Below, one piece after another: positions 1 to 64,000 of a DNA stretch of 64,000 nucleotides (position 1 is the first letter of the stretch; every line of letters starts with the position of its first letter). The stretch is from Kosakonia oryzae (GTDB lineage Bacteria > Pseudomonadota > Gammaproteobacteria > Enterobacterales > Enterobacteriaceae): NCBI RefSeq assembly GCF_001658025.2, contig NZ_CP014007.2:3534001-3598000 (forward strand), written 5' to 3'. The translations under genes and the position numbers were made by a program. The notes under the pieces are model-generated. The model ran no database searches. It had not been told where the DNA came from and saw only the letters and a program-made list of their open reading frames with translations.

Positions 1-72
1 CCAAAAGACGGCCAGTAAAATGACGACCGCCAGCACGATAAATACCGTCCTGCGTTTTCCCTTAAGTTTCAT
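1..72 (-). CDS. macA: MacA N-terminus (partial), macrolide efflux periplasmic adaptor
   Basis: Only the first 24 codons are in the window; the gene runs off the left edge. The translation starts MKLKGKRRT and continues into a hydrophobic stretch (VFIVLAVVILLAVFW), the N-terminal membrane anchor expected of MacA, the adaptor of the MacAB-TolC macrolide/enterotoxin efflux pump. The identification rests mainly on position: in E. coli macA is divergent from ybjX, exactly as here. The sequence itself is too short to prove the family. Confidence 0.6.
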   Translation of the reverse strand, partial: MKLKGKRRTVFIVLAVVILLAVFW

Positions 73-233
73 AAAAATCCCGAATAATCTGACTCGCGGC
101 CTGTAGATAACATTCTTAACCAAACACAATATCAACGAAACAGAAAATTCTTAATCTCTCCATTATTCATTTAGATGTTGTTGAAGTGCTGGCTGATGGA
201 ATAGCGATCTCTGTGAGATATCCGGATTTCAAT

Positions 234-1190
234 ATGTCCACCATCGCTGAAACGACACATACCGATATGCCGCTGCCGAAAACGGCATGGCAACTCTTTT
301 ATTCTCTTGCTTCAGGCGAACTGATGCCAGGACTGGCATGGCATCATCCTGCCTATCGCCGCAAATTTCTGCTACGTTCGCTGGCCACGCCGTTCAGCAC
401 CGCCCGTTTTCTCACGCGCCTGGTACGCCAGCCCATGCTGGCCAAAATATTACAGGTGCAGCCTGGTTTACCTTGCCGTCTGCATCGCCCATGGTTGTCC
501 ATGAATACCAGTCGTGCACAAGCGTCCGACGCGCTGTGCTGGCATTACGACACAATCACCACCCTGCTGCCTGCCAGATTGGTGAATGGCTATCTTAACA
601 AGTCAGGAATCACCGTTGCACTGTTGAACGGTAAAGATGAGCAGCATTATTCGTTGCGTCTGTGTTCAGAAGCCATGCTGGACAAGGAAGGTGAAGCAAC
701 GCTGGTATTCTGCGATGCACAGAATACCGTACTGGCCGGGCTGACATTTACCCTGTGCCAGTTTGCCGGCAAAAACACGCTGTATATTGGCGGATTACAG
801 GGAGCCAAAGCCCATGTGCCGCATGAACTTATTCAGGCTGCGACCAAATCCTGCCACGGCCTCTTTCCAAAACGCCTGCTGGTAGAGGCAGTGATGACGC
901 TGAGCCAGTTTCTGAACGTGCAGCAGATCCGCGCTGTCAGCAACGAAACCCATATCTATCGAAATATTCGTTACCGCCGGAAAAAACAGGGGCTACTGCA
1001 CGCGGATTACAATAGTTTTTGGCAATCGCTGGGTGCCGTAGCTGACGCGTCGGGCGACTATATTCTGCCGCTGGCAATACCGCGCAAACCGATGGAGGCG
1101 ATCGCCAGTAAAAAACGCGCAGAGTACCGACGCCGTTACGAATTACTCGATAGTCTGCATACCCAGACAGCCAGCCTCTGCCGGAACTAG
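234..1190 (+). CDS. ybjX: YbjX, DUF535/VirK-like protein
   Basis: A 318-residue protein of the YbjX/VirK (DUF535) family. Relatives in Salmonella and Shigella belong to PhoPQ-controlled or virulence-associated regulons linked to envelope and antimicrobial-peptide stress; the biochemical activity is unknown. The family-like part runs from about KTAWQLFYSL to the end, with the basic C-terminal block RNIRYRRKK and a final arginine-rich tail. The start is uncertain: a GTG at 186, ATG at 234 and ATG at 267 are all in frame and none has a strong ribosome binding site; 234 is a compromise. It is divergent from macA and its stop overlaps the convergent ybjD stop by 4 bases. Confidence 0.85.
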   Translation: MSTIAETTHTDMPLPKTAWQLFYSLASGELMPGLAWHHPAYRRKFLLRSLATPFSTARFLTRLVRQPMLAKILQVQPGLPCRLHRPWLSMNTSRAQASDALCWHYDTITTLLPARLVNGYLNKSGITVALLNGKDEQHYSLRLCSEAMLDKEGEATLVFCDAQNTVLAGLTFTLCQFAGKNTLYIGGLQGAKAHVPHELIQAATKSCHGLFPKRLLVEAVMTLSQFLNVQQIRAVSNETHIYRNIRYRRKKQGLLHADYNSFWQSLGAVADASGDYILPLAIPRKPMEAIASKKRAEYRRRYELLDSLHTQTASLCRN

Positions 1191-2845
1191 TCAGCGCGCC
1201 CGCGCGCCAGCCACAGCACGCGGGAAAACATCTTACGCAACAGAGGCGGTACAGCGTCTATCCCACGGCGCCCCGCTTCCATCGCCACTTCTATCGCCAG
1301 ATCCGGCTTCGATGAGCGGTGAATGGCTTTGATGATCACCCGGCGCATATTCATCTGCACGTTTTCCGGCAGTTGCGCCACCCGATGATAAATATCGGCA
1401 AAACCTTCCCGGTACATAAAATGTTCCATATCCCGCGCTGGCAACTCGGTCAGATGTTCCCGTGTCTGAACTTGATCATTATCCAGCAGGCTGCGCACCG
1501 TGGCGGCGTACTTTTTCCCCGCTTCATCACCATCCACCAGCACATGCCATTCAATCCCCATACGGCGGGCAAACTTAACCAGCGGCTTTAAACCGGACTG
1601 GGCGAATTCAATGACTTTCACCCCTTCAGCATCGAAATGGTGGCCGCACTGGCGTGCCAGTTCGTTAATCACCCAGGTTTCTGTCTCTCCTTCCACCAGC
1701 AGCCAGCAGCGGGCAAACAGCGAAGAGGCGCGATTGAAGCGGATATGGAAAGCGATACGCCGCGCATCCTCGGAATTTAATCCACCGGGGCCAAGACGCC
1801 AGGCCGCGACGCGTGACGATTCGCGCACCAGCCGACAGACGTGCTCAACCGGCGTCATCGACAATAGCTCGCCAGAATTGGTCGTTGTCACCTGCTGCAA
1901 CGGCAACAAATTCAGCAGTTGCCACGCAACCGACAGCATAATCGGGTGCAGCCGTGTTTCAGGATCTTCCACCAGCAGCAACGGTCGCGCGTCACGGTCG
2001 AGGCGCACCGTCCCTTTCGCCTGCAATAAGGTGGCAAAAAAACTCAGCAGGATCACCCGATACATACGGCCGCCGGGTTTGTCGATCATGCGGTTGATAA
2101 TATCCAGATAGCGCCAGCTACGCTGCTCATCATGAGAGCGACGCCGCATCAGACGCTGGTGCGAAGCACCGCTGCCCTGTTCAGCGAAGTAGTGTTCCAG
2201 CAGTTGCACCATCGCAGAGAGGCCGTGACGAATCTGCCCGTCCGTCAAATTTTGCGGTCGGGAAACCAGCTCGTGGGAGAGGAAATCAAGCTGCCGGGCG
2301 GTGGTCTCCATTTCGGGTGTATCAGGCATCGTACCGCTGCGGATACGCCGTAAAAATCGCGCATCGCGCAGACGCAACACCGGCATCAAACGCACCAGAT
2401 GACGGGCGCATTCATCGATATCAGGCAGATCGAGCAACTCCCCCTGTTCATTCAGAAAACCACGCAATGTCAGCACGCTGCCATCATCAGACAGCTCACC
2501 TTCATGGCGATAAAACAGGCGATGGTAACCGTCGTGACTGGGTACCCAGCATTCGGCAAGAGGACGATAGCGTCGCACGCGGTAGCGTCCCGGCTCAGAT
2601 TCACGGAAAGTCAGAATAATGTGCAGATGGTGCTCGCGCCCCTGGATATCTCCCGGCGGGAACCAGAAATCTTCCCGAACAAAATGGTAGAGATCGGTTT
2701 CCGGTGACAGTAATAACGTTAACGCATCAAGCAAGCTGGATTTACCCCAGGCGTTCTCGCCAATCAGCACGTTATTCTGCTCAAGCGGCAACGATAAACG
2801 ATTGATGCCGCGGAATCCGACAATGTCTACACGCTCCAGAATCAT
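1187..2845 (-). CDS. ybjD: YbjD, OLD-family ATPase/Toprim nuclease-like protein
   Basis: A 552-residue ATPase of the OLD (overcoming lysogenization defect) family. An N-terminal ABC/SMC-type ATPase has a Walker A-like GENAWGKS at residues 29-36 and a late Walker B-type LLLVEDPETRLHP followed by an H-loop-like TTTNSGE. A Toprim domain follows, starting WLLVEGETE and containing HVLVDGDEAG; its acidic residues would bind metal. OLD proteins are DNA nucleases, some acting in phage defence; the role of YbjD is not settled. It is convergent with ybjX and about 350 bases from divergent aqpZ, as in E. coli. Confidence 0.9.
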   Translation of the reverse strand: MILERVDIVGFRGINRLSLPLEQNNVLIGENAWGKSSLLDALTLLLSPETDLYHFVREDFWFPPGDIQGREHHLHIILTFRESEPGRYRVRRYRPLAECWVPSHDGYHRLFYRHEGELSDDGSVLTLRGFLNEQGELLDLPDIDECARHLVRLMPVLRLRDARFLRRIRSGTMPDTPEMETTARQLDFLSHELVSRPQNLTDGQIRHGLSAMVQLLEHYFAEQGSGASHQRLMRRRSHDEQRSWRYLDIINRMIDKPGGRMYRVILLSFFATLLQAKGTVRLDRDARPLLLVEDPETRLHPIMLSVAWQLLNLLPLQQVTTTNSGELLSMTPVEHVCRLVRESSRVAAWRLGPGGLNSEDARRIAFHIRFNRASSLFARCWLLVEGETETWVINELARQCGHHFDAEGVKVIEFAQSGLKPLVKFARRMGIEWHVLVDGDEAGKKYAATVRSLLDNDQVQTREHLTELPARDMEHFMYREGFADIYHRVAQLPENVQMNMRRVIIKAIHRSSKPDLAIEVAMEAGRRGIDAVPPLLRKMFSRVLWLARGRAD

Positions 2846-3197
2846 TCTTCCCTCCGGCTGATTTCATCTTTCTCGTCTATGCTTTTTGAGGAGTATAGCG
2901 GGGCGGAAAGCGTCAGGATATGCGCTAAGTACAAAATTTTATTGAAAAAATATGTAGAAAACCGCTAAAGCGTTCGAAGGAAGTACAACGCAGAAAAATG
3001 AAAAGAAGAAGAATCCAATCATCACACGAATATCAAAATTCAATACTAAGATAATTCCATAGAACATATATTATATTTCACTTTATTTTAATTTATCAGT
3101 TGTTTTAGCTATCACCAGGATTAGAATAACCGCGCTTTTACTGGAGTTTTACCTATGGCAAGGGCATTTGCCCGGTTCTGTTCTTATCGAGGTGGCT
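2846..3197. other. Intergenic region between ybjD and aqpZ
   Basis: A 350-base A+T-rich region between divergent genes that should hold both promoters. I cannot assign a single -35/-10 pair with confidence. Just before aqpZ, an ATG at 3155 preceded by GGAG opens a frame that overlaps aqpZ out of frame (reported under findings). No RNA gene was recognised. Confidence 0.5.
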
Positions 3198-3893
3198 ATG
3201 TTCAGAAAATTAGCAGCAGAGTGCTTTGGCACATTTTGGTTGGTGTTTGGCGGCTGTGGCAGCGCAGTGCTGGCCGCAACGTTTCCGCAAACCGGTATTG
3301 GTTTCGCCGGGGTTGCGCTGGCGTTTGGTTTAACGGTACTGACCATGGCTTTTGCCGTTGGTCATATTTCCGGCGGACATTTTAATCCGGCAGTAACGCT
3401 GGGCCTGTGGGCAGGCGGCCGTTTTCCGGCTAAAGACGTGATTGGTTACATTGTCGCGCAGGTCGTTGGCGGCATTGTGGCAGCGGCGATTCTTTATTTT
3501 ATTGCCAGCGGCAAAGCGGGTTTTGATGCGGCAACCAGTGGTTTCGCCTCAAACGGTTATGGCGAGCATTCGCCGGGCGGTTACTCCATGTACTCCGCAA
3601 TGGTCATTGAAATTGTGCTCACCTGTGGCTTCCTGCTGGTGATCCACGGCGCCACGGACAAACACGCGCCGGCAGGCTTTGCGCCCATTGCCATTGGTCT
3701 GGCGCTGACGCTTATCCATTTAATCAGTATTCCGGTGACCAATACTTCCGTTAACCCGGCGCGCAGTACCGCCGTCGCAATATTCCAGGGCGGTTGGGCA
3801 TTGCAACAATTATGGTTCTTCTGGGTAATGCCGATTATCGGCGGCATTCTGGGTGGGGTGATTTACCGCACACTGCTGGAAAAACGCGATTAA
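3198..3893 (+). CDS. aqpZ: Aquaporin Z, water channel
   Basis: A 231-residue inner-membrane water channel, the same length as E. coli AqpZ. Both NPA motifs are present (HFNPAVTLG, residues 63-65; SVNPARS, residues 186-188). The aromatic/arginine selectivity filter F43, H174, T183 and R189 is intact, which is the water-selective rather than glycerol-permeating pattern. ATG 3198 was chosen because TCGAGGTGG lies just upstream and the protein then begins [13 protein letters not shown] as in the family; an in-frame upstream extension lacks support. A rho-independent terminator follows directly. Confidence 0.97.
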
Positions 3894-3902
3894 TAAAATC
3901 AG

Positions 3903-3930
3903 GCCCGGCAAGCACGCCGGGCTTTTTTTT
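3903..3930 (+). terminator. Rho-independent terminator of aqpZ
   Basis: Stem GCCCGGC (3903-3909) pairs with GCCGGGC (3916-3922) around a six-base loop and is followed by a run of eight T. It begins ten bases after the aqpZ stop codon. Confidence 0.9.
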
Positions 3931-4025
3931 ACATTATTACTGCGTCTTTTCGTGGCTTTACTCAGTTCCCACCTTTCGGTAGTGTGTCCGGCGCTTACTC
4001 ATTTTTGCAAGGATTCAGGCTGTTC

Positions 4026-4925
4026 ATGCTTTCAGGATTGCTAATTATTCTTCTGCCGCTGATCGTCGGCTACCTCATTCCCCTGCGTCATACTGCGGCT
4101 CTTAAACTGATCAATAAATTACTGAGCTGGATTGTTTACCTGATCCTGTTTTTTATGGGGATCAGCCTCGCGTTCCTCGATAATCTCAGCGCCAATCTGC
4201 TGTCAATATTTCACTATTCCGCGGTGAGTATCGTGGTGATCCTGCTGTGCAATGCCGTTGCACTATTATGGCTGGAGCGCACCCTGCCCTGGCAGCACCA
4301 GCATCAGCAGGAAAAACTGCCTTCGCGTCTTGCCATGGCGCTGGAATCCCTGCGTCTGTGCGGTGTGGTGGTTGCCGGTTTTGCCATTGGCCTCAGCGGG
4401 CTGGCGTTTTTACAGCATGCCACGGAAGCCAGCGAATATACGCTGATCTTCCTGCTGTTGCTGGTCGGCATCCAGCTACGCAACAGCGGTATGACGCTGA
4501 AGCAGATTGTCCTCAACCGCCGCGGAATGATCATCGCCGTAGTGGTGGCGCTTAGTTCGTTGGTTGGCGGCGCCATCAACGCATTACTGCTTGGCCTGCC
4601 GCTCCAGACAGGTCTGGCGATGGCCTCCGGTTTTGGCTGGTATTCACTCTCCGGGATTTTGCTGACCGAATCTTTTGGCCCGGTCATTGGCAGCGCCGCC
4701 TTCTTTAATGATCTGGCGCGCGAACTGATCGCCATCATGTTGATCCCCGGCTTAGTACGCCGCAGCCGTTCCACAGCGCTTGGTCTGTGCGGCGCAACGT
4801 CAATGGATTTTACTCTGCCGGTACTCCAGCGCAGCGGCGGTCTGGAGCTGGTACCAGCGGCCATTGTTCACGGCTTTATCCTCAGCCTGCTGGTGCCATT
4901 GCTGATGGCCTTCTTCTCTGCCTGA
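4026..4925 (+). CDS. lysO: LysO (YbjE), lysine exporter
   Basis: A 299-residue very hydrophobic inner-membrane protein, the same length as E. coli LysO (YbjE), which exports L-lysine and toxic lysine analogues. It has about eight membrane segments and the conserved stretches FGWYSLSGILLTESFGP and AAFFNDLARELIA, whose acidic residues are characteristic of LysO. ATG 4026 gives MLSGLLIILLPL, the family start; an AAGGA sequence lies about 13 bases upstream. An in-frame extension to 3984 is possible but not typical. The gene stands between aqpZ and hcp as in E. coli. Confidence 0.95.
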   Translation: MLSGLLIILLPLIVGYLIPLRHTAALKLINKLLSWIVYLILFFMGISLAFLDNLSANLLSIFHYSAVSIVVILLCNAVALLWLERTLPWQHQHQQEKLPSRLAMALESLRLCGVVVAGFAIGLSGLAFLQHATEASEYTLIFLLLLVGIQLRNSGMTLKQIVLNRRGMIIAVVVALSSLVGGAINALLLGLPLQTGLAMASGFGWYSLSGILLTESFGPVIGSAAFFNDLARELIAIMLIPGLVRRSRSTALGLCGATSMDFTLPVLQRSGGLELVPAAIVHGFILSLLVPLLMAFFSA

Positions 4926-4958
4926 TACCTCTTTGGCGGTAACTTTTTGCCGCCAAAA

Positions 4959-4972
4959 TTGCGCTAAATCAA
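4959..4972 (+). promoter_or_regulatory. Candidate FNR site upstream of hcp
   Basis: TTGCGCTAAATCAA matches the FNR consensus TTGAT-N4-ATCAA at eight of ten positions. Its centre is about 69 bases upstream of a start point predicted from the CATAAT hexamer at 5022-5027, a class I position like that of FNR at E. coli hcp. Confidence 0.65.
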
Positions 4973-5031
4973 TCTCCCTGTAAGTTGCACCGAAAAGCGC
5001 TTTTAAGGCTTCTCTTACCAGCATAATCTTA

Positions 5032-5054
5032 AACATGCATTTAAAATATAACTT
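5032..5054 (+). promoter_or_regulatory. Candidate NsrR operator in the hcp promoter
   Basis: The 23 bases resemble the NsrR palindrome: the left arm AACATGCATTT is almost perfect and the right arm AAATATAACTT is degenerate. The site covers the predicted hcp start point, as expected for repression by the nitric-oxide sensor NsrR. Confidence 0.6.
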
Positions 5055-5073
5055 TAACAGTGAAGGTGTGACC

Positions 5074-6726
5074 ATGTTTTGTGTGCAATGTGAACAAACC
5101 ATTCGAACCCCGGCGGGTAATGGCTGTGCGTACGCGCAGGGGATGTGCGGTAAAACCGCCGAAACGTCCGACCTCCAGGATTTGCTGATTGCCGCGTTAC
5201 AAGGGCTCTCTGCCTGGGCCTGCAAAGCCCGTGACTACGATCTGATCGATCATGAAATCGACAGTTTCGCACCGCGCGCCTTCTTCTCGACGCTGACCAA
5301 CGTGAACTTCGACTCCGTTCGCATTGTCGGTTACGCCCGTGAAGCGATCGCCAAACGCGAAGCGCTGAAAACGCGCTGCCTTTCTATCGACCCGAACGCC
5401 AGCGTTGATAATCCGATGGCTGAGCTGCAACTGGTCAGCGACGATCTGGGCGAATTACAGCGTCAGGCAGCAGAATTCACACCGAACAAAGACAAAGCCA
5501 CAATTGGCGAAAATATCCTTGGCCTGCGTCTGCTCTGCCTGTACGGCCTGAAAGGCGCAGCCGCCTATATGGAACATGCGCACGTGCTCGGTCAGTACGA
5601 CAACGCTATTTATGCCCGCTACCATAAAATTATGGCCTGGCTGGGCACCTGGCCTGCGGACATGAACGCTCTGCTTGAATGTTCAATGGAAATTGGCCAG
5701 ATGAACTTCAGCGTCATGAGCATCCTCGATGCCGGTGAAACCAGCACTTACGGCCATCCGACGCCAACCCACGTGAACGTTAAAGCCGTCGCCGGGAAAT
5801 GCATTTTGATCTCCGGTCACGACCTGAAAGATCTCTATAACCTGCTGCAACAAACCGAAGGCACCGGCGTTAACGTCTATACCCACGGTGAAATGTTGCC
5901 GGCACACGGCTATCCGGAACTGCGCAAATTTAAACATCTGGTCGGCAACTACGGTAGTGGCTGGCAGAACCAGCAGGTGGAATTCGCCCGCTTCCCGGGC
6001 CCAATCGTAATGACCTCCAACTGCATCATCGATCCGACCGTCGGTTCTTATGACGACCGCATCTGGACCCGCAGCATTGTTGGCTGGCCGGGCGTGAACC
6101 ACCTCGAAGGCGACGATTTTGCACCGGTGATCCGCCAGGCGCAGCAAATGTCCGGTTTCCCGTTCAGCGAAATCGAACATCTGATCACCGTCGGGTTTGG
6201 TCGCCAGACCCTGCTTGGCGCGGTGGATTCGCTGATAGACCTGGTGAGCCGCGAAAAACTGCGCCACGTCTTCCTCGTCGGCGGCTGCGACGGCGCACGC
6301 GGCGAACGTAATTACTTCACCGATTTCGCCACCCAGGTGCCGGATGACTGCCTGATCCTGACGCTGGCCTGCGGGAAATATCGCTTCAACAAACTCGACT
6401 TCGGCAATATCGAAGGGCTGCCGCGTCTGATCGATGCCGGTCAGTGTAATGACGCCTACTCGGCGATTATTCTGGCGGTAACGCTGGCGGAAAAACTGGG
6501 CTGCGGCGTGAACGATCTCCCGTTGTCGCTGGTGCTCTCCTGGTTTGAACAGAAAGCGATTGTCATCCTGCTGACTCTGCTGTCGCTGGGCGTCACCAAT
6601 ATCGTTACCGGCCCCACCGCGCCGGGCTTCCTGACACCGGATCTGCTGGCCGTGCTGAATGAGAAATTTGGCCTGCGCCAGGTCACGACCGTTGAACAGG
6701 ATATGCAGCAGTTGCTGAGCGCATAA
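5074..6726 (+). CDS. hcp: Hcp, hybrid-cluster protein
   Basis: A 550-residue hybrid-cluster protein, a high-affinity nitric oxide reductase and protein S-nitrosylase active in anaerobic nitrosative stress. The N-terminal Fe-S cysteines C3, C6, C18 and C25 (MFCVQC, GNGC, GMCGK) have the enterobacterial spacing. The later cysteines of the hybrid Fe-S-O cluster occur in motifs such as [19 protein letters not shown] and [14 protein letters not shown] 5074 follows TGAAGGTG and gives the known E. coli length. It is followed after ten bases by hcr, its reductase, and preceded by FNR- and NsrR-like sites. Confidence 0.98.
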
Positions 6727-6736
6727 GGAGATAACG

Positions 6737-7705
6737 ATGACCATGCCAACCCCTCAATGCCCGTGGCGCATGCAGGTTCACCATATCCATAAGGAAACGC
6801 CGGATGTCTGGACGCTGTCGCTGTTATGCCACGATTACTATCCGTATCGCGCCGGGCAGTACGCGCTGGTAAGCATTCGCAACAGCGCCGATACGCTGCG
6901 TGCTTACACTCTTTCATCCACGCCGGGTGTGAGCGAATACATTACGCTGACCGTTCGCCGTATTGATGATGGCGCAGGTTCCCGGTGGCTGACCCAGGAG
7001 GTAAAGCGCGGTGATTATCTGTGGCTGTCCGATGCGCAGGGGGAATTTACCTGTGATAACGAACCGAACGATAAGCTGTTGCTGCTGGCGGCAGGGTGCG
7101 GCGTGACACCGATTATGTCGATGCGTCGCTGGCTGGCGAAGTATCGCCCACAGGCCGATGTGCAGGTGATCTTTAATGTGCGTTCGCCGCAGGATGTGAT
7201 TTTCGCCGACGAGTGGCGAGAATATCCGGTCACGCTGGTGGCAGAAAATGACGCGACCGCCGGTTTTGCTTCAGGCCGCCTGAGCCGCGAACTGCTCAGC
7301 AAGGTGCCGGATCTGGCTGCGCGCACGGTAATGACCTGCGGCCCGGCGCCATACATGGATTGGGTTGAGAGCGAAGTGAAAGCGCTGGGCGTGACGCGTT
7401 TCTTCAAAGAGAAATTCTTTACCCCTGTCGCGCAGGCTGCCACCAGCGGGTTGAAGTTCAGCAAACTCTCGCCGATGAAAACCTTCTACGCGCCGGTGGG
7501 CAGTACGCTGCTGGAAGCGCTGGAAAGCAATAAGATGCCCGTGAATGCCGCCTGCCGCGCCGGGGTTTGTGGCTGTTGTAAAACGCAGGTGATTTCCGGT
7601 GAGTATACCGTCAGCAGCACCATGACGCTGACGGAGCAGGAGATTGCCGCCGGTTATGTGCTGGCCTGCTCTTGTCATCCACAAGGGGATTTGGTGCTGG
7701 CGTAA
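6737..7705 (+). CDS. hcr: Hcr, NADH oxidoreductase for Hcp
   Basis: A 322-residue flavoprotein that passes electrons from NADH to Hcp. Order: FAD-binding barrel with RAYTLSS, NAD-binding domain with LLAAGCGVTP and MTCGPAPYM, then a C-terminal plant-type [2Fe-2S] ferredoxin domain with CRAGVCGCCKTQV and a final cysteine in LACSCHPQGD. The length equals E. coli Hcr. The start follows AAGGAGATAACG ten bases after the hcp stop, so the two genes form one operon ended by a strong terminator. Confidence 0.98.
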   Translation: MTMPTPQCPWRMQVHHIHKETPDVWTLSLLCHDYYPYRAGQYALVSIRNSADTLRAYTLSSTPGVSEYITLTVRRIDDGAGSRWLTQEVKRGDYLWLSDAQGEFTCDNEPNDKLLLLAAGCGVTPIMSMRRWLAKYRPQADVQVIFNVRSPQDVIFADEWREYPVTLVAENDATAGFASGRLSRELLSKVPDLAARTVMTCGPAPYMDWVESEVKALGVTRFFKEKFFTPVAQAATSGLKFSKLSPMKTFYAPVGSTLLEALESNKMPVNAACRAGVCGCCKTQVISGEYTVSSTMTLTEQEIAAGYVLACSCHPQGDLVLA

Positions 7706-7722
7706 CGCTTTCTGCACAAAAT

Positions 7723-7753
7723 AAAACGCCCTTCATAGAGAGGGCGTTTTTTT
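7723..7753. terminator. Bidirectional terminator between hcr and the DoxX gene
   Basis: AAAACGCCCT (7723-7732) pairs with AGGGCGTTTT (7741-7750). Runs of A before and T after the stem let it work in both directions, which suits the convergent genes on either side. Confidence 0.85.
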
Positions 7754-7798
7754 GATCTCATTGACCGGGTAACGTTCCGGTACGCGGTTAACTCTGCA

Positions 7799-8227
7799 CT
7801 ACTTCCAGGCCGGAGCCACGGAATAGCGGCCCGCGCCAATAAAAGCAATCACCAGCGCAGCAATAAAGAAGTAAACAATACTTTCAATCGCCCACGCGCC
7901 GGTCGCATCCAGAGCGCCCGTTTTACCGATGCCGACCAGTAACCACGCCACCACCATCGTAAACGCCAGCACCAGCGCGGAAGGACGAGTCAGAACGCCC
8001 AGAATGATCAGAATCGGGCACAGCACTTCGCCAATCAGCACGCCATAAGCAATAAAACCCGGCAACCCTTTTGCCACCAGCATGCCCGCAATACCATCAA
8101 TACCACCGATTAATTTGTGCAGCCCGTGAAACAACATCAATCCGCCAACCAACAAACGCAACAACAGTCGGCCAAGATCCTCATGCGAAAACATCTTATT
8201 AACTGTGTTTAACAATGATTTAACCAT
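7799..8227 (-). CDS. DoxX-family membrane protein
   Basis: A 142-residue hydrophobic protein with four membrane segments and the DoxX-family features LLLRLLVGGLMLFHGLHKL near the N-terminus and LIGEVLCPILIILGVLTR in the middle. DoxX-like proteins are small inner-membrane proteins of quinol or redox-stress context; the exact role here is unknown. It has its own start with AGGA upstream, is convergent with hcr and divergent from poxB. It has no counterpart at this position in E. coli K-12. Confidence 0.8.
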   Translation of the reverse strand: MVKSLLNTVNKMFSHEDLGRLLLRLLVGGLMLFHGLHKLIGGIDGIAGMLVAKGLPGFIAYGVLIGEVLCPILIILGVLTRPSALVLAFTMVVAWLLVGIGKTGALDATGAWAIESIVYFFIAALVIAFIGAGRYSVAPAWK

Positions 8228-8377
8228 TTGAAATGATTCCTGTTTTCATCGACCCTTGTCAGAGTATTACGGAATGTAACTGAAATAAACCCCTGTTTTA
8301 AAAAAGGACATGGTTAATCTCATTCCAGGCAGAATCATTGTCTAAGCTTGTAAGCAAGATCACAAAAGGAGTTTTCC

Positions 8378-10096
8378 ATGAAACAGACTGTGGCTGCTTA
8401 TATTGCTAAAACCCTTGAACAAGCGGGCGTTAAACGGATTTGGGGGGTTACCGGTGATTCTCTTAACGGGCTGAGCGACAGCCTGAATCGCATGGGTACC
8501 ATTCACTGGATGCCAACGCGTCATGAAGAAGTCGCCGCCTTCGCCGCCGGAGCGGAAGCGCAACTGACCGGTGAGCTGGCGGTTTGTGCCGGCTCCTGCG
8601 GGCCGGGAAATTTACATCTGATCAATGGCCTTTTCGATTGCCACCGCAACCACGTTCCGGTGCTGGCCATTGCGGCCCACATTCCCTCAAGTGAAATCGG
8701 TAGCGGCTACTTCCAGGAAACCCATCCTCAGGAGCTGTTTCGCGAATGCAGTCACTATTGCGAACTGGTTTCCAATCCGGAGCAGATCCCGCAGGTGCTG
8801 GCGATCGCCATGCGCAAAGCCGTGCTGAATAAAGGCGTGTCCGTCGTTGTACTGCCTGGCGACGTGGCGCTGAAACCCGCGCCGGAAAGCGCCAGCAGCC
8901 ACTGGTACAGTGCGCCGCAACCGGTGATCACTCCGACACAAGAAGAGTTACAAAAACTGGCGCAGTTACTGCGCTACTCCAGCAATATCGCCCTGATGTG
9001 CGGTAGCGGCTGTGCCGGTGCGCATAAAGAGCTGCTGGCTTTCGCCGGGAAACTGAATGCGCCGATTGTCCACGCGATGCGCGGTAAAGAGCATGTGGAG
9101 TACGACAACCCGTACGATGTCGGCATGACCGGGCTGATTGGCTTCTCTTCCGGGTTCCACACCATGATGAATGCCGATACCTTAGTGCTGCTCGGCACGC
9201 AATTCCCCTATCGCGCCTTCTACCCTACCGACGCCAAAATCATCCAGATCGACATCAATCCGGCCAGCATTGGCGCGCACAGTAAAGTGGACATGGCGCT
9301 GGTGGGCGATATCAAAGCGACCCTTGCCGCGTTGCTGCCGTTGCTGGAAGAAAAAACCGATCGCCGCTTCCTTGATAAAGCGCTGGCGGATTACCGCGAA
9401 GCCCGCAAAGGGCTGGATGATTTAGCGAAGCCGAGCGAGAAATCGATTCACCCGCAATATCTGGCGCAGCAAATCAGCCATTTTGCCGCGGATGACGCGA
9501 TTTTCACCTGTGATGTCGGCACGCCAACGGTATGGGCGGCGCGCTATCTGAAAATGAACGGCAAGCGCCGCCTGCTCGGTTCCTTTAACCATGGTTCGAT
9601 GGCCAACGCCATGCCGCAGGCCCTCGGTGCAAAAGCAACCTACCCGGAAAGACAGGTCGTGGCGCTCTGCGGCGATGGCGGTTTCAGCATGCTGATGGGC
9701 GATTTCCTCTCCGTTGTGCAGATGAAGCTGCCGCTGAAAATTATCGTCTTTAATAACAGCGTGCTCGGCTTTGTGGCGATGGAGATGAAAGCGGGCGGCT
9801 ACTTAACCGACGGTACGGAGTTGCAGGACACCAACTTTGCCCGCATCGCCGAGGCCTGCGGCATTACCGGGATTCGCGTGGAGAAATCCGCCGATGTTGA
9901 CGAAGCGCTCCAGCGCGCCTTCTCAATCGACGGCCCGGTGCTGGTGGATGTCACTGTCGCCAAAGAGGAACTGGCGATCCCGCCGCAAATCAAACTGGAG
10001 CAGGCCAAAGGCTTCAGCCTCTATATGATGCGCGCCATTATCAGCGGACGCGGCGATGAAGTCATCGAACTGGCGAAAACCAACTGGCTCAGGTAA
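8378..10096 (+). CDS. poxB: PoxB, pyruvate:ubiquinone oxidoreductase
   Basis: A 572-residue thiamine-diphosphate and FAD enzyme that decarboxylates pyruvate to acetate and CO2 and passes electrons to ubiquinone at the inner membrane. The N-terminal domain has the catalytic-glutamate region [15 protein letters not shown], the central FAD domain follows, and the C-terminal ThDP motif starts [12 protein letters not shown] and runs to NNSVLGFV. The C-terminal lipid-activated helix (about [17 protein letters not shown] to the end) is retained. Length equals E. coli PoxB. The start follows AAAGGAG. The stop lies inside an inverted repeat just before ltaE. Confidence 0.98.
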
Positions 10097-10119
10097 AACA
10101 GATGTTTAACCTGAGCCAG
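10084..10119 (+). repeat. Inverted repeat over the poxB stop and before the ltaE ribosome binding site
   Basis: CTGGCTCAGGT (10084-10094) pairs perfectly with ACCTGAGCCAG (10109-10119) around a 14-base loop. The stem includes the last codons of poxB, has no T run, and ends just before GAAAGGA of ltaE. It may protect the poxB mRNA end or dampen read-through into ltaE. Confidence 0.7.
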
Positions 10120-10133
10120 AGAAAGGAAATGCC

Positions 10134-11132
10134 GTGATTGATTTACGTAGTGATACCGTAACCCGCCCGGGGCGCGCCATGCTCGAAGAGATGATGGCCG
10201 CCCCGGTCGGGGACGATGTTTACGGTGATGATCCCACCGTCAACGAACTGCAGCGTTACGCAGCAGAACTCAGCGGCAAAGAAGCCGCACTGTTTCTGCC
10301 GACCGGAACGCAGGCCAACCTGGTGGCGCTGTTAAGCCACTGCGAGCGCGGCGAAGAGTATATTGTCGGCCAGGGAGCGCATAACTATCTCTACGAAGCG
10401 GGCGGCGCAGCGGTGCTCGGCAGCATTCAGCCGCAGCCCATTGATGCCGCCGCCGACGGGACGCTGCCGCTGGACAAAGTCGCGGCAAAAATCAAAGCCG
10501 ATGACATCCACTTCGCACGCACCAAACTGCTCAGTCTGGAAAATACCCACAACGGCAAAGTACTGCCGCGCGACTACCTGAAACAGGCGTGGGAATTTAC
10601 CCGCGAGCGCGGGCTGTCGCTGCACGTTGATGGCGCACGCATCTTTAACGCCATCGTGGAATACGGCTGCGACCTTAGCGCGATCGCGCAATATTGCGAC
10701 TCTTTCACCATCTGCCTGTCGAAGGGCCTCGGCACGCCGGTCGGTTCATTACTGGTGGGCGACAAAGCTTATATCACCCGCGCCAACCGCTGGCGCAAAA
10801 TGACCGGCGGCGGTATGCGCCAGGCCGGGATCCTTGCCGCAGCGGGTCTGTATGCGCTGAAGCACAACGTCGCGCGGCTGAAAGAGGATCACGAGAACGC
10901 CGCCTGGCTGGCCGCTCAGTTGCAGGAAATTGGTGCCGACGTGATGCGCCACGACACCAATATGTTGTTCGTCCGCGTTGGCGAACCGGCCGCAGCGTTG
11001 GGAGCGTTTATGCGCGAGCGCGATGTGCTAATCAACGCGTCGCCGGTGGTGCGGCTGGTCACCCATCTCGACGTCAATCGCCAGCAGCTCACCGAGGTAG
11101 TTCGCCACTGGCAGGCTTTTTTACAGCGCTAA
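10134..11132 (+). CDS. ltaE: LtaE, low-specificity L-threonine aldolase
   Basis: A 332-residue PLP enzyme cleaving L-threonine and L-allo-threonine to glycine and acetaldehyde. The PLP-forming lysine is K197 in FTICLSKGLG; H83 in GQGAHNYL would stack on the cofactor, and the aspartate in HVDGARI binds the pyridine nitrogen. The numbering agrees with E. coli LtaE. A GTG start is used after AAAGGAAATGCC. It lies 37 bases after poxB and 9 bases before ybjT, so the three genes are probably cotranscribed. Confidence 0.97.
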   Translation: MIDLRSDTVTRPGRAMLEEMMAAPVGDDVYGDDPTVNELQRYAAELSGKEAALFLPTGTQANLVALLSHCERGEEYIVGQGAHNYLYEAGGAAVLGSIQPQPIDAAADGTLPLDKVAAKIKADDIHFARTKLLSLENTHNGKVLPRDYLKQAWEFTRERGLSLHVDGARIFNAIVEYGCDLSAIAQYCDSFTICLSKGLGTPVGSLLVGDKAYITRANRWRKMTGGGMRQAGILAAAGLYALKHNVARLKEDHENAAWLAAQLQEIGADVMRHDTNMLFVRVGEPAAALGAFMRERDVLINASPVVRLVTHLDVNRQQLTEVVRHWQAFLQR

Positions 11133-11141
11133 GGAGCAGAT

Positions 11142-12578
11142 GTGGCGCAGCGGATCCTGGTGCTTGGTGCCAGCGGTTATATCGGGCAGCGGCTGGTGGC
11201 CGCGCTCAGTCAGCAAGGCCACCAGGTCAAAGCGGCGGCGCGCCAGTTAACGCGCCTGCAAAAGCAGCAGTTGCCCGGCGTGACCTGCCACACGATTGAT
11301 CTCTATTGGCCGCAGGAGCTTCCGGCGCTGCTGGCCGATGTCGATACGCTCTACTATCTGGTACATAGCATGGGCGAAAGCAGCGATTTTGTGGCGCATG
11401 AACGGCAAATCGCCCTGAATGTGCGCGATGCGCTGCGGGAAACGCCGGTCAAACAGGTTATTTTCCTCAGTTCGTTGCAGGCAAAAGGGGCAACGGATTC
11501 TGACCATCTACTGGCGCGGCAATATACCGGCGATCAGCTGCGGGCAGCCGGTGTTCCGGTTACCGAATTGCGCGCCGGGATCATTGTCGGCGCGGGTTCG
11601 GCGGCCTTTGAAGTGATGCGCGATATGGTATTTAACCTGCCGGTGCTGACGCCGCCGCGCTGGGTGCGTTCGCGTACCACGCCGATTGCGCTGGAAAATC
11701 TGCTGTATTATCTGCTGGAGTTGCTGCATCACCCGGCGGCAGAACACCGAGTGTTTGAGGCTGCCGGGCCGGAAGTGCTGAGCTATCAGCAGCAGTTCGA
11801 GCATTTTATGCGCGTCAGCGGCGTACATCGCCCGCTGATCCCCATTCCGCTGCCAACGCGGCTGATCTCCGTCTGGTTTTTGCATCTCATCACGTCCGTA
11901 CCGCCAACCATTGCAAAGGCGCTAATCCAGGGACTGAAACACGATCTGCTGGCCGACGATCGCGCGCTGCGCGGTTTGATCCCGCAAACGTTGATCCGCT
12001 TTGATGACGCGGTGCGTCAGACGTTGCAGGAAGAAGAAAAGCTGGTGAATTCCGCCGACTGGGGCTATGACCCGCAGGCCTTCTCACGCTGGCGTCCGCA
12101 ATACGGTTACTATCCGAAACAGGCTGGTTATCAGGTAAAAACCGTAGCCAGCCTCAGCGCGCTGTGGGAAGTGGTTAACCGTATCGGCGGCAAAGAGCGC
12201 TACTTTTTCGGCAATCTGCTGTGGGAAACCCGCGCCGCGCTCGATCGCTTAATCGGCCACCAGTTACCGCGCGGACGCCCCGATCGCGCCTGGCTGCAAA
12301 CCGGCGATGCGGTGGATAGCTGGAAAGTGATCATCGCCGAACCGGAGCAGCAACTGGCATTATTGTTTGGCATGAAAGCGCCGGGGCTGGGACGGCTGAC
12401 CTTTACGTTGAGCGACAAAGGCGACCACCGGCTACTGGATGTCCGCGCCTGGTGGCATCCGCACGGCATGCCGGGTTTGTTTTACTGGTTACTGATGTTC
12501 CCGGCTCATCTGTTCATCTTTCGTGGCATGGCGCAACAAATTGCCCGTCTGGCAGAAAAAAATAGCGGAAAAGTCTGA
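11142..12578 (+). CDS. ybjT: YbjT, NAD(P)-binding SDR-like protein
   Basis: A 478-residue protein with an N-terminal Rossmann fold ([15 protein letters not shown], atypical SDR) and a C-terminal DUF2867 domain of about 160 residues ending in a hydrophobic segment ([17 protein letters not shown]). E. coli YbjT is a close match in length; its substrate is unknown. A GTG start at 11142 follows AAGGAG and lies 9 bases after ltaE, suggesting an operon with ltaE. Confidence 0.93.
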
Positions 12579-12672
12579 CGGTTAACCTTTTTCTTTTACT
12601 TCTCCCATTGCATCGCGGCGTAATTCACGGAAGAATGCGCGCGATAATTGCTATTCAACACAGTGGATTGAT

Positions 12673-13686
12673 ATGAAGGTACTGGTCACGGGCGCAACCA
12701 GCGGTTTAGGCCGAAACGCCGTCGAATATCTGCGTCAAAAAGGGATCAGCGTCAGGGCGACGGGCCGCAACGAAGCGATGGGCAAGTTGCTGAGCAAGAT
12801 GGGCGCCGAGTTTGTGCATGCGGATTTAACCGAGCTGGTTTCATCGCAGGCTAAAGTCATGCTCGCCGATATCGACACGCTGTGGCACTGCTCCAGTTTC
12901 ACCTCACCGTGGGGAACGCAGGAAGCGTTTGACCTGGCGAATGTGCGCGCCACGCGCCGCCTGGGTGAATGGGCTGTCGCCTGGGGCGTACGCAACTTTA
13001 TCCATATCTCCTCGCCTTCGCTCTACTTCGATTATCACCATCATCACAATATCGCGGAAGATTTTCGCCCGGCGCGTTTTGCTAACGAATTTGCCCGCAG
13101 TAAAGCCGCTGGCGAGCAGGTCATCGATCTGCTGGCACAGGCGAACCCCAACACCCGCTTTACCATTCTGCGTCCGCAAAGCCTGTTTGGTCCGCACGAC
13201 AAAGTGTTTATCCCGCGGCTGGCGCAGATGATGCACCACTACCGCAGCGTGCTACTGCCGCGCGGCGGTGATGCGCTGGTGGATATGACCTACTACGAAA
13301 ATGCAGTGCATGCGATGTGGCTTGCCAGCCAGCAGCAGTGCGACACCTTACCCTCCGGGCGGGCGTATAACATCACCAACGGCGAGCCGCGCTCGCTGCG
13401 CAGTATCGTACAGCGGCTGATTGACGATCTGGCGATCTCCTGCCGCATTCGCTCCGTGCCCTACACCATGCTGGATATGCTGGCCCGCAGCATGGAACGT
13501 TTTGGCGATAAGCGCGCGAAAGAACCCGCCTTCACCCACTATGGCGTATCGAAGCTTAATTTTGATTTCACGCTGGATATCACACGCGCCCAGGAAGAGC
13601 TGGGCTATGCGCCGATCGTGACGCTGGATGAAGGCATCAAACGCACGGCGCACTGGTTAAAAGACCACGGCAAGTTGCACCGCTGA
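12673..13686 (+). CDS. ybjS: YbjS, extended SDR/NAD-dependent epimerase-like protein
   Basis: A 337-residue extended short-chain dehydrogenase. The nucleotide-binding [15 protein letters not shown] is at the N-terminus. The position of the usual YxxxK seems shifted, with FARSKAAGE present, so catalytic identity is uncertain. The C-terminal half contains an epimerase-like [14 protein letters not shown]. Length equals E. coli YbjS, whose substrate is unknown. It stands 94 bases after ybjT and converges with a small secreted-protein gene. Confidence 0.93.
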
Positions 13687-13691
13687 CAGAC

Positions 13692-14252
13692 TCAGAACGG
13701 CCCGGATTTAATTTCAGACACCCGCTGACCACTCTTATCAATGTAGTACCACTCCCCGCCGCTCAACGCGATATGTTCGCCTTCACGCTGCGGTTTGCAC
13801 CCGATACAGACCAGCGCTTTGCCGCCCTCAAACTGCGAAGCGTAATCATAGCGGGCGGCAATGCGGTTGCGGAAAGTGTCATCCCAGTAGCCCACTTTGC
13901 CGTTCTGCGTTGAGCGCACCAGCCCCTCGACAAACCAGTCCGGCCCGTTATCGAAATGCATCACCGACAAATACTCGTGCGCAGAACGCACATAATAGTC
14001 CGTATCCTGTTTCCCCGCTGCACGGTTATAATCGTGCAGCCCGACCCACGACATGCCATCGACATCATGAGTTTTGGCAAATAGCGCGGGTAAAAATACC
14101 AGCTTGCCCTCTTTCAGCACGGCGCACTCATCCAGCGTTTCCACACTGTCCGTTTTTTTGTCCCAGTAGGAACATGCGTACGGCGGGTTTGGCGCAGCGT
14201 GGACAGCAAAAGCCGCCATCAGCAATGCCCCTGTCATGATGCGAAACACCAT
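13692..14252 (-). CDS. Predicted secreted protein of unknown function before ybjS
   Basis: A 186-residue protein I do not recognise. It begins with a signal peptide (MVFRIMTGALLMAAFAVHA, cleavage after AHA or HAA) and has four cysteines in the mature part: ACSYWD, DECAVL and CIGC. The start at 14252 is chosen because GAGGT lies eight bases upstream and it places the signal sequence at the N-terminus; ATGs at 14258, 14267 and 14270 are alternatives. It follows amiD by about 35 bases on the same strand and may be cotranscribed with ybjQ-amiD, suggesting an envelope role. The aromatic C-terminal block GGEWYYIDKSG looks like a small beta domain. No equivalent lies here in E. coli K-12. Confidence 0.75.
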   Translation of the reverse strand: MVFRIMTGALLMAAFAVHAAPNPPYACSYWDKKTDSVETLDECAVLKEGKLVFLPALFAKTHDVDGMSWVGLHDYNRAAGKQDTDYYVRSAHEYLSVMHFDNGPDWFVEGLVRSTQNGKVGYWDDTFRNRIAARYDYASQFEGGKALVCIGCKPQREGEHIALSGGEWYYIDKSGQRVSEIKSGPF

Positions 14253-14287
14253 TTCCATTGACCTCATCATAAAAAAACCAGCGGCAG

Positions 14288-15115
14288 TCACCCCTGGCCA
14301 TATTTTTCCAGTAATGCCTCGGCAATGGCCTGGCTTTCGGCATCCGCAACGCCGTTCCATAACCCCGGACGAAAATGCATCTGAAACGCTTCGATCACCC
14401 GTTTCTGCTGCTCAGGCGTCATTTCCGGTTTCACTTCATAGCCGTAGCGCGCCAACAAATCGAGCAGCGACGCCGTTTCCACCGGCTGATGAGGAGAACG
14501 ACCATTCAGATAAAATGCCACCCGCGCTGCATCCGGCCAGACGCCAATCCCCTGAGCGGCCAACGCCTGCCACGGGAATAACGGGCCGGGATCGTCTTTA
14601 CGCTGCGGCGCGATATCGGCATGCGCCACCACGTTTTGCGGCGCGATGTTGTACCGCGCGATAATATCTTTTACCAGTGGAATCAACGCACTAATTTGCG
14701 CAGGCGCAAAAGGCGCAAAGGTTTTCCCGTCCGCGCTCCGTTGCCAGCCGCGGTTCTCTAACTCAATACCGATCGAGGTATCGTTGATGCGCGTCGCGCC
14801 GCGCCAGAAACTCACACCCGCGTGCCAGGCGAGATCCTGCTCCGGCACCAACTGCCAGATGCGCGGTTTACCGTGGTACAGCGGCGGGCTGGCGGGCACC
14901 AGGTAATGAGCGCTCACCTGCTTGTCGGTAAGCGTCGCCAGCGAGACATCAAAATCATCCGCCGTGTAATGAATTACCAGCACCTTGATACGCGGGTAAG
15001 CTGCCTGCGCCTGACGCCGCGTATCCAACTGATAGCCGTTTTTATCGATAATTCCTTTTTCACTCGCACAGCCGGCCAGAAGCAGCGCCAGCATTGCTAA
15101 TGCATACTTTTTCAT
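14288..15115 (-). CDS. amiD: AmiD, lipoprotein N-acetylmuramoyl-L-alanine amidase
   Basis: A 275-residue outer-membrane lipoprotein amidase cleaving MurNAc-L-Ala bonds, including anhydro-muropeptides. The lipobox LLAGC places the lipidated cysteine at residue 16. The amidase_2 zinc ligands are H49 (VIHYTADDF), H165 (VVAHADIAP) and D175 (RKDDPGP). A C-terminal peptidoglycan-binding domain covers about residues 205-275. Its start overlaps the ybjQ stop by four bases (ATGA), so the genes are translationally coupled. Confidence 0.96.
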
Positions 15116-15435
15116 CGGCGTGTTTTAACCGCCGTACCGCTGACGCTTACCATCAGCATGCTGCTGTCTTTGCCGACGGTTTCATAATCGATATCAATAC
15201 CGACCACCGCATCTGCGCCGAGCTGTTGCGCCTGCTCGCCCAGTTCACGAAAGGCAATTTCCCGCGCTTTACGCAGCTCTTTCTCATAGGCGCCAGAACG
15301 TCCGCCGACGATATCGCGGATACCGGCAAAAAAATCACGGAAAATATTGGCGCCCAGAATCGCTTCGCCTGTCACGACGCCGCAATACTCAATAATCGGT
15401 TGTCCTTCAAGGGTCGGCGTGGTTGAAAATTGCAT
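15112..15435 (-). CDS. ybjQ: YbjQ, YbjQ/UPF0145 family protein
   Basis: A 107-residue protein of the UPF0145 (YbjQ) family, almost identical in layout to E. coli Ybj[18 protein letters not shown], then [12 protein letters not shown] and [13 protein letters not shown]. The family forms pentameric rings and is of uncertain function, with some members linked to copper or metal responses. ATG 15435 follows AAGGAGAA and gives the family start [11 protein letters not shown]. It is the first gene of the ybjQ-amiD unit and is divergent from ybjP. Confidence 0.95.
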
Positions 15436-15535
15436 AAAGTTCTCCTTTTGATTGCGCACGTTACGAGACACATTATCAGATCAATACACTATTCTTGAAA
15501 GGTCGTGTCTTCTGAAGAGAAATAAGGAAATCAAT

Positions 15536-16051
15536 ATGCGCTATTCAGTTTTGACTCTTGTAATGCCGTGCGCGCTGCTGCTGAGCGCCTGTACTACCGT
15601 AACCCCGGCCTATAAAGATATTGGCACCCGTAGCGGGCAGTGTGTGGAAGGCGGTCCTGACAGTGTTGCACAACAATTTTATGACTACCGCATCGCCCAT
15701 CCGGGCAGCGACCTGACCGCATTGCGCCCGTACCTGAGTGACGACCTGGCGAAAATGCTGAATAACGCCAGCCGCGATCCGCAAACCGCTGCGCTGTTTA
15801 AAACCGATCCCTTCTCCAGCCGTAGCGTTGCCGCCGATCATGCCGACGTCACCAGCGCTTCCACCATTCCCAATAGCGATGCGCGGAATATTCCGCTGCG
15901 CGTAACATTAAGCCAGGGCAGCCAACGCTGGCAGGATGAAGTACTGATGATCCGCGAAGGACAGTGCTGGGCGGTGGATGATGTCCGCTACCTGGGCGGC
16001 TCGGTACACGCGCCCGCCGGTACGCTGCGCCAGTCGATAGAACATCGCTAA
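15536..16051 (+). CDS. ybjP: YbjP, lipoprotein
   Basis: A 171-residue outer-membrane lipoprotein with lipobox LLSAC (cysteine 19). The mature part resembles a DUF3828/NTF2-like fold in which a helical first half (DSVAQQFYDYR) precedes strands ending in DDVRYLG. Length equals E. coli YbjP. ATG 15536 follows AATAAGGAAATC. It lies upstream of artP; in E. coli ybjP-artPIQM are adjacent but separated by an ArgR-controlled promoter, and a similar site is seen here. Confidence 0.95.
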   Translation: MRYSVLTLVMPCALLLSACTTVTPAYKDIGTRSGQCVEGGPDSVAQQFYDYRIAHPGSDLTALRPYLSDDLAKMLNNASRDPQTAALFKTDPFSSRSVAADHADVTSASTIPNSDARNIPLRVTLSQGSQRWQDEVLMIREGQCWAVDDVRYLGGSVHAPAGTLRQSIEHR

Positions 16052-16079
16052 CCGTTATGGTAACCCCCGTAAATTGTCT

Positions 16080-16099
16080 GGCATTCCCCGGGGAATGCC
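16080..16099. repeat. 20-base perfect palindrome between ybjP and artP
   Basis: Ten-base arms GGCATTCCCC and GGGGAATGCC meet with no spacer, 28 bases after the ybjP stop. As RNA this would need to open a small loop and there is no T run, so it is a weak terminator at best. It may be a protein-binding palindrome or an mRNA 3' end. Confidence 0.6.
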
Positions 16100-16188
16100 G
16101 ACATTTATGCCTGGTTCCCTCGCCGCCCGGTATTTTGTGCTAACTTTATCGCATAACCTGGTTTATTTTTAAGTTTTAACGCACAAAT

Positions 16189-16206
16189 ATTGCATAACTA
16201 TTCTGT
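16189..16206 (+). promoter_or_regulatory. Candidate ARG box upstream of artP
   Basis: ATTGCATAACTATTCTGT fits the ArgR half-palindrome pattern TGCAT-A(A/T)3-ATTCA with one mismatch at the last core base. It lies 44 bases before the artP start, matching the arginine control of art genes in E. coli. Confidence 0.6.
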
Positions 16207-16249
16207 CAACGTTACTATTTGCGGCCTCAATTGCTATCAGACTGCTTCG

Positions 16250-16978
16250 ATGAGTATTAAATTAAACAGCATCAATTGCTTTTATGGCGCACACCAGGCG
16301 CTCTTCGACATCACACTGGATTGCCCGCAGGGCGAAACGCTGGTGCTGCTCGGCCCAAGCGGTGCGGGTAAAAGTTCGCTGTTGCGCGTACTCAACCTGC
16401 TCGAAATGCCGCGTTCCGGCCAGTTAAGCATTGCAGGCAACCATTTTGATTTTGCCAAAACCCCGTCAGATAAAGCGATTCGTGAATTGCGCCAGAACGT
16501 GGGCATGGTGTTCCAGCAATATAATCTTTGGCCGCATCTGACCGTGCAGCAAAACCTGATTGAAGCGCCGTGCCGCGTGCTCGGTTTAAGCAAAGATCAG
16601 GCGCTGGCGCGCGCCGAGAAGCTGCTGGAGCGTTTACGTCTTAAACCCTATAGCGATCGCTATCCGCTGCACCTGTCCGGCGGACAACAGCAGCGTGTCG
16701 CCATCGCCCGTGCGCTGATGATGGAGCCGCAGGTTCTGCTGTTTGATGAACCCACTGCCGCACTCGATCCGGAAATCACCGCGCAAATTGTCAGCATTAT
16801 TCGTGAACTGTCGGAAACCGGCATTACGCAGGTCATCGTGACCCACGAAGTGGAAGTGGCGCGCAAAACCGCCAGCCGCGTGGTGTATATGGAAAATGGT
16901 CACATTGTTGAGCAAGGGGATGCCAGCTGCTTTGCCGCGCCGCAGACCGATGCATTTAAATACTACCTATCTCACTGA
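16250..16978 (+). CDS. artP: ArtP, arginine ABC transporter ATPase
   Basis: A 242-residue ABC ATPase energising arginine import. Walker [11 protein letters not shown]-loop FQQYNLWP, signature LSGGQQQR, Walker [14 protein letters not shown] and H-loop VTHE are all intact. ATG 16250 gives the E. coli length and start [13 protein letters not shown]. An in-frame extension to 16190 would run through the candidate ARG box and is unlikely. First gene of artPIQM, with artI 20 bases downstream. Confidence 0.98.
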
Positions 16979-16997
16979 AGACTCGGGAATAAAGACA

Positions 16998-17729
16998 ATG
17001 AAAAAAGTACTGATTGCCGCACTACTTGCCAGCATCAGCCTTAGCGCTACAGCAGCCCAGGCCATTCGTTTTGCGACGGAAGCGAGCTACCCTCCGTTTG
17101 AATCCACCGATGCCAATAACAAGATCGTCGGCTTTGATGTGGATCTGGCGAATGCGCTGTGTAAAGAGATCGATGCGACCTGTACCTTTACCAACCAGGC
17201 CTTTGACAGCCTGATCCCGAGCCTGAAATTCCGCCGTTTTGACGCGGTAATGGCCGGTATGGATATCACGCCAGAGCGTGAAAAACAGGTTCTGTTTACT
17301 ACGCCGTACTACGATAACTCTGCGCTGTTCGTCGGCCAGCAGGGTAAATTCACCAGCATCGATCAGCTGAAAGGCAAACGTGTTGGCGTGCAGAACGGCA
17401 CCACACACCAGAAATTCATTAACGATAAACACCCGGAAATCACCACCGTGCCTTACGACAGCTACCAGAATGCGCGTCTGGATCTGCAAAACGGCCGCAT
17501 TGATGCTGTCTTTGGCGACACCGCAGTGGTTACCGAATGGCTGAAAGCCGATGCCAAACTGGCAGCGGTAGGCGATAAAGTGACGGACAAAGAGTACTTC
17601 GGTACCGGTCTGGGTATCGCCGTACGCCAGGGCAATACTGAGTTGCAGCAGAAATTCAACGCTGCGCTGGAAAAAGTGAAGAAAGATGGGACTTACCAGG
17701 CCATCTACAGCAAATGGTTCCAGAAGTAA
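16998..17729 (+). CDS. artI: ArtI, periplasmic arginine-binding protein
   Basis: A 243-residue periplasmic solute-binding protein of the lysine/arginine/ornithine family. The signal peptide is about MKKVLIAALLASISLSATAA. The mature protein has EASYPPFESTD and ATCTFTNQAFDSLIPSLK, and ends in the family-typical TYQAIYSKWF. In E. coli ArtI's ligand is less clear than that of ArtJ. It sits between artP and artQ in the operon. It is about 60 percent or more identical by eye to ArtJ downstream, showing an old duplication. Confidence 0.97.
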   Translation: MKKVLIAALLASISLSATAAQAIRFATEASYPPFESTDANNKIVGFDVDLANALCKEIDATCTFTNQAFDSLIPSLKFRRFDAVMAGMDITPEREKQVLFTTPYYDNSALFVGQQGKFTSIDQLKGKRVGVQNGTTHQKFINDKHPEITTVPYDSYQNARLDLQNGRIDAVFGDTAVVTEWLKADAKLAAVGDKVTDKEYFGTGLGIAVRQGNTELQQKFNAALEKVKKDGTYQAIYSKWFQK

Positions 17730-17735
17730 TCCTTA

Positions 17736-18452
17736 ATGAACGAAATGTTTCCATTAGCAAGCGCCGCCGGGATGACCGTCGGCCTTGCCGTTTGTGCGCT
17801 GCTCATCGGCCTGGTGCTGGCGATGATCTTTGCCGTGTGGGAGTCCGTTAAGTGGCGTCCCATTGCATGGATCGGTACCGCGCTGGTCACGCTGCTGCGC
17901 GGCCTGCCGGAAATTCTCGTGGTGCTGTTTATCTATTTTGGCGCCTCGCAGCTCCTGCTAACGCTCTCTGATGGTTTCACCATCAATCTTGGCGTAGTGC
18001 AAATCCCGGTGCAGGTACAGATTGAAAACTTCGATGTCAGCCCGTTCCTGTGCGGCGTGATCGCGCTCTCTCTGCTCTATTCGGCTTACGCTTCGCAAAC
18101 CCTGCGCGGTGCGTTAAAAGCGGTGCCGGACGGGCAGCGCGAATCCGGCCAGGCACTCGGTCTGTCGAAAGGGGCGATCTTCTTCCGTCTGGTGATGCCG
18201 CAAATGTGGCGCCATGCGCTGCCGGGTCTGGGTAACCAGTGGTTGGTGCTGTTGAAAGATACCGCGCTGGTGTCGCTGATCAGTGTTAACGATCTGATGC
18301 TGCAAACCAAAAGCATTGCGACCCGTACCCAGGAGCCCTTCACCTGGTACATTGTGGCGGCGGCGATCTACCTGGTGATCACTCTGTTCAGCCAGTGGAT
18401 CCTCAAACGCATTGACCTGCGTGCGACGCGCTTTGAACGGAGGCCGGGATAA
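17736..18452 (+). CDS. artQ: ArtQ, arginine ABC transporter permease
   Basis: A 238-residue inner-membrane permease with about five membrane segments. The BPD_transp_1 EAA-type loop reads [19 protein letters not shown] and contacts ArtP. The start lies 6 bases after artI and its last base overlaps the first base of artM, so translation is coupled. It should pair with ArtM as a heterodimer. Confidence 0.97.
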
Positions 18453-19120
18453 TGCTTGCCTATTTACCAGAGCTGTTTAAAGGCCTGCATACCAGCCTGA
18501 CGCTAACCATCGCGTCACTGATTGTGGCACTGATTTTGTCGCTGCTGTTTACCGTCATCCTGACATTGAAAACGCCGGTGCTGACGCACATCGTACGCGG
18601 CTATATCACGCTGTTTACCGGTACGCCGCTGCTGGTGCAGATCTTCCTGATTTACTACGGCCCCGGTCAGTTTCCGTCGTTGCAGAACTATCCGTTTATC
18701 TGGCATCTGCTGTCGCAGCCGTGGCTGTGCGCGCTGCTGGCGCTGTCGCTGAACAGCGCGGCGTATACCACGCAGCTGTTTTACGGCGCGATCCGCGCGA
18801 TTCCGCAGGGCCAATGGCAATCCTGCAGCGCGCTGGGCATGAGCAAAAAAGATACGCTGGCGATCCTGCTGCCTTACGCTTTTAAACGCGCCCTTTCGTC
18901 CTATTCCAACGAAGTGGTGCTGGTGTTTAAAAGTACATCGCTGGCTTACACCATCACACTGATGGAGGTGATGGGGCACGGCCAACTGCTCTACGGCCGT
19001 ACCTATGACGTGATGGTGTTTGGCGCTGCCGGGTTGATTTATCTGGTGGTGAACGGTCTGTTGACGTTAATGATGCGTCTGATTGAACGCAAAGCGTTGG
19101 CTTTCGAACGCCGCAACTAA
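18452..19120 (+). CDS. artM: ArtM, arginine ABC transporter permease
   Basis: A 222-residue permease, partner of ArtQ, with several membrane segments and EAA loop GQWQSCSALGMSKKDTLAI. The length equals E. coli ArtM. It is the last gene of artPIQM and is followed by a terminator before artJ, which has its own control region. Confidence 0.97.
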   Translation: MLAYLPELFKGLHTSLTLTIASLIVALILSLLFTVILTLKTPVLTHIVRGYITLFTGTPLLVQIFLIYYGPGQFPSLQNYPFIWHLLSQPWLCALLALSLNSAAYTTQLFYGAIRAIPQGQWQSCSALGMSKKDTLAILLPYAFKRALSSYSNEVVLVFKSTSLAYTITLMEVMGHGQLLYGRTYDVMVFGAAGLIYLVVNGLLTLMMRLIERKALAFERRN

Positions 19121-19140
19121 TTGCATAAATAATAATCAAC

Positions 19141-19173
19141 GGCGAGATAATGCTTTCATTTCTCGCCTTTTTT
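19141..19173 (+). terminator. Terminator after artM
   Basis: GGCGAGA (19141-19147) pairs with TCTCGCC (19161-19167) and is followed by a T run, about 20 bases after the artM stop. Confidence 0.85.
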
Positions 19174-19203
19174 ATATCCAATTAAATATATTTAAGCATT
19201 TTT

Positions 19204-19221
19204 ATTGCATATAAATTCAAT
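19204..19221 (+). promoter_or_regulatory. ARG box upstream of artJ
   Basis: ATTGCATATAAATTCAAT fits the ArgR consensus core TGCATA-(A/T)3-ATTCA well. A weaker second box may occupy the 18 bases just upstream, which would give the usual paired arrangement. E. coli artJ is strongly repressed by ArgR-arginine. Confidence 0.75.
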
Positions 19222-19290
19222 TAGTGGCATCGTGAACGCCATGCTGAAGACACGGCAACAACAATAAGATTGATCGACAGGAGTTCGAAA

Positions 19291-20025
19291 ATGAAAAAAC
19301 TGATGCTGGCCGCCGCCCTGATTGCGACTTTCGCTGCGAGCGCCTCTGCTGCTGATAAAATCAATTTCGGCGTTTCCGCCACCTACCCGCCGTTTGAATC
19401 GCTGGACGCGAACAATAAAATCGTCGGTTTTGATATCGACCTGGCAAATGCGCTGTGCAAACAGATGCAGGCAGACTGCACCTTCACCAACCACGCGTTT
19501 GACAGCCTGATCCCGTCGCTGAAATTCAGAAAATATGATGCGGTAATCTCCGGCATGGATATTACGCCAGAGCGCGCTAAACAGGTCTCTTTCACCGAAC
19601 CGTACTATGCGAACTCCGCCGTGGTGATTGCCAAAAAAGACGCGTTTAAATCTTTCGATGATTTGAAAGGCAAACGCATCGGAATGGAAAACGGCACCAC
19701 ACATCAGAAATATTTGCAGGATAAGCACCCGGAAGTGAAAACCGTGGCTTATGACAGCTACCAGAACGCGATTATCGACCTGAAAAATGGCCGTATCGAC
19801 GGCGTGTTTGGTGATACCGCCGTGGTTAATGAGTGGCTGAAAACCAACCCGCAGCTTGGCGTTGCAACACCGAAAGTGACCGATCCGCAATATTTCGGTA
19901 CTGGTCTCGGCATCGCTGTTCGCCCGGAAAACAAGGCGCTGCTGGAAAAACTGAATGCCGCCCTGAAAGCGATCAAAGCTGACGGCACCTACCAGAAAAT
20001 CAGCAACCAGTGGTTCCCACAGTAA
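19291..20025 (+). CDS. artJ: ArtJ, periplasmic arginine-binding protein
   Basis: A 244-residue periplasmic binding protein, the high-affinity L-arginine receptor of the ArtPQM transporter. Signal peptide about MKKLMLAAALIATFAASASA, mature start ADKINFGVSATYPPFE. ATG 19291 follows GACAGGAG. It is separated from artM by a terminator and has its own ARG box, so it is a separate transcription unit as in E. coli. A nested hairpin element follows the stop codon. Confidence 0.98.
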   Translation: MKKLMLAAALIATFAASASAADKINFGVSATYPPFESLDANNKIVGFDIDLANALCKQMQADCTFTNHAFDSLIPSLKFRKYDAVISGMDITPERAKQVSFTEPYYANSAVVIAKKDAFKSFDDLKGKRIGMENGTTHQKYLQDKHPEVKTVAYDSYQNAIIDLKNGRIDGVFGDTAVVNEWLKTNPQLGVATPKVTDPQYFGTGLGIAVRPENKALLEKLNAALKAIKADGTYQKISNQWFPQ

Positions 20026-20033
20026 GTGCTTAA

Positions 20034-20116
20034 CGCCGGATGACGCTTCGCTTATCCGATCTGAAGAGTGAAAATACTCTTTGTCGATCGGGTAAGCTGT
20101 TAGCCGCTATCCGGCG
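20034..20116. repeat. REP/BIME-like nested inverted repeat
   Basis: Three nested inverted repeats: outer CGCCGGAT / ATCCGGCG, middle TTATCCGATC / GATCGGGTAA, inner AGAGT / ACTCT. The outer arm has the GCCGGAT...CTTATCCG signature of enterobacterial REP sequences. The element fills the gap between convergent artJ and the YdeP-like gene and probably serves as a transcription end or mRNA-stabilising structure for both. Confidence 0.8.
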
Positions 20117-20126
20117 ATTTTCCTCT

Positions 20127-22451
20127 TTAACGCCGCGCGCCTGAAGTGGCCACCGGCACCTCAACATGTTCCATAGCAACCGGAATGCTTTTATAGGCCG
20201 GAATACCACTTTGGGTATCGTGGCTGTCCAGCGGCACCAGAATATTCGCTTCCGGGTAATACGCTCCCACCGAACCGGGCGCCATATCCAGCACCACAAC
20301 GGTGAGGTTTTCCATGCGCCGCGATGTCGGATTGCCATCAGGATCGAGCGCCACCACGTTCACCTGATCGCCCACGCGCAACTCGCGTTTTTCCGCTTCG
20401 TCAGCATTGATAAACAGTACATCCCGTCGTCCGGTCACACCGCGATAGCGATCATTAAGACCATACAGTGTGGTGTTGTACTGATCGTGGCTGCGTAGTG
20501 TGGTCAGCACCAGATCGTGGCATTTGAGCGAGCGCGGATCTTCATTAATACCCTGCATCACTTTGAACTGCGCCAGGCCGGATGGTGTATTCCATTCGCG
20601 TTCCGAAGCCGCATTGCGCAGCCGGAAGCCGCCCGGTTTTTTTATTCGTGTATTGAAATTACTGAATGCCGGAAAGACCGCTTCAATGGCATCACGAATA
20701 TTGCTGTAATCGCTGACCATCTTCTCCCAATCGACAACGCTTTGCGGCAACGTTGCTTTGGCTAAAGCGGCCACCAGCGCCGGTTCCGATTTCAGATGCG
20801 GTGACGCTGGCGTCAGCGTGCCGCGCGACGCATGCACCATCGACATGGAATCTTCAACCGTCACGCTTTGCGCGCCAGATGCCTGTAAATCCGTTTCAGT
20901 ACGCCCCAGCACCGGCAGCAAATAATTATGTTTGCCGATCAATAAGTGCGAGCGATTCAGTTTTGTAGCCATATGCACCACCAAATCCAGTTTGCGCATC
21001 GCCGGGAATGTCGCAAGAGGATCGGAAATGGCCTCCGCCAGATTCCCCCCGAGACAGAGCAGCGCTTTGCTCTTACCGTCGCGGATCGCCTGGATTGCAG
21101 CAACGGCACCATGACCGTGCTGCTGAGGGGGTTTAAAACCAAACACTTTTTCAATGCTATCGAGCAGCGGCTGTGGCGGAATTTCGGTAATGCCAACAGT
21201 GCGATCGCCCTGCACATTGGAGTGCCCGCGCAGCGGGCAAATCCCCGCACCTTGTTTACCAATATTGCCGCGCAGCAGCAGCAAATTAGCGATTTGCTGC
21301 ACATTCTGCGTACCGTACTGATGCTGCGTGATCCCCATGCCATAGCAGATGATGGTGCGTTCAGCATCAGCATACAGCCGGGCGATATTCTGGATCTCTT
21401 TGCGCTCCATTCCGGAAACTTTAAGAATATGTTCCCAGTCGGTAGCATCGAGATCGGCTTTAAGCGCATCAAACCCCTGCGTATGCTGGCGAATAAACGC
21501 CTCGTCAATCACACCCGGTTCGCCTTTGGCTTGCGACTCTTCATGCATCGACAGCAGGATTTTCATCACCCCTTTCAGCATCGCCGCATCGCCGCCTACC
21601 CGCACTTTGTAGTAGGTTGAAGCCAGCTTCGTCGAGCTGAGCGCCAACATTTCAATCGGGCTTTGCGGCGAGGTAAAACGTTCAAGGCCGCGCTCGCGCA
21701 ACGGATTGATTGCCACAATGGTTGCGCCGCGTTTAGAGACTTCACGCAGCGTACCAAGCATACGCGGATGGTTAGTGCCTGGGTTGTGACCGATACACAG
21801 TACCAGGTCGCAATGATCAAAATCGTCCAGTTCAACGGTGCCTTTGCCGACGCCAATGGATTCCGGTAAGCCGACGCTGGTCGGCTCGTGGCACATATTG
21901 GAACAATCCGGGAAATTATTGGTGCCGTACTCACGGGCAAACAGTTGCCAGAGAAAGGCCGCTTCGTTGGAGGCGCGCCCCGAAGTGTAAAACTCAACGC
22001 TGTTGGGATCGTCGTAGCTGCGCAGAAGCTCGCCAATTTCACGAAAAGCGGTTTCCCATTCGATGGGCTGGTAGGTATCGCTGGCGGCATCATATTTCAT
22101 TGGATGCGTTAAGCGCCCCTCGCCTTCCAGCTCAAAGGCATTTCGCTTCCACAGTTCGCTCACCGTATGCGCAGCGAAAAACTCCGGCGTGGCGCGTTTG
22201 CTGGTTGCCTCCCAGGAGACAGCTTTGGCGCCGTTTTCACAAAATTCAAAGGAGGAAGTGTGTTGCGGATCGGGCCATGCGCAACCGGGGCAATCAAACC
22301 CCTGTGGCTGGTTTACTTTGAAGAGAGCAATGACATCCTGCTTAACAGACATTTGGCCGCGTAACGCATCGGCGACCGCTTTTAATGCGCCCCAGCCGCC
22401 TGCTGATCCGCCATACGGCGCAATACCTATTGTTCGGTTCTGTTCTTTCAT
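20127..22451 (-). CDS. YdeP-like molybdopterin oxidoreductase (FdhF/YdeP family)
   Basis: A 774-residue molybdopterin-bis-guanine-dinucleotide enzyme resembling E. coli YdeP, a formate-dehydrogenase-like protein linked to acid resistance, substrate unknown. The N-terminal [11 protein letters not shown] and [11 protein letters not shown] supply cysteines for an Fe-S site. [18 protein letters not shown] is near the cofactor, [13 protein letters not shown] and [14 protein letters not shown] follow, and the C-terminal MopB_CT domain has [12 protein letters not shown]. No selenocysteine or extra subunit gene is seen. ATG 22451 is chosen because GGGGCAG lies upstream; a second in-frame ATG is 12 bases earlier. 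The gene interrupts the artJ-rlmC order known from E. coli. Confidence 0.88.
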
Positions 22452-22563
22452 TCTGCCCCACATTGTTTGATGGCCTGATGTTGCTTAAGCCTGGTACAAA
22501 AAACAGGGGCGCGCGGGGAAAACCGAGAATATCGTCTCGCAAATTGCCGTTTAAGCGGGAGAA

Positions 22564-23691
22564 TTAACGCCTGATTAGCAGCGTCAGCACCTCGTAATGT
22601 GCAGTATGTGGAAACATATCAAACAGTTGTACGCGTTCGATGCGATAGCCCGGAAGCCGTCGAATATCTTTCGCCATCGACTGCGCATTACAGCTTGAAT
22701 AGACGATAAAAGGCGGCGCCATATGGCTTAAATAGCCGCATAATTCCGCGCCGATGCCGCGTCGCGGTGGGTTAACCAGCACCAGATCCGGCGCATCCTG
22801 TTGCGCAGTGGCGAACTGCGTGGAATCAAGCGCCTGAAAATGCAAATTATGCAGCCCCAGCACCTGCGCCGACTGCGTTGCACAGGCGATCGCTTCCGGG
22901 GCGATCTCAATGCCAGTCAGCCGCATTTCAGGGGTCGCGCAGTGCAGACCAAAACCGCCGACGCCACAGAACAGATCCCACATATGCGCGACCGGTAAAG
23001 CACGCACCCAGTCGCGGGCAGTGGCGTATAACGCGCTGGCAACGACCGGGTTGGTCTGGAAGAAGCTTTGCGGGCGGATCCACAGCGGCACACCATTGAA
23101 ATTTTCCGCCAGCGCCTGCTGTTCGGTGAGGAAAATCTCCGTCTCCCCTTCCATGATCGCCATATGTACAGGCTGGATATTTACCGAAATGACCTGCAAC
23201 TGCGGTAATTGCGCCTGCAACCACGGCAGCGCGGCGCGAAGTTGCGTCAGCTTAGCTTCGGAACGCAAGACAAAACGCAGCATCATGCCGCCATCCTGCT
23301 GGCTTTCAGTCAGCAGCAGGTATTTCAGTTCGCCGCGCTTACGCGCCACGTTGTAAGGCGTTAGACCCGCACGGGCAATAAAGGGTTTAAGCGCAGCAAA
23401 AACCGGGACAAAAGAGTCGGGATAGAGCGGGCAATCGGTGAGATCTTCCGGCGTACCGTCGCGGTGCAGCATACCGAGCAGCGGTTTTTCTACGCTACCG
23501 CTGACCACCATTTTGGCTTTATTGCGAAACCCCTGCTCCGGGCCGCTCACCGGTGTGCGCCACTCTGCTACCGGCAACCCCGCCAGCAGGTGATGGAGAT
23601 CGTCCATCTTAGCGGTAAGCTGGGTGACAAGCGGTTGTTCGATCCACTGACAGGAGCGACAGCGACCAGCATCGTAGAGAGCGCACTGCAT
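22564..23691 (-). CDS. rlmC: RlmC, 23S rRNA (uracil-747-C5)-methyltransferase
   Basis: A 375-residue SAM-dependent methyltransferase making m5U747 in 23S rRNA. The Fe-S cluster cysteines are C3, C11 and C14 ([14 protein letters not shown]) and one in TDCPLYP. The SAM-binding motif is [11 protein letters not shown], the substrate-binding motif [10 protein letters not shown], and the catalytic cysteine lies in [16 protein letters not shown] 23691 reproduces the E. coli start and length. A 13-residue upstream extension is not typical. Confidence 0.98.
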
Positions 23692-23732
23692 AATAAAGCC
23701 TTTCGTTTTGCGGGGCCGGGATTGTACCACCG

Positions 23733-24203
23733 TTATTGCAGGCGGAAAAAGCGTCGGCTGGGCGCGGGAATAAACAGCAGGAACAGCACCAGCATATCGG
23801 GCAGTTTTTGCAGCATCAGCGAACGGAAAATCTCCCGGCGCGATCCACCGGCAATGCTAAACAGCTCCGGATAACCATAACCGAGCGAGGCGGCCCACAA
23901 ATAGCCGGTGGCGATAAGCTGCGTCAGAAGATAGAGCCAGCGCGCCCAGTTGCGGCCTTTCACCACCGAAAACGCGCAGAGGATTTCGATAAACACCAGC
24001 AACAGACTGCCGAGAAAAATCAGCGTCAGCGCCCAGGTTTGTGCGCTGCGCTGGACAAAATCGATAATACCGCGCACGCCCAGCACATTGAGCACCATCA
24101 GCACATCGACACAGCGAATAGTGATGATAGCAATAGCCGCCACCTGCACCATCGCGGGTACATTCAGTTTCGCGTGATGAGTGGTTTTCTTAAAGAAGCC
24201 CAA
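23733..24203 (-). CDS. ybjO: YbjO, DUF2593 inner-membrane protein
   Basis: A 156-residue protein with four predicted membrane segments ([56 protein letters not shown] and [10 protein letters not shown]) and basic termini. It matches E. coli YbjO (DUF2593) in size and position between potI and rlmC. Function is unknown. It may share a transcript with potFGHI upstream. Confidence 0.92.
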
Positions 24204-24268
24204 TCCTGTGATTTCCCTGTGAAAAAATGCCGCGACAAGCGCGGCATCAGCGACACAATTTTCCGATT

Positions 24269-25123
24269 TTAATGAGAATGATCTTGTCTTGCACGCTGGA
24301 TATCACGAATCCGCTGCTTTTCTGTGCGCGCCATCAGATACCAGGCGATTAAACCAACAATCCCGACCACGCCGAGGATCAGCGTCGCCAGCGCGTTGAT
24401 TTCCGGGTTCACCCCCATACGCACGCTGGAGAAGACCAGCATCGGCAGCGTCGTCGCGCCCGGCCCGGAGACAAAGCTGGCGATCACCAGATCATCCAGC
24501 GACAGCGTAAAGGCCAGCAGCCAGCCGGAGATCACCGCCGGCATGATCATCGGCAGCGTAATGACAAAGAAGACTTTCAGCGGCGTAGCGCCCAAATCCA
24601 TCGCCGCCTCTTCAATCGAACGATCGAGTTCACGCAGGCGCGAGGAGATCACCACCGCCACATAAGCAGTACAGAACGTGACGTGCGCCAGCCAGATGGT
24701 TAACATCCCGCGATCCGAAGGCCAGCCAATCGCATGCCCGAGCGCGACAAACAGCAGCAGCAGCGACAGGCCAGTAATTACATCCGGCATGACCAGTGGC
24801 GCGGTGATCATAAAGGCGAAACCGTTGGAGCCACGGAAGCGGCCAAAACGCACCATCACAACAGCGGCGATGGTGCCGAGGATCGCCGCCATGGTGGCCG
24901 CACAGGCGGCAATGGTCAGGCTTAACCCCACCGCGCTCATCATCGCATCATCGTGGAACAGTTCGCCGTACCAGCGCGTTGACCAGCCCGCCCATACCGT
25001 GACCAGCTTCGAACTGTTGAACGAGTAGATCACCAGCATCAGCATCGGCGCATACAGAAATGAGAACCCAAGCACCAGGATCAGGATGCGCCACGGCGAT
25101 CGCACTACCGGTAAGTTGTTCAT
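24269..25123 (-). CDS. potI: PotI, putrescine ABC transporter permease
   Basis: A 284-residue permease of the PotFGHI putrescine importer with six membrane segments and EAA loop ELDRSIEEAAMDLGATPLKV. ATG 25123 overlaps the potH stop by four bases and restores the E. coli start MNNLPVVRSPWR. Ends with a basic cytoplasmic tail (RTEKQRIRDIQRARQ). Confidence 0.97.
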   Translation of the reverse strand: MNNLPVVRSPWRILILVLGFSFLYAPMLMLVIYSFNSSKLVTVWAGWSTRWYGELFHDDAMMSAVGLSLTIAACAATMAAILGTIAAVVMVRFGRFRGSNGFAFMITAPLVMPDVITGLSLLLLFVALGHAIGWPSDRGMLTIWLAHVTFCTAYVAVVISSRLRELDRSIEEAAMDLGATPLKVFFVITLPMIMPAVISGWLLAFTLSLDDLVIASFVSGPGATTLPMLVFSSVRMGVNPEINALATLILGVVGIVGLIAWYLMARTEKQRIRDIQRARQDHSH

Positions 25124-26073
25124 GCGTGATCCCCCGCCTGTTTCTGCTGATGTTTGTGGAACCACATGATCGGCATAATCAGCAACAACAGCATGATCAC
25201 CGCCACCGCAGAGGCTACTGGCCAGTCGCGGTTATTAAAGAACTCCTGCCACAGCACGCGCCCAATCATGATGCTGTCCGGGCCGCCAAGCAGTTCCGGG
25301 ATCACAAACTCACCCACCGCCGGGATAAACACCAGCATCGACCCGGCGATAATCCCGCCTTTGGTCAGCGGCACAATCACGCTGAAGAAGGTTTTCAGCG
25401 GTCGCGCGCCGAGATCCAGCGAGGCTTCCACCAGCGAATAGTCGATACGCGTCAACGCGGTATAAATCGGCAGCACCATAAACGGCAGATAGGCGTAAAC
25501 GATGCCAATATAGACCGCCAGGTTGGTGTGCAGAATGTTCAGCGGCTGATCGATAACGCCCAGCCACATCAGGAAGTTATTCAGCACGCCGTTGCTTTTC
25601 AAAATGCCCATCCACGCGTACACGCGGATCAGGAACGAGGTCCACGACGGCAGGATCACCAATAACAGCAGAATATTGCGCGTTGACGGTTTACTGTGCG
25701 CCACCGCCCAGGCCAGCGGATAGCCAAGCAGCAAACAGCACAGCGTGGAAATCGCCGCCACTTCCAGCGATTGCAGGTACGCCTCGATATAGAGCGGATC
25801 GTCGGTCAGTTGCAGGAAGTTGCCGATATTCAGCGTGACCGTAAGCTGGCTGTCGGCCCACTCAATCAGATCGGTATACGGCGGGATCTGGCGCGCCATC
25901 TCCGCAAGGCTGATTTTGAAGACAATCAAAAACGGCAGCAGAAACAGCAAAATAAGCCAGATATAGGGCAGCGCAATCACCAGCTTGCGCCCGTGGCGCA
26001 TCTGCATACGCGCCAGCCACAGTGTTAAACCGCCCGGTTTTTCAACCCGGGCCGGCGGCTCCAGTGTACTCAT
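25120..26073 (-). CDS. potH: PotH, putrescine ABC transporter permease
   Basis: A 317-residue permease, partner of PotI in the putrescine importer, with six membrane segments and EAA loop SLVEASLDLGARPLKTFF. AAGGAG stands five bases upstream of ATG 26073; the preceding GTG is less likely. It follows potG by nine bases and overlaps potI. Confidence 0.97.
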   Translation of the reverse strand: MSTLEPPARVEKPGGLTLWLARMQMRHGRKLVIALPYIWLILLFLLPFLIVFKISLAEMARQIPPYTDLIEWADSQLTVTLNIGNFLQLTDDPLYIEAYLQSLEVAAISTLCCLLLGYPLAWAVAHSKPSTRNILLLLVILPSWTSFLIRVYAWMGILKSNGVLNNFLMWLGVIDQPLNILHTNLAVYIGIVYAYLPFMVLPIYTALTRIDYSLVEASLDLGARPLKTFFSVIVPLTKGGIIAGSMLVFIPAVGEFVIPELLGGPDSIMIGRVLWQEFFNNRDWPVASAVAVIMLLLLIMPIMWFHKHQQKQAGDHA

Positions 26074-26082
26074 CACCGCTCC

Positions 26083-27216
26083 TTAAACCGTCAGAACCAC
26101 ACAACTATCGGCATCCCAACAGAGACGAACTTCGTCGCCCCAGGTTGGCGCGCCTTTACGGTAGCGATGCGCGTTTTGCAACTGGGCGCTGATCATCTGC
26201 CCGCTTTGCACACGCACGTGATAAATAGAAAGGTCACCAAGATAGGCAATATGCACCACTTCACCGACGGCAAAGTTGTAGCCATCGGCTGGCGGCTCGT
26301 CGCAGAGCATGATTTTTTCCGGACGCAGCGCCACATACACCGGCACGTTGTCCACCACCGAAGCATCCGGATCGACCTTCAGCGGATGCACCAGCCCCGG
26401 AGACTCGATCACCAGGCCATCATCCTGCCGCTCTTTCAGCAACCCTTCGAAGACATTGACCGAGCCGATAAATTCAGCGCTGTAACGGGTAGTCGGATGC
26501 TCGTAAATCTCTTCCGGCTCGCCAATCTGCACGAATTTACCGCGGTTCATGATGGCAATACGGCCGGCCATGGTCATCGCCTCTTCCTGATCGTGCGTGA
26601 CCATCACGCAGGTCACGCCGACGCGCTCGAGGATATCCACCACTTCCAGTTGCATACGGTCACGCAGTTTTTTGTCCAGCGCGCCCATCGGTTCATCCAG
26701 CAGCAGCAGTTTCGGGCGTTTCGCCAGGCTACGCGCCAGCGCCACGCGCTGACGTTGCCCGCCGGAAAGCTGATGCGGCTTACGTTTGGCGAACTCGCTC
26801 ATATGCACCAGATTGAGCATTTCCGCCACGCGGCTGGCAATTTCCGCTTTCGGCAATTTGTCCTGTTTCAGGCCGAACGCAATGTTCTGTTCAACCGTCA
26901 TGTGCGGGAACAGGGCATAAGACTGAAACATCATATTAATGGGGCGCAGATATGGCGGCACGTGCGCCAGATCGACGCCGTCGAGCATAATTTGCCCCTG
27001 CGTTGGCTGCTCAAAACCGGCCAGCATACGCAGCAAGGTCGATTTGCCGCAGCCGGACGCGCCGAGCAGTGCAAAAATTTCGCCTTTGTAGATAGTGAGG
27101 CTGACATCATCAACGGCATGCTGGCCGTCAAACGATTTGGTCAGATTGCGGATTTCAAGCAGCGGCGTCAGATCCTTGCGGCTCTTCGCCTGTGGGCGGG
27201 GAATAGCGTCGTTCAA
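26083..27216 (-). CDS. potG: PotG, putrescine ABC transporter ATPase
   Basis: A 377-residue ATPase energising putrescine import. Walker A GASGCGKST, Q-loop FQSYALFP, signature LSGGQRQR, Walker B LLLLDEPMGALD and H-loop VTHD are intact; the C-terminal TOBE regulatory domain starts near residue 300. I chose a TTG start at 27216 because GGAGAG lies eight bases upstream and the length then equals E. coli PotG. In-frame ATGs at 27234 and 27240 have weaker ribosome binding sites but remain possible. Confidence 0.95.
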   Translation of the reverse strand: MNDAIPRPQAKSRKDLTPLLEIRNLTKSFDGQHAVDDVSLTIYKGEIFALLGASGCGKSTLLRMLAGFEQPTQGQIMLDGVDLAHVPPYLRPINMMFQSYALFPHMTVEQNIAFGLKQDKLPKAEIASRVAEMLNLVHMSEFAKRKPHQLSGGQRQRVALARSLAKRPKLLLLDEPMGALDKKLRDRMQLEVVDILERVGVTCVMVTHDQEEAMTMAGRIAIMNRGKFVQIGEPEEIYEHPTTRYSAEFIGSVNVFEGLLKERQDDGLVIESPGLVHPLKVDPDASVVDNVPVYVALRPEKIMLCDEPPADGYNFAVGEVVHIAYLGDLSIYHVRVQSGQMISAQLQNAHRYRKGAPTWGDEVRLCWDADSCVVLTV

Positions 27217-27356
27217 TCCAGTGCTCTCCGGCATAAACATCACCCTGTTTCAACAGGTTGACTTACAAATGGCCGGACAGAGGCGCAGTACCTCTGTCCA
27301 GCTTTGGGGCAATCGCACCATCATGGTGCACTCAAATCACCGGTCAGGTAATTGAT

Positions 27357-28469
27357 TTACTTGCCGCTTTTAACTTTAGTCCATGCGCGGGTTCTTACGC
27401 GGTCAATCTTCGGATCCTGGACTTTCAGCGTAAACAGCTTGGCGAAGACATCCGGCGGCGGGAAGATTGCCGGGTTGTTACGCACTTCTTCGCTGATCAG
27501 TGGAACAGAGGCTTTGTTGCCGTTCGCGTAGAACACATGATCGCTGATATGGGCAATCACATCCGGGCGCATCAGATAGTTAAGGAACTGATAAGCCTCA
27601 TCTTTATTTTTCGCATCAGCAGGCATTGCGAAGACGTCAAAGAATGCCAGCGCCCCCTCTTTCGGAATGGTGTAGGTCACGTTGACGCCGTTTTTCGCTT
27701 CTTTCGCGCGGTTAGCGGCCTGCCATACGTCCCCTGCCCAACCAATCGCCACGCAGATGTCGCCGTTAGCCAGATCGTTGATGTATTGCGAAGAGTGGAA
27801 ATAGCGGATATTCGGACGCAGCTTCAGCAGCAAATCCGTTGCCGGACCGGTGTAATCATCCGCTTTGTTGCTGTTCGGATCTTTGCCGAGGTAGTTCAGC
27901 ACGGTGGCAAAAATCTCTTCCGGCGCATCGAGGAAAGAGACGCCGCAGCTTTTCAGTTTTTCCAGGTTTTCCGGCTTCAGCACCAGATCCCAACTGTTCA
28001 CCGGCGCATCTTTGCCCAGGGCCGCTTTAACTTTATCGATGTTATAACCAATACCGGTGGTCGCCCACAGGTACGGCATGGCGTATTTGTTGCCCGGATC
28101 ATGCTTGGCAACCATTTTCAGCACGTCCGGATCGAGGTTTTTCCAGTTTGGCAGCTTGCTCTTATCCAGCGGCTGGAACACGCCGGCAGCCAGCTGGCGC
28201 TCAAGGAAGCTTGCCGACGGCACCACCAGGTCGAAGCCGGTGCTGCCCGCCATTAGTTTGCCTTCCAGCACTTCGTTGGAGTCAAACACGTCATAAACGA
28301 CTTTAATACCGGTTTCTTTTTCGAAATTTGCGACGGTGTCCGGCGCAATATAATCAGACCAGTTGTAAACATGCAGCGTCTTTTGCTCGGCTGCGAGCGT
28401 GCTGGCAGAGACAGCCATCAACGCACCCGCGACAAGACCTGATACCCATTTTTTGCTCAAGGCGGTCAT
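27357..28469 (-). CDS. potF: PotF, putrescine-binding periplasmic protein
   Basis: A 370-residue periplasmic binding protein for putrescine. Signal peptide through about ASTLAA, then EQKTLHVYNWSDYIAPDTV. Aromatic and acidic residues that cage the diamine are recognisable in YNWSDYI and AIGWAGDVW. Length equals E. coli PotF. It is the first gene of potFGHI, followed by a gap of about 140 bases before potG. Confidence 0.98.
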   Translation of the reverse strand: MTALSKKWVSGLVAGALMAVSASTLAAEQKTLHVYNWSDYIAPDTVANFEKETGIKVVYDVFDSNEVLEGKLMAGSTGFDLVVPSASFLERQLAAGVFQPLDKSKLPNWKNLDPDVLKMVAKHDPGNKYAMPYLWATTGIGYNIDKVKAALGKDAPVNSWDLVLKPENLEKLKSCGVSFLDAPEEIFATVLNYLGKDPNSNKADDYTGPATDLLLKLRPNIRYFHSSQYINDLANGDICVAIGWAGDVWQAANRAKEAKNGVNVTYTIPKEGALAFFDVFAMPADAKNKDEAYQFLNYLMRPDVIAHISDHVFYANGNKASVPLISEEVRNNPAIFPPPDVFAKLFTLKVQDPKIDRVRTRAWTKVKSGK

Positions 28470-28820
28470 ATCTCATTCCTTCTGGAAAAGCCCGTTAACA
28501 TACGAACCAAATGTACGCATTTTAAGGTATGCAAGAATCATGCATATTTTGTCACTCTGCACAGCTTCGGAGGAGAAAACTCTTCCGGCAGACACCGCAT
28601 GCTGTTGTAAGCAGCGCAAGAATAACTGTAGCCAGGGTTTGAGGCTATAGGTCAGATTAAAAAACGCGGTTTATCAATTTTTTATGCAGGAAGTGTCTAT
28701 GGGATAAGCCTTCACCGCCGGAATTGCGGTGAATAGTTCTTTAAAGAAAGGTTAAAAGCAGAATAAAAATATTTATTTTGCAGCCGCGCTGGCAGCGACT
28801 GCATGAATTGCGGCGAAGAG
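28470..28820. other. Intergenic region between potF and ybjN
   Basis: About 350 bases. It must hold the potF promoter (minus strand, right part of the left end) and the 3' end of nfsA-rimK-ybjN. An eight-base inverted repeat TTCACCGC (28711-28718) / GCGGTGAA (28726-28733) may be a weak terminator for the ybjN unit, although only TTATCC rather than a T run follows it on the minus strand. Nothing else was recognised. Confidence 0.5.
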
Positions 28821-29306
28821 TCAGTGGAGAAAATTGCGCGTTGCGTCGCCCGCGATGGCCTCTTCCTCGCCTTCTGTCGCAAGAAACAGCAGCTGGTGCG
28901 CGTTGGCTTCCATAATCACCATGGAAATCTGCTCCTCGCTCTGGCGCATAAACCAGGCGAACTGCTCGAAAGTCACTCCCGGCCCAACGCATAAAGACTG
29001 GCATACCACCAGCTTAGGCAGATTATCATCCTGAATATCGAGAAACGCTTTTACGGTCAACGAACTGGCGTTAATGGCAGAGAGATCCGCTGACAGCGCC
29101 AGCAGCGCCGAAGGTTTAACTTCCGCCATCGCCGTAAACAGCATGATGTCATTAACCAGGTCGAGTTTCGCATCGAACACGCCATCAAAATTTTGCATAT
29201 GCGGCAGGTGCAGGGCCTGACAGTTATCACACTCAAAAAAAGTGATGCCCAGTTCGTCGAGCCAGTGACGAAGCGTGTCCAGACCAGGAACGACGAGTGA
29301 ATCCAT
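28821..29306 (-). CDS. ybjN: YbjN, stress-related YbjN-domain protein
   Basis: A 161-residue protein of the YbjN family (a fold similar to type III secretion chaperones). In E. coli it influences motility, stress tolerance and exopolysaccharide. Conserved parts include LDELGITFFECDNCQALHLPH and ASSLTVKAFLDIQDDNLPKLVV. The C-terminus diverges from E. coli. ATG 29306 matches the family start; a longer frame upstream is not supported. It follows rimK by about 85 bases. Confidence 0.94.
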   Translation of the reverse strand: MDSLVVPGLDTLRHWLDELGITFFECDNCQALHLPHMQNFDGVFDAKLDLVNDIMLFTAMAEVKPSALLALSADLSAINASSLTVKAFLDIQDDNLPKLVVCQSLCVGPGVTFEQFAWFMRQSEEQISMVIMEANAHQLLFLATEGEEEAIAGDATRNFLH

Positions 29307-29390
29307 AACGTAATACTCTCTTACTGAAAAAATTACCCATAGCTTACGCAAAAAGCACCGCAGGCACCATTAATAGCGCAGGGAAATGCT

Positions 29391-30293
29391 CTAGCCGCCT
29401 GTTTTCAGGCTAAATCCAGGCGTTGCCTGACGCTCAATCCACTGGATCATTCGCCCGGCGATATCGATGCCAGTAGCCTTTTCGATACCTTCCAGCCCCG
29501 GCGACGCGTTCACTTCCATCACCAGCGGCCCGCGACTGGCGCGCAGAATATCCACGCCCGCCACATCCAGCCCCAGCGTATGCGCAGCAGCCAGCGCAAT
29601 TTCGCGTTCGCGCGGCGTGATGTTGGCGACGGTCGCCTGCCCGCCCCGATGCAGGTTGGAGCGAAAATCCCCCTCTTTCGCCCGGCGTTCAATGGCCGCA
29701 ATCACTTCATTGCCGACAACAAGACAGCGGACATCGCACCCTTTGGCTTCGGCGATAAACTCCTGCACCAGGATATGCGCATTCAGGCCGCGAAACGCGT
29801 CAATCACGCTTTCTGCCGCCTGGCGGGTTTCCGCCAGCACCACGCCGATCCCCTGCGTGCCTTCCACCAGCTTTACCACCAGCGGCGCGCCGCCGACCAT
29901 ATCAATCAGATCGCTGGTGTCATCCGGCGAATGTGCAATACCGGTCACCGGTAAATCGATCCCCTGGCGCGCCAGCAGTTGCAGCGAGCGCAGTTTATCT
30001 CTGGCACGGGTAATGGCGACGGATTCATTGAGCGGGTAGCTGCCGAGAATTTCAAACTGGCGCAGCGCAGCCGTACCGTAAAAGGTAATGGCGGAGCCAA
30101 TGCGCGGGATCACCGCATCAAAATGCGGGAGCTGACGGCCTTTATAGTGAATGGACGATGCCGCAGGGCTGATATTCATGTAACAGGAGAGTGGATCGAA
30201 AATTTCGACCAGATGGCCGCGCTGCGTAGCCGCTTCGCGCAGGCGTTTACATGAATAGAGCGTTCCGTCCCGGGACAATATGGCAATTCTCAC
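29391..30293 (-). CDS. rimK: RimK, ribosomal protein S6 glutamate ligase
   Basis: A 300-residue ATP-grasp ligase that adds glutamates to the C-terminus of ribosomal protein S6 and makes poly-alpha-glutamate. ATP-grasp landmarks are [35 protein letters not shown] and the metal-binding [14 protein letters not shown]. Length equals E. coli RimK. It lies between nfsA and ybjN on the same strand as in E. coli. Confidence 0.98.
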
Positions 30294-30366
30294 CCTGCAC
30301 CTCGCTAAAAAAGAGCCGTTAAAGCCCGCGTATCATACACGCAGCGAAGAGCAGGATGAACGGGAA

Positions 30367-31089
30367 TTAGCGTGTTGCCCATCCCTGTTTATGCAAATAA
30401 TCGAGAATAAAAGGACGATTCTCTTTAATCAGCGTGCGACGGATATGATCGCTCCACGTATCGCGGCGCGTATTGCTGCCACGCGTCAGATAGTAGTTAG
30501 CGATCTCTTCGTCATACTGCGCCAACGCATCACGATCCAACGGCTGATAATGGTTTTCATGCACCAGCAGCGACGCTGGCATCCGCGGTTTTAAACCCGG
30601 ATCGTCCGCCGGCCAGCCAAGGCATAAGCCAAACAGCGGCAGCACATGTTTTGGCACCTGTAACAGTTCACCCACGGCTTCGATATTGTTACGAATCCCG
30701 CCGATATAAACACCGCCAAGCCCCAGAGATTCCGCCGCCGTAAAGGCGTTTTGCGCCATCAGCGCGGTATCAACCACACCCAGCAGCAGTTGTTCCGCAA
30801 GACCGGGTTTCGCTTCCGGGCTGATCTCAAAGTTACGATGGAAATCCGCGCAGAACACCCAGAACTCAGCCGCCTGAGCGACATGCTGCTGCCCGCCGGT
30901 CAAGGCCACCAGTTGTTCACGCATCGCCCTATCGGTTATGCGAATAATCGAGCTGCATTGTAAAAAGCTGGAACTGGAGGTCGCCTGTGCGCTGGCGATG
31001 ATCGCTTCACGCTGTTCCTGGGTGACAGGTTGATCGGTAAAGTGGCGAATGGAACGATGGGCGCACAGCAAGTCAATCGTTGGTGTCAT
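30367..31089 (-). CDS. nfsA: NfsA, oxygen-insensitive NADPH nitroreductase
   Basis: A 240-residue FMN-dependent nitroreductase reducing nitrofurans, quinones and chromate. The FMN-binding HRSIRHFTDQP and SSSSFLQCSS are near the N-terminus, with LGLGGVYIGGIRNN and the C-terminal RGSNTRRDTWSDHI. ATG 31089 restores the E. coli length; an eight-residue extension is possible. The E. coli neighbour ybjC, expected just upstream, is missing. Confidence 0.97.
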   Translation of the reverse strand: MTPTIDLLCAHRSIRHFTDQPVTQEQREAIIASAQATSSSSFLQCSSIIRITDRAMREQLVALTGGQQHVAQAAEFWVFCADFHRNFEISPEAKPGLAEQLLLGVVDTALMAQNAFTAAESLGLGGVYIGGIRNNIEAVGELLQVPKHVLPLFGLCLGWPADDPGLKPRMPASLLVHENHYQPLDRDALAQYDEEIANYYLTRGSNTRRDTWSDHIRRTLIKENRPFILDYLHKQGWATR

Positions 31090-31266
31090 GATGAATAATC
31101 CCCGTATAAACAAGACCCCGAGTATAGGACAGAGATGCAGGATCGCTGTAAACCGAAATTGTCCTGAAAGGTTGCAGAGATTAATGCAACAGGCAGAACC
31201 TGCTTTCCATCAGGCCGGGGTTTAGTCATGATAGCGGCCATTAACCTTCAGGTTTAAGGAGAGAGT

Positions 31267-31530
31267 ATGTTTGCTGTAATTTTTGGCCGCCCGGGCTGCC
31301 CGTACTGCGTGCGCGCAAAAGAGCTGGCAGAAAAACTGACCGCTGAACGTGATGATTTCAACTATCGCTATGTCGATATTCACGCGGAAGGGATTACGAA
31401 AGCCGATCTGGAAAAAACCGTCGGTAAACCGGTAGAAACCGTGCCGCAAATTTTCCTCGACCAGCAACACATTGGCGGCTGCACTGATTTCGAAGCTTAC
31501 GCCAAACAACATTTCGGCCTGTTTGCATAA
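31267..31530 (+). CDS. grxA: GrxA, glutaredoxin 1
   Basis: An 87-residue dithiol glutaredoxin, a glutathione-dependent reductant for ribonucleotide reductase and PAPS reductase. Active site C11-P-Y-C14, with TVPQIFLDQQHIGGCTD forming the glutathione-binding cis-proline region. The start follows AAGGAGAGAGT. E. coli grxA is OxyR-controlled; I cannot see a clear OxyR site here. It converges with ybjM across a GC-rich hairpin. Confidence 0.98.
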   Translation: MFAVIFGRPGCPYCVRAKELAEKLTAERDDFNYRYVDIHAEGITKADLEKTVGKPVETVPQIFLDQQHIGGCTDFEAYAKQHFGLFA

Positions 31531-31542
31531 CGATCCGACGCC

Positions 31543-31566
31543 CGCCCCCGCTTCCGGGGGCGTTTA
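31543..31566. terminator. Terminator between convergent grxA and ybjM
   Basis: CGCCCCCG (31543-31550) pairs with CGGGGGCG (31555-31562) around CTTC, followed by TTTA. It lies 13 bases after the grxA stop and touches the ybjM stop. Confidence 0.75.
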
Positions 31567-31923
31567 ATGCCTGAACACCCTGCCCACAAACAGACACGCC
31601 AGACCGCCAATCCCACACCAGAATACCGCGCTGAACAGCCAGGCCAGCTCCTGCCATACCGATCGCGACGGCAGCAGAAACAGATGAATCAGTAGATAGC
31701 AGAACGGCAGCGCCAGCAGCGCTCCCAGCAGTGCAATCACCACCCGGCGACGGCGAGCAACAAGGCCGCTGGCAATACCGGGCAATATAAAAAACAGCAA
31801 ACCTGTTTCGGGTTTACCAGAACCGGGTAAATCCCCTTTCATGGTAACGACCAAAGAAAGGCATACCGCAATAAAGAGTAGAAAACTGCAAATAACACCG
31901 AGCCGACGTCGCCTGAGCTTCAA
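31564..31923 (-). CDS. ybjM: YbjM, small inner-membrane protein
   Basis: A 119-residue protein with four predicted membrane segments (VICSFLLFIAVCLSLVV, GLLFFILPGIASGLVA, VIALLGALLALPFCYLLIHL and LAWLFSAVFWCGIGGLACLFV), matching E. coli YbjM in position and the WQELAWLFSAVFWC block. I chose a TTG start at 31923 because CAGGAGGAT stands at ideal distance; an in-frame GTG at 31947 lacks a site. Function unknown. Confidence 0.85.
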   Translation of the reverse strand: MKLRRRRLGVICSFLLFIAVCLSLVVTMKGDLPGSGKPETGLLFFILPGIASGLVARRRRVVIALLGALLALPFCYLLIHLFLLPSRSVWQELAWLFSAVFWCGIGGLACLFVGRVFRH

Positions 31924-32197
31924 ACAATCCTCCTGACTCTCTATCACATACCCGTTTGTTCAAAAGAATGTCCGGACAGATAAAGGGTGACGGCAATCCA
32001 TACCTGAAATGGCCTGGCCGCAAACACGCGATTCTCACTAGCCGTTGTAATCTAATCCGATTAAACTATCGCCCTGTTTTTGTTTTGCGAAGAATGCATG
32101 GTGCAACACCGCTTTTTAATGCCAGCGTACGTTCAAAACACTAGCTCAAATAACCATTCCTTTCAACAACTTACAAGTAAACAAGAAGTTAGCCTCC

Positions 32198-33883
32198 GTG
32201 AATATAAACGTCGCAGATTTGTTAAACGGGAATTACATACTGTTATTGTTTGTCGTACTGGCGCTCGGCCTTTGTCTTGGTAAATTACGTCTGGGTTCGG
32301 TACAACTCGGTAATTCCATTGGCGTTTTAGTCGTTTCGTTATTATTAGGTCAGCAGCATTTCAGCATAAACACAGATGCATTAAATCTTGGCTTTATGCT
32401 GTTTATTTTTTGTGTGGGCGTTGAAGCTGGCCCCAACTTTTTTTCGATTTTTTTTCGCGACGGTAAGAATTATCTGATGCTCGCGCTGGTATTAGTTGGC
32501 AGCGCGCTATTAATTGCCTTAGGGCTGGGAAAATTGTTCGGCTGGGATATTGGCCTCACCGCCGGGATGCTGGCAGGTTCGATGACCTCAACCCCGGTCC
32601 TGGTTGGCGCTGGCGATACGCTGCGCCATGCCTCAATGGAGAGCGGCAATCTCGCCAGCGCGCTGGATAACCTCAGCCTTGGCTATGCATTAACCTACCT
32701 GATTGGCCTGGTCAGCCTGATTTTCGGCGCGCGTTATTTGCCGAAGCTGCAACACCAGGATCTGCAGACCAGCGCCCAACAGATCGCTCGCGAACGCGGC
32801 CTCGATACCGATGCCCATCGTAAAGTTTATCTGCCGGTGATCCGCGCTTACCGCGTCGGGCCGGAACTGGTGGCCTGGGCCGACGGCAAGAACCTGCGCG
32901 AGCTGGGGATCTATCGCCAGACCGGTTGTTATATCGAGCGTATTCGCCGCAACGGCATTCTCGCCAGCCCGGACGGTGACGCAGTGCTGCAAATGGGCGA
33001 TGAGATCTCGTTGGTCGGTTACCCGGACGCGCATGCGCGCCTCGATCCCAGTTTCCGCAACGGTAAAGAGGTGTTCGATCGCGATCTGCTGGATATGCGC
33101 ATCGTGACGGAAGAAGTTGTGGTGAAGAACCACAATGTGGTTGGCCGCCGTCTCGCACAGTTGAAACTGACCGATCACGGCTGCTTTCTTAACCGCGTGA
33201 TCCGCAGCCAGATTGAGATGCCGATCGACGACAATATCGTGCTCAATAAAGGCGACGTGCTGCAAATCAGCGGCGATGCCCGCCGGGTGAAAACCATTGC
33301 TGACCGTATCGGCTTTATCTCGATTCACAGCCAGGTGACCGATCTGCTCGCCTTCTGCGCCTTCTTTATTGTTGGCCTGATGATCGGCATGATCACCTTC
33401 CAGTTCAGCTCGTTCAGTTTTGGCGTGGGTAATGCCGCCGGTCTGCTGTTCGCCGGTATCATGCTTGGCTTCTTGCGTGCGAACCACCCGACGTTCGGCT
33501 ACATTCCGCAGGGTGCGCTGATGATGGTGAAAGAGTTTGGCCTGATGGTGTTTATGGCCGGTGTCGGCTTAAGCGCCGGTAGCGGCATTGGGCATGGTCT
33601 GGGCGTCGTCGGCGGGCAGATGCTGATCGCCGGGTTGATCGTAAGCCTCGTTCCGGTGCTGATCTGTTTCCTGTTCGGCGCTTACGTGCTGAAAATGAAC
33701 CGCGCGCTGCTCTTTGGCGCGATGATGGGCGCACGTACCTGCGCGCCCGCCATGGAGATCATCAGCGATACCGCGCGCAGTAATATCCCGGCGCTGGGCT
33801 ACGCCGGAACCTACGCGATCGCCAACGTGTTGTTAACCCTGGCGGGGACGCTGATCATCATCATCTGGCCGGGACTCGGATAA
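32198..33883 (+). CDS. ybjL: YbjL, AspT/YidE-type (AAE family) transporter
   Basis: A 561-residue inner-membrane protein of the aspartate-alanine exchanger family. Two blocks of about five membrane segments flank a cytoplasmic part with two RCK_C (TrkA_C) domains, roughly residues 205-370 ([47 protein letters not shown]). Length equals E. coli YbjL, whose substrate is not firmly known. A GTG start is used. The sRNA gene rybB follows on the same strand. The 250 bases before it contain no recognisable gene. Confidence 0.96.
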
Positions 33884-33916
33884 CTCCGAAGCTGAAAAAT
33901 ATTTCAGTTATGCGCA

Positions 33917-33944
33917 GAACTTTTTTCTGGGGTGTCAGTCATAA
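33917..33944 (+). promoter_or_regulatory. Sigma-E promoter of rybB
   Basis: GAACTT (33917-33922), 16-base spacer, TCATAA (33939-33944), then six bases to the RybB 5' end at 33950. This fits the sigma-E consensus GGAACTT-N16-TCAAA and the known control of rybB in E. coli and Salmonella. Confidence 0.85.
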
Positions 33945-33949
33945 CTAGT

Positions 33950-34028
33950 GCCACTGCTTTTCTTTGATGTCCCCATTTTGTGGAGCCCATCAACCCCGCC
34001 ATTTTGGTTCAAGGTTGATGGGTTTTTT
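33950..34028 (+). ncRNA. rybB: RybB small RNA
   Basis: A 79-nucleotide Hfq-dependent sRNA which, under envelope stress, represses many outer-membrane protein mRNAs. The 5' seed GCCACTGCTTTTCTTTGATG is identical to that in E. coli, and the 3' end is the terminator CCCATCAACC (33986-33995) / GGTTGATGGG (34013-34022) plus six T. Only the loop differs visibly from E. coli. Location after ybjL is as in E. coli, but rcdA is displaced by a 3.3 kb insertion. Confidence 0.97.
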
Positions 34029-34276
34029 GTTGCCCTGACTCTCTGGCTATAAAATTTCCCCTTCGTCAATCGGGCAGCTGAACGACGAGGTAACCCACTA
34101 ATCCAACGATGCAAGCGCTTCGGTTTTACGATCTTAGCCTTCGCTAATTAGTAACAGCGCACCAACCGGGCCTTGTTTGGGGCATAAGCAAACGAAAAGA
34201 AACGTTGGGGCATCAATCGCCACGGTGATTAAGAGATGTTCTATCTCAGGCTATTGTAATTAAACGTATATCATGA

Positions 34277-34912
34277 TTATCCATAACGATTGTGATTACG
34301 GGTGACGTCGGTCCGTCTGCTCTGCGGATAGATCAGTACGGGTTTAATCTCTATCATCTCGCTATTTAAAATTTGACCTTTATTATTTATTATATCAACC
34401 AGCCCTTGCAGTTGATTCCGTGTAAAAACTTCTTCATGCAAGCCGTAGGCCCATATTCTTCTTTGCGTTACATCAGCCAACTGCTGAGCAATGCTTTTCT
34501 GATAAATACTCCCGGCGGCCCCAGAAAAACAACAAATCAAATGTAATGGTGTTTTATCACTCGCCAAATCAAGTGAAAATCTACTCTTTAAATATTCATA
34601 AAACTCTACGGGGGATAATATCCGTTCTCTTTCTGCGATGTACGACACAGCGTCAAAATCGCCGACCCTTGGGTATAATTCAAGTCCATCAACAAATTTC
34701 ATTTTCCCTTCAGGTGTACCATGGACCAATATTCCTGGCTGCCGGGTCCCCATAAAATTATTGGTATAGCCGCGGCGACAGATCTCTGAATTGTTACCCA
34801 ACCCAACCTCCTGCAGATGGATTGACTTGTAAAACGATACTGGCCCAGCATTTTTAGGGTGCAAATTAATTTTACAACTTCTTTTTTTGCGGAATGGATT
34901 AAATAGTGCCAT
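34277..34912 (-). CDS. Unknown protein with a clan-CD-like His/Cys cysteine-peptidase pattern
   Basis: A 211-residue protein I cannot name. Two motifs stand out: hydrophobic residues then His-Gly (GILVHGTPEG, H64) and hydrophobic residues then Cys (LHLICCFSGAAGS, C127/C128), about 64 residues apart, then QQLADVTQRRIWAYG. This order and style recall the His-Cys dyad of clan-CD peptidases (caspase-like, MARTX C80 domain), but it is motif-level inference. There is no signal peptide or membrane segment; the N-terminus is basic (RKKRSCK). Surrounding DNA is A+T-rich, and it lies in an insertion between rybB and rcdA, suggesting recent acquisition, perhaps of an effector-like or orphan toxin gene. 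A house-keeping role is not excluded. Confidence 0.6.
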   Translation of the reverse strand: MALFNPFRKKRSCKINLHPKNAGPVSFYKSIHLQEVGLGNNSEICRRGYTNNFMGTRQPGILVHGTPEGKMKFVDGLELYPRVGDFDAVSYIAERERILSPVEFYEYLKSRFSLDLASDKTPLHLICCFSGAAGSIYQKSIAQQLADVTQRRIWAYGLHEEVFTRNQLQGLVDIINNKGQILNSEMIEIKPVLIYPQSRRTDVTRNHNRYG

Positions 34913-35250
34913 AAGGAAATCAACCTTGTATTATAAATATAAAATACATTTATATGAATAAAAACCGACAGTTCCACTATGGAAATTTAATATAAAACCC
35001 GCAAGACGGACAAACCAAATATATTTCATGACCAAAGCAGAACGCAGGCAGGATAATAACAAGCCATTAAAAACCTCGAACAACATGTTATCGTAATAAA
35101 CTTACCACCCAATCAGGCACCTTGCAACTCAGGATGAAAAATCCGACAAAATATCACCTTAAATAAATATTATTAATATTACCCAATAAAAGCAGATATT
35201 TTTTAATTTTCTTACATCAGGATTCAATATAGTGCAGAAGAGTAACACTA
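34913..35250. other. A+T-rich spacer between the peptidase-like gene and the small ORF
   Basis: Around 340 bases, clearly A+T-rich (for example TAAATAAATATTATTAATATT-like tracts near 35160-35180). It should carry the promoter of the peptidase-like gene. No gene or RNA recognised. It has the look of an H-NS-bound, horizontally acquired segment. Confidence 0.45.
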
Positions 35251-35391
35251 ATGACAAACAATGAAGCCTCAGAAAACATCGCGGACGGATACATGAAGGT
35301 ACAAATACACATTGATGGATGTTATCGACTAAAAGCAATCGAAGGAACATACTCACCGCCGACTGCTTTTATTTCAGTAGTAGGGTTATAG
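35251..35391 (+). CDS. Possible 46-residue small ORF
   Basis: ATG 35251 opens a 46-codon frame (MTNNEASENIADGYMKVQI...) ending TAG at 35391, overlapping the last six bases of the convergent hydrolase gene. The ribosome binding site is weak (AGAAGAG about 10 bases upstream). I recognise no family. It could be the truncated start of an older gene replaced at its 3' end by the hydrolase gene, or chance. Confidence 0.25.
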   Translation: MTNNEASENIADGYMKVQIHIDGCYRLKAIEGTYSPPTAFISVVGL

Positions 35392-36414
35392 ATTATTGTC
35401 TTTGCCTGCTACCGTTTCACCCTCACCCTTCGCCGGTGCACCTAATGTCTGTTTGAACCACGCAACCACTGTATTAATCACCGCTGGCTGGAACCAGGAA
35501 ATATCGCCATGTTCCGCGCCCTTAACCAGAATGTATTTCACCTTGTCATGTTTCTCTTTTAGCGCATTGTAAAGCTGCGCACTCTGCACCGGCGATACCA
35601 GCGTGTCGGCGCTGCCGTGCATGATAAGGAACGGTGGCTCATTACCGCTGATATGCCCCATCGGGCTGGCATTTAGCGCTTTTTGTTTATCGCTGGCGAT
35701 GGTCGCGCCGGGGAAATTCCTGAACGCCGCGCCGTTCACCAACAGCGATTCGGTGACCGCCGGAGAGCGATGCACCTGCTGGATCTCTTCCGGGAATCCT
35801 TCGCCGATATTCAGCAAGTTTGAAATGCCATATAACGTCGCAACCGCCTGCACTGCCGACGATTGATCGGTGTTATCGCCGGTATCGAAGGTTTTTAGAT
35901 TGTTGGTGGTGCCGAGCATCTGGGCCATCCAGCCACCAGCGGAATCCCCCAACACACCGATTCGTTGCGGATCGATGTTGTACTCCTTCGCATGCGCACG
36001 CAAATAGCGCACTGCGGCTTTACCATCTTCCAGCGGCGCCGGGAAAGTGTCCGGCACAACACGGTACTCCGCCGCGGCGACAACAAACCCCGCTTCCGCC
36101 AGCGCCATACGCATTTCAATAAATTTATCGTAATCGGCGGAAGTAAAACCGCCTCCGGGGAAGTAGACGATGGCTGGCTTCAGCGCGCTGGTGCGCGGAA
36201 CCAGTAGCGACATGTTTAACTGGCGAACGGAACGCACATTCCGAATCTGGCTGTAAACGATATTGCTCAGTAAATCGATCTGCCCGCGGGATTTTTCAAC
36301 ATTAATAACCTCCGCGCCAGGCGTATTACCCGCCAGTTCATGGCTGGCAGCCAATGCCGAACCCGAAATACTCGCCATCAGAAACCACCCCGCTACCGTG
36401 AATCGACCTCGCAT
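35386..36414 (-). CDS. Exported alpha/beta hydrolase (esterase/lipase, HSL/BD-FAE-like)
   Basis: A 342-residue alpha/beta hydrolase with a signal peptide (about MRGRFTVAGWFLMASISGSALAA). Catalytic landmarks: oxyanion YFPGGGF, nucleophile elbow GDSAGGW, acid in HGSADTLV and histidine in GAEHGD. The GGG oxyanion and early order are those of hormone-sensitive-lipase/carboxylesterase-type enzymes that hydrolyse small esters or feruloyl/acetyl groups. The start at 36414 is supported by GGAGAGG six bases upstream. It belongs to the insertion between rybB and rcdA. Substrate unknown. Confidence 0.85.
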   Translation of the reverse strand: MRGRFTVAGWFLMASISGSALAASHELAGNTPGAEVINVEKSRGQIDLLSNIVYSQIRNVRSVRQLNMSLLVPRTSALKPAIVYFPGGGFTSADYDKFIEMRMALAEAGFVVAAAEYRVVPDTFPAPLEDGKAAVRYLRAHAKEYNIDPQRIGVLGDSAGGWMAQMLGTTNNLKTFDTGDNTDQSSAVQAVATLYGISNLLNIGEGFPEEIQQVHRSPAVTESLLVNGAAFRNFPGATIASDKQKALNASPMGHISGNEPPFLIMHGSADTLVSPVQSAQLYNALKEKHDKVKYILVKGAEHGDISWFQPAVINTVVAWFKQTLGAPAKGEGETVAGKDNNL

Positions 36415-36643
36415 TATGCACCTCTCCATTCTCATTAAAAAAATAAGCGAGAGCGAGCAAAGCGGGAATGGTTGTCACAAACGTTACCAGCGATTTTTTT
36501 AACGTCAAACCCAATAAGCGGATGAAATTCATCTGAATTTTAGATGAATATCTGCAGTCCCTTTTACCGGGAAATCGCCAGTGGATTGTTTTTCATCGCG
36601 CTATTCTGCTTTATTACTGGACCACAACCCACAGAGGCCTCCC

Positions 36644-37393
36644 ATGATGAGCAACACCTGGTTCAACCAAAGCCCGTTTGACGTGCGGCTGGAGTGGGGT
36701 TTAGCGGCGGCGGAACATCTGGCGCACGAAGCGGATTGCGTGGTGATTGTCGATGTGATGTCGTTTTCCACCTGCGTCAGCCTGGCAAATGATAACGACG
36801 CACTTATCTATCCATGGCCGTGGAAAGATGACAGCGCGCTGCGCTACGCCCAGGAAAATGGTGCCGATGTCGCCAGTTTCGAACGCACGTTCAGCGGCGA
36901 GCGCTATACGCTCTCACCGACTTCATTGCGCGATATTCCCGCCGGACACCGGCTGGTGCTGCCTTCACCGAACGGTTCGACGATCGCCTTCAAAGCGCGC
37001 GACTGCGGCGCGGCGGTATTTAGCGGCTGCTTCCGCAACCGGATCGCCACCGCGCAGGCCTGCGCTGGTTTTCAACGTATTTTGCTGATCCCGGCCGGAG
37101 AACGCTGGCCGGATGGTAGCCTGCGCCCGGCGGTAGAAGATTATCTGGCGGCGGGAGCGATTATTGCCGCCCTCGGCAAACGCCATCTGTCGCCGGAAGC
37201 GCAAGCCGCAGCCGCGGCATTTCGTGGAAGCAGCCTCGCTGATTTACATCACTGCGCCTCAGCAAGAGAGCTTCAGGAGAGAGGTTTTGCCGACGATGTC
37301 GCGCTGTGTCTGGCGCTGGATGTCAGCCGCCGCGCCTGCCGGTTGCAGGATAACGCATACCGCTCAGAGCCCGGCGATACGGCCAATCATTAG
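36644..37393 (+). CDS. ComB-family 2-phosphosulfolactate phosphatase-like protein
   Basis: A 249-residue protein of the ComB family (2-phosphosulfolactate phosphatase in coenzyme M synthesis in archaea). Recognisable blocks are [41 protein letters not shown] and [26 protein letters not shown]. Enterobacteria make no coenzyme M, so the true substrate is unknown. The start is one of two adjacent ATGs (36644, 36647) after ACAGAGG. Its last 30 bases overlap the 3' end of convergent rcdA, suggesting the insertion endpoint lies at this junction. Confidence 0.85.
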
Positions 37394-37906
37394 GCGGATC
37401 TCTTCGCGGCTCAGCGGCTGCCTGTCGGTCACAAAATGCAGCGTCATCCCTTCGATAAACGCATCCAGCGCACGCGCCGTGATCGGATCAAACCAGCGTT
37501 CAAGGGTGGCCTGGCTGGAGCGCATCCAGTTTTGCATCACGCTTTTCAGCACTGGCTGGCGGCTCATAAAGGCGTAAAGCTGGTACATCAGTTCCATGTT
37601 GCGCGCGGTAGTAACCTGCGCACCGTAGATCAGATCCGTGACCGCATCACAGGCCCGCGCCGGGCTGTCAACGCCGTCAAAGAAAGCGGCGTACTGTGCC
37701 GACATCTGCCCGGTAAAACGGCTGAATGCCTCTTCCAGCAGCGCGTCAATGCCGGAAAAGTAGTAGGTCATCGAGCCGAGCGGCACGTCCGCACAGCTGG
37801 CGATTTTGCGGTGGGTTACCGCCTGGATGCCGCATTCGGCGATAGTGTCCAGCGTCGCTTCAAGAATGCGGTCGCGCCGCTGCGGGTCATTCGGTCGTCG
37901 TGCCAT
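37364..37906 (-). CDS. rcdA: RcdA (YbjK), TetR-family regulator
   Basis: A 180-residue TetR-family regulator. The helix-turn-helix lies in the first 50 residues ([19 protein letters not shown], then [12 protein letters not shown]). E. coli RcdA (YbjK) activates csgD and other biofilm and stress regulators. The start at 37906 gives [14 protein letters not shown]. It is divergent from ybjJ as in E. coli, with a palindrome between the starts that could be its operator. Downstream it runs 30 bases into the convergent comB-like gene. Confidence 0.93.
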
Positions 37907-37925
37907 AGATCCTCTCACTGATTTA

Positions 37926-37939
37926 TGTACAAATGTACA
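37926..37939. promoter_or_regulatory. Candidate RcdA operator between rcdA and ybjJ
   Basis: TGTACAAATGTACA: two TGTACA hexamers (each self-complementary) with a two-base spacer, 20 bases upstream of the rcdA start and 48 before ybjJ. Position and symmetry suit autoregulation by a TetR-type protein. It is inferred from position only. Confidence 0.55.
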
Positions 37940-37986
37940 CTTCCTTGCTAGTGTTGTCTCACCTTTTCATTTTCCGACGAGAAGTT

Positions 37987-39189
37987 ATGACCATAACTGC
38001 CTCCCGCAATGCCCTGCGCTACCGTCTATGGGCGCTGTTTACTTTCTTTTTTCTGCCCGGCTTACTGATGGCCTCCTGGGCAACGCGTACGCCTGCAATC
38101 CGCGATATTTTGTCCGTCTCGACGGCGGAAATGGGCGGCGTGCTGTTTGGCCTGTCGATCGGTTCGATGAGCGGCATTCTCTCTTCCGCGTGGCTGGTTA
38201 AACGCTTCGGCGCGCGCAAAGTGATCCGCGCCAGCATGTCCTTTTCGGTGCTCGGCATGATGATCCTCAGCCTCGCGTTGTGGCTCGCTTCACCGCTGCT
38301 GTTTGCCCTCGGGCTGGCCGTGTTCGGCGGCAGCCTCGGCGCGGGCGAAGTGGCGTTGAATATTGAAGGCGCGGTAGTTGAACGTGAAATGAATAAAACC
38401 GTACTGCCGATGATGCACGGTTTTTACAGCTTCGGCACGCTGGTCGGCGCGGGGATAGGCATGACGTTAACCGCGCTCGGCCTCACCGCCAATGTGCATA
38501 TTCTGCTGGCGGCGCTGGTAGCGATTGTGCCGATTATCCTGGCGATTGCTGCGATTCCGGATGGTACCGGCAAAAACTCCGCAGAAGAGAATGCGCAGGG
38601 GAAGAAAGGAATCCCCTTCTGGCGCGATAGCCAATTGTTGCTGATTAGCGTGGTGGTGCTGGCGATGGCGTTTGCGGAAGGCTCCGCCAACGACTGGTTA
38701 CCGCTGCTGATGGTGGACGGTCACGGTTTTAGCCCCACTTCCGGCTCACTGATCTACGCCGGTTTCACTCTCGGTATGACCGTTGGCCGTTTTACCGGCG
38801 GCTGGTTTATCGACCGCTACAGCCGCGTTGCGGTGGTTCGCGCCAGCGCATTAATGGGCGCGCTCGGGATTGGTTTGATTATCTTTGTCGACAGCGCCTG
38901 GGTGGCTGGCGTGTCGGTGATTTTGTGGGGGCTTGGCGCGTCGCTTGGCTTCCCGCTGACCATCTCAGCCGCCAGCGATACCGGCCCGGACGCCCCTACC
39001 CGCGTTAGCGTGGTGGCGACTACCGGTTACCTGGCCTTTCTCGTCGGCCCGCCGCTGCTCGGTTTTCTCGGCGAGCACTACGGCCTGCGCAGCGCCATGT
39101 TGGTGGTCCTTAGCCTGGTGTTGATCGCCGCGCTGGTCGCTCGCGCCGTGGCAAAACCGTCCCCGGAAGCACAAGCGGAAACCTGTTAA
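37987..39189 (+). CDS. ybjJ: YbjJ, MFS transporter
   Basis: A 400-residue, 12-segment major facilitator superfamily protein closely matching E. coli YbjJ. MFS loop motifs are visible (GARKVIRAS between helices 2 and 3; [14 protein letters not shown] in the second half). Substrate unknown; often annotated as inner-membrane MFS/fucose-permease-like. ATG 37987 follows GACGAGAAG. It converges with mdfA; ybjI and ybjH, which lie here in E. coli, are absent. Confidence 0.94.
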
Positions 39190-39193
39190 CCAC

Positions 39194-39214
39194 AAGGCGG
39201 CGCGCTGCCGCCTT
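39194..39214. terminator. Hairpin between convergent ybjJ and mdfA
   Basis: AAGGCGGC (39194-39201) pairs with GCCGCCTT (39207-39214) around five bases. It spans the short gap and touches the mdfA stop codon. T runs are short, so termination may be partial. Confidence 0.55.
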
Positions 39215-40445
39215 AACCTTCCAGCGAATTCCCCACGCGTTTATCGCGCAGAAACACCACCATCAGGCCGATCCACAACACGCCATTTGCCAGGTTGAAG
39301 AGGCTGAACAGACCGTTGCCGCCCGCCAGCCAGGCATGCTTGCTGATTTCGATCCCGACGGTAAAGATGAACATCTGCAACATGCCCATCGCCGCTGACA
39401 CCGTGCCCTTACTCATCTCGCTGGCGAACAGCGTCAGCCGCACCAGCCCGGCATTCGCCAGCCCAATGCCAAAAGCGTAGAGGCTCAACCCGGCCGTCAT
39501 CCACAAATAAGCATGCGAAGAGACCAGCGTCGCGACGGCCGCCAGCAGCAAACCAGCAGCAATCGGCCAGCCGCCCATAATGATCAGCGCCCGTACGGTG
39601 CGCCGCGATGTCAGACGCGCCAGCGCCAGGTTACCGAAAATCAACGCGCCGAAAACCGGCACCTGCAACAGCCCGTACTGATAGCTGCTGAGTTGCTCAC
39701 CGCTAATGATGATGATCGGCGACTGGGCGATCCACGCCAGTAACGGCAGGCTGACAAACCCCGTCGCCAGCGCACCAGCGACAAAACGCAGGTTTTTCAT
39801 GACTTCTGCATAATCGCGCCACAACGCTTTCAGCGAGAGTGGCTCGCCAAGGCGGGTCGCCGTTTCCGGCATCGCCTTTTGCAGACCAAAAAAGGAGAAC
39901 GCCGCCAGCACCGCGAACAGCACAAACATCCCCTGCCATGGCGCGGCGTGCACCCAGGCCGCCCCCACCAGCGGGCCAAGCAGCGGCGCAATCAGCGCCA
40001 CGTTGGCCATCAGCGCAGTGATTTTGATACACACGGCCTCTTCAAAAGATTCCTGAATCGCGGCGTAGCCCACTGCGCCAATAAAGCACAGGCTGATGCC
40101 CTGTAAAAAACGCAGCAGCGTGAACTGTTCGATATCTTGCGCCAGCAGCGTGGCAAGGCAGGTCAAAATGAACCACACCACGCCGGTCAGCATCACCGGA
40201 CGGCGGCCAATGCGATCCGACAACGGCCCCAGTAACCACTGTAAAAACATGCCGCCCGCTAAGTAAGCGGTCATGGACGTTGGCACCCATTCGATCCCGG
40301 CGTTGTACTGCTCCACCACTGCCAGCATGCCGGGTTGGATCATGTCATTGCCGATATAGGTCGAGAATTCGTAAAGCACCAGGCAGAGGGGAAAGAGTAG
40401 CGCCCGTCGTCCCAGACGTTGGCCAGATAAGGAATGGTTTTGCAT
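39213..40445 (-). CDS. mdfA: MdfA, multidrug/H+ antiporter
   Basis: A 410-residue MFS drug/proton antiporter exporting cationic, neutral and zwitterionic drugs and acting as a Na+(K+)/H+ antiporter at high pH. The membrane acidic residues E26 and D34, essential in E. coli MdfA, are both present ([12 protein letters not shown]), as are the motif A loop [12 protein letters not shown] and the motif C region [12 protein letters not shown]. Length equals E. coli MdfA. It is divergent from ybjG. Confidence 0.98.
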
Positions 40446-40725
40446 GCTGTCTCTTCATCTATGAAAAATCGCGCAGAGTGTAATAAAAGCCGTCCGGCTG
40501 TGATAGCGAATTTATAGCCATTGCCTAAATTTAGCGCTTTTCGGCTAATTGCTAATTAAGGTTTTCTTAATCGCCTGGGCGTAGCGTGCGCATTATTACA
40601 GTTTTGTTTAAGAATCGTCTAACTCTCCTGGGAGTAAGATAAAACCCCTTTACCGTTTGCCGACGCACTTTTAAGGTGGGCGCTTTCGCGCAAATGTGGT
40701 CGTTTAATCAAAGAGTAACAAACTT

Positions 40726-41334
40726 ATGTTAGAGAGCCTCAACTACACGCTGTTCTACTGGATTAACGCAACGCCCGACTCCCCCCACTGGTTAATTGCG
40801 CTGGCCGAATTTAGCGCCAGCGATCTCATCAGTATTGTGCCGCTGCTGGCGGTAGGGCTTTGGCTGTGGGGTCCGCGCCATCAGGTTAGCGCCCAGCGCC
40901 AACTGGTAATTAAAGTGTCGATGGCGATCGTAGTCAGCATGTGCATCTCACTGTTATTAGGCCACTTCTTGCCGCACGATCGTCCCTTTGCCGATCATGT
41001 CGGCTATAACTTCCTGCCGCATGCGCCGGACAGTTCTTTCCCGAGCGACCACGGTACGGTCATCTTTACCTTTGCCGTGGCCTTCCTCGCCTGGCACCGC
41101 CTGTGGTCGGGCGCCGTGCTGATGGCGGTTGGTCTGACGATCGCCTGGTCCCGCGTCTATCTTGGCGTCCACTGGCCGCTGGACATGTTCGGCGCGCTGT
41201 TGGTCGGTATCAGCGGCTGCCTGAGCGCGCAAATCCTGTGGCAGGGTTTTGGTCCGACGCTCTATCGAATCATTCAGCAGATTTATCGCTTCTGCTTTGC
41301 AACGCTGATTCGCCGCGGCTGGGTACGTGACTAA
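40726..41334 (+). CDS. ybjG: YbjG, undecaprenyl-diphosphatase (PAP2 type)
   Basis: A 202-residue inner-membrane PAP2 phosphatase that recycles undecaprenyl diphosphate for cell-wall synthesis. The PAP2 motifs are present: HDRPF region (C1-like), SFPSDHGTVI (C2) and SRVYLGVHWPLDM (C3). E. coli YbjG also gives low-level bacitracin resistance. An own terminator follows the stop codon. It is divergent from mdfA. Confidence 0.96.
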   Translation: MLESLNYTLFYWINATPDSPHWLIALAEFSASDLISIVPLLAVGLWLWGPRHQVSAQRQLVIKVSMAIVVSMCISLLLGHFLPHDRPFADHVGYNFLPHAPDSSFPSDHGTVIFTFAVAFLAWHRLWSGAVLMAVGLTIAWSRVYLGVHWPLDMFGALLVGISGCLSAQILWQGFGPTLYRIIQQIYRFCFATLIRRGWVRD

Positions 41335-41359
41335 GCCCAGCGCCAAAGGTAAGATGAAC

Positions 41360-41386
41360 GCCCTGCTCAATGCAGGGCTTTCTTTT
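41360..41386 (+). terminator. Terminator of ybjG
   Basis: GCCCTGC (41360-41366) pairs with GCAGGGC (41372-41378) around TCAAT, followed by TTTCTTTT. It sits just before the deoR ribosome binding site. Confidence 0.85.
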
Positions 41387-41399
41387 ATTCAGGGGAAAT

Positions 41400-42158
41400 A
41401 TGGAAACAAGACGTGACGAACGGATTAGCCAGCTACTGACGGCGCTCAGGCACAGTGACAAGCTGCATCTGAAAGAGGCGGCAACGCTGCTTGGCGTTTC
41501 AGAGATGACCATTCGCCGCGATCTCAGCGCCAACAGCGCTCCGGTGGTTCTGCTGGGCGGTTATATCGTGCTGGAGCCGCGCGCGGCCAGCCATTATCTG
41601 TTAAGCGATCAAAAAACCCGGCTGGTTGAAGAGAAACGCCGCGCCGCAAAGCAGGCTGCCGCGCTGTTGCGCGCGCATCAGATGGCCTTCTTCGATTGCG
41701 GCACCACCATGCCGTGGGTGATTGACGCCATTCCTGACGATTTGCCGTTTATCGGCGTTTGCTACTCCCTGAATACTTTTCTGGCGTTACAGGAAAAACC
41801 GCAGTGCCGCGCGATCCTCTGCGGCGGCGAATTTCATGCCAGCAACGCGATTTTCAAACCGCTGAATTTTAATGAGACGCTGAAAAATCTGTGCCCGGAT
41901 ATCGCCTTCTATTCGGCGGCAGGCGTGCATGTGCAGCAGGGCGCGACCTGTTTTAACCTTGAAGAGTTGCCGGTGAAACACTGGGCGATGGAGAGTGCGC
42001 AATACCATGTGCTGGTGGTGGATCACAGCAAATTCGGTAAAGTGCGTCCGGCCTGCATGGGCGCACTCAGCCAGTTTGATGTGATTGCCAGCGACTGCTG
42101 TCCCGATGACAGCCTGGTGCAGTTCGCAAAACAGCAGCAAATCACATTGATGTACTGA
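41400..42158 (+). CDS. deoR: DeoR, deoxyribonucleoside regulator
   Basis: A 252-residue DeoR-family repressor of the deo operon and nupG, induced by deoxyribose-5-phosphate. N-terminal helix-turn-helix (LHLKEAATLLGVSEMTIRRDL, split by one residue from the E. coli form) and a C-terminal sugar-phosphate-sensing domain with FFDCGTTMPWVI and LCGGEFHASNAIF. ATG 41400 follows GGGGAAAT and gives the E. coli length. It converges with dacC. Confidence 0.97.
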   Translation: METRRDERISQLLTALRHSDKLHLKEAATLLGVSEMTIRRDLSANSAPVVLLGGYIVLEPRAASHYLLSDQKTRLVEEKRRAAKQAAALLRAHQMAFFDCGTTMPWVIDAIPDDLPFIGVCYSLNTFLALQEKPQCRAILCGGEFHASNAIFKPLNFNETLKNLCPDIAFYSAAGVHVQQGATCFNLEELPVKHWAMESAQYHVLVVDHSKFGKVRPACMGALSQFDVIASDCCPDDSLVQFAKQQQITLMY

Positions 42159-42178
42159 CCGTGCCCGCCGGGGCACGG
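42159..42178. terminator. Hairpin between convergent deoR and dacC
   Basis: CCGTGCCC (42159-42166) pairs with GGGCACGG (42171-42178) around GCCG, at the deoR stop and 10 bases before the dacC stop. No long T run on either side. Confidence 0.55.
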
Positions 42179-42188
42179 CCTGTTAACG

Positions 42189-43391
42189 TCAGGAGAACCA
42201 GCCGCCAAACCACTGGTGGAATTTCAGCAGAACAAAATCCCACATCCGGCCAATAAACCCGGCCTCTTGCACCGCTTCCATCACCACCAGCGGACGCTGT
42301 TCAATGGTTTTACCGTTCAGTTGAAAATCGATCGTCCCCACCACCTGGCCTTTGCTCAGCGGCGCCTGCAGTTCCGGCTGCGTCAGCGTGTAGCTCGCTT
42401 TCAAATTATTAAGCTGCCCTTTCGGGATAGTGATCGAGCCCGCCTCACCCGCGCCGAGCTTCGCTTCGCTGCTGTCGCCAAACCAGACGCGCTGAGTGAC
42501 AAAAGTGGCATCAGGTTTGATTGGCGTCACGGTATCGAAGAAGCGGAAACCCCAGTTGAGCAGTTTCTCGGACTCATTAAAGCGGATGCGGTCGGTTTTC
42601 GCGCCCAGCACCACCGAGATCAGGCGCATATCGCCCTGCGTCGCGGAGGCCACCAGGTTATAACCGGCACCGTCGGTCGTGCCGGTTTTCATGCCGTCCA
42701 CGTTCATACTGGTGTTCCACAGCAGCCGGTTACGGTTCGGCTGGCGGATCTTATTAAAGGTGAACTCTTTTTCTTTATGAATGGCGTACTCATCGGGCAC
42801 ATCATGAATTAAGGCTCTGCCGAGCAGCGCCATATCGCGCGCGGTACTGAACTGGCCCGGCGCATCCAGCCCGTGTACGGTTTTAAAAGTAGTATTGGTC
42901 AGCCCCAGTTTTTGCGAATAGCTGTTCATCAGGCTGACGAATGAATCCTGGCTCCCGGCAACGTAGTCGGCAATGGCGATGCTGGCATCGTTGCCGGACT
43001 GAATAATGACCCCTTTATTCAAATCCGCTACCGACACCTGATCGCCCGGTTTCAGGAACATCAGCGAGGAACCGCGCAGTACCGGGTTGCCGGTCGCCCA
43101 GGCATCTTTACCAACGGTTACCGTATCGGTGAGATGAATTTTTCCGGCTTTCAGCGCCTGGCCCACCACGTAGCTGGTCATCAGTTTGGTGAGGCTGGCG
43201 GGATCGAGTTTCTCGTCGGCATTACCTTCCGCCAGCACTTTGCCGCTGGCGTAATCCATCAGGATCCATGCGCGTGCGTCAACCGGCGGCGCGGCCGGGT
43301 TTTGTTCAACCGCATAGAGAGAAGGAGAAAAGAGAAATAACAGCGCGGAGCCCGCAGCCAGGCTGCGAAGGGATAAAGAGAAATGCGTCAT
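42189..43391 (-). CDS. dacC: DacC, D-alanyl-D-alanine carboxypeptidase (PBP6)
   Basis: A 400-residue penicillin-binding protein that trims the terminal D-Ala from peptidoglycan. Signal peptide about residues 1-27 ([19 protein letters not shown]). Active-site motifs: S66-L-T-K69, SGN in IIQSGNDAS, and KTGT in [10 protein letters not shown]. The amphipathic membrane anchor lies at the C-terminus ([21 protein letters not shown]). The length equals E. coli DacC with the start at 43391. Divergent from gstB. Confidence 0.98.
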
Positions 43392-43624
43392 AGATGGCCA
43401 CCCGAGTATCCATTCAAACAAACGTCACAACACGTGCCGCAACAAACGGTGAGTAATAGCGCACAAACGGAGCGAAAAAAACCGTCGGTGAGTAAAGTTA
43501 TTAAAGTTTATGCAATAACAGGGTGTTGCGCTCACTTTGTGCGATCTTTTTCTAAGTCGTTGCCAGAACGTTAACTTTCCCCCACCATGAATCCCAGACC
43601 GAGATCCACTTCAAGGGGGTAAAA

Positions 43625-44254
43625 ATGATAACGCTATGGGGCAGGAATAACTCAACTAATGTCAAAAAAGTTCGCTGGCTGCTGGAAGAACTGGAGTTGC
43701 CGTACGAACAGATTCTGGCGGGCGGGCAATTCGGCCTGAATCACGATGCCGAATATCTGGCGATGAACCCGAACGGGCTGGTGCCACTGCTGCGCGACGA
43801 TGAAACCGGCGTTGTGCTGTGGGAATCAAACACCATCGTGCGTTATCTTGCCGCCCAATACGGTCAGGGCCGCCTGTGGATTGACGCTCCCGCTGCGCGT
43901 GCAGAAGGGGAGAAGTGGATGGACTGGACGATTGGCACCCTGGCGCCGAGATACTCCCAGGTGATGATTGGACTGGTGCGCACGCCCCCAGAGCAGCGGG
44001 ATAACGCCGTCATTGCTGCCGCAATACAAGCGCTCGAAGGCATGCTGGATATTCTCGATAACGCGCTGGCAAAACAGAGCTGGTTTTCCGGCGAAGTCTT
44101 TGGTTGCGGAGACATTACCGTTGGTCCGTTTATCTACAACTTGTTTGCTATTCCCGACTTAAGCTGGGCGCCACGCGCCAATCTGCAACGCTGGTACGCA
44201 CAATTGTGTGAACGTCCGGGGTTCCGCACAACCGTGATGATTCCGGTAACCTGA
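43625..44254 (+). CDS. gstB: GstB (YliJ), glutathione S-transferase
   Basis: A 209-residue glutathione transferase of the GstB type; in E. coli GstB conjugates haloacetates such as bromoacetate. Thioredoxin-like N-terminal domain with [21 protein letters not shown], glutathione site [13 protein letters not shown] and [11 protein letters not shown], then an all-helical domain. ATG 43625 follows AAGGGGG. The E. coli neighbour arrangement dacC/yliJ is retained. Confidence 0.95.
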
Positions 44255-44263
44255 TACCCGACG

Positions 44264-44287
44264 TTACCGGGCAGGGAAGCCCGGTAA
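44264..44287. repeat. Inverted repeat after gstB
   Basis: TTACCGGGC (44264-44272) pairs with GCCCGGTAA (44279-44287) around AGGGAA, between convergent gstB and the acidic-protein gene. It is likely a transcription end, although T runs are lacking. Confidence 0.6.
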
Positions 44288-44295
44288 ATCGCGCC

Positions 44296-44754
44296 CTACT
44301 CCTCGCCGCCTTCGTCATCGGCAAACAGCACTTCATCTTCTTTGAACAGGTTGCTCTCCTCCCATTCGATCTCCTCGCTGGCATAATGCACCGGATCAAT
44401 GCCGCAGCACTCTTCCAGCACTTCTTCGGCTTCATCCAGCAACGCAATCGCATCCTGCCAGCAGACCGTGATGTCCGCAGCGGTAAGATCGCCATTATCA
44501 ATCGCCTCAAGTTTCGCTATCGCCAACTCAATATTATGTAAACTCTCCAGCACCAGGCTCACTTCTTCGCCGAGCCCCATACCAGAAATAGCAGCAGCAT
44601 GATCATCACTCAATGCGTCATCGAATTCATCGCCCGCGTTATCCGACAACGCAGATGTTCTGGCAACGGCCAAAAATAACTGTGCACGTTTTTTGAGAAA
44701 ACTTGCTCGTTCTAACGAAAGATCAAACTGTTCAGTGACTACAATATCCATCAT
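44296..44754 (-). CDS. Acidic protein of unknown function
   Basis: A 152-residue, strongly acidic protein I do not recognise, mostly helical by its residue pattern (FDLSLERASFLKKRAQLFLAV, VLESLHNIELAIAKLEA, AIALLDEAEEVLEECCG) and with an Asp/Glu-rich C-terminus. No signal peptide or membrane segment. The start is one of two adjacent ATGs (44754, 44751) with weak ribosome binding sequence. It marks the left end of the stretch between gstB and yliI that has no E. coli K-12 counterpart. Confidence 0.65.
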   Translation of the reverse strand: MMDIVVTEQFDLSLERASFLKKRAQLFLAVARTSALSDNAGDEFDDALSDDHAAAISGMGLGEEVSLVLESLHNIELAIAKLEAIDNGDLTAADITVCWQDAIALLDEAEEVLEECCGIDPVHYASEEIEWEESNLFKEDEVLFADDEGGEE

Positions 44755-44940
44755 CTCAATCTCACAAAGTGATATACAAAACTCATGGCGGTAGCTGAAT
44801 ATTTTTCTGCCTGCGATATGAAAGTGTGCTGAAAAGAGAGCAGCATTGCTGAGAAACAAACGCTATGCAGTTTTTAAACGTTTGCATCTCAACATGTTGA
44901 TCGTCAAATTTAAACGCACGTCGGTGCGCAGAAATAAGCG

Positions 44941-45843
44941 CTACATTCCCTGGCGTGCAGGGCAAAGCCGGGCGCTGATCCTGCCAGCGACATCGTTGCC
45001 AAAACTGTAATATTTTTCTTTCATGATATCGCCCTCACGCATCATCAAAAATACTTTGCGGGATAAGTTATTATCCTTGATATTGATATATTTGATGCTA
45101 TTTTGCTCATTTCCGAGCGTTGACAGTTTCGGAAAGAAGGAGACATTATCGGAATTTCTCACCATATATCTGATGGTTTCCAGGTCGTTTGAAATACTGC
45201 GCGCATGATTGAGAATCTCCTCACTACCTGGTTCAAGCTGTAAATGTTCTGGCATCGACTTGGTCATAATGAGTTTATGCTTCTTCAAATCTTTGAGTTC
45301 AATAGCTTCATAGCTGGATAACGGATGGCTGATATTCACCCCCAGAACAAATTGCTCTTCATAAAGCTGGGCTTCGAGGAAACGGTCGTTATCAATCGGG
45401 CCAATCAGCAAACCCAGTTGCAATTGCCCTTTATCCAGCATGCTCAATAAATTATCTTCATTAACCTCATGCAATTTGATTTCATTATCGGGAAATTTCT
45501 CTTTAAATACGCTAAATAAATCTTCATGAATGTAGGAACCCAGCGTTGGGGTAATGCCGATATTAATAACGCCAACCGGCTGAAAACGTAGCCAGCGCGC
45601 CATTTCCTGAAGGTTATGAACTTCACGGAGAATATTTTCGATCAGCGGCAACAGATGCAAGCCGGTTGGCGACAGGCTAAAGCCTTTACCTTTGCGGTGC
45701 AGCAGAGGAATGCCTAACTCCTCCTCCAGCTTCTTGATTTGTATGCTGAGGGTCGGTTGTGAAACATCACAGGCCTCGGCAGCTTTCTGGAAATTCATAT
45801 GTTGCACCAACGCTACAAAATATTCCAAATCCTGGGTTCTCAT
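44941..45843 (-). CDS. LysR-family transcriptional regulator (OxyR-like group)
   Basis: A 300-residue LysR-type regulator. N-terminal winged helix (LEYFVALVQHMNFQKAAEACDVSQPTLSIQIKKLEEELG, in pieces) and an effector domain starting near residue 92 (VGVINIGITPTLGSY). By sequence style it is nearest OxyR, but I find only two cysteines (about residue 24 and near the C-terminus), so OxyR-type disulfide sensing is unlikely. ATG 45843 follows GGGAGAG. A+T-rich relative to backbone. It is divergent from the flagellin gene across 820 bases and could regulate it. Confidence 0.88.
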   Translation of the reverse strand: MRTQDLEYFVALVQHMNFQKAAEACDVSQPTLSIQIKKLEEELGIPLLHRKGKGFSLSPTGLHLLPLIENILREVHNLQEMARWLRFQPVGVINIGITPTLGSYIHEDLFSVFKEKFPDNEIKLHEVNEDNLLSMLDKGQLQLGLLIGPIDNDRFLEAQLYEEQFVLGVNISHPLSSYEAIELKDLKKHKLIMTKSMPEHLQLEPGSEEILNHARSISNDLETIRYMVRNSDNVSFFPKLSTLGNEQNSIKYINIKDNNLSRKVFLMMREGDIMKEKYYSFGNDVAGRISARLCPARQGM

Positions 45844-46238
45844 ATTGTCAACTCTCCCGTGCGTAGAAAAAATAAAGAACAAAACACTACAGAGCATAAG
45901 GTTTTTTATGTTTCCAGCGACACAAACAACCTGCCGATGGCATTTAAGTAAATTCTTATGCGTAATTTAATTTAAGGACCTAAAAAGCACTTATCATCAA
46001 TTATTTGTTTTATACACAGAGCTAAATTTACACGTATCAATAATCGCTGTCAGAAGTAAAAACTTTAATCGGTAATTTATATCGTCAAAAACACCATAGA
46101 ATGTAACGATGTTGAAATAGAAAATTTGCTTTTAGTGGTGTTTTTATGACTACTATTTCACCTGTTTTATAATCATGGCATTAACGCGCTGTAAGAACGA
46201 AGAAAACTTACCCGCAGATTTCTTTTAAGCGGAGAATT

Positions 46239-46364
46239 ATGCCAGCAGTACACATATTCAAATATCAGACTATCAGCATCGAACAGTTAAGCAAAGCTAA
46301 TTTATGGTCTGTTTTCCGCTCCCTGCATAAACACACAATAAAATCATCACCGTTGCTTAATTGA
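46239..46364 (+). CDS. Possible 41-residue small ORF
   Basis: ATG 46239 with a good ribosome binding site (AAGCGGAGAATT) opens 41 codons (MPAVHIFKYQTISIEQL..., ending SSPLLN). No family recognised, no membrane segment. Its stop codon lies inside the inverted repeat at 46352-46376, which could be its transcription end. Protein status is inferred from the site alone. Confidence 0.35.
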   Translation: MPAVHIFKYQTISIEQLSKANLWSVFRSLHKHTIKSSPLLN

Positions 46365-46376
46365 TCATTAAGCAAC
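46352..46376. repeat. 25-base perfect inverted repeat upstream of the flagellin gene
   Basis: Ten-base arms GTTGCTTAAT and ATTAAGCAAC flank TGATC. No T run follows, so it is either a weak terminator for the small ORF or an operator, perhaps for the LysR protein. Confidence 0.6.
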
Positions 46377-46567
46377 ACTACATTAAATTAGACGCAGACT
46401 AACCAATATTTCATCCTTAGGAAAAATTATAATTACAATGGCCTATAGAAGATCTGCAAATAGAATTAACCGTTGTCAGCATTAATATATGCACATTACC
46501 TATTAGCTATAAAATCATTATGTTGGACGATGGTATTTATAAAATAAAAATATTCTCCATTTAAATT

Positions 46568-46594
46568 TAAAGTTTTATTAATCCCATCCGATAT
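46568..46594 (+). promoter_or_regulatory. Sigma-28 (FliA) promoter of the flagellin gene
   Basis: TAAAGTTT (46568-46575, perfect -35), exactly 11 bases, then TCCGATAT (46587-46594; consensus GCCGATAA). It lies 69 bases before the start codon, giving a leader of about 60 bases. Confidence 0.88.
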
Positions 46595-46662
46595 GATTGA
46601 AGCCCGGCAATATTATCAGGGCATCGCTAATAGATTAATTCTATATTTCTGGAGAAATAAAA

Positions 46663-47568
46663 ATGGCTGTTATTAATACCAACACCTTGTCTTTAACGAC
46701 CCAAAATAACCTGAGCAAATCTCAATCTTCATTAGGCACTTCCATTGAGCGCCTGTCATCCGGTCTGCGTATTAATAGCGCAAAAGATGATGCTGCTGGT
46801 CAGGCAATTGCAAACCGCTTTACATCAAATATTAATGGCCTGTCTGTTGCCGCACGTAACGCCAATGACGGGATCTCACTGGCGCAAACCACTGAAGGCG
46901 CACTGAGCGAAGTCAACAACAACCTGCAACGTATTCGTGACCTGACTGTACAGGCGCAAAACGGTTCAAACTCCGCATCTGACGTTGACTCCATTCAGGC
47001 TGAAGTCAACCAGCGCATGGAAGAGATCAACCGCATCACCACTCAGACCGACTTCAACGGTCTGAAAGTGCTGAACACCGGTTCCGGCGACAGCGTGTAT
47101 AACTTCCAGGTTGGCGCGAAAGATGGCGAAACCATCAGCATTACCGTCAGCAGCAGCGATGCCTTCAACCTCTACAGCACCACCGGCGCAACGGCTTCCA
47201 CCACCGGGCAAATTGTCAACGGCAGCGCGCGTGCCACTGACGCGCACGGCTTCGATGTATTGCAGGGCGTGGTTGATGCTACCGGTGGCACAAACGGCAA
47301 CCCGCTGGCGGATCTGGATACCGCCATCAAAGCGGTGGACAGCGAGCGCAGCCTGCTGGGTGCTTCCCAAAACCGTTTTGAATCCACCATCTCCAACCTG
47401 AATAACACCACCAACAACCTCTCTGCCGCGCGCAGCCGTATTCAGGATTCCGATTACGCGACGGAAGTGTCCAACATGTCGCGCGCACAGATCCTGCAAC
47501 AGGCCGGCAGCTCGGTACTGGCGCAGGCGAACCAGGTACCGCAAACCATGTTGTCGCTGCTGCGTTAA
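46663..47568 (+). CDS. Flagellin, short form (FliC-like)
   Basis: A 301-residue flagellin. The D0/D1 parts are complete at both ends: MAVINTNTLSLTTQNNLSKS at the start, and SNMSRAQILQQAGSSVLAQ near the C-terminus. The TLR5-contact positions R90, L94 and Q97 are present (LQRIRDLTVQA). The middle is only about 100 residues, so the outer D2/D3 domains of E. coli FliC are mostly missing. It is alone here: no fliD, hag or motor genes nearby. It has its own sigma-28 promoter and terminator, so it is an additional flagellin under FliA control from elsewhere in the genome. The start follows CTGGAGAAAT. Confidence 0.93.
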   Translation: MAVINTNTLSLTTQNNLSKSQSSLGTSIERLSSGLRINSAKDDAAGQAIANRFTSNINGLSVAARNANDGISLAQTTEGALSEVNNNLQRIRDLTVQAQNGSNSASDVDSIQAEVNQRMEEINRITTQTDFNGLKVLNTGSGDSVYNFQVGAKDGETISITVSSSDAFNLYSTTGATASTTGQIVNGSARATDAHGFDVLQGVVDATGGTNGNPLADLDTAIKAVDSERSLLGASQNRFESTISNLNNTTNNLSAARSRIQDSDYATEVSNMSRAQILQQAGSSVLAQANQVPQTMLSLLR

Positions 47569-47693
47569 GCAGGCTAAGGTCCGTTACCCTCCTTCATAGC
47601 GGATCGTTTTAAACGTTATTTCAGGTAATACATCCCCGCTTTGCCATGAGGGCGGGTGATGCCGCATAACTGTCTATTGAGAAATATTTTTAT

Positions 47694-47727
47694 CCCGCAA
47701 TGTTAGATGGCATTGCGGGATTTTTTT
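47694..47727 (+). terminator. Terminator of the flagellin gene
   Basis: CCCGCAATG (47694-47702) pairs with CATTGCGGG (47711-47719) followed by A and seven T. Confidence 0.9.
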
Positions 47728-47771
47728 CGCCTGTTTTATTTTCCCCGGCGCACAGCATTATTATCCTGTGG

Positions 47772-47804
47772 AAATAAAAAAGGATGCAATGAACCATTGC
47801 ATCC
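47772..47804 (-). terminator. Terminator of the CheZ-like gene
   Basis: Ten-base perfect stem, GGATGCAATG (47782-47791) and CATTGCATCC (47795-47804), with a three-base loop; on the minus strand it is followed by TTTTTTATTT. It lies about 70 bases after the CheZ-like stop. Confidence 0.85.
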
Positions 47805-47875
47805 AGAATAAATAACAGCAAGTAAAACAGCTTTTACATCACTTGAGGGTTTTCACAGTGCAGCACAATTACCGA

Positions 47876-48493
47876 TTACAGACCAAGGCTATCCAGTAAT
47901 TCATCAATATCATCTTGCCTTGAGGATTCAGGCAAATGTGCGGCGTGTTCTTTCTCTCTGGTCAGCGCCGCCCGGCTTTCCTGCGGTACGCTGTCTAATA
48001 AGACCGCGAGGAATTGTTTTTCTAAATTCTCCAGCAGCGCCATCATGCGCACAATAATGCGCGCGGTGGTATCCGGAAAATCCTGCGCCAGCATAATATC
48101 GCGCAGAGATTTTTTAGTCGCCTCGGTACAAAGCGGCACCGCGTCAAGCCAGCCGCGCGTTGCGCGGGCAAGCGCCATCATACTGTCGATACCCTCACTC
48201 TCTTTAACGCCATCCCATTGCAACAGTAGCTGGCTGGCTTCTTTGCTGAGCCGCTCCTGCAACGGCTGCGTCTGCTCAATCAAATTAAGCGTTTTGCCGG
48301 AGGCCTGCGCCGTCAAATCGACAACATATTGCAAACGGCTTCGCGCATCAGGAATAGCGTGGGCGATTTCAGCAATAGTAATATCATGCCCCAGCTCACG
48401 CAGGCTGGTTCTTAACATCCGGGTCACATTGCCAATGCGGGCAATCAATTCATAAATATCGGTTGCCGCATGCGGAACAGCATGCACATTCAT
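47876..48493 (-). CDS. CheZ-like protein with altered catalytic residue
   Basis: A 205-residue CheZ paralog (E. coli CheZ is 214). Family landmarks: IARIGNVTRMLRTSLRELG near the N-terminus, AIPDARSRLQYVV, and the C-terminal CheY-binding peptide DDIDELLDSLGL. The catalytic stretch aligns AQDFPDTTARIIVRMM with E. coli AQDFQDLTGQVIKRMM. D141 matches D143, but the catalytic Gln147 position is Arg145 (codon CGC). CheZ needs that glutamine to dephosphorylate CheY-P, so this copy may bind CheY-P without cleaving it. Strong start site GGAGAGG, own sigma-28 promoter and terminator. Convergent with the extra flagellin. Confidence 0.9.
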   Translation of the reverse strand: MNVHAVPHAATDIYELIARIGNVTRMLRTSLRELGHDITIAEIAHAIPDARSRLQYVVDLTAQASGKTLNLIEQTQPLQERLSKEASQLLLQWDGVKESEGIDSMMALARATRGWLDAVPLCTEATKKSLRDIMLAQDFPDTTARIIVRMMALLENLEKQFLAVLLDSVPQESRAALTREKEHAAHLPESSRQDDIDELLDSLGL

Positions 48494-48533
48494 TATTACC
48501 TCTCCTTTACGCCATCTTTTCTCAGATATTCAG

Positions 48534-48560
48534 TTATCGGCAATTTATCCGCACACTTAA
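48534..48560 (-). promoter_or_regulatory. Sigma-28 (FliA) promoter of the CheZ-like gene
   Basis: On the minus strand TTAAGTGT (48553-48560; consensus TAAAGTTT, 6 of 8), 11-base spacer, then a perfect GCCGATAA (48534-48541). It lies 40 bases before the start codon. Confidence 0.85.
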
Positions 48561-48731
48561 ATAAAAGACGCCAGATAGCCAACCACTATATAAATAGAAA
48601 AAGACGTAAAGATTTATTTTAATAAATATAAAAGGCAGGAATTATAGAATACTGAAATATAGTTATTGTCTTGCAGCATTAATACCGCGCTTTTACCGGA
48701 AAACAGTAAAAGGGGAATGAATTCCCCTTCT

Positions 48732-49838
48732 TCAGGAAGCCGGATGCACTTTCCACAGCTCGCCGTCCGATGCATCCGTCAGCACGTAAAGATAACCATC
48801 CGGCCCGACGCGCACATCGCGGATACGCTGTTTACGATCGGTAAGAATGCGGCCATCTTCCGTGACTTTGTCGCCATTAACGCTCATCACGATGACATCT
48901 TCATCTTTAAGCGCGCCAATAAAGAGTTTGTTTTTCCACTGCGGGAACGTGTCGGCGTTATAGAATGCCATGCCGCTTATTGCCGGGGATTTCTGCCAGT
49001 AGAAGATCGGCTGTTCGGTACCAGGTACAATCTGCCCTTTCGCCTCGGGAATTTTCAGCCCGCTGTAGTTAATGCCCCAGGTGGCAATCGGCCAGCCGTA
49101 ATTTTTGCCTTTTTGCGCAATATTAATTTCATCACCGCCGCGCGGCCCGTGCTCGTGCCACCACAGCGCGTGGCTCCACGGATTTATCGCCATTCCTTGC
49201 GGGTTACGAATGCCGTATGACCAGATCTCCGGACGGGCATCTTTGCGCCCGACAAACGGATTGTCATCCGGTACTTTCCCCTGATCGGTCAGCCGTACCA
49301 GTTTGCCCTGCAATTTATCCACATCCTGCGCCGTCGGGCGCTGGTTATTCTCGCCCAGCGCAATCCACAGATAGCCTTTGCCGTCAAACACCAGCCGACC
49401 GCCAAAGTGGTTGCCGGTTGAGAGTTTCGGCTGCTGGCGGAACACCGTCTGAAAGGCTTCCAGACGGGTGAAATCCTCGCTCAGGCGGCCATACCCGACT
49501 GCTGTACCGGCTTTACCCTCTTTGTCCGCTTCCGCATAGCTTAGCCACACCCGGCGCGACTGGGTAAAATCAGGCGCCAGTACCACATCCAGCAAGCCGC
49601 CCTGCCCGTGCGCCCACACTTTCGGCACGCCGCTTATCGGGTCGGAAAGCCCCTTATCGGCCTGCCACAAACGCAGTTGCCCGCCGCGCAACGTGATTAA
49701 CATGCCGTGGTTGTCGGGCAAAAATGCCAGCGACCAGGGGTGATCAAGTTTGCGTTGCAGAACATCAACCTTCACCGCCGCAGGCTCAGCCAATGCCGGG
49801 ACGGCAAGAAACAGCAGCAACAGGGGAAGACGGCGCAT
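48732..49838 (-). CDS. yliI: YliI, PQQ-dependent aldose sugar dehydrogenase
   Basis: A 368-residue soluble periplasmic aldose dehydrogenase with a six-bladed beta-propeller and PQQ as cofactor (E. coli YliI 371 residues). Signal peptide about MRRLPLLLLFLAVPALA. Typical blocks include LDHPWSLAFLPDNHG, the catalytic-histidine region STGNHFGGRLVFDG, GIRNPQGMAINPWSHALWWHEHGP and GADKV-like C-terminal blade repeats. The enzyme needs externally supplied PQQ unless the host makes it. Confidence 0.97.
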   Translation of the reverse strand: MRRLPLLLLFLAVPALAEPAAVKVDVLQRKLDHPWSLAFLPDNHGMLITLRGGQLRLWQADKGLSDPISGVPKVWAHGQGGLLDVVLAPDFTQSRRVWLSYAEADKEGKAGTAVGYGRLSEDFTRLEAFQTVFRQQPKLSTGNHFGGRLVFDGKGYLWIALGENNQRPTAQDVDKLQGKLVRLTDQGKVPDDNPFVGRKDARPEIWSYGIRNPQGMAINPWSHALWWHEHGPRGGDEINIAQKGKNYGWPIATWGINYSGLKIPEAKGQIVPGTEQPIFYWQKSPAISGMAFYNADTFPQWKNKLFIGALKDEDVIVMSVNGDKVTEDGRILTDRKQRIRDVRVGPDGYLYVLTDASDGELWKVHPAS

Positions 49839-49982
49839 CGGATTCTCCTTTAGTCAGCAGCTTTGCAGAGTAAGTAAAGGGTAGACCGGGGCGCAGAAAT
49901 GAAACGCAGGTTTACAGAATTTATACATTCGGCATGAAAGAAAACGGGCAGATAAGAAGGGGGAGTTCCCTCCCCCTTGCGC

Positions 49983-50366
49983 TTAGGCCTCTTCGAGCGG
50001 TGAATGCTCGGTAAGGTAGAGAATGGCGTGATCAAGCACATTCAGTGAACGTTCGAGTTTGTCGGCATTCACGGAAATATACATTGGGCAATCCTGTCGC
50101 CCACTCATCAGGCAAACCGCCGCTGAAGAGAGAGCCTCTTCGGCGCGGTACAACGCCCCCCGCGATTCGCGATCCGGCATTTCATTCAGCCGCTCCCCTT
50201 TGTCACGAATCTCAAGCGCCATGGCAAACAGACGTTCACGCAGACGATCGTTTTCGCTGACCGACATATAACCTTTTGCCTTCCTCATCTGGGTGTAGGC
50301 CGCAAGGTCCGCTCTGGCAGCAGTCAACTTCGTCAACAAGCGACGAACAAGTTCATCAAAGCTCAT
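49983..50366 (-). CDS. bssR: BssR, biofilm regulator
   Basis: A 127-residue protein matching E. coli BssR (YliH) in length and in LAAYTQMRKAKGYMSVSENDRLR and AAVCLMSGRQDCP. BssR represses biofilm formation through indole/AI-2 signalling in E. coli. ATG 50366 follows AGGAAATAG. It is the last gene of the E. coli-like block; the guanidine operon begins right after it on the same strand. Confidence 0.92.
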   Translation of the reverse strand: MSFDELVRRLLTKLTAARADLAAYTQMRKAKGYMSVSENDRLRERLFAMALEIRDKGERLNEMPDRESRGALYRAEEALSSAAVCLMSGRQDCPMYISVNADKLERSLNVLDHAILYLTEHSPLEEA

Positions 50367-50469
50367 ACCTATTTCCTCCCTTGTCAGCCAATGGGGTAAG
50401 TTAATAGTATGGCTGCTATTTGCACAAAATCATGCACGCGGTCAATAATTAATCGATATTGACAATCCT

Positions 50470-52269
50470 TTACAAACCGGACGCCAGCCAGGCACGCCAT
50501 CCTCCGTAAGAAGTGATCTCCTGCGCCCCCTGCAAGCCATAATTTTCACAAATGAATCCGCTCAACCAGCGGCCATCTTCCAGCTCGACTTTACCCAGCC
50601 CAAGCGGCGCCGGAATGCCGGCAAGGAAAGAGCCGACTTCGCTGTGCGGCAATTCCCACACTTCCACGGCAATCGCCGCGCCCTGCTGCTCATCGCGCAC
50701 CATGCCGGGCCGTTTACCGTCTGCCAGCGCATATAACCGATAACGCGGTGCGCTGCGGGTGGCGCTAAGTAAAGTCGCGCCCCGCTGACGCAACTGCCCA
50801 TTAAGCGCCAGCCCGTCCAGATGCGCGCCACACACCACCAGCGCCAGCCGATCGTGGCTCGCGACAGTCGCCGGAACGGCTGCCGCCATTTTCCGCCCAC
50901 CGGGCAAGGCCAGCGATGCGTTGCGCTGCATCGCATCGGCAAGGCTCAGCAGATACTGATCGGTAAATGCGCGGCCAAACAACGTAACGCCGGAAGGCAA
51001 GCCGTTGGTCATCATGCCGTTTGGCACAGCAACGGCGGCATAATCCAGCAGGTTCATAAAATTGGTGTAGTAACCGAGATCGGCATTGCGTTTTACCGGT
51101 TCATCCGCCAGCTCCGCCAGCGTTACCGGGCGTGGGTAGGTCGGCGTCAGCACGCAGTCCAGATCGGTGAGCAGCGCGTCGCACTGCGCTTTGTAGGCCT
51201 GTAAGCGGTATTGCGCGTCAAAGGTTGTCACCGCATCGGTGGCGGGCGCTTTGCTCAGTACCGCTTTGATCACCGGCAGCACCGCATCCGGCTGTTTTTC
51301 AATCAACGGCCCGACGACGTGGTAGCGCTCCGCCACCCACGGCCCTTCATACAGCAGACGCGCAGCGGCAAGGAATGGAGTGAAATCAAGCGTTACCGGC
51401 ACGCCACCAAGCGACTCCAGCCGTGCTTTTGCCGCATAAAACAGTGCTTCACTCTCCGCACAGCCGAGGAATTCCAGCGTAGCCGGAACGCCAAAACGGA
51501 AACCCGGCTGCAGCGTGCCAAAGGCCTGTGCACCGTTCCACGCCGGGTTACTACGGCTATAGGCATCGCGCGCATCTTTCACGGCCGTTAGCGCCAGCAA
51601 ACGGCTGGCTTCGGCGGCGGTCGCGGTAAAAAAGGTGACGCAATCGAGCGTGCGACAGGCAGGCACCACGCCCGCCGTGGAGATCAACCCTTTGGTCGCT
51701 TTCAGGCCAACCAGATTATTGAGCGACGCCGGAACACGTCCGCTGCCTGCGGTATCCGTGCCGAGCGCAAAGCTTGCCAGCCCAAGCGCCACTGCCAGCG
51801 CCGATCCGGCGCTGGAACCGCCTGCCGGATAATCGGCATGCACGCTGTTACGGCAGGCGCCATACGGTGAACGCGTGCCGTTCAGCCCGGTGGCAAACTG
51901 ATCGAGATTGGTTTTACCCAGCGGCACCGCGCCCAGCGCAATCAGTTGTGCGACGATGGTCGCATCCTGTTCTGCGGTAGACGCAAATGCCGGGCAGGCA
52001 GCGGTGGTCGGAATGCCAGCCAGATCGATATTGTCTTTGATGGCGAACGGCACGCCATACAGCGGCAGCGACTGCGGCGGTACGTTGTCCAGCGCCGCCA
52101 GATATGGCTCCAGCTCCGCCTCGCTAAGAAGATAAATAAAGGTGTTGAATTCCGGGTTCAACGCCAGCGCCCGCGCCCGCAGCGTCGCTATCACGTCGCG
52201 CGGCGTTAAGTGGCCGTCGCGGTAAGCCTGCGCCAGGACATCAAGGCGTAAATCAAACGGCTGCATCAT
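50470..52269 (-). CDS. atzF: Allophanate hydrolase (AtzF type)
   Basis: A 599-residue amidase-signature enzyme hydrolysing allophanate to CO2 and ammonia. The Ser-Ser-Lys triad is K78 (PFAIKDN), cis-Ser152 (AGGSSAGSA) and nucleophile Ser176 (TDTAGSGRVPA). A C-terminal AtzF-type domain (about residues 445-599: LVVCGAHLDGLALNGQL...) is present, unlike a stand-alone amidase. The ATG overlaps the carboxylase stop (ATGA), so translation is coupled. In this operon it acts on the carboxylated urea/allophanate released by the deiminase. Last gene of the operon. Confidence 0.95.
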   Translation of the reverse strand: MMQPFDLRLDVLAQAYRDGHLTPRDVIATLRARALALNPEFNTFIYLLSEAELEPYLAALDNVPPQSLPLYGVPFAIKDNIDLAGIPTTAACPAFASTAEQDATIVAQLIALGAVPLGKTNLDQFATGLNGTRSPYGACRNSVHADYPAGGSSAGSALAVALGLASFALGTDTAGSGRVPASLNNLVGLKATKGLISTAGVVPACRTLDCVTFFTATAAEASRLLALTAVKDARDAYSRSNPAWNGAQAFGTLQPGFRFGVPATLEFLGCAESEALFYAAKARLESLGGVPVTLDFTPFLAAARLLYEGPWVAERYHVVGPLIEKQPDAVLPVIKAVLSKAPATDAVTTFDAQYRLQAYKAQCDALLTDLDCVLTPTYPRPVTLAELADEPVKRNADLGYYTNFMNLLDYAAVAVPNGMMTNGLPSGVTLFGRAFTDQYLLSLADAMQRNASLALPGGRKMAAAVPATVASHDRLALVVCGAHLDGLALNGQLRQRGATLLSATRSAPRYRLYALADGKRPGMVRDEQQGAAIAVEVWELPHSEVGSFLAGIPAPLGLGKVELEDGRWLSGFICENYGLQGAQEITSYGGWRAWLASGL

Positions 52270-55200
52270 GCTGTTTTCTCCAGAACCACCACGCATTGAC
52301 CCGCGCGCACCGAACTGCCCGGCTGCACGCGCACCTGGCTTACCACGCCATCGTGGGCGGCAAGCAGCGGGATCTCCATCTTCATCGACTCGAGCACCAC
52401 CAGCACATCGCCTGCGCGAACCTGGCTGCCTGGCGTGACATTCACCTGCCATAAGTTGCCGGAGATCGGGCTATCGATGCCCTGTTGCCCCGGCTGTAAC
52501 GGCGCATCTTCGCCCTCTTCCGCCAGCGTTTCGCTGCTGTCGAAATGCGCCTGGCCGCTGGCAATCCAGCGATCGCGTTCGGCAGCGAAAGCGCCCTGCT
52601 GCTGCGCGCGGAAAGCAGCAATACTTGGCGCTTCATCGGCGAGAAACTGCTGATACTCCGCCAGCTTCAGCGTGGTGTGCTCAATGCGCAGCGGATAACG
52701 CCCGAGCGGGAAGTCGCGACGAATGGTTAACAATTCATCGGCAGACACCGGATAAAAGCGGATCTGATCGAAGAAGCGCAGCAGCCACGGCTTACCGGCA
52801 AAATCCGCCACCGTATGGTAGCGATTCCACATTTGCAGCGTCCGCCCGACAAACTGGTAGCCGCCCGGCCCCTCCATGCCATAGACGCAAAGGTACGCGC
52901 CGCCAATGCCGACCGAGTTTTCCGCCGTCCAGGTACGCGCCGGGTTGTACTTGGTGGTGACCAGCCGATGGCGCGGATCGAGCGGTGTCGCCACCGGCGC
53001 GCCAAGGTAGACATCGCCCAGCCCCATCACCAGATAGCTGGCGTCAAACACCGTTTTGTAGACTTCATCGATATTCGCCAGATCGTTAATGCGGCGGATA
53101 AATTCCAGGTTGCTCGGGCACCACGGCGCATCGCGGCGCACGGTGGTCATATATTTGTCGATGGCTTTCTGGCACGCCGGGTCGTCCCATGAGAGCGGCA
53201 GCCAGACAATGCGCGATGGCACATCCAGATCCTGGCGCTCGCACACGCCCTGCCACAGCCCGGCTACCGTCTCCAACAGTGCGTTCAGTCCCAGCGCTTC
53301 CGGCTGGTAGTGAATTTGCAACGAGCGAATGCCCGGCGTCAGATCGATAACCCCCGGCAGCGCCAGGGCTTCCAGCGCCTGCATTAAGGCGTGGGCGCGA
53401 AAACGCAGCACCAGATCCAGCTCCGGCTCGCCGATCTCCAGCAGCAGATGCGTATCGCCGGAAAGCCGCGCCACCAGGCGCTTATCCGCCTCGCCACAGT
53501 TCAGGACGATCGGCGAAGCCAACGCCACAGGTTGCCACGCCACCGCCTGCGGTGTGAGGCTGGCGATTTGCGCTTCATGCGCCTGCGCCAGACGGCGCGC
53601 AGTGGCGATATCCACCGGGATAAAACGCACTTTATCGCCCGCTTTCAGTTGGCCGACGGCCGGTAAATCCGCTTCGATAATGGTCACCGGACAGACAAAA
53701 CCGCCGAGGCTCGGGCCGTCCGGGCCAAGGATCACCGGCATATCGCCGGTGAAATCCACCGCGCCGATGGCATACGGGTTGTCGTGAATATTGGAGGGAT
53801 GCAGCCCGGCTTCGCCGCCGCTGTCGCGCACCCACTCCGGTTTCGGGCCGATCAGGCGCACGCCGGTGCGGCTGGAGTTGAAATGCACTTCCCAGTCGGT
53901 CGCCAAAAAGGTCGCCATATACGCCGGGGTGAAGTACTCCGGCGCACCGTGCGGGCCATAAATCACCCGCAACTCACGCACCGGGGAAAGCGGCGTATGC
54001 AGCGCCTGCGGCAGCGCCGTTTCGCGGCACGGTGCCGTTAACGGCGCCAGATGCAGCACGTCGCCGGTACGCAACGCGCGCCCGGCATGGCCGCCAAATT
54101 GCCCCAGCGTGAAGGTGCTTTTGCTGCCCAGGTACTCCGGCACCTGGAAGCCCCCGAGCAGGCAGAGGTAGCTGCGCACACCGTCACCGCTGATGTCGCC
54201 GATGTGCAGCGTCATCCCCGCCCGCAGCGTAAAGATACGGTTCATCGCCAGCGGCTCGCCATCGAGCGTCAGCGCAATATCCGCCCCGGTGACAACCGCC
54301 TGCGCATCGCAGTTAAATTTCAGCGTCGGGCCACTCAGGGTGATCTCCAGCGCCGCCGCGTTGTCATCATTGCCCAGCAGACGGTTGCCGAGACGCAGCG
54401 CGCGGCTGTCCATCGGCCCGGATGGCGGCACGCCCACCGCCCAGTAGCCCACGCGCCCGGGGTGATCCTGCACGGTGGTTTGCGTCCCGGCGCTCAGCAC
54501 TTCCAGCGTGTGCGCCTGATACGTCAGCCCTTCGAGGCAGCGCGTCCAGGGTTCACCGCAGGCGAACGGGGCAAAGGTTAAGATCTGCTGTAAATAGGTG
54601 CGGTTGGTCTCCACGCCGTATAAACGGGTTGCGCCCAGCGCGTCGTGCAGCGCATGCACCGCCGCCTCACGCGTGGGCTGCCAGGCGATGATTTTCGCCA
54701 GCATCGGGTCGAAGAACGGCGGCACTTCACAGCCGGATTCCACCCAGCTATCGATGCGCAATGTCCGGCGATCGTCCGCCGGAAATGCCACGTCCGTCAG
54801 TAACCCGGGTGATGGCTGGAACTGGCGGCCAGGATCTTCCGCATAAACCCGCGCCTGAATCGCATGGCCGCTGGGCGTCAGGCTATCGCGGAGCTGCGCC
54901 AGCGGCGGCAGTTCCCCGGCGGCGAGTGCAATCATCCAGCCCACCAGATCGACGCCCCATACCTGCTCGGTCACGCCGTGCTCAACCTGCAAACGGGTGT
55001 TCACTTCAAGGAAGTAAAACCGTTTGGCTTCGCTGTCGTAGACAAACTCCACCGTGCCCGCGCTGCGGTAGTTGACCGCTTTGCCAAGCTTAATGGCCGC
55101 ACTGCACAGCGCTGCTTCCATGCCCGCAGGCAGATTTGGCGCAGGCGTCTCTTCCAGTACTTTCTGGTTGCGACGCTGCACGGAACAGTCGCGCACGCCA

Positions 55201-55868
55201 AGGGCAATCACCTCCCCTGCGCCATCGCCGAAGATCTGCACTTCCAGATGGCGGGCGCGGGCGATGTACTTCTCAATAAAGACCCCTGCGTCGCTGAAGT
55301 TGTTTTTCCCCAGCCGCACCACCGCGTCGAATGCGTCGTGCAATTCGGCCGCCGTCATGCAGACGCGCATCCCAATGCCACCGCCGCCCGCCGTGCTTTT
55401 CAGCATCACCGGGTAACCGACGATTTCTGCGGCGCGCAGCGCTTCATCGACATCCGCCAGCAGTTCGGTGCCTTCCAGCATCGGCACGCCCTGTTTTTTC
55501 GCCAGTGCGCGGGCGGTATGTTTCAGGCCGAAAACGCGCAGTTGCGCAGGCGTCGGGCCAACAAAGGCAATGCCTGCCGCTTCACAGGCTTCGGCAAAGG
55601 CTGCGTTTTCAGAGAGGAAACCATAGCCGGGATGAATAGCCTGTGCCCCGCTCTCGCGGGCGGCAGCAATGATTTTGTCCGTCACCAGATAGGTGCCTGC
55701 TGCCGGGCCGTCGCCGAGGCTAATCGCTTCGTCGGCCTCGCGGATATGCAGGCTGCTGATATCGGCATCGGAATAGACGGCAACGCCGCCAATCTGCATG
55801 GCACGCAAAGTGCGCAGGATGCGGCAGGCAATCGCCCCGCGGTTGGCGATCAGGAGTTTCGTAAACAT
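52266..55868 (-). CDS. Biotin-dependent guanidine carboxylase (urea carboxylase family)
   Basis: A 1200-residue biotin-dependent carboxylase. Order: biotin carboxylase (residues 1 to about 450; ATP-grasp MLKSTAGGGGIGMRVC), KipI/KipA-like carboxyltransferase halves (about 465-780 and 790-1110, with KYNPARTWTAENSVGIGGAY), then a biotinyl domain with biotin lysine about K1163 in VLESMKMEIP. The family is annotated urea carboxylase, but copies with DUF1989 partners and a ykkC riboswitch carboxylate guanidine. That context is present, so guanidine is the more likely substrate; a direct substrate test is lacking. It follows the DUF1989 pair after a 152-base gap. Confidence 0.93.
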   Translation of the reverse strand: MFTKLLIANRGAIACRILRTLRAMQIGGVAVYSDADISSLHIREADEAISLGDGPAAGTYLVTDKIIAAARESGAQAIHPGYGFLSENAAFAEACEAAGIAFVGPTPAQLRVFGLKHTARALAKKQGVPMLEGTELLADVDEALRAAEIVGYPVMLKSTAGGGGIGMRVCMTAAELHDAFDAVVRLGKNNFSDAGVFIEKYIARARHLEVQIFGDGAGEVIALGVRDCSVQRRNQKVLEETPAPNLPAGMEAALCSAAIKLGKAVNYRSAGTVEFVYDSEAKRFYFLEVNTRLQVEHGVTEQVWGVDLVGWMIALAAGELPPLAQLRDSLTPSGHAIQARVYAEDPGRQFQPSPGLLTDVAFPADDRRTLRIDSWVESGCEVPPFFDPMLAKIIAWQPTREAAVHALHDALGATRLYGVETNRTYLQQILTFAPFACGEPWTRCLEGLTYQAHTLEVLSAGTQTTVQDHPGRVGYWAVGVPPSGPMDSRALRLGNRLLGNDDNAAALEITLSGPTLKFNCDAQAVVTGADIALTLDGEPLAMNRIFTLRAGMTLHIGDISGDGVRSYLCLLGGFQVPEYLGSKSTFTLGQFGGHAGRALRTGDVLHLAPLTAPCRETALPQALHTPLSPVRELRVIYGPHGAPEYFTPAYMATFLATDWEVHFNSSRTGVRLIGPKPEWVRDSGGEAGLHPSNIHDNPYAIGAVDFTGDMPVILGPDGPSLGGFVCPVTIIEADLPAVGQLKAGDKVRFIPVDIATARRLAQAHEAQIASLTPQAVAWQPVALASPIVLNCGEADKRLVARLSGDTHLLLEIGEPELDLVLRFRAHALMQALEALALPGVIDLTPGIRSLQIHYQPEALGLNALLETVAGLWQGVCERQDLDVPSRIVWLPLSWDDPACQKAIDKYMTTVRRDAPWCPSNLEFIRRINDLANIDEVYKTVFDASYLVMGLGDVYLGAPVATPLDPRHRLVTTKYNPARTWTAENSVGIGGAYLCVYGMEGPGGYQFVGRTLQMWNRYHTVADFAGKPWLLRFFDQIRFYPVSADELLTIRRDFPLGRYPLRIEHTTLKLAEYQQFLADEAPSIAAFRAQQQGAFAAERDRWIASGQAHFDSSETLAEEGEDAPLQPGQQGIDSPISGNLWQVNVTPGSQVRAGDVLVVLESMKMEIPLLAAHDGVVSQVRVQPGSSVRAGQCVVVLEKTA

Positions 55869-55943
55869 AGGTCAGACTCAATCGTGGCGGGTCGTCCCGC
55901 CGAACATTGGCTCACCGCATGGTCGTCCATGGGGAAAAGGCGA

Positions 55944-56030
55944 TTACAGCAGGATGCGTCCGGCGCGTACCGCGCAGAGGTGGTAAAGCGCCTGGCGCAG
56001 GCGCTGCCAGCGAGTTGGCGTCAGTTCCAT
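55944..56030 (-). CDS. Possible 28-residue small ORF in the gap before the carboxylase
   Basis: Starting inside the last codons of the preceding DUF1989 gene, ATG 56030 opens 28 codons ([19 protein letters not shown]..., ending AGRILL) and ends TAA at 55944. Basic, with no known family. It overlaps the upstream stop in the manner of a coupled small gene and occupies over half of an unusual 152-base gap. It may be real, or a remnant or frame of no function. Confidence 0.3.
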
Positions 56031-56653
56031 ACCAGCACCTCCGCAGGCGTCGGGTTCCAGCCATTGCACGGGTTGTTGAGCTGCGGGCAGTTGGAGATCA
56101 GCACAATCACATCGCACTCGGCGCGCAGTTCGACATATTTCCCCGGCGCGGAGATGCCATCTTCAAACGTCAGCCCGCCCTGGGGCGTTACCGGCACGTT
56201 CATAAAGAAGTTGATGTTTGCGCCGATGTCGCGCTTTTGCAGGCGGCCATCGTGCAGGCAGGCGCAGAGGAAGTTATCGCGGCAACTGTGCATGTGCCGT
56301 TTATCCAGCGCATAACGCACGGTGTTGCTCTCTTGCGCGCAGGCGCCGCCAAGGGTGTCGTGGCGGCCGCAGGTATCGGCGACAATGGTCAGCAGCGGGT
56401 TGCCAAGGTTGGAGTACAGCACGCTGCCGCTGGTGAGATAGGCGTTGTTCTGCCGACGCAGCGTGCGCTGGGCGTCGTAGCGTTCGCGCGGGTTCTGCGC
56501 GTTGTAGAACAGCGTATCAATGGCCTGGTTTCCTTCCAGATCCAGCAGGCGCAGCGTCTGGCCTTTTTTCACTTCAAACAGATAGGGTTCACCCGCCGGG
56601 ATCACATGGCGGAAAACGGCATGCTGGGCTTGTTTTTCGCTGGCAACAGTCAT
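56021..56653 (-). CDS. cgdB: DUF1989 protein, probable carboxyguanidine deiminase subunit B
   Basis: A 210-residue DUF1989 (urea carboxylase-associated) protein. Family landmarks [24 protein letters not shown] and [17 protein letters not shown] place it with the CgdB-type partner that, with CgdA, converts carboxyguanidine to allophanate. C and H residues of a metal site are recognisable ([18 protein letters not shown]). Symbol assigned from operon order and family, not by alignment. It lies 12 bases after the other DUF1989 gene. Confidence 0.85.
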
Positions 56654-56664
56654 CGTGCGGCTCC

Positions 56665-57381
56665 TTACAGGGCGAAAAGTTGGGTATTGGTGAAGGCGCG
56701 GCTGTTTTCCGGGCGCGTCAGCAGGGTATTGATCATCGCCTGCTCATCGTCGGCCTGCCGCCAGCTCAGTTGTACCGGGCGCGGCGCATACTCGCGGGAA
56801 GGGTCCATCGGATGTTGCAGCGCAGTCAGCACCACCAGCACATCCATCGGCGCAAACAGTTCAACATAGCTTCCCGGCTGAGAATGGCCGCTGTGGAAGG
56901 TGAACTGGCCGTGGTCATCAACCGACACTTTGCTGAAAAAGTTAACCACCATCAGCAGATCTTCGAGGTTGAGATCCCACTTGCCCATTTCCACCAGCAG
57001 GTTATCCGCACCGTTGCGGAAGAAGCCGTTACGCAGCTCCTGGTAGCGCCCCTGGCCGTACTTTTCCGCCACTTCGGCCGCGTTCAGCACGCCGCCAAAG
57101 GGATCGTGCCAGCCGCTGGTATCGGCGGTGATGCCCGCCAGCACGCGTCCCATATCCGAGTAGAAACAGTGCCCGGCCGTCAGGCGCGCGGTGTGCTGGC
57201 CTTTCAGGGTATCCGGCAGGTTCAGGCGCTCACTTTTTTCATGGGCGTTGAGCATCATCAGGCTGACGTTTGCGCCGCCTTCGATGTCGGTCATGCGCAG
57301 GATCTGCCCGCGTTTGAGGATAAAGGAGAGATGGCCGCCGCCAGGCAGGATCTCGTCACGAAGAACAGAAGTTGGATTCAC
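56665..57381 (-). CDS. cgdA: DUF1989 protein, probable carboxyguanidine deiminase subunit A
   Basis: A 238-residue DUF1989 protein, first of the two. It has [37 protein letters not shown] and [10 protein letters not shown] at the places expected of the family. Paired DUF1989 proteins form the deiminase acting on carboxyguanidine, the product of the carboxylase. The start lies four bases after the ATPase stop. Assignment to subunit A is by order. Confidence 0.85.
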
Positions 57382-57385
57382 AGGA

Positions 57386-58162
57386 TTATCTCCTTAATGC
57401 GTAGACGTTGTCGGGCTTCGCGCCGCTCATCGCGGAGAGCCGCGTTTCGTTGAGCGGGATGTCATAGGTGATACGCGCGCCGAAGGCATTGGGTGCCTGC
57501 GGATCGATACGCACCTTGTCGAACACCAGCAGGCGGGTGCCGAGGTTGAAGCCTTCCGAAAGATCGTGGGTCACCATAAAGACCGTCATGCGGGTTTCAC
57601 CCCACAGTTGCAGCAGCAGCGCATGCATCTCTTTACGGATCCCGGGGTCAAGCGCGCCAAACGGCTCATCCAGCAGCAGGACGCGCGGTTGCATAATAAA
57701 AGCCTGAGCGATGGCTAAACGCTGTTGCATACCGCCGGAGAGCTGCGCCGGATATTTCTTCAGCGCGTGACCAAGACCGACTTTTTCCAGTAATTCTCTG
57801 GCCTGCTCGCGGGCGGCACGTTTTTTCGCGCCAAATAGCCGCCCAAAGAACGGAGATTGCGGCAGTTCAAGGCCAATGGCGACGTTATCCAGCACCGTGA
57901 GATGCGGGAACACCGAGTAGCGCTGAAACACCACGCCACGGCTGCTGTCCGGTTCGGCGCTCAGCGGTTTGCCCTCCAGCGTGATGACACCGCGGCTCGG
58001 TTTTTCCTGGCCGAGCAGCAGGCGCAGAAAGGTTGATTTGCCGCAGCCGGACGCGCCGACCATCGAGCAAAACTCCCCCTCTTTCACCTGCAAGTTCAGG
58101 CGCTCCAGCACCACGTGGTCGCCGTACTCCTGCCAGATATTGTCGATAGTGATAAAGCTCAT
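57386..58162 (-). CDS. ABC transporter ATPase of the guanidine operon
   Basis: A 258-residue ATPase of the nitrate/sulfonate/taurine class. Walker A GASGCGKST, Q-loop FQRYSVFP, signature LSGGMQQR, Walker B VLLLDEPFGALDP, H-loop VTHDLSEG. ATG 58162 overlaps the permease stop by four bases. With the next two genes it forms an importer; guanidine or a related compound is the inferred substrate from the operon. Confidence 0.92.
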   Translation of the reverse strand: MSFITIDNIWQEYGDHVVLERLNLQVKEGEFCSMVGASGCGKSTFLRLLLGQEKPSRGVITLEGKPLSAEPDSSRGVVFQRYSVFPHLTVLDNVAIGLELPQSPFFGRLFGAKKRAAREQARELLEKVGLGHALKKYPAQLSGGMQQRLAIAQAFIMQPRVLLLDEPFGALDPGIRKEMHALLLQLWGETRMTVFMVTHDLSEGFNLGTRLLVFDKVRIDPQAPNAFGARITYDIPLNETRLSAMSGAKPDNVYALRR

Positions 58163-58974
58163 GCCTTCCCTCCTTCCGCCCAGGGAAAACAGGTTTTGTG
58201 TAACTGACGCAGCGCCAGATCCATCAGCCACGCCAGCAACGTGATCCACAGGACGTACGGGATGATGACGTCCATCGCCATATAGCGACGCACAAGGAAA
58301 ATGCGGTAGCCCAGCCCGGCGGTTGAGGAGATCGCCTCTGCCGAGATGAGAAACAGCCACGCCGAACCCAGCAGCAGACGCAGCGACATCAGCAGGCGCG
58401 ACAGCAACTGCGGCAGCACCACCCGCAGCACCAGCGTCCAGCTATTGGCACCGAGGGTTTGCGCTTTGATCAGGATCTCCGCCGGAATTTCACAGGCGCG
58501 CTGCTCCAGATCGCGGGCCAGCATCGGCGTGATGCCAATGACAATCAGCATCACTTTCGACAGCTCATCGAGGCCGAAAACGATAAACAGCACCGGTAAA
58601 ATCGCCAGCGGCGGGATCATCGACAGCACCGTCATCAGCGGCGATAACGACGCCCGCCACAGCGGGAAAACGCCGGCGGTGATGCCAATGCACAGACCAA
58701 TCACCGAGGCGATGGCCAGGCCCATCAGCAAGCGGCCGAGGCTCACCAGCGTGTCCATCCAGAACAGGTATTCGCCGCTGCGTTTATCCGGGGTAAACGC
58801 CATCCGTGAAAGTGCATCCAGCATCTGTTGCAGGCCGGGCAGCAGCTTATCCTGTGGATTGGCCTCCAGCCGTACTGCCGAGCCCATAAAATAAGCGGCC
58901 AGCAGCAGGACGAAAGGCAGCAGGATCAGCAGCGTCCGCATACCGGGTGTGGGATGGCGATTAATTTGTCGCAT
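58159..58974 (-). CDS. ABC transporter permease of the guanidine operon
   Basis: A 271-residue permease with six membrane segments and an EAA loop (LIKAQTLGANSWTLVLRVVLP) of the SsuC/TauC class. The start at 58974 is 18 bases after the binding-protein stop. Belongs to the same import system as the flanking genes. Confidence 0.92.
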   Translation of the reverse strand: MRQINRHPTPGMRTLLILLPFVLLLAAYFMGSAVRLEANPQDKLLPGLQQMLDALSRMAFTPDKRSGEYLFWMDTLVSLGRLLMGLAIASVIGLCIGITAGVFPLWRASLSPLMTVLSMIPPLAILPVLFIVFGLDELSKVMLIVIGITPMLARDLEQRACEIPAEILIKAQTLGANSWTLVLRVVLPQLLSRLLMSLRLLLGSAWLFLISAEAISSTAGLGYRIFLVRRYMAMDVIIPYVLWITLLAWLMDLALRQLHKTCFPWAEGGKA

Positions 58975-58992
58975 GGCGAACTCCGTCAGTTA

Positions 58993-60051
58993 TCACAGCT
59001 TGCCGGCAGCGGCCATCTTCACGAAGCTGTCGTCAAAGCGCAGTTTCACGTTATTCGCATCGCCCTGCGTAACATTGCCGGGGAAGGTCATACCGATAAA
59101 ATCTGCGCTCTGCGCACCATCGCCGAGCAGGCCTTTTTCAAAGGAGAATGAGGCAACGCGCTGCATGGTTTTTGCCAGCTCCGCTGACGTCACAAAAGCA
59201 ATGTTGTCCGCCGGGGTGTAGAACAGGTGGGTGGTTTTCAGTTGCGCCTGGTAACCGGCGAGATCGGTGCCGGAAGCGGCGGCCATCGAATTAAGCGCCG
59301 TGGCGTCCTGCGCTTTCATCAGCCCCATCATTTCGTACCATGCGCCGGTCAGCGCTTTACCCAGCGCCGGGTTATCTTTCAGGGTGGCGCTGTTGACCAC
59401 CATCATATCGATCAATTCGCCCGGCACCTGCGAGGAGCTAAAGACTTCGGTGGTTTTCGGCGTGGCTTTAATCACGGAAAGCTGCGGGTTCCAGGCGACA
59501 GCGGCCTGCACGTTTGGCGTGCCAAACGCCGAGACAATATCCGCATCGGAGGTGTTCACCACGGTGACGTCTTTCTCCGCCAGCCCGGCTTTTTCCAGCC
59601 CGCGCACCAGCAGATAGTGAGAAACGGAGAGAGCTGGCAGGTAGACTTTCATCCCTTTCAAATCGTTGAGGGTTTTGCCCTCGCCTTTCATCACGACGCC
59701 GTCGTTGCCTTCGGAGTAACTGCCGAGGATCAGCGCCGTACTGTCAACGCCGCCCGCAGCCGGAATGGTCAACGCATCCATATTGGTCATGGTGCAGCCA
59801 TCAAACTGGCCGGCGGTGTACTGGTTGATGGATTCGATATAGTCGTTCAGTTGCACGATATTGATCTTGATACCGTATTTACTGGCCCATTTATCAATGA
59901 TTTTGCTACTGCTGATGGTGCCCCACGGCATCCATCCGGCGTAGATAGTCCAGCAGACATTGAACTCTTTTTTCACGGCGGCAAAGGTGGGGAGACTGAC
60001 CAGCATCGCCAGCGACAACACAAGAGAGCGGAACAATGGAGATTTCTTCAT
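58993..60051 (-). CDS. Periplasmic substrate-binding protein of the guanidine operon
   Basis: A 352-residue NMT1/TauA-like periplasmic binding protein with a signal peptide (MKKSPLFRSLVLSLAMLVSLPTFAA). The mature part begins VKKEFNVCWTIYAGWMPWG. The TIGR 'urea ABC transporter substrate-binding' type is typical of guanidine-I riboswitch operons. AGAGG precedes the start. It is the first gene behind the riboswitch, so its level should follow guanidine. Confidence 0.9.
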   Translation of the reverse strand: MKKSPLFRSLVLSLAMLVSLPTFAAVKKEFNVCWTIYAGWMPWGTISSSKIIDKWASKYGIKINIVQLNDYIESINQYTAGQFDGCTMTNMDALTIPAAGGVDSTALILGSYSEGNDGVVMKGEGKTLNDLKGMKVYLPALSVSHYLLVRGLEKAGLAEKDVTVVNTSDADIVSAFGTPNVQAAVAWNPQLSVIKATPKTTEVFSSSQVPGELIDMMVVNSATLKDNPALGKALTGAWYEMMGLMKAQDATALNSMAAASGTDLAGYQAQLKTTHLFYTPADNIAFVTSAELAKTMQRVASFSFEKGLLGDGAQSADFIGMTFPGNVTQGDANNVKLRFDDSFVKMAAAGKL

Positions 60052-60105
60052 TCTTGACCTCTGATTGGCACAAAGTTAGGGGGCAGCGCGACACCCATTG
60101 GTGCT

Positions 60106-60203
60106 GCTGTCTCCCGGGTTTTTGTCCCGCCGTGTAACCTCGCAGAGGTCGCCAGCTCTTGGACCAGCCATTCACCGAAGTGAACCGGAACCCTAGCCAG
60201 CTA
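60106..60203 (-). promoter_or_regulatory. Guanidine-I (ykkC) riboswitch
   Basis: Minus-strand conserved blocks in order: CTAGGGTTCCGG (60196 downward), GGTCCAAGAGC, ACACGGCGGGACAAA and CCCGGGAGACAGC. These match the ykkC aptamer consensus CTAGGGTTCCG / GGTCCGAGAG / ACACGG / CCCGGGAGA in order and spacing. It lies 55 bases upstream of the binding-protein start. A downstream stem (GCAGCACC / GGTG...GCTGC, plus strand 60083-60108) may form with or compete with its 3' end. There is no T run, so the ON/OFF mechanism is not clear. Confidence 0.95.
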
Positions 60204-60238
60204 TTTTCAAATTGTGTGTTGCACTGCCCTCTCGCATT

Positions 60239-60254
60239 TGCAAGCGCTGTGCCA
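60239..60254 (-). promoter_or_regulatory. Sigma-54 (RpoN) promoter of the guanidine operon
   Basis: On the minus strand TGGCACA-GCGC-TTGCA: GG and GC are exactly ten bases apart, matching YTGGCACG-N4-TTGCW. The predicted start is about 60228, some 25 bases before the riboswitch. Confidence 0.85.
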
Positions 60255-60336
60255 GGTTGTTTTTGCTTTATCGTCATAACGTTAGCGATTTGTTGCGTTA
60301 CGCTGGCCCTGTTTTGGTGAGCCACAACAAGGCACT

Positions 60337-60351
60337 GCACCACGCTGGTGC
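60337..60351. promoter_or_regulatory. NtrC-type enhancer palindrome
   Basis: GCACCACGCTGGTGC: perfect arms GCACCA / TGGTGC around CGC, equal to the NtrC consensus core. It is centred about 116 bases upstream of the sigma-54 start, a normal enhancer distance, and about 85 bases before the divergent GST start. Confidence 0.82.
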
Positions 60352-60428
60352 TGCGGCGCAAGTGGCGAAAATGCATTCGGCTGGTGTATTGTTTTTAAAC
60401 GATTAATCACACAGACGGATGTTTGTAT

Positions 60429-61052
60429 ATGCTCAAAATCCTTGGCAAAACCTCTTCTATCAATGTGCGTAAAGTGTTGTGGACCTGCGAGGAAGCGGGG
60501 CTGGATTATTTACAGGAAGATTACGGCAGCGGTTTTGCCTCGACCGAGACCGACGCGTTCCGCGCACTGAACCCGAACGCCATGGTGCCCGTCCTGCTGG
60601 ATGATGAGTTTGTGCTGTGGGAATCGAACTCGATTTGCCGCTACCTGGCGCGTAAAACGGGGCGCAGCGATCTGTTGCCTGCCGAACCGCAGGCCTGTGC
60701 CATTGTGGAGCACTGGATGGACTGGCAGGCCACCGAGTTTAACAACGCCTGGCGGTATGTCTTCCCCGCGCTGGCGCGCAAAAATCCGGCCTTTAACGAT
60801 CCCAAAGCCATCGAGGCGGGTATCAAAGAGTGGAACCACTGCATCTCCATTCTGGAGCAGCAACTGCAACGCACCGGCGCCTTTGCCGCCGGCGAGACCT
60901 TTACGCTGGCGGATATCGTGCTGGGGCTGTCGGTGAATCGCTGGAAAATGACGCCGTTTGAACATCCGGAGGTTCCGGCTATCGACGCGTGGTTTGCGCG
61001 GCTGAACCAGCGCCCGGCGTTTTTGCGTCACGGTAATAACGGCATGGTGTAA
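60429..61052 (+). CDS. Glutathione S-transferase family protein
   Basis: A 207-residue GST: N-terminal thioredoxin-like domain with SSINVRKVLWTCEEAGLDY, glutathione site NPNAMVPVLLDDE and WESNSICRYLA, then a helical domain with ADIVLGLSVNRWK. ATG 60429 is preferred; a TTG two codons earlier is an alternative. It is divergent from the guanidine operon and shares the region with the NtrC palindrome. No E. coli K-12 counterpart is at this position. Possible role in detoxification near that operon is inference only. Confidence 0.88.
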   Translation: MLKILGKTSSINVRKVLWTCEEAGLDYLQEDYGSGFASTETDAFRALNPNAMVPVLLDDEFVLWESNSICRYLARKTGRSDLLPAEPQACAIVEHWMDWQATEFNNAWRYVFPALARKNPAFNDPKAIEAGIKEWNHCISILEQQLQRTGAFAAGETFTLADIVLGLSVNRWKMTPFEHPEVPAIDAWFARLNQRPAFLRHGNNGMV

Positions 61053-61346
61053 AAAACGGAGCAGCGAAAGGATTTGAAAACGGTAGAAAACTGTATTTAT
61101 ATACAGTTTTCTGCAAACCTGGTGAAAAGATGACGCGAGAAAGATACTGCCTGTCGGTGGGCTGGAGGAGAATGAAACTCTGGACAACTTTTCTCCGCCT
61201 GTTTAATTCCCTCAGCATAAAAATTTATGTCTGACTTAATTAAAATTAACGGCGGATATCCCCCGCCATAATTGGGTATATTGTAAATTTTTCACGCTAT
61301 CTTATAATTTCTCACATTTATTTTTTGTCGCTAAAGGAATGCGTCG
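61053..61346. other. Intergenic region between the GST and the nuclease-like gene
   Basis: About 290 bases, becoming A+T-rich from about 61200. A probable promoter for the next gene should be here, with AAAGGA eight bases before GTG 61347. No RNA or repeat recognised. Confidence 0.5.
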
Positions 61347-61940
61347 GTGAGCAGCAATGATTTCAATACGGTGAAAGAATCTCTTCAGGCTTTTCTCACC
61401 GATAAAAATACAAAAACAAAACTTTCACATATATTAGACAAAGGCACTAATGACTGGGAAAAGTGGTTACAAATTGAATTTGAGTATTATCTCGAACATA
61501 TTTTAAAGTATAAAGCCAGGCGAGAAGTCAGAGCTACAGCGGATCAACGGCATCAAACGGGGCGTCAGCACATGTTTGTTGATTTGATTTTTCGCAAACA
61601 ACGAACACGGCTGGATAAGTTTATCTATCTGGAATTCAAACTCGGTAAAAGGCCCACTGCGCTGATCAATAATATGTGGAAGGATTTACTGAAAAACGAT
61701 GAAATCGTCAGCTCCCACTTCAAGAAAACCGGCCAAAAACGGCGTTCTGTCTGGAGCATCGGGTTTTACCGGGACTTTAGTCCGCTCAGCGTTAAACGGG
61801 CAGACGAGGCGCTTGATCAGCACTATTCCCCCTTTTACTCCATTCACCATGAACCGGTGTGGTTCTGTAAATGTCGTGGTAAAAACCATGACGAAACGTG
61901 CCATAAAGTGGGCATGGTGATTATTGGTTGCAGTGCGTAA
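61347..61940 (+). CDS. Unknown protein with a PD-(D/E)XK-like motif
   Basis: A 197-residue protein with a PD-(D/E)XK-like arrangement: E60, D79 (FVDLIF) and E96-F-K98 (IYLEFKLGK), D to E-x-K 17 residues. Strand-loop-strand pattern around it fits a restriction-endonuclease-like fold, but this is motif-level. The C-terminus has FCKC...HDETCH, which may bind zinc. GTG start after AAAGGA. Low G+C compared with neighbours. The following gene overlaps its end by 13 bases. Possible defence-type or toxin-type nuclease; not proven. Confidence 0.6.
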   Translation: MSSNDFNTVKESLQAFLTDKNTKTKLSHILDKGTNDWEKWLQIEFEYYLEHILKYKARREVRATADQRHQTGRQHMFVDLIFRKQRTRLDKFIYLEFKLGKRPTALINNMWKDLLKNDEIVSSHFKKTGQKRRSVWSIGFYRDFSPLSVKRADEALDQHYSPFYSIHHEPVWFCKCRGKNHDETCHKVGMVIIGCSA

Positions 61941-62239
61941 ACCCTGCAATATTTAAAGAAAAACAGAGTAAGGAAAATATCATAAAAACCTGGTTATTTT
62001 ACTCGAACGACATTACCGTTAATGTCTACGAAAAAAAGAGGCTTTCCGCTGCAGATTTACAACAAATAAAAGCAGAAGGCCTGCATAAAATGCCGTTTGA
62101 AACCGACGCGGAAGATGAAGCGCAGGCGGTTGATAACATGCTGGCACATTTCAAAGAGAACAAAGCTGCGCTCGAAGAATTCATCAAAAATGACTGCATT
62201 CCCTCCATCATTTTTGAACTTATTTACGCCGCAGACTGA
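61928..62239 (+). CDS. Small acidic protein overlapping the nuclease-like gene
   Basis: A 103-codon frame from a TTG at 61928, coding for ENIIKTWLFYSNDITVNVYEKKRLS and an acidic helical part with ETDAEDEAQAVDNML. No ATG is in frame at the front, and the best ribosome binding sequence (AAGGAAAATATC) stands before an ATA codon at 61981-61983, so the true start is unclear. Overlap with the nuclease-like gene suggests translational coupling. Family not recognised; could be a partner or inhibitor of that protein. Confidence 0.55.
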   Translation: MQCVNPAIFKEKQSKENIIKTWLFYSNDITVNVYEKKRLSAADLQQIKAEGLHKMPFETDAEDEAQAVDNMLAHFKENKAALEEFIKNDCIPSIIFELIYAAD

Positions 62240-62312
62240 CAACGCAGCGGTGTGCCATGGGTTCTTCCCTGGATCGTTTCGTTTTCCGTGCAGACGCAAC
62301 AGTCTCTCTCCG

Positions 62313-62747
62313 CTATGCTGGCGTCTGCGTATTAATGTGATGGATGACTACCGATTTAATGCTGCCGTTTTCGTTGTGATGCACCGTCAATACCCGCGCC
62401 TTATTCAGCTCTGCCACCAATTCGGGGGTGATCGCAAAACTTTCGGCGAGCTCTTCGCTCTCCAGCCCAGAGCGTCTGGTTCGACGTTCATGACGAAAAC
62501 GGTATTGGTTATACCTGGCCCAGATGATCAACGCGCCGCCATACAGCACCGCAATAAGCAGGTATAACGCCAGCGTATTTAGCGTAGACACTACCGGATG
62601 CGGCCCCATATCCGGATGGGCGATAATCGGCTTAACCATGCCGTGATAAATCAACCACAGAAAACCCACCCAGGCGGCCAGGGTTAGCACAATATCAATG
62701 AGGCGTGGCAATAAACGCCGCTCGGTGAAAATTAAAGGCTGTTGCAT
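62313..62747 (-). CDS. pgaD: PgaD, poly-GlcNAc synthase subunit
   Basis: A 144-residue membrane protein with two segments (LIDIVLTLAAWVGFLWLIYH, LNTLALYLLIAVLYGGALIIWA) and a cytoplasmic tail with LAESFAITPELVAELN. It matches E. coli PgaD, needed with PgaC for poly-beta-1,6-GlcNAc synthesis and its c-di-GMP activation. ATG 62747 is chosen because GGAGG is eight bases upstream; an in-frame GTG at 62753 overlaps the pgaC stop. Confidence 0.9.
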   Translation of the reverse strand: MQQPLIFTERRLLPRLIDIVLTLAAWVGFLWLIYHGMVKPIIAHPDMGPHPVVSTLNTLALYLLIAVLYGGALIIWARYNQYRFRHERRTRRSGLESEELAESFAITPELVAELNKARVLTVHHNENGSIKSVVIHHINTQTPA

Positions 62748-62749
62748 AA

Positions 62750-64000
62750 TCACATCCTCCCGATACCGCGATCGGGGCTAACCCAGCGGGCGCGAGCGCG
62801 CTGGCGTTTAAGCATCACTTTAGGGAAGGCAACCAGGGTAGTGAACAGACTCAGCATCCAGTAAATGACCGGAAACCAGATAATCCAGAACAGCGAACCG
62901 GCAATACCTTTTTCATACCGGCGTTCGATCATCAGGCTGACAAAGAACTGAATCAGGCACATCACACCGAGCATCAGCCCGGTAAATTCTGGCGGCATAA
63001 GCTGTTGAATGGTCAGATTAGGCGGCAGCGGCACCACCATACCCAACAGGAACAGTACAATGCTCATGGCATAGGCGAATGCCCAGGTTGTGGAGCAGCA
63101 AAACTCGATAAAAAGCGGCCACATGCGGCGGTATTCCCACGACCACAGACGACGGATATTGACCAGAAACACCTCCGCGCCTCCCTGTGCCCAGCGCAAC
63201 CGTTGTTTCCACAGCCCCTTCATCGTTTCCGGCATCAGGATCCAGCACAACGCGCGCGGCTCGTAGAAGATAGCCCAATGTTTAAGCTGCAATTTCCAGC
63301 TAATATCGATATCTTCAGTGATCATATCCGGGCTCCAGTAACCCACCTCCGATAGCGCGCGGCGGCGAAATGCCGTAATGACGCCGGAGACCGTAAAGAT
63401 CTGCCCATATACACGCTGCGTTCGTTTGATTAAGCCGATAATCGACGAAAACTCGCCCACCTGTACCCGCCCCACCAGCGTTGAACGCGTCCGAATGCGC
63501 GGATTACCCGTTACCGCCCCCACTCGCGGATATCGCAACAGCGGTTCCACCAAATAAGCGGCAGTATCGCGTTCAAGCAGAGCATCGCCATCAATACAGA
63601 CAAGGAAATCACTACGCGCCGCGGCGGCACCGGTTTTCAGCGCCACGGCTTTGCCCTGATTTTCCGCGAGGTGGATAACCCGCAAGGTCGGATATTCACA
63701 GGCAAGTTGATCCAGAACTTCGGCGGTATTGTCGGAAGATCCATCATTGATGGCGATCACCTCAAAGTTTTCATAACGCTGAGCCAGCGCCGCTTCGATG
63801 GTTTCGCGGGCGTTGACGCCCTCGTTAAAACAGGGGATCAAAATCGAGATCATCGGGTTACCTTCCAGCTCTGGCGGCAAAACCTCCTCACCCCATTGCC
63901 AGTGGCGTTCCTGATGAAACCAAAAGTAGATGCCGCCGGTGATCCATAATGCGGACATAAACAGTGGCCAGAAGAAGACAAAGTTCAGAATCACCGTCCC
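62750..64000 (-). CDS. pgaC: PgaC, poly-beta-1,6-GlcNAc synthase (N-terminus beyond the window)
   Basis: 417 residues are present, the N-terminus being cut by the right edge (E. coli PgaC is 441, about 27 residues missing). It is a family-2 glycosyltransferase polymerising N-acetylglucosamine for the biofilm polysaccharide. Motifs: UDP-sugar DD region in [12 protein letters not shown] and VCIDGDALL, acceptor TEDIDIS, product-site QRLRWAQGG. Several membrane segments lie toward the C-terminus. It overlaps pgaD. pgaA and pgaB should lie beyond the window. Confidence 0.95.

Follow-up and report, generated by a model that had tools for sequence, protein, structure and literature searches.

Why would a flagellin gene and a CheZ-type gene face each other in a stretch of chromosome that holds no other flagellar gene, and what could such a pair contribute to a bacterium whose flagellar clusters lie elsewhere? 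The window that we analyzed is the whole 64-kb stretch in which the pair lies, positions 3534001 to 3598000 of the 5.42-Mb single-contig genome of Kosakonia oryzae. The initial annotation had described the two genes as standing alone between gstB and yliI, each with its own sigma-28 promoter and terminator, and had proposed that they join the flagellar regulon of the main cluster and alter the filament and the termination of the chemotactic signal together. With moderate confidence, we read the locus instead as a vertically kept island of four genes tied to the flag-1 system, with a flagellin gene that is probably driven by FliA and a maintained CheZ that is probably a pseudo-phosphatase.

RESULTS

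A four-gene island between gstB and yliI

The features of the locus are as follows.

44296 to 44754, minus strand: orf44, island gene; acidic protein of about 152 aa of no known family
44941 to 45843, minus strand: lysR, island gene; LysR-type regulator (HTH_1 and LysR_substrate), divergent from the flagellin gene
46041 to 46067, minus strand: weaker sigma-28-like site aimed at lysR (13/16)
46568 to 46594, plus strand: putative sigma-28-like promoter of the flagellin gene, TAAAGTTT-N11-TCCGATAT (14/16)
46663 to 47568, plus strand: flagellin, 301 aa (Pfam domains); flag-1 type by identity to flag-1 fliC
47692 to 47721, plus strand: predicted intrinsic terminator of the flagellin gene (13 pairs)
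47782 to 47804, minus strand: predicted intrinsic terminator of cheZ (10 pairs)
47876 to 48493, minus strand: CheZ paralogue, 205 aa (PF04344), with an altered active site
48059 to 48085, minus strand: QDFPDTTAR codons of cheZ; D143 (E. coli numbering) kept, Gln147 replaced by Arg
48059 to 48061, minus strand: Arg codon 145 of cheZ, at the place of the catalytic Gln147
48534 to 48560, minus strand: putative sigma-28-like promoter of cheZ, TTAAGTGT-N11-GCCGATAA (14/16)

The Pfam matches confirm a convergent flagellin and CheZ-like gene, and by eye none of the 85 open reading frames of at least 150 aa in the window is a further flagellar gene. The pair is not alone, however, as had been supposed: lysR and orf44 share its exact distribution, and the unit placed between gstB and yliI consists of orf44, lysR, flagellin, and cheZ. 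The gene order dacC, gstB, orf44, lysR, flagellin, cheZ, yliI, bssR was found in 7 of 15 Kosakonia genomes, and this co-occurrence of the pair in the same order, the check proposed at the outset, rules out an assembly accident. The locus of Kosakonia sacchari SP1 has the same genes, with a cheZ that is 96% identical. The names gstB and yliI are those of the initial annotation, and neither gene had an NCBIfam match above the cut-off; orf50 was identified as BssR by NCBIfam with 156.4 bits, under the cut-off of 191.

The regulator has both domains of its family (HTH_1, 1.7e-20; LysR_substrate, 1.3e-25). Its best solved-structure matches were OxyR, and it scored 189.3 bits against the OxyR model, below the cut-off of 329. 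Cys27 and Cys296 are its only cysteines when it is read from 45849, so that it lacks the redox cysteines of OxyR, which we take to be C199/C208. The divergent region between lysR and the flagellin gene comprises 813 bases with 32% GC and several invariant blocks, and it is the orientation of the two genes that suggests a possible control of the flagellin by LysR. The orf44 product has a pI of 4.05 and gave only noise and no match of note against Pfam and NCBIfam.

Conserved sigma-28-like sites and separate terminators

We scanned the 64-kb window for sigma-28-like sites with spacers of 10 to 12 bases, scoring each out of 16 against an assumed consensus. The flagellin and cheZ sites, which start exactly at 46568 (plus) and 48560 (minus), both reached 14/16 with 11-base spacers, in agreement with the near-consensus promoters proposed initially. 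They were the sole 14/16 sites in the window, and five Markov-1 shuffles of the 64 kb gave one site of 14 and seven of 13 in total. Across the seven island genomes, the flagellin site was invariant in 8 of 8 columns of the -35 element, which sits inside an invariant run of 22 bases, the longest between lysR and the flagellin gene, and in 6 of 8 columns of the -10 element; for the cheZ site, the corresponding numbers were 7 of 8 and 8 of 8. Judged by the assumed consensus, a sigma-28-type promoter is thus conserved upstream of both genes, consistent with membership in a FliA regulon. The 13/16 site directed at lysR was invariant in 8 of 8 columns of the -35 element, 1 of 11 of the spacer, and 4 of 8 of the -10 element, but the seven sites of this score in the shuffles lower the weight that it can carry, and it may have arisen by chance. 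The two separate terminators were likewise found. Since terminator-like sites numbered 11 in the scanned region versus 7.3 expected, it is the position and strength of these two that count.

The flagellin is of the flag-1 type

The flagellin is full length, with Flagellin_N (2e-43) and Flagellin_C (8.7e-31) domains, and matched the NCBIfam FliC/FljB subfamily PRK06819 with 472.6 bits (cut-off, 387). Elsewhere in the genome, the flag-1 genes, including three tandem fliC genes and a cheZ, lie within the stretch 2090000 to 2158825, and a second flagellar cluster lies at 1212371 to 1262333 and appears complete, having flhDC, fliA, che, and fliC of its own (gene names in both clusters were read by eye from the translations). 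The island flagellin is 85 to 87% identical to the three flag-1 FliC proteins and 61 to 64% identical to the FliC of the second system. Sigma-28-like sites in the flag-1 stretch scored 14 to 15, and none of at least 14 was present in the second-cluster stretch. In addition, one genome, G009, carries the island together with a flag-1 CheZ but no second-system CheZ. Taken together, the flagellin identity, the site scores, and G009 make it most likely that the island belongs with flag-1 rather than with the second system and speak against a satellite of the latter. The proposed membership in the regulon of the main cluster therefore stands as probable membership in the flag-1 FliA regulon, but the second flagellar cluster of the host had been missed. 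As a separate observation, the lack of a site of at least 14/16 in the second-cluster stretch could mean that the FliA of that cluster reads another promoter sequence.

In a quick tree of 31 flagellins, the seven island flagellins formed one clade (SH-aLRT, 98) among the flag-1-type sequences, which disfavors a recent copy or gene conversion of flag-1 fliC. Twenty-six fixed differences separate them from 10 flag-1 copies of G000, G008, G009, and G011. Of the 21 possible pairings of the island genomes, we computed dN/dS for 11, and three of these 11 compare one clade with the other; the ratio was 0 to 0.041 for the flagellin, the most constrained between clades of the island genes measured against the flanks; for lysR, it was 0 to 0.085 with one pair saturated. 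The island flagellin would be expected to assemble with the flag-1 hook and cap.

An altered active site in a maintained CheZ

The island CheZ matched PF04344 over its whole length (1.5e-45; residues 15 to 204 of 205, profile positions 2 to 202 of 203) and scored 175.7 bits against the NCBIfam equivalog PRK11166, below the cut-off of 257. Its residues 8 to 204 align with 12 to 213 of E. coli CheZ (1kmi_Z), and by hand count along this alignment, D143 and Q147 correspond to residues 141 and 145 of the window protein. The conserved phosphatase motif of CheZ is given as DXXXQ in passages of PMC7750401, and passages of PMC3035606 describe Gln147 as orienting the attacking water. In all seven island CheZs, D143 is kept and an arginine stands at the place of Q147, within an invariant DFPDTTARII; the arginine codon differs synonymously between the clades (CGC/CGG), and the residue is the same. 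The motif was DFQDLTGQV[IV] in all 24 other CheZs examined, namely, 23 of the 26 other Kosakonia CheZs and one from another genus. The same helix carries L142T, G144A, and Q140P (window numbering) beside the exchange of glutamine for arginine.

Other parts of the protein have fared differently. The N-terminal helices are retained, and the C-terminal CheY-binding tail keeps D-x-LL-x-SLG, with Q195 changed to D and the last residue from F to L. The hairpin-tip aromatics are gone: WDDWF of 1kmi_Z aligns with WDGVK, WDGIK, WQQHN, or WLLHD. According to passages of PMC7750401, the two hairpin-tip aromatics bind CheA-short; they are given there as Phe-97 and Trp-98 and are W97 and F98 by count in 1kmi_Z. 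Between the two island clades, identity was 90% in the active helix, 81% and 91% in the N-terminal helices, and 81% in the tail, compared with 25 to 65% elsewhere (hairpin tip, 50%; linker, 25%), and the hairpin tip is only 20% like that of canonical CheZ. In a tree of 31 CheZs, the island proteins formed one clade (100/100) apart from the flag-1 and second-system types, and the branch between island and canonical CheZ was long (1.74 + 1.03 changes per column from one side to the other). Twenty-six residues are fixed in the seven island CheZs and differ from those of the two other CheZs that this genome encodes (three in all), one of flag-1 and one of the second system, each of which keeps Q147.

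For the island cheZ, dN/dS was 0.12 to 0.27 (11 of 21 pairs), indicating that the gene is maintained; for flag-1 cheZ, it was 0 to 0.033 in 20 of 21 pairs and 0.096 in one pair of very low dS, and the island gene is thus under looser constraint. Neither cheZ nor the flagellin gene has an internal stop in any of the seven copies. Purifying selection together with a fixed altered motif points to a maintained protein with an altered active site and not to a decaying copy. From the sequence alone, there is a strong case that phosphatase activity has been lost, so that signal termination, the step that these genes had been expected to change, is probably not the activity of this protein, even if an arginine at position 147 might retain some. 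Among the matches listed in our literature search, titles and abstract openings mentioned no CheZ without the glutamine and nothing on this island.

Distribution and age of the island

Close relatives of orf44, lysR, and the island cheZ occurred in exactly the same 7 of the 15 Kosakonia genomes; the island flagellin was present there at 95 to 100% identity and lysR at 88 to 100%, with lysR relatives of at most 38% in the rest. In the eight island-less genomes, gstB adjoins yliI, with a gap of 56 to 169 bases in seven; in the eighth, G003, extra copies of the yliI end also lie between the two genes (L124:7453-7766 holds two extra copies of the last 37 yliI codons, behind yliI). In wider samples, a search for cheZ at an E value of ≤1e-44 gave matches in 3 genomes of 392 Enterobacteriaceae (G000, G009, and G234), and the match in G234 looks by eye like a normal CheZ of a che operon, with Q147 present. 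Among 394 genomes of the order, the window's own cheZ was the single match. For lysR, a threshold of ≤1e-75 left 2 of the 392 (G000 and G009). This family sample includes six of the 15 Kosakonia genomes examined above. The pattern QDFxDxTx[R or S], which covers R or S alone at the glutamine place, occurred at 25 places in 24 of the 392 family genomes and at 6 places in 6 of 295 genomes of the order. Only the matches in G000 and G009 were CheZ, and none of the remainder (23 in the family, 5 in the order) was CheZ by tblastn; the reversed control pattern gave 12 and 8 matches, respectively, so most matches are due to chance.

When mapped onto a tree built from four flanking proteins, the distribution of the island requires two changes. 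The island-less genomes G005 and G001 fall together with three genomes that have the island (support, 100/100), and in both, the match to the window covers the gstB end plus 45 or 33 bases of the 3' end of orf44 and then jumps to the yliI end. This stub points to a deletion: most simply, the G005/G001 lineage once had the island and lost it later; insertion of the island beside a preexisting stretch that became the end of orf44 would be a less simple explanation. In the three between-clade pairs, dS was 1.03 to 1.28 for cheZ, 0.75 to 0.83 for the flagellin, and about 1.7 or saturated for lysR, compared with 0.97 to 1.07 for the flanking yliI. The values are not uniform, being lower than yliI for the flagellin and higher for lysR, but their magnitude fits an old island that has been inherited vertically.

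DISCUSSION

CheZ proteins are regarded as phosphatases in which the DXXXQ motif is highly conserved, and to our knowledge, no member of the family has been recognized as a binder or protector of CheY-P instead of an eraser. We propose, tentatively and at slightly less than even confidence, that the island CheZ has become such a protein and that FliA transcribes its gene along with that of an alternative flagellin; filament and signal lifetime would then change together. FliA (sigma-28) would transcribe the flagellin gene and cheZ, and perhaps lysR-orf44, when the class-3 flagellar genes are on, and LysR, encoded divergently, may act on the flagellin promoter from the 813-base region as an additional regulator. 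The product would be a fourth flag-1-type flagellin, built into the flag-1 filament either as a minor component or as an alternative one. The replacement of Gln147 by arginine, the loss of the aromatics that dock on CheA-short, and the preserved tail together suggest a cytoplasmic protein, away from the receptor patch, which probably binds CheY-P without erasing the signal, alone or as a heterodimer with CheZ, and with little or no hydrolysis. In competition with true CheZ, it could lengthen or buffer the life of CheY-P and so reset the tumble bias. Tumbling might go up, if CheY-P is shielded from CheZ, or down, if the island protein competes with FliM; we favor the former.

It is unlikely, to our minds, that the island protein, with arginine in place of glutamine, still works as a CheY-P phosphatase and simply lowers CheY-P as an unlocalized extra copy. 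The retention of D143, of the active helix, and of the CheY-binding tail would fit such a role, as would the purifying selection on the gene, but the missing glutamine is the water-orienting residue (passages of PMC3035606), it is kept in 24 of 24 other CheZs, and its exchange is accompanied by three further changes in the same helix. We find it rather improbable that the protein has left CheY for another response regulator or for a structural role, for example, as a partner of LysR or orf44; the long branch to canonical CheZ and the 26 fixed residues unlike both other CheZs of this genome are what such a move could produce, but the preserved D-x-LL-x-SLG tail and D143 and the sigma-28-like control that cheZ has in common with the flagellin speak against it. 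Very improbable is a decaying duplicate, a spare flagellin and cheZ kept by chance on their way out, for although the island is missing from eight of the 15 genomes, two of which retain a stub suggestive of deletion, and its CheZ has lost a catalytic residue under looser constraint than flag-1 cheZ, the low dN/dS values, the lack of internal stops, and the invariance of the altered motif and the promoter elements all oppose it. Our preferred reading of a maintained, flag-1-tied island with a probable pseudo-phosphatase has against it that the island is dispensable to many Kosakonia, being absent from 8 of the 15 genomes.

Should the binder proposal hold, the island cheZ would be a natural separation-of-function allele, selected beside two CheZs that have the glutamine and apparently under class-3 regulation. 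It raises the testable questions of whether nature uses CheY-P binding without hydrolysis to tune tumble bias and whether plant-associated bacteria inherit a change of the filament jointly with a tuning of the signal.

The island resembles known systems in part. Salmonella fljBA is an unlinked second flagellin with an adjacent regulator; the Kosakonia island likewise has an unlinked extra flagellin with a regulator alongside, but its regulator is of the LysR type and a CheZ paralogue is present. The island flagellin is of the same length as flag-1 FliC (300 to 301 aa) with the same type of sigma-28-like promoter but is a single gene far from the cluster and divergent from lysR. The island CheZ shares its family, D143, N-terminal helices, and CheY-binding tail with E. 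coli and flag-1 CheZ and differs from the former by Q147R, G146A, L144T, and the loss of W97/F98 (E. coli numbering); unlike canonical cheZ, its gene is outside any che operon. Passages of PMC7526173 describe flag-3b loci from fifteen strains of Kosakonia, and passages of PMC6125372 the flagellar systems KFS1 and KFS2 in K. radicincitans; neither set of passages mentions the island. We tentatively read the second cluster of this genome as flag-3b. Like the island, flag-3b and KFS2 provide an extra flagellin and an extra cheZ beyond flag-1, but they are large clusters, and the CheZ of the second cluster here keeps Q147.

Other flagellin genes also stand alone in these genomes. One of 481 aa lies away from any cluster at G000:C1:3131536-3132981 (L021:11536-12981), with a sigma-28-like site of 14/16 and a 12-base spacer at 3131472, and similar open frames of 485 to 492 aa are present in 14 of the 15 Kosakonia genomes, this genome included. 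Lone flagellins with 77% and 72% identity to the island flagellin were found at other chromosomal sites in G004 (L125:8756-9661) and G003 (L126:9084-9992), and in the 18 kb around them, neither lysR nor cheZ of the island had a match. Finally, two long open reading frames lie beside the triple fliC at G000:C1:2105696-2109346 (1216 aa) and 2109406-2113092 (1228 aa), the place at which passages of PMC7526173 report flagellin-modification islands of enterobacteria.
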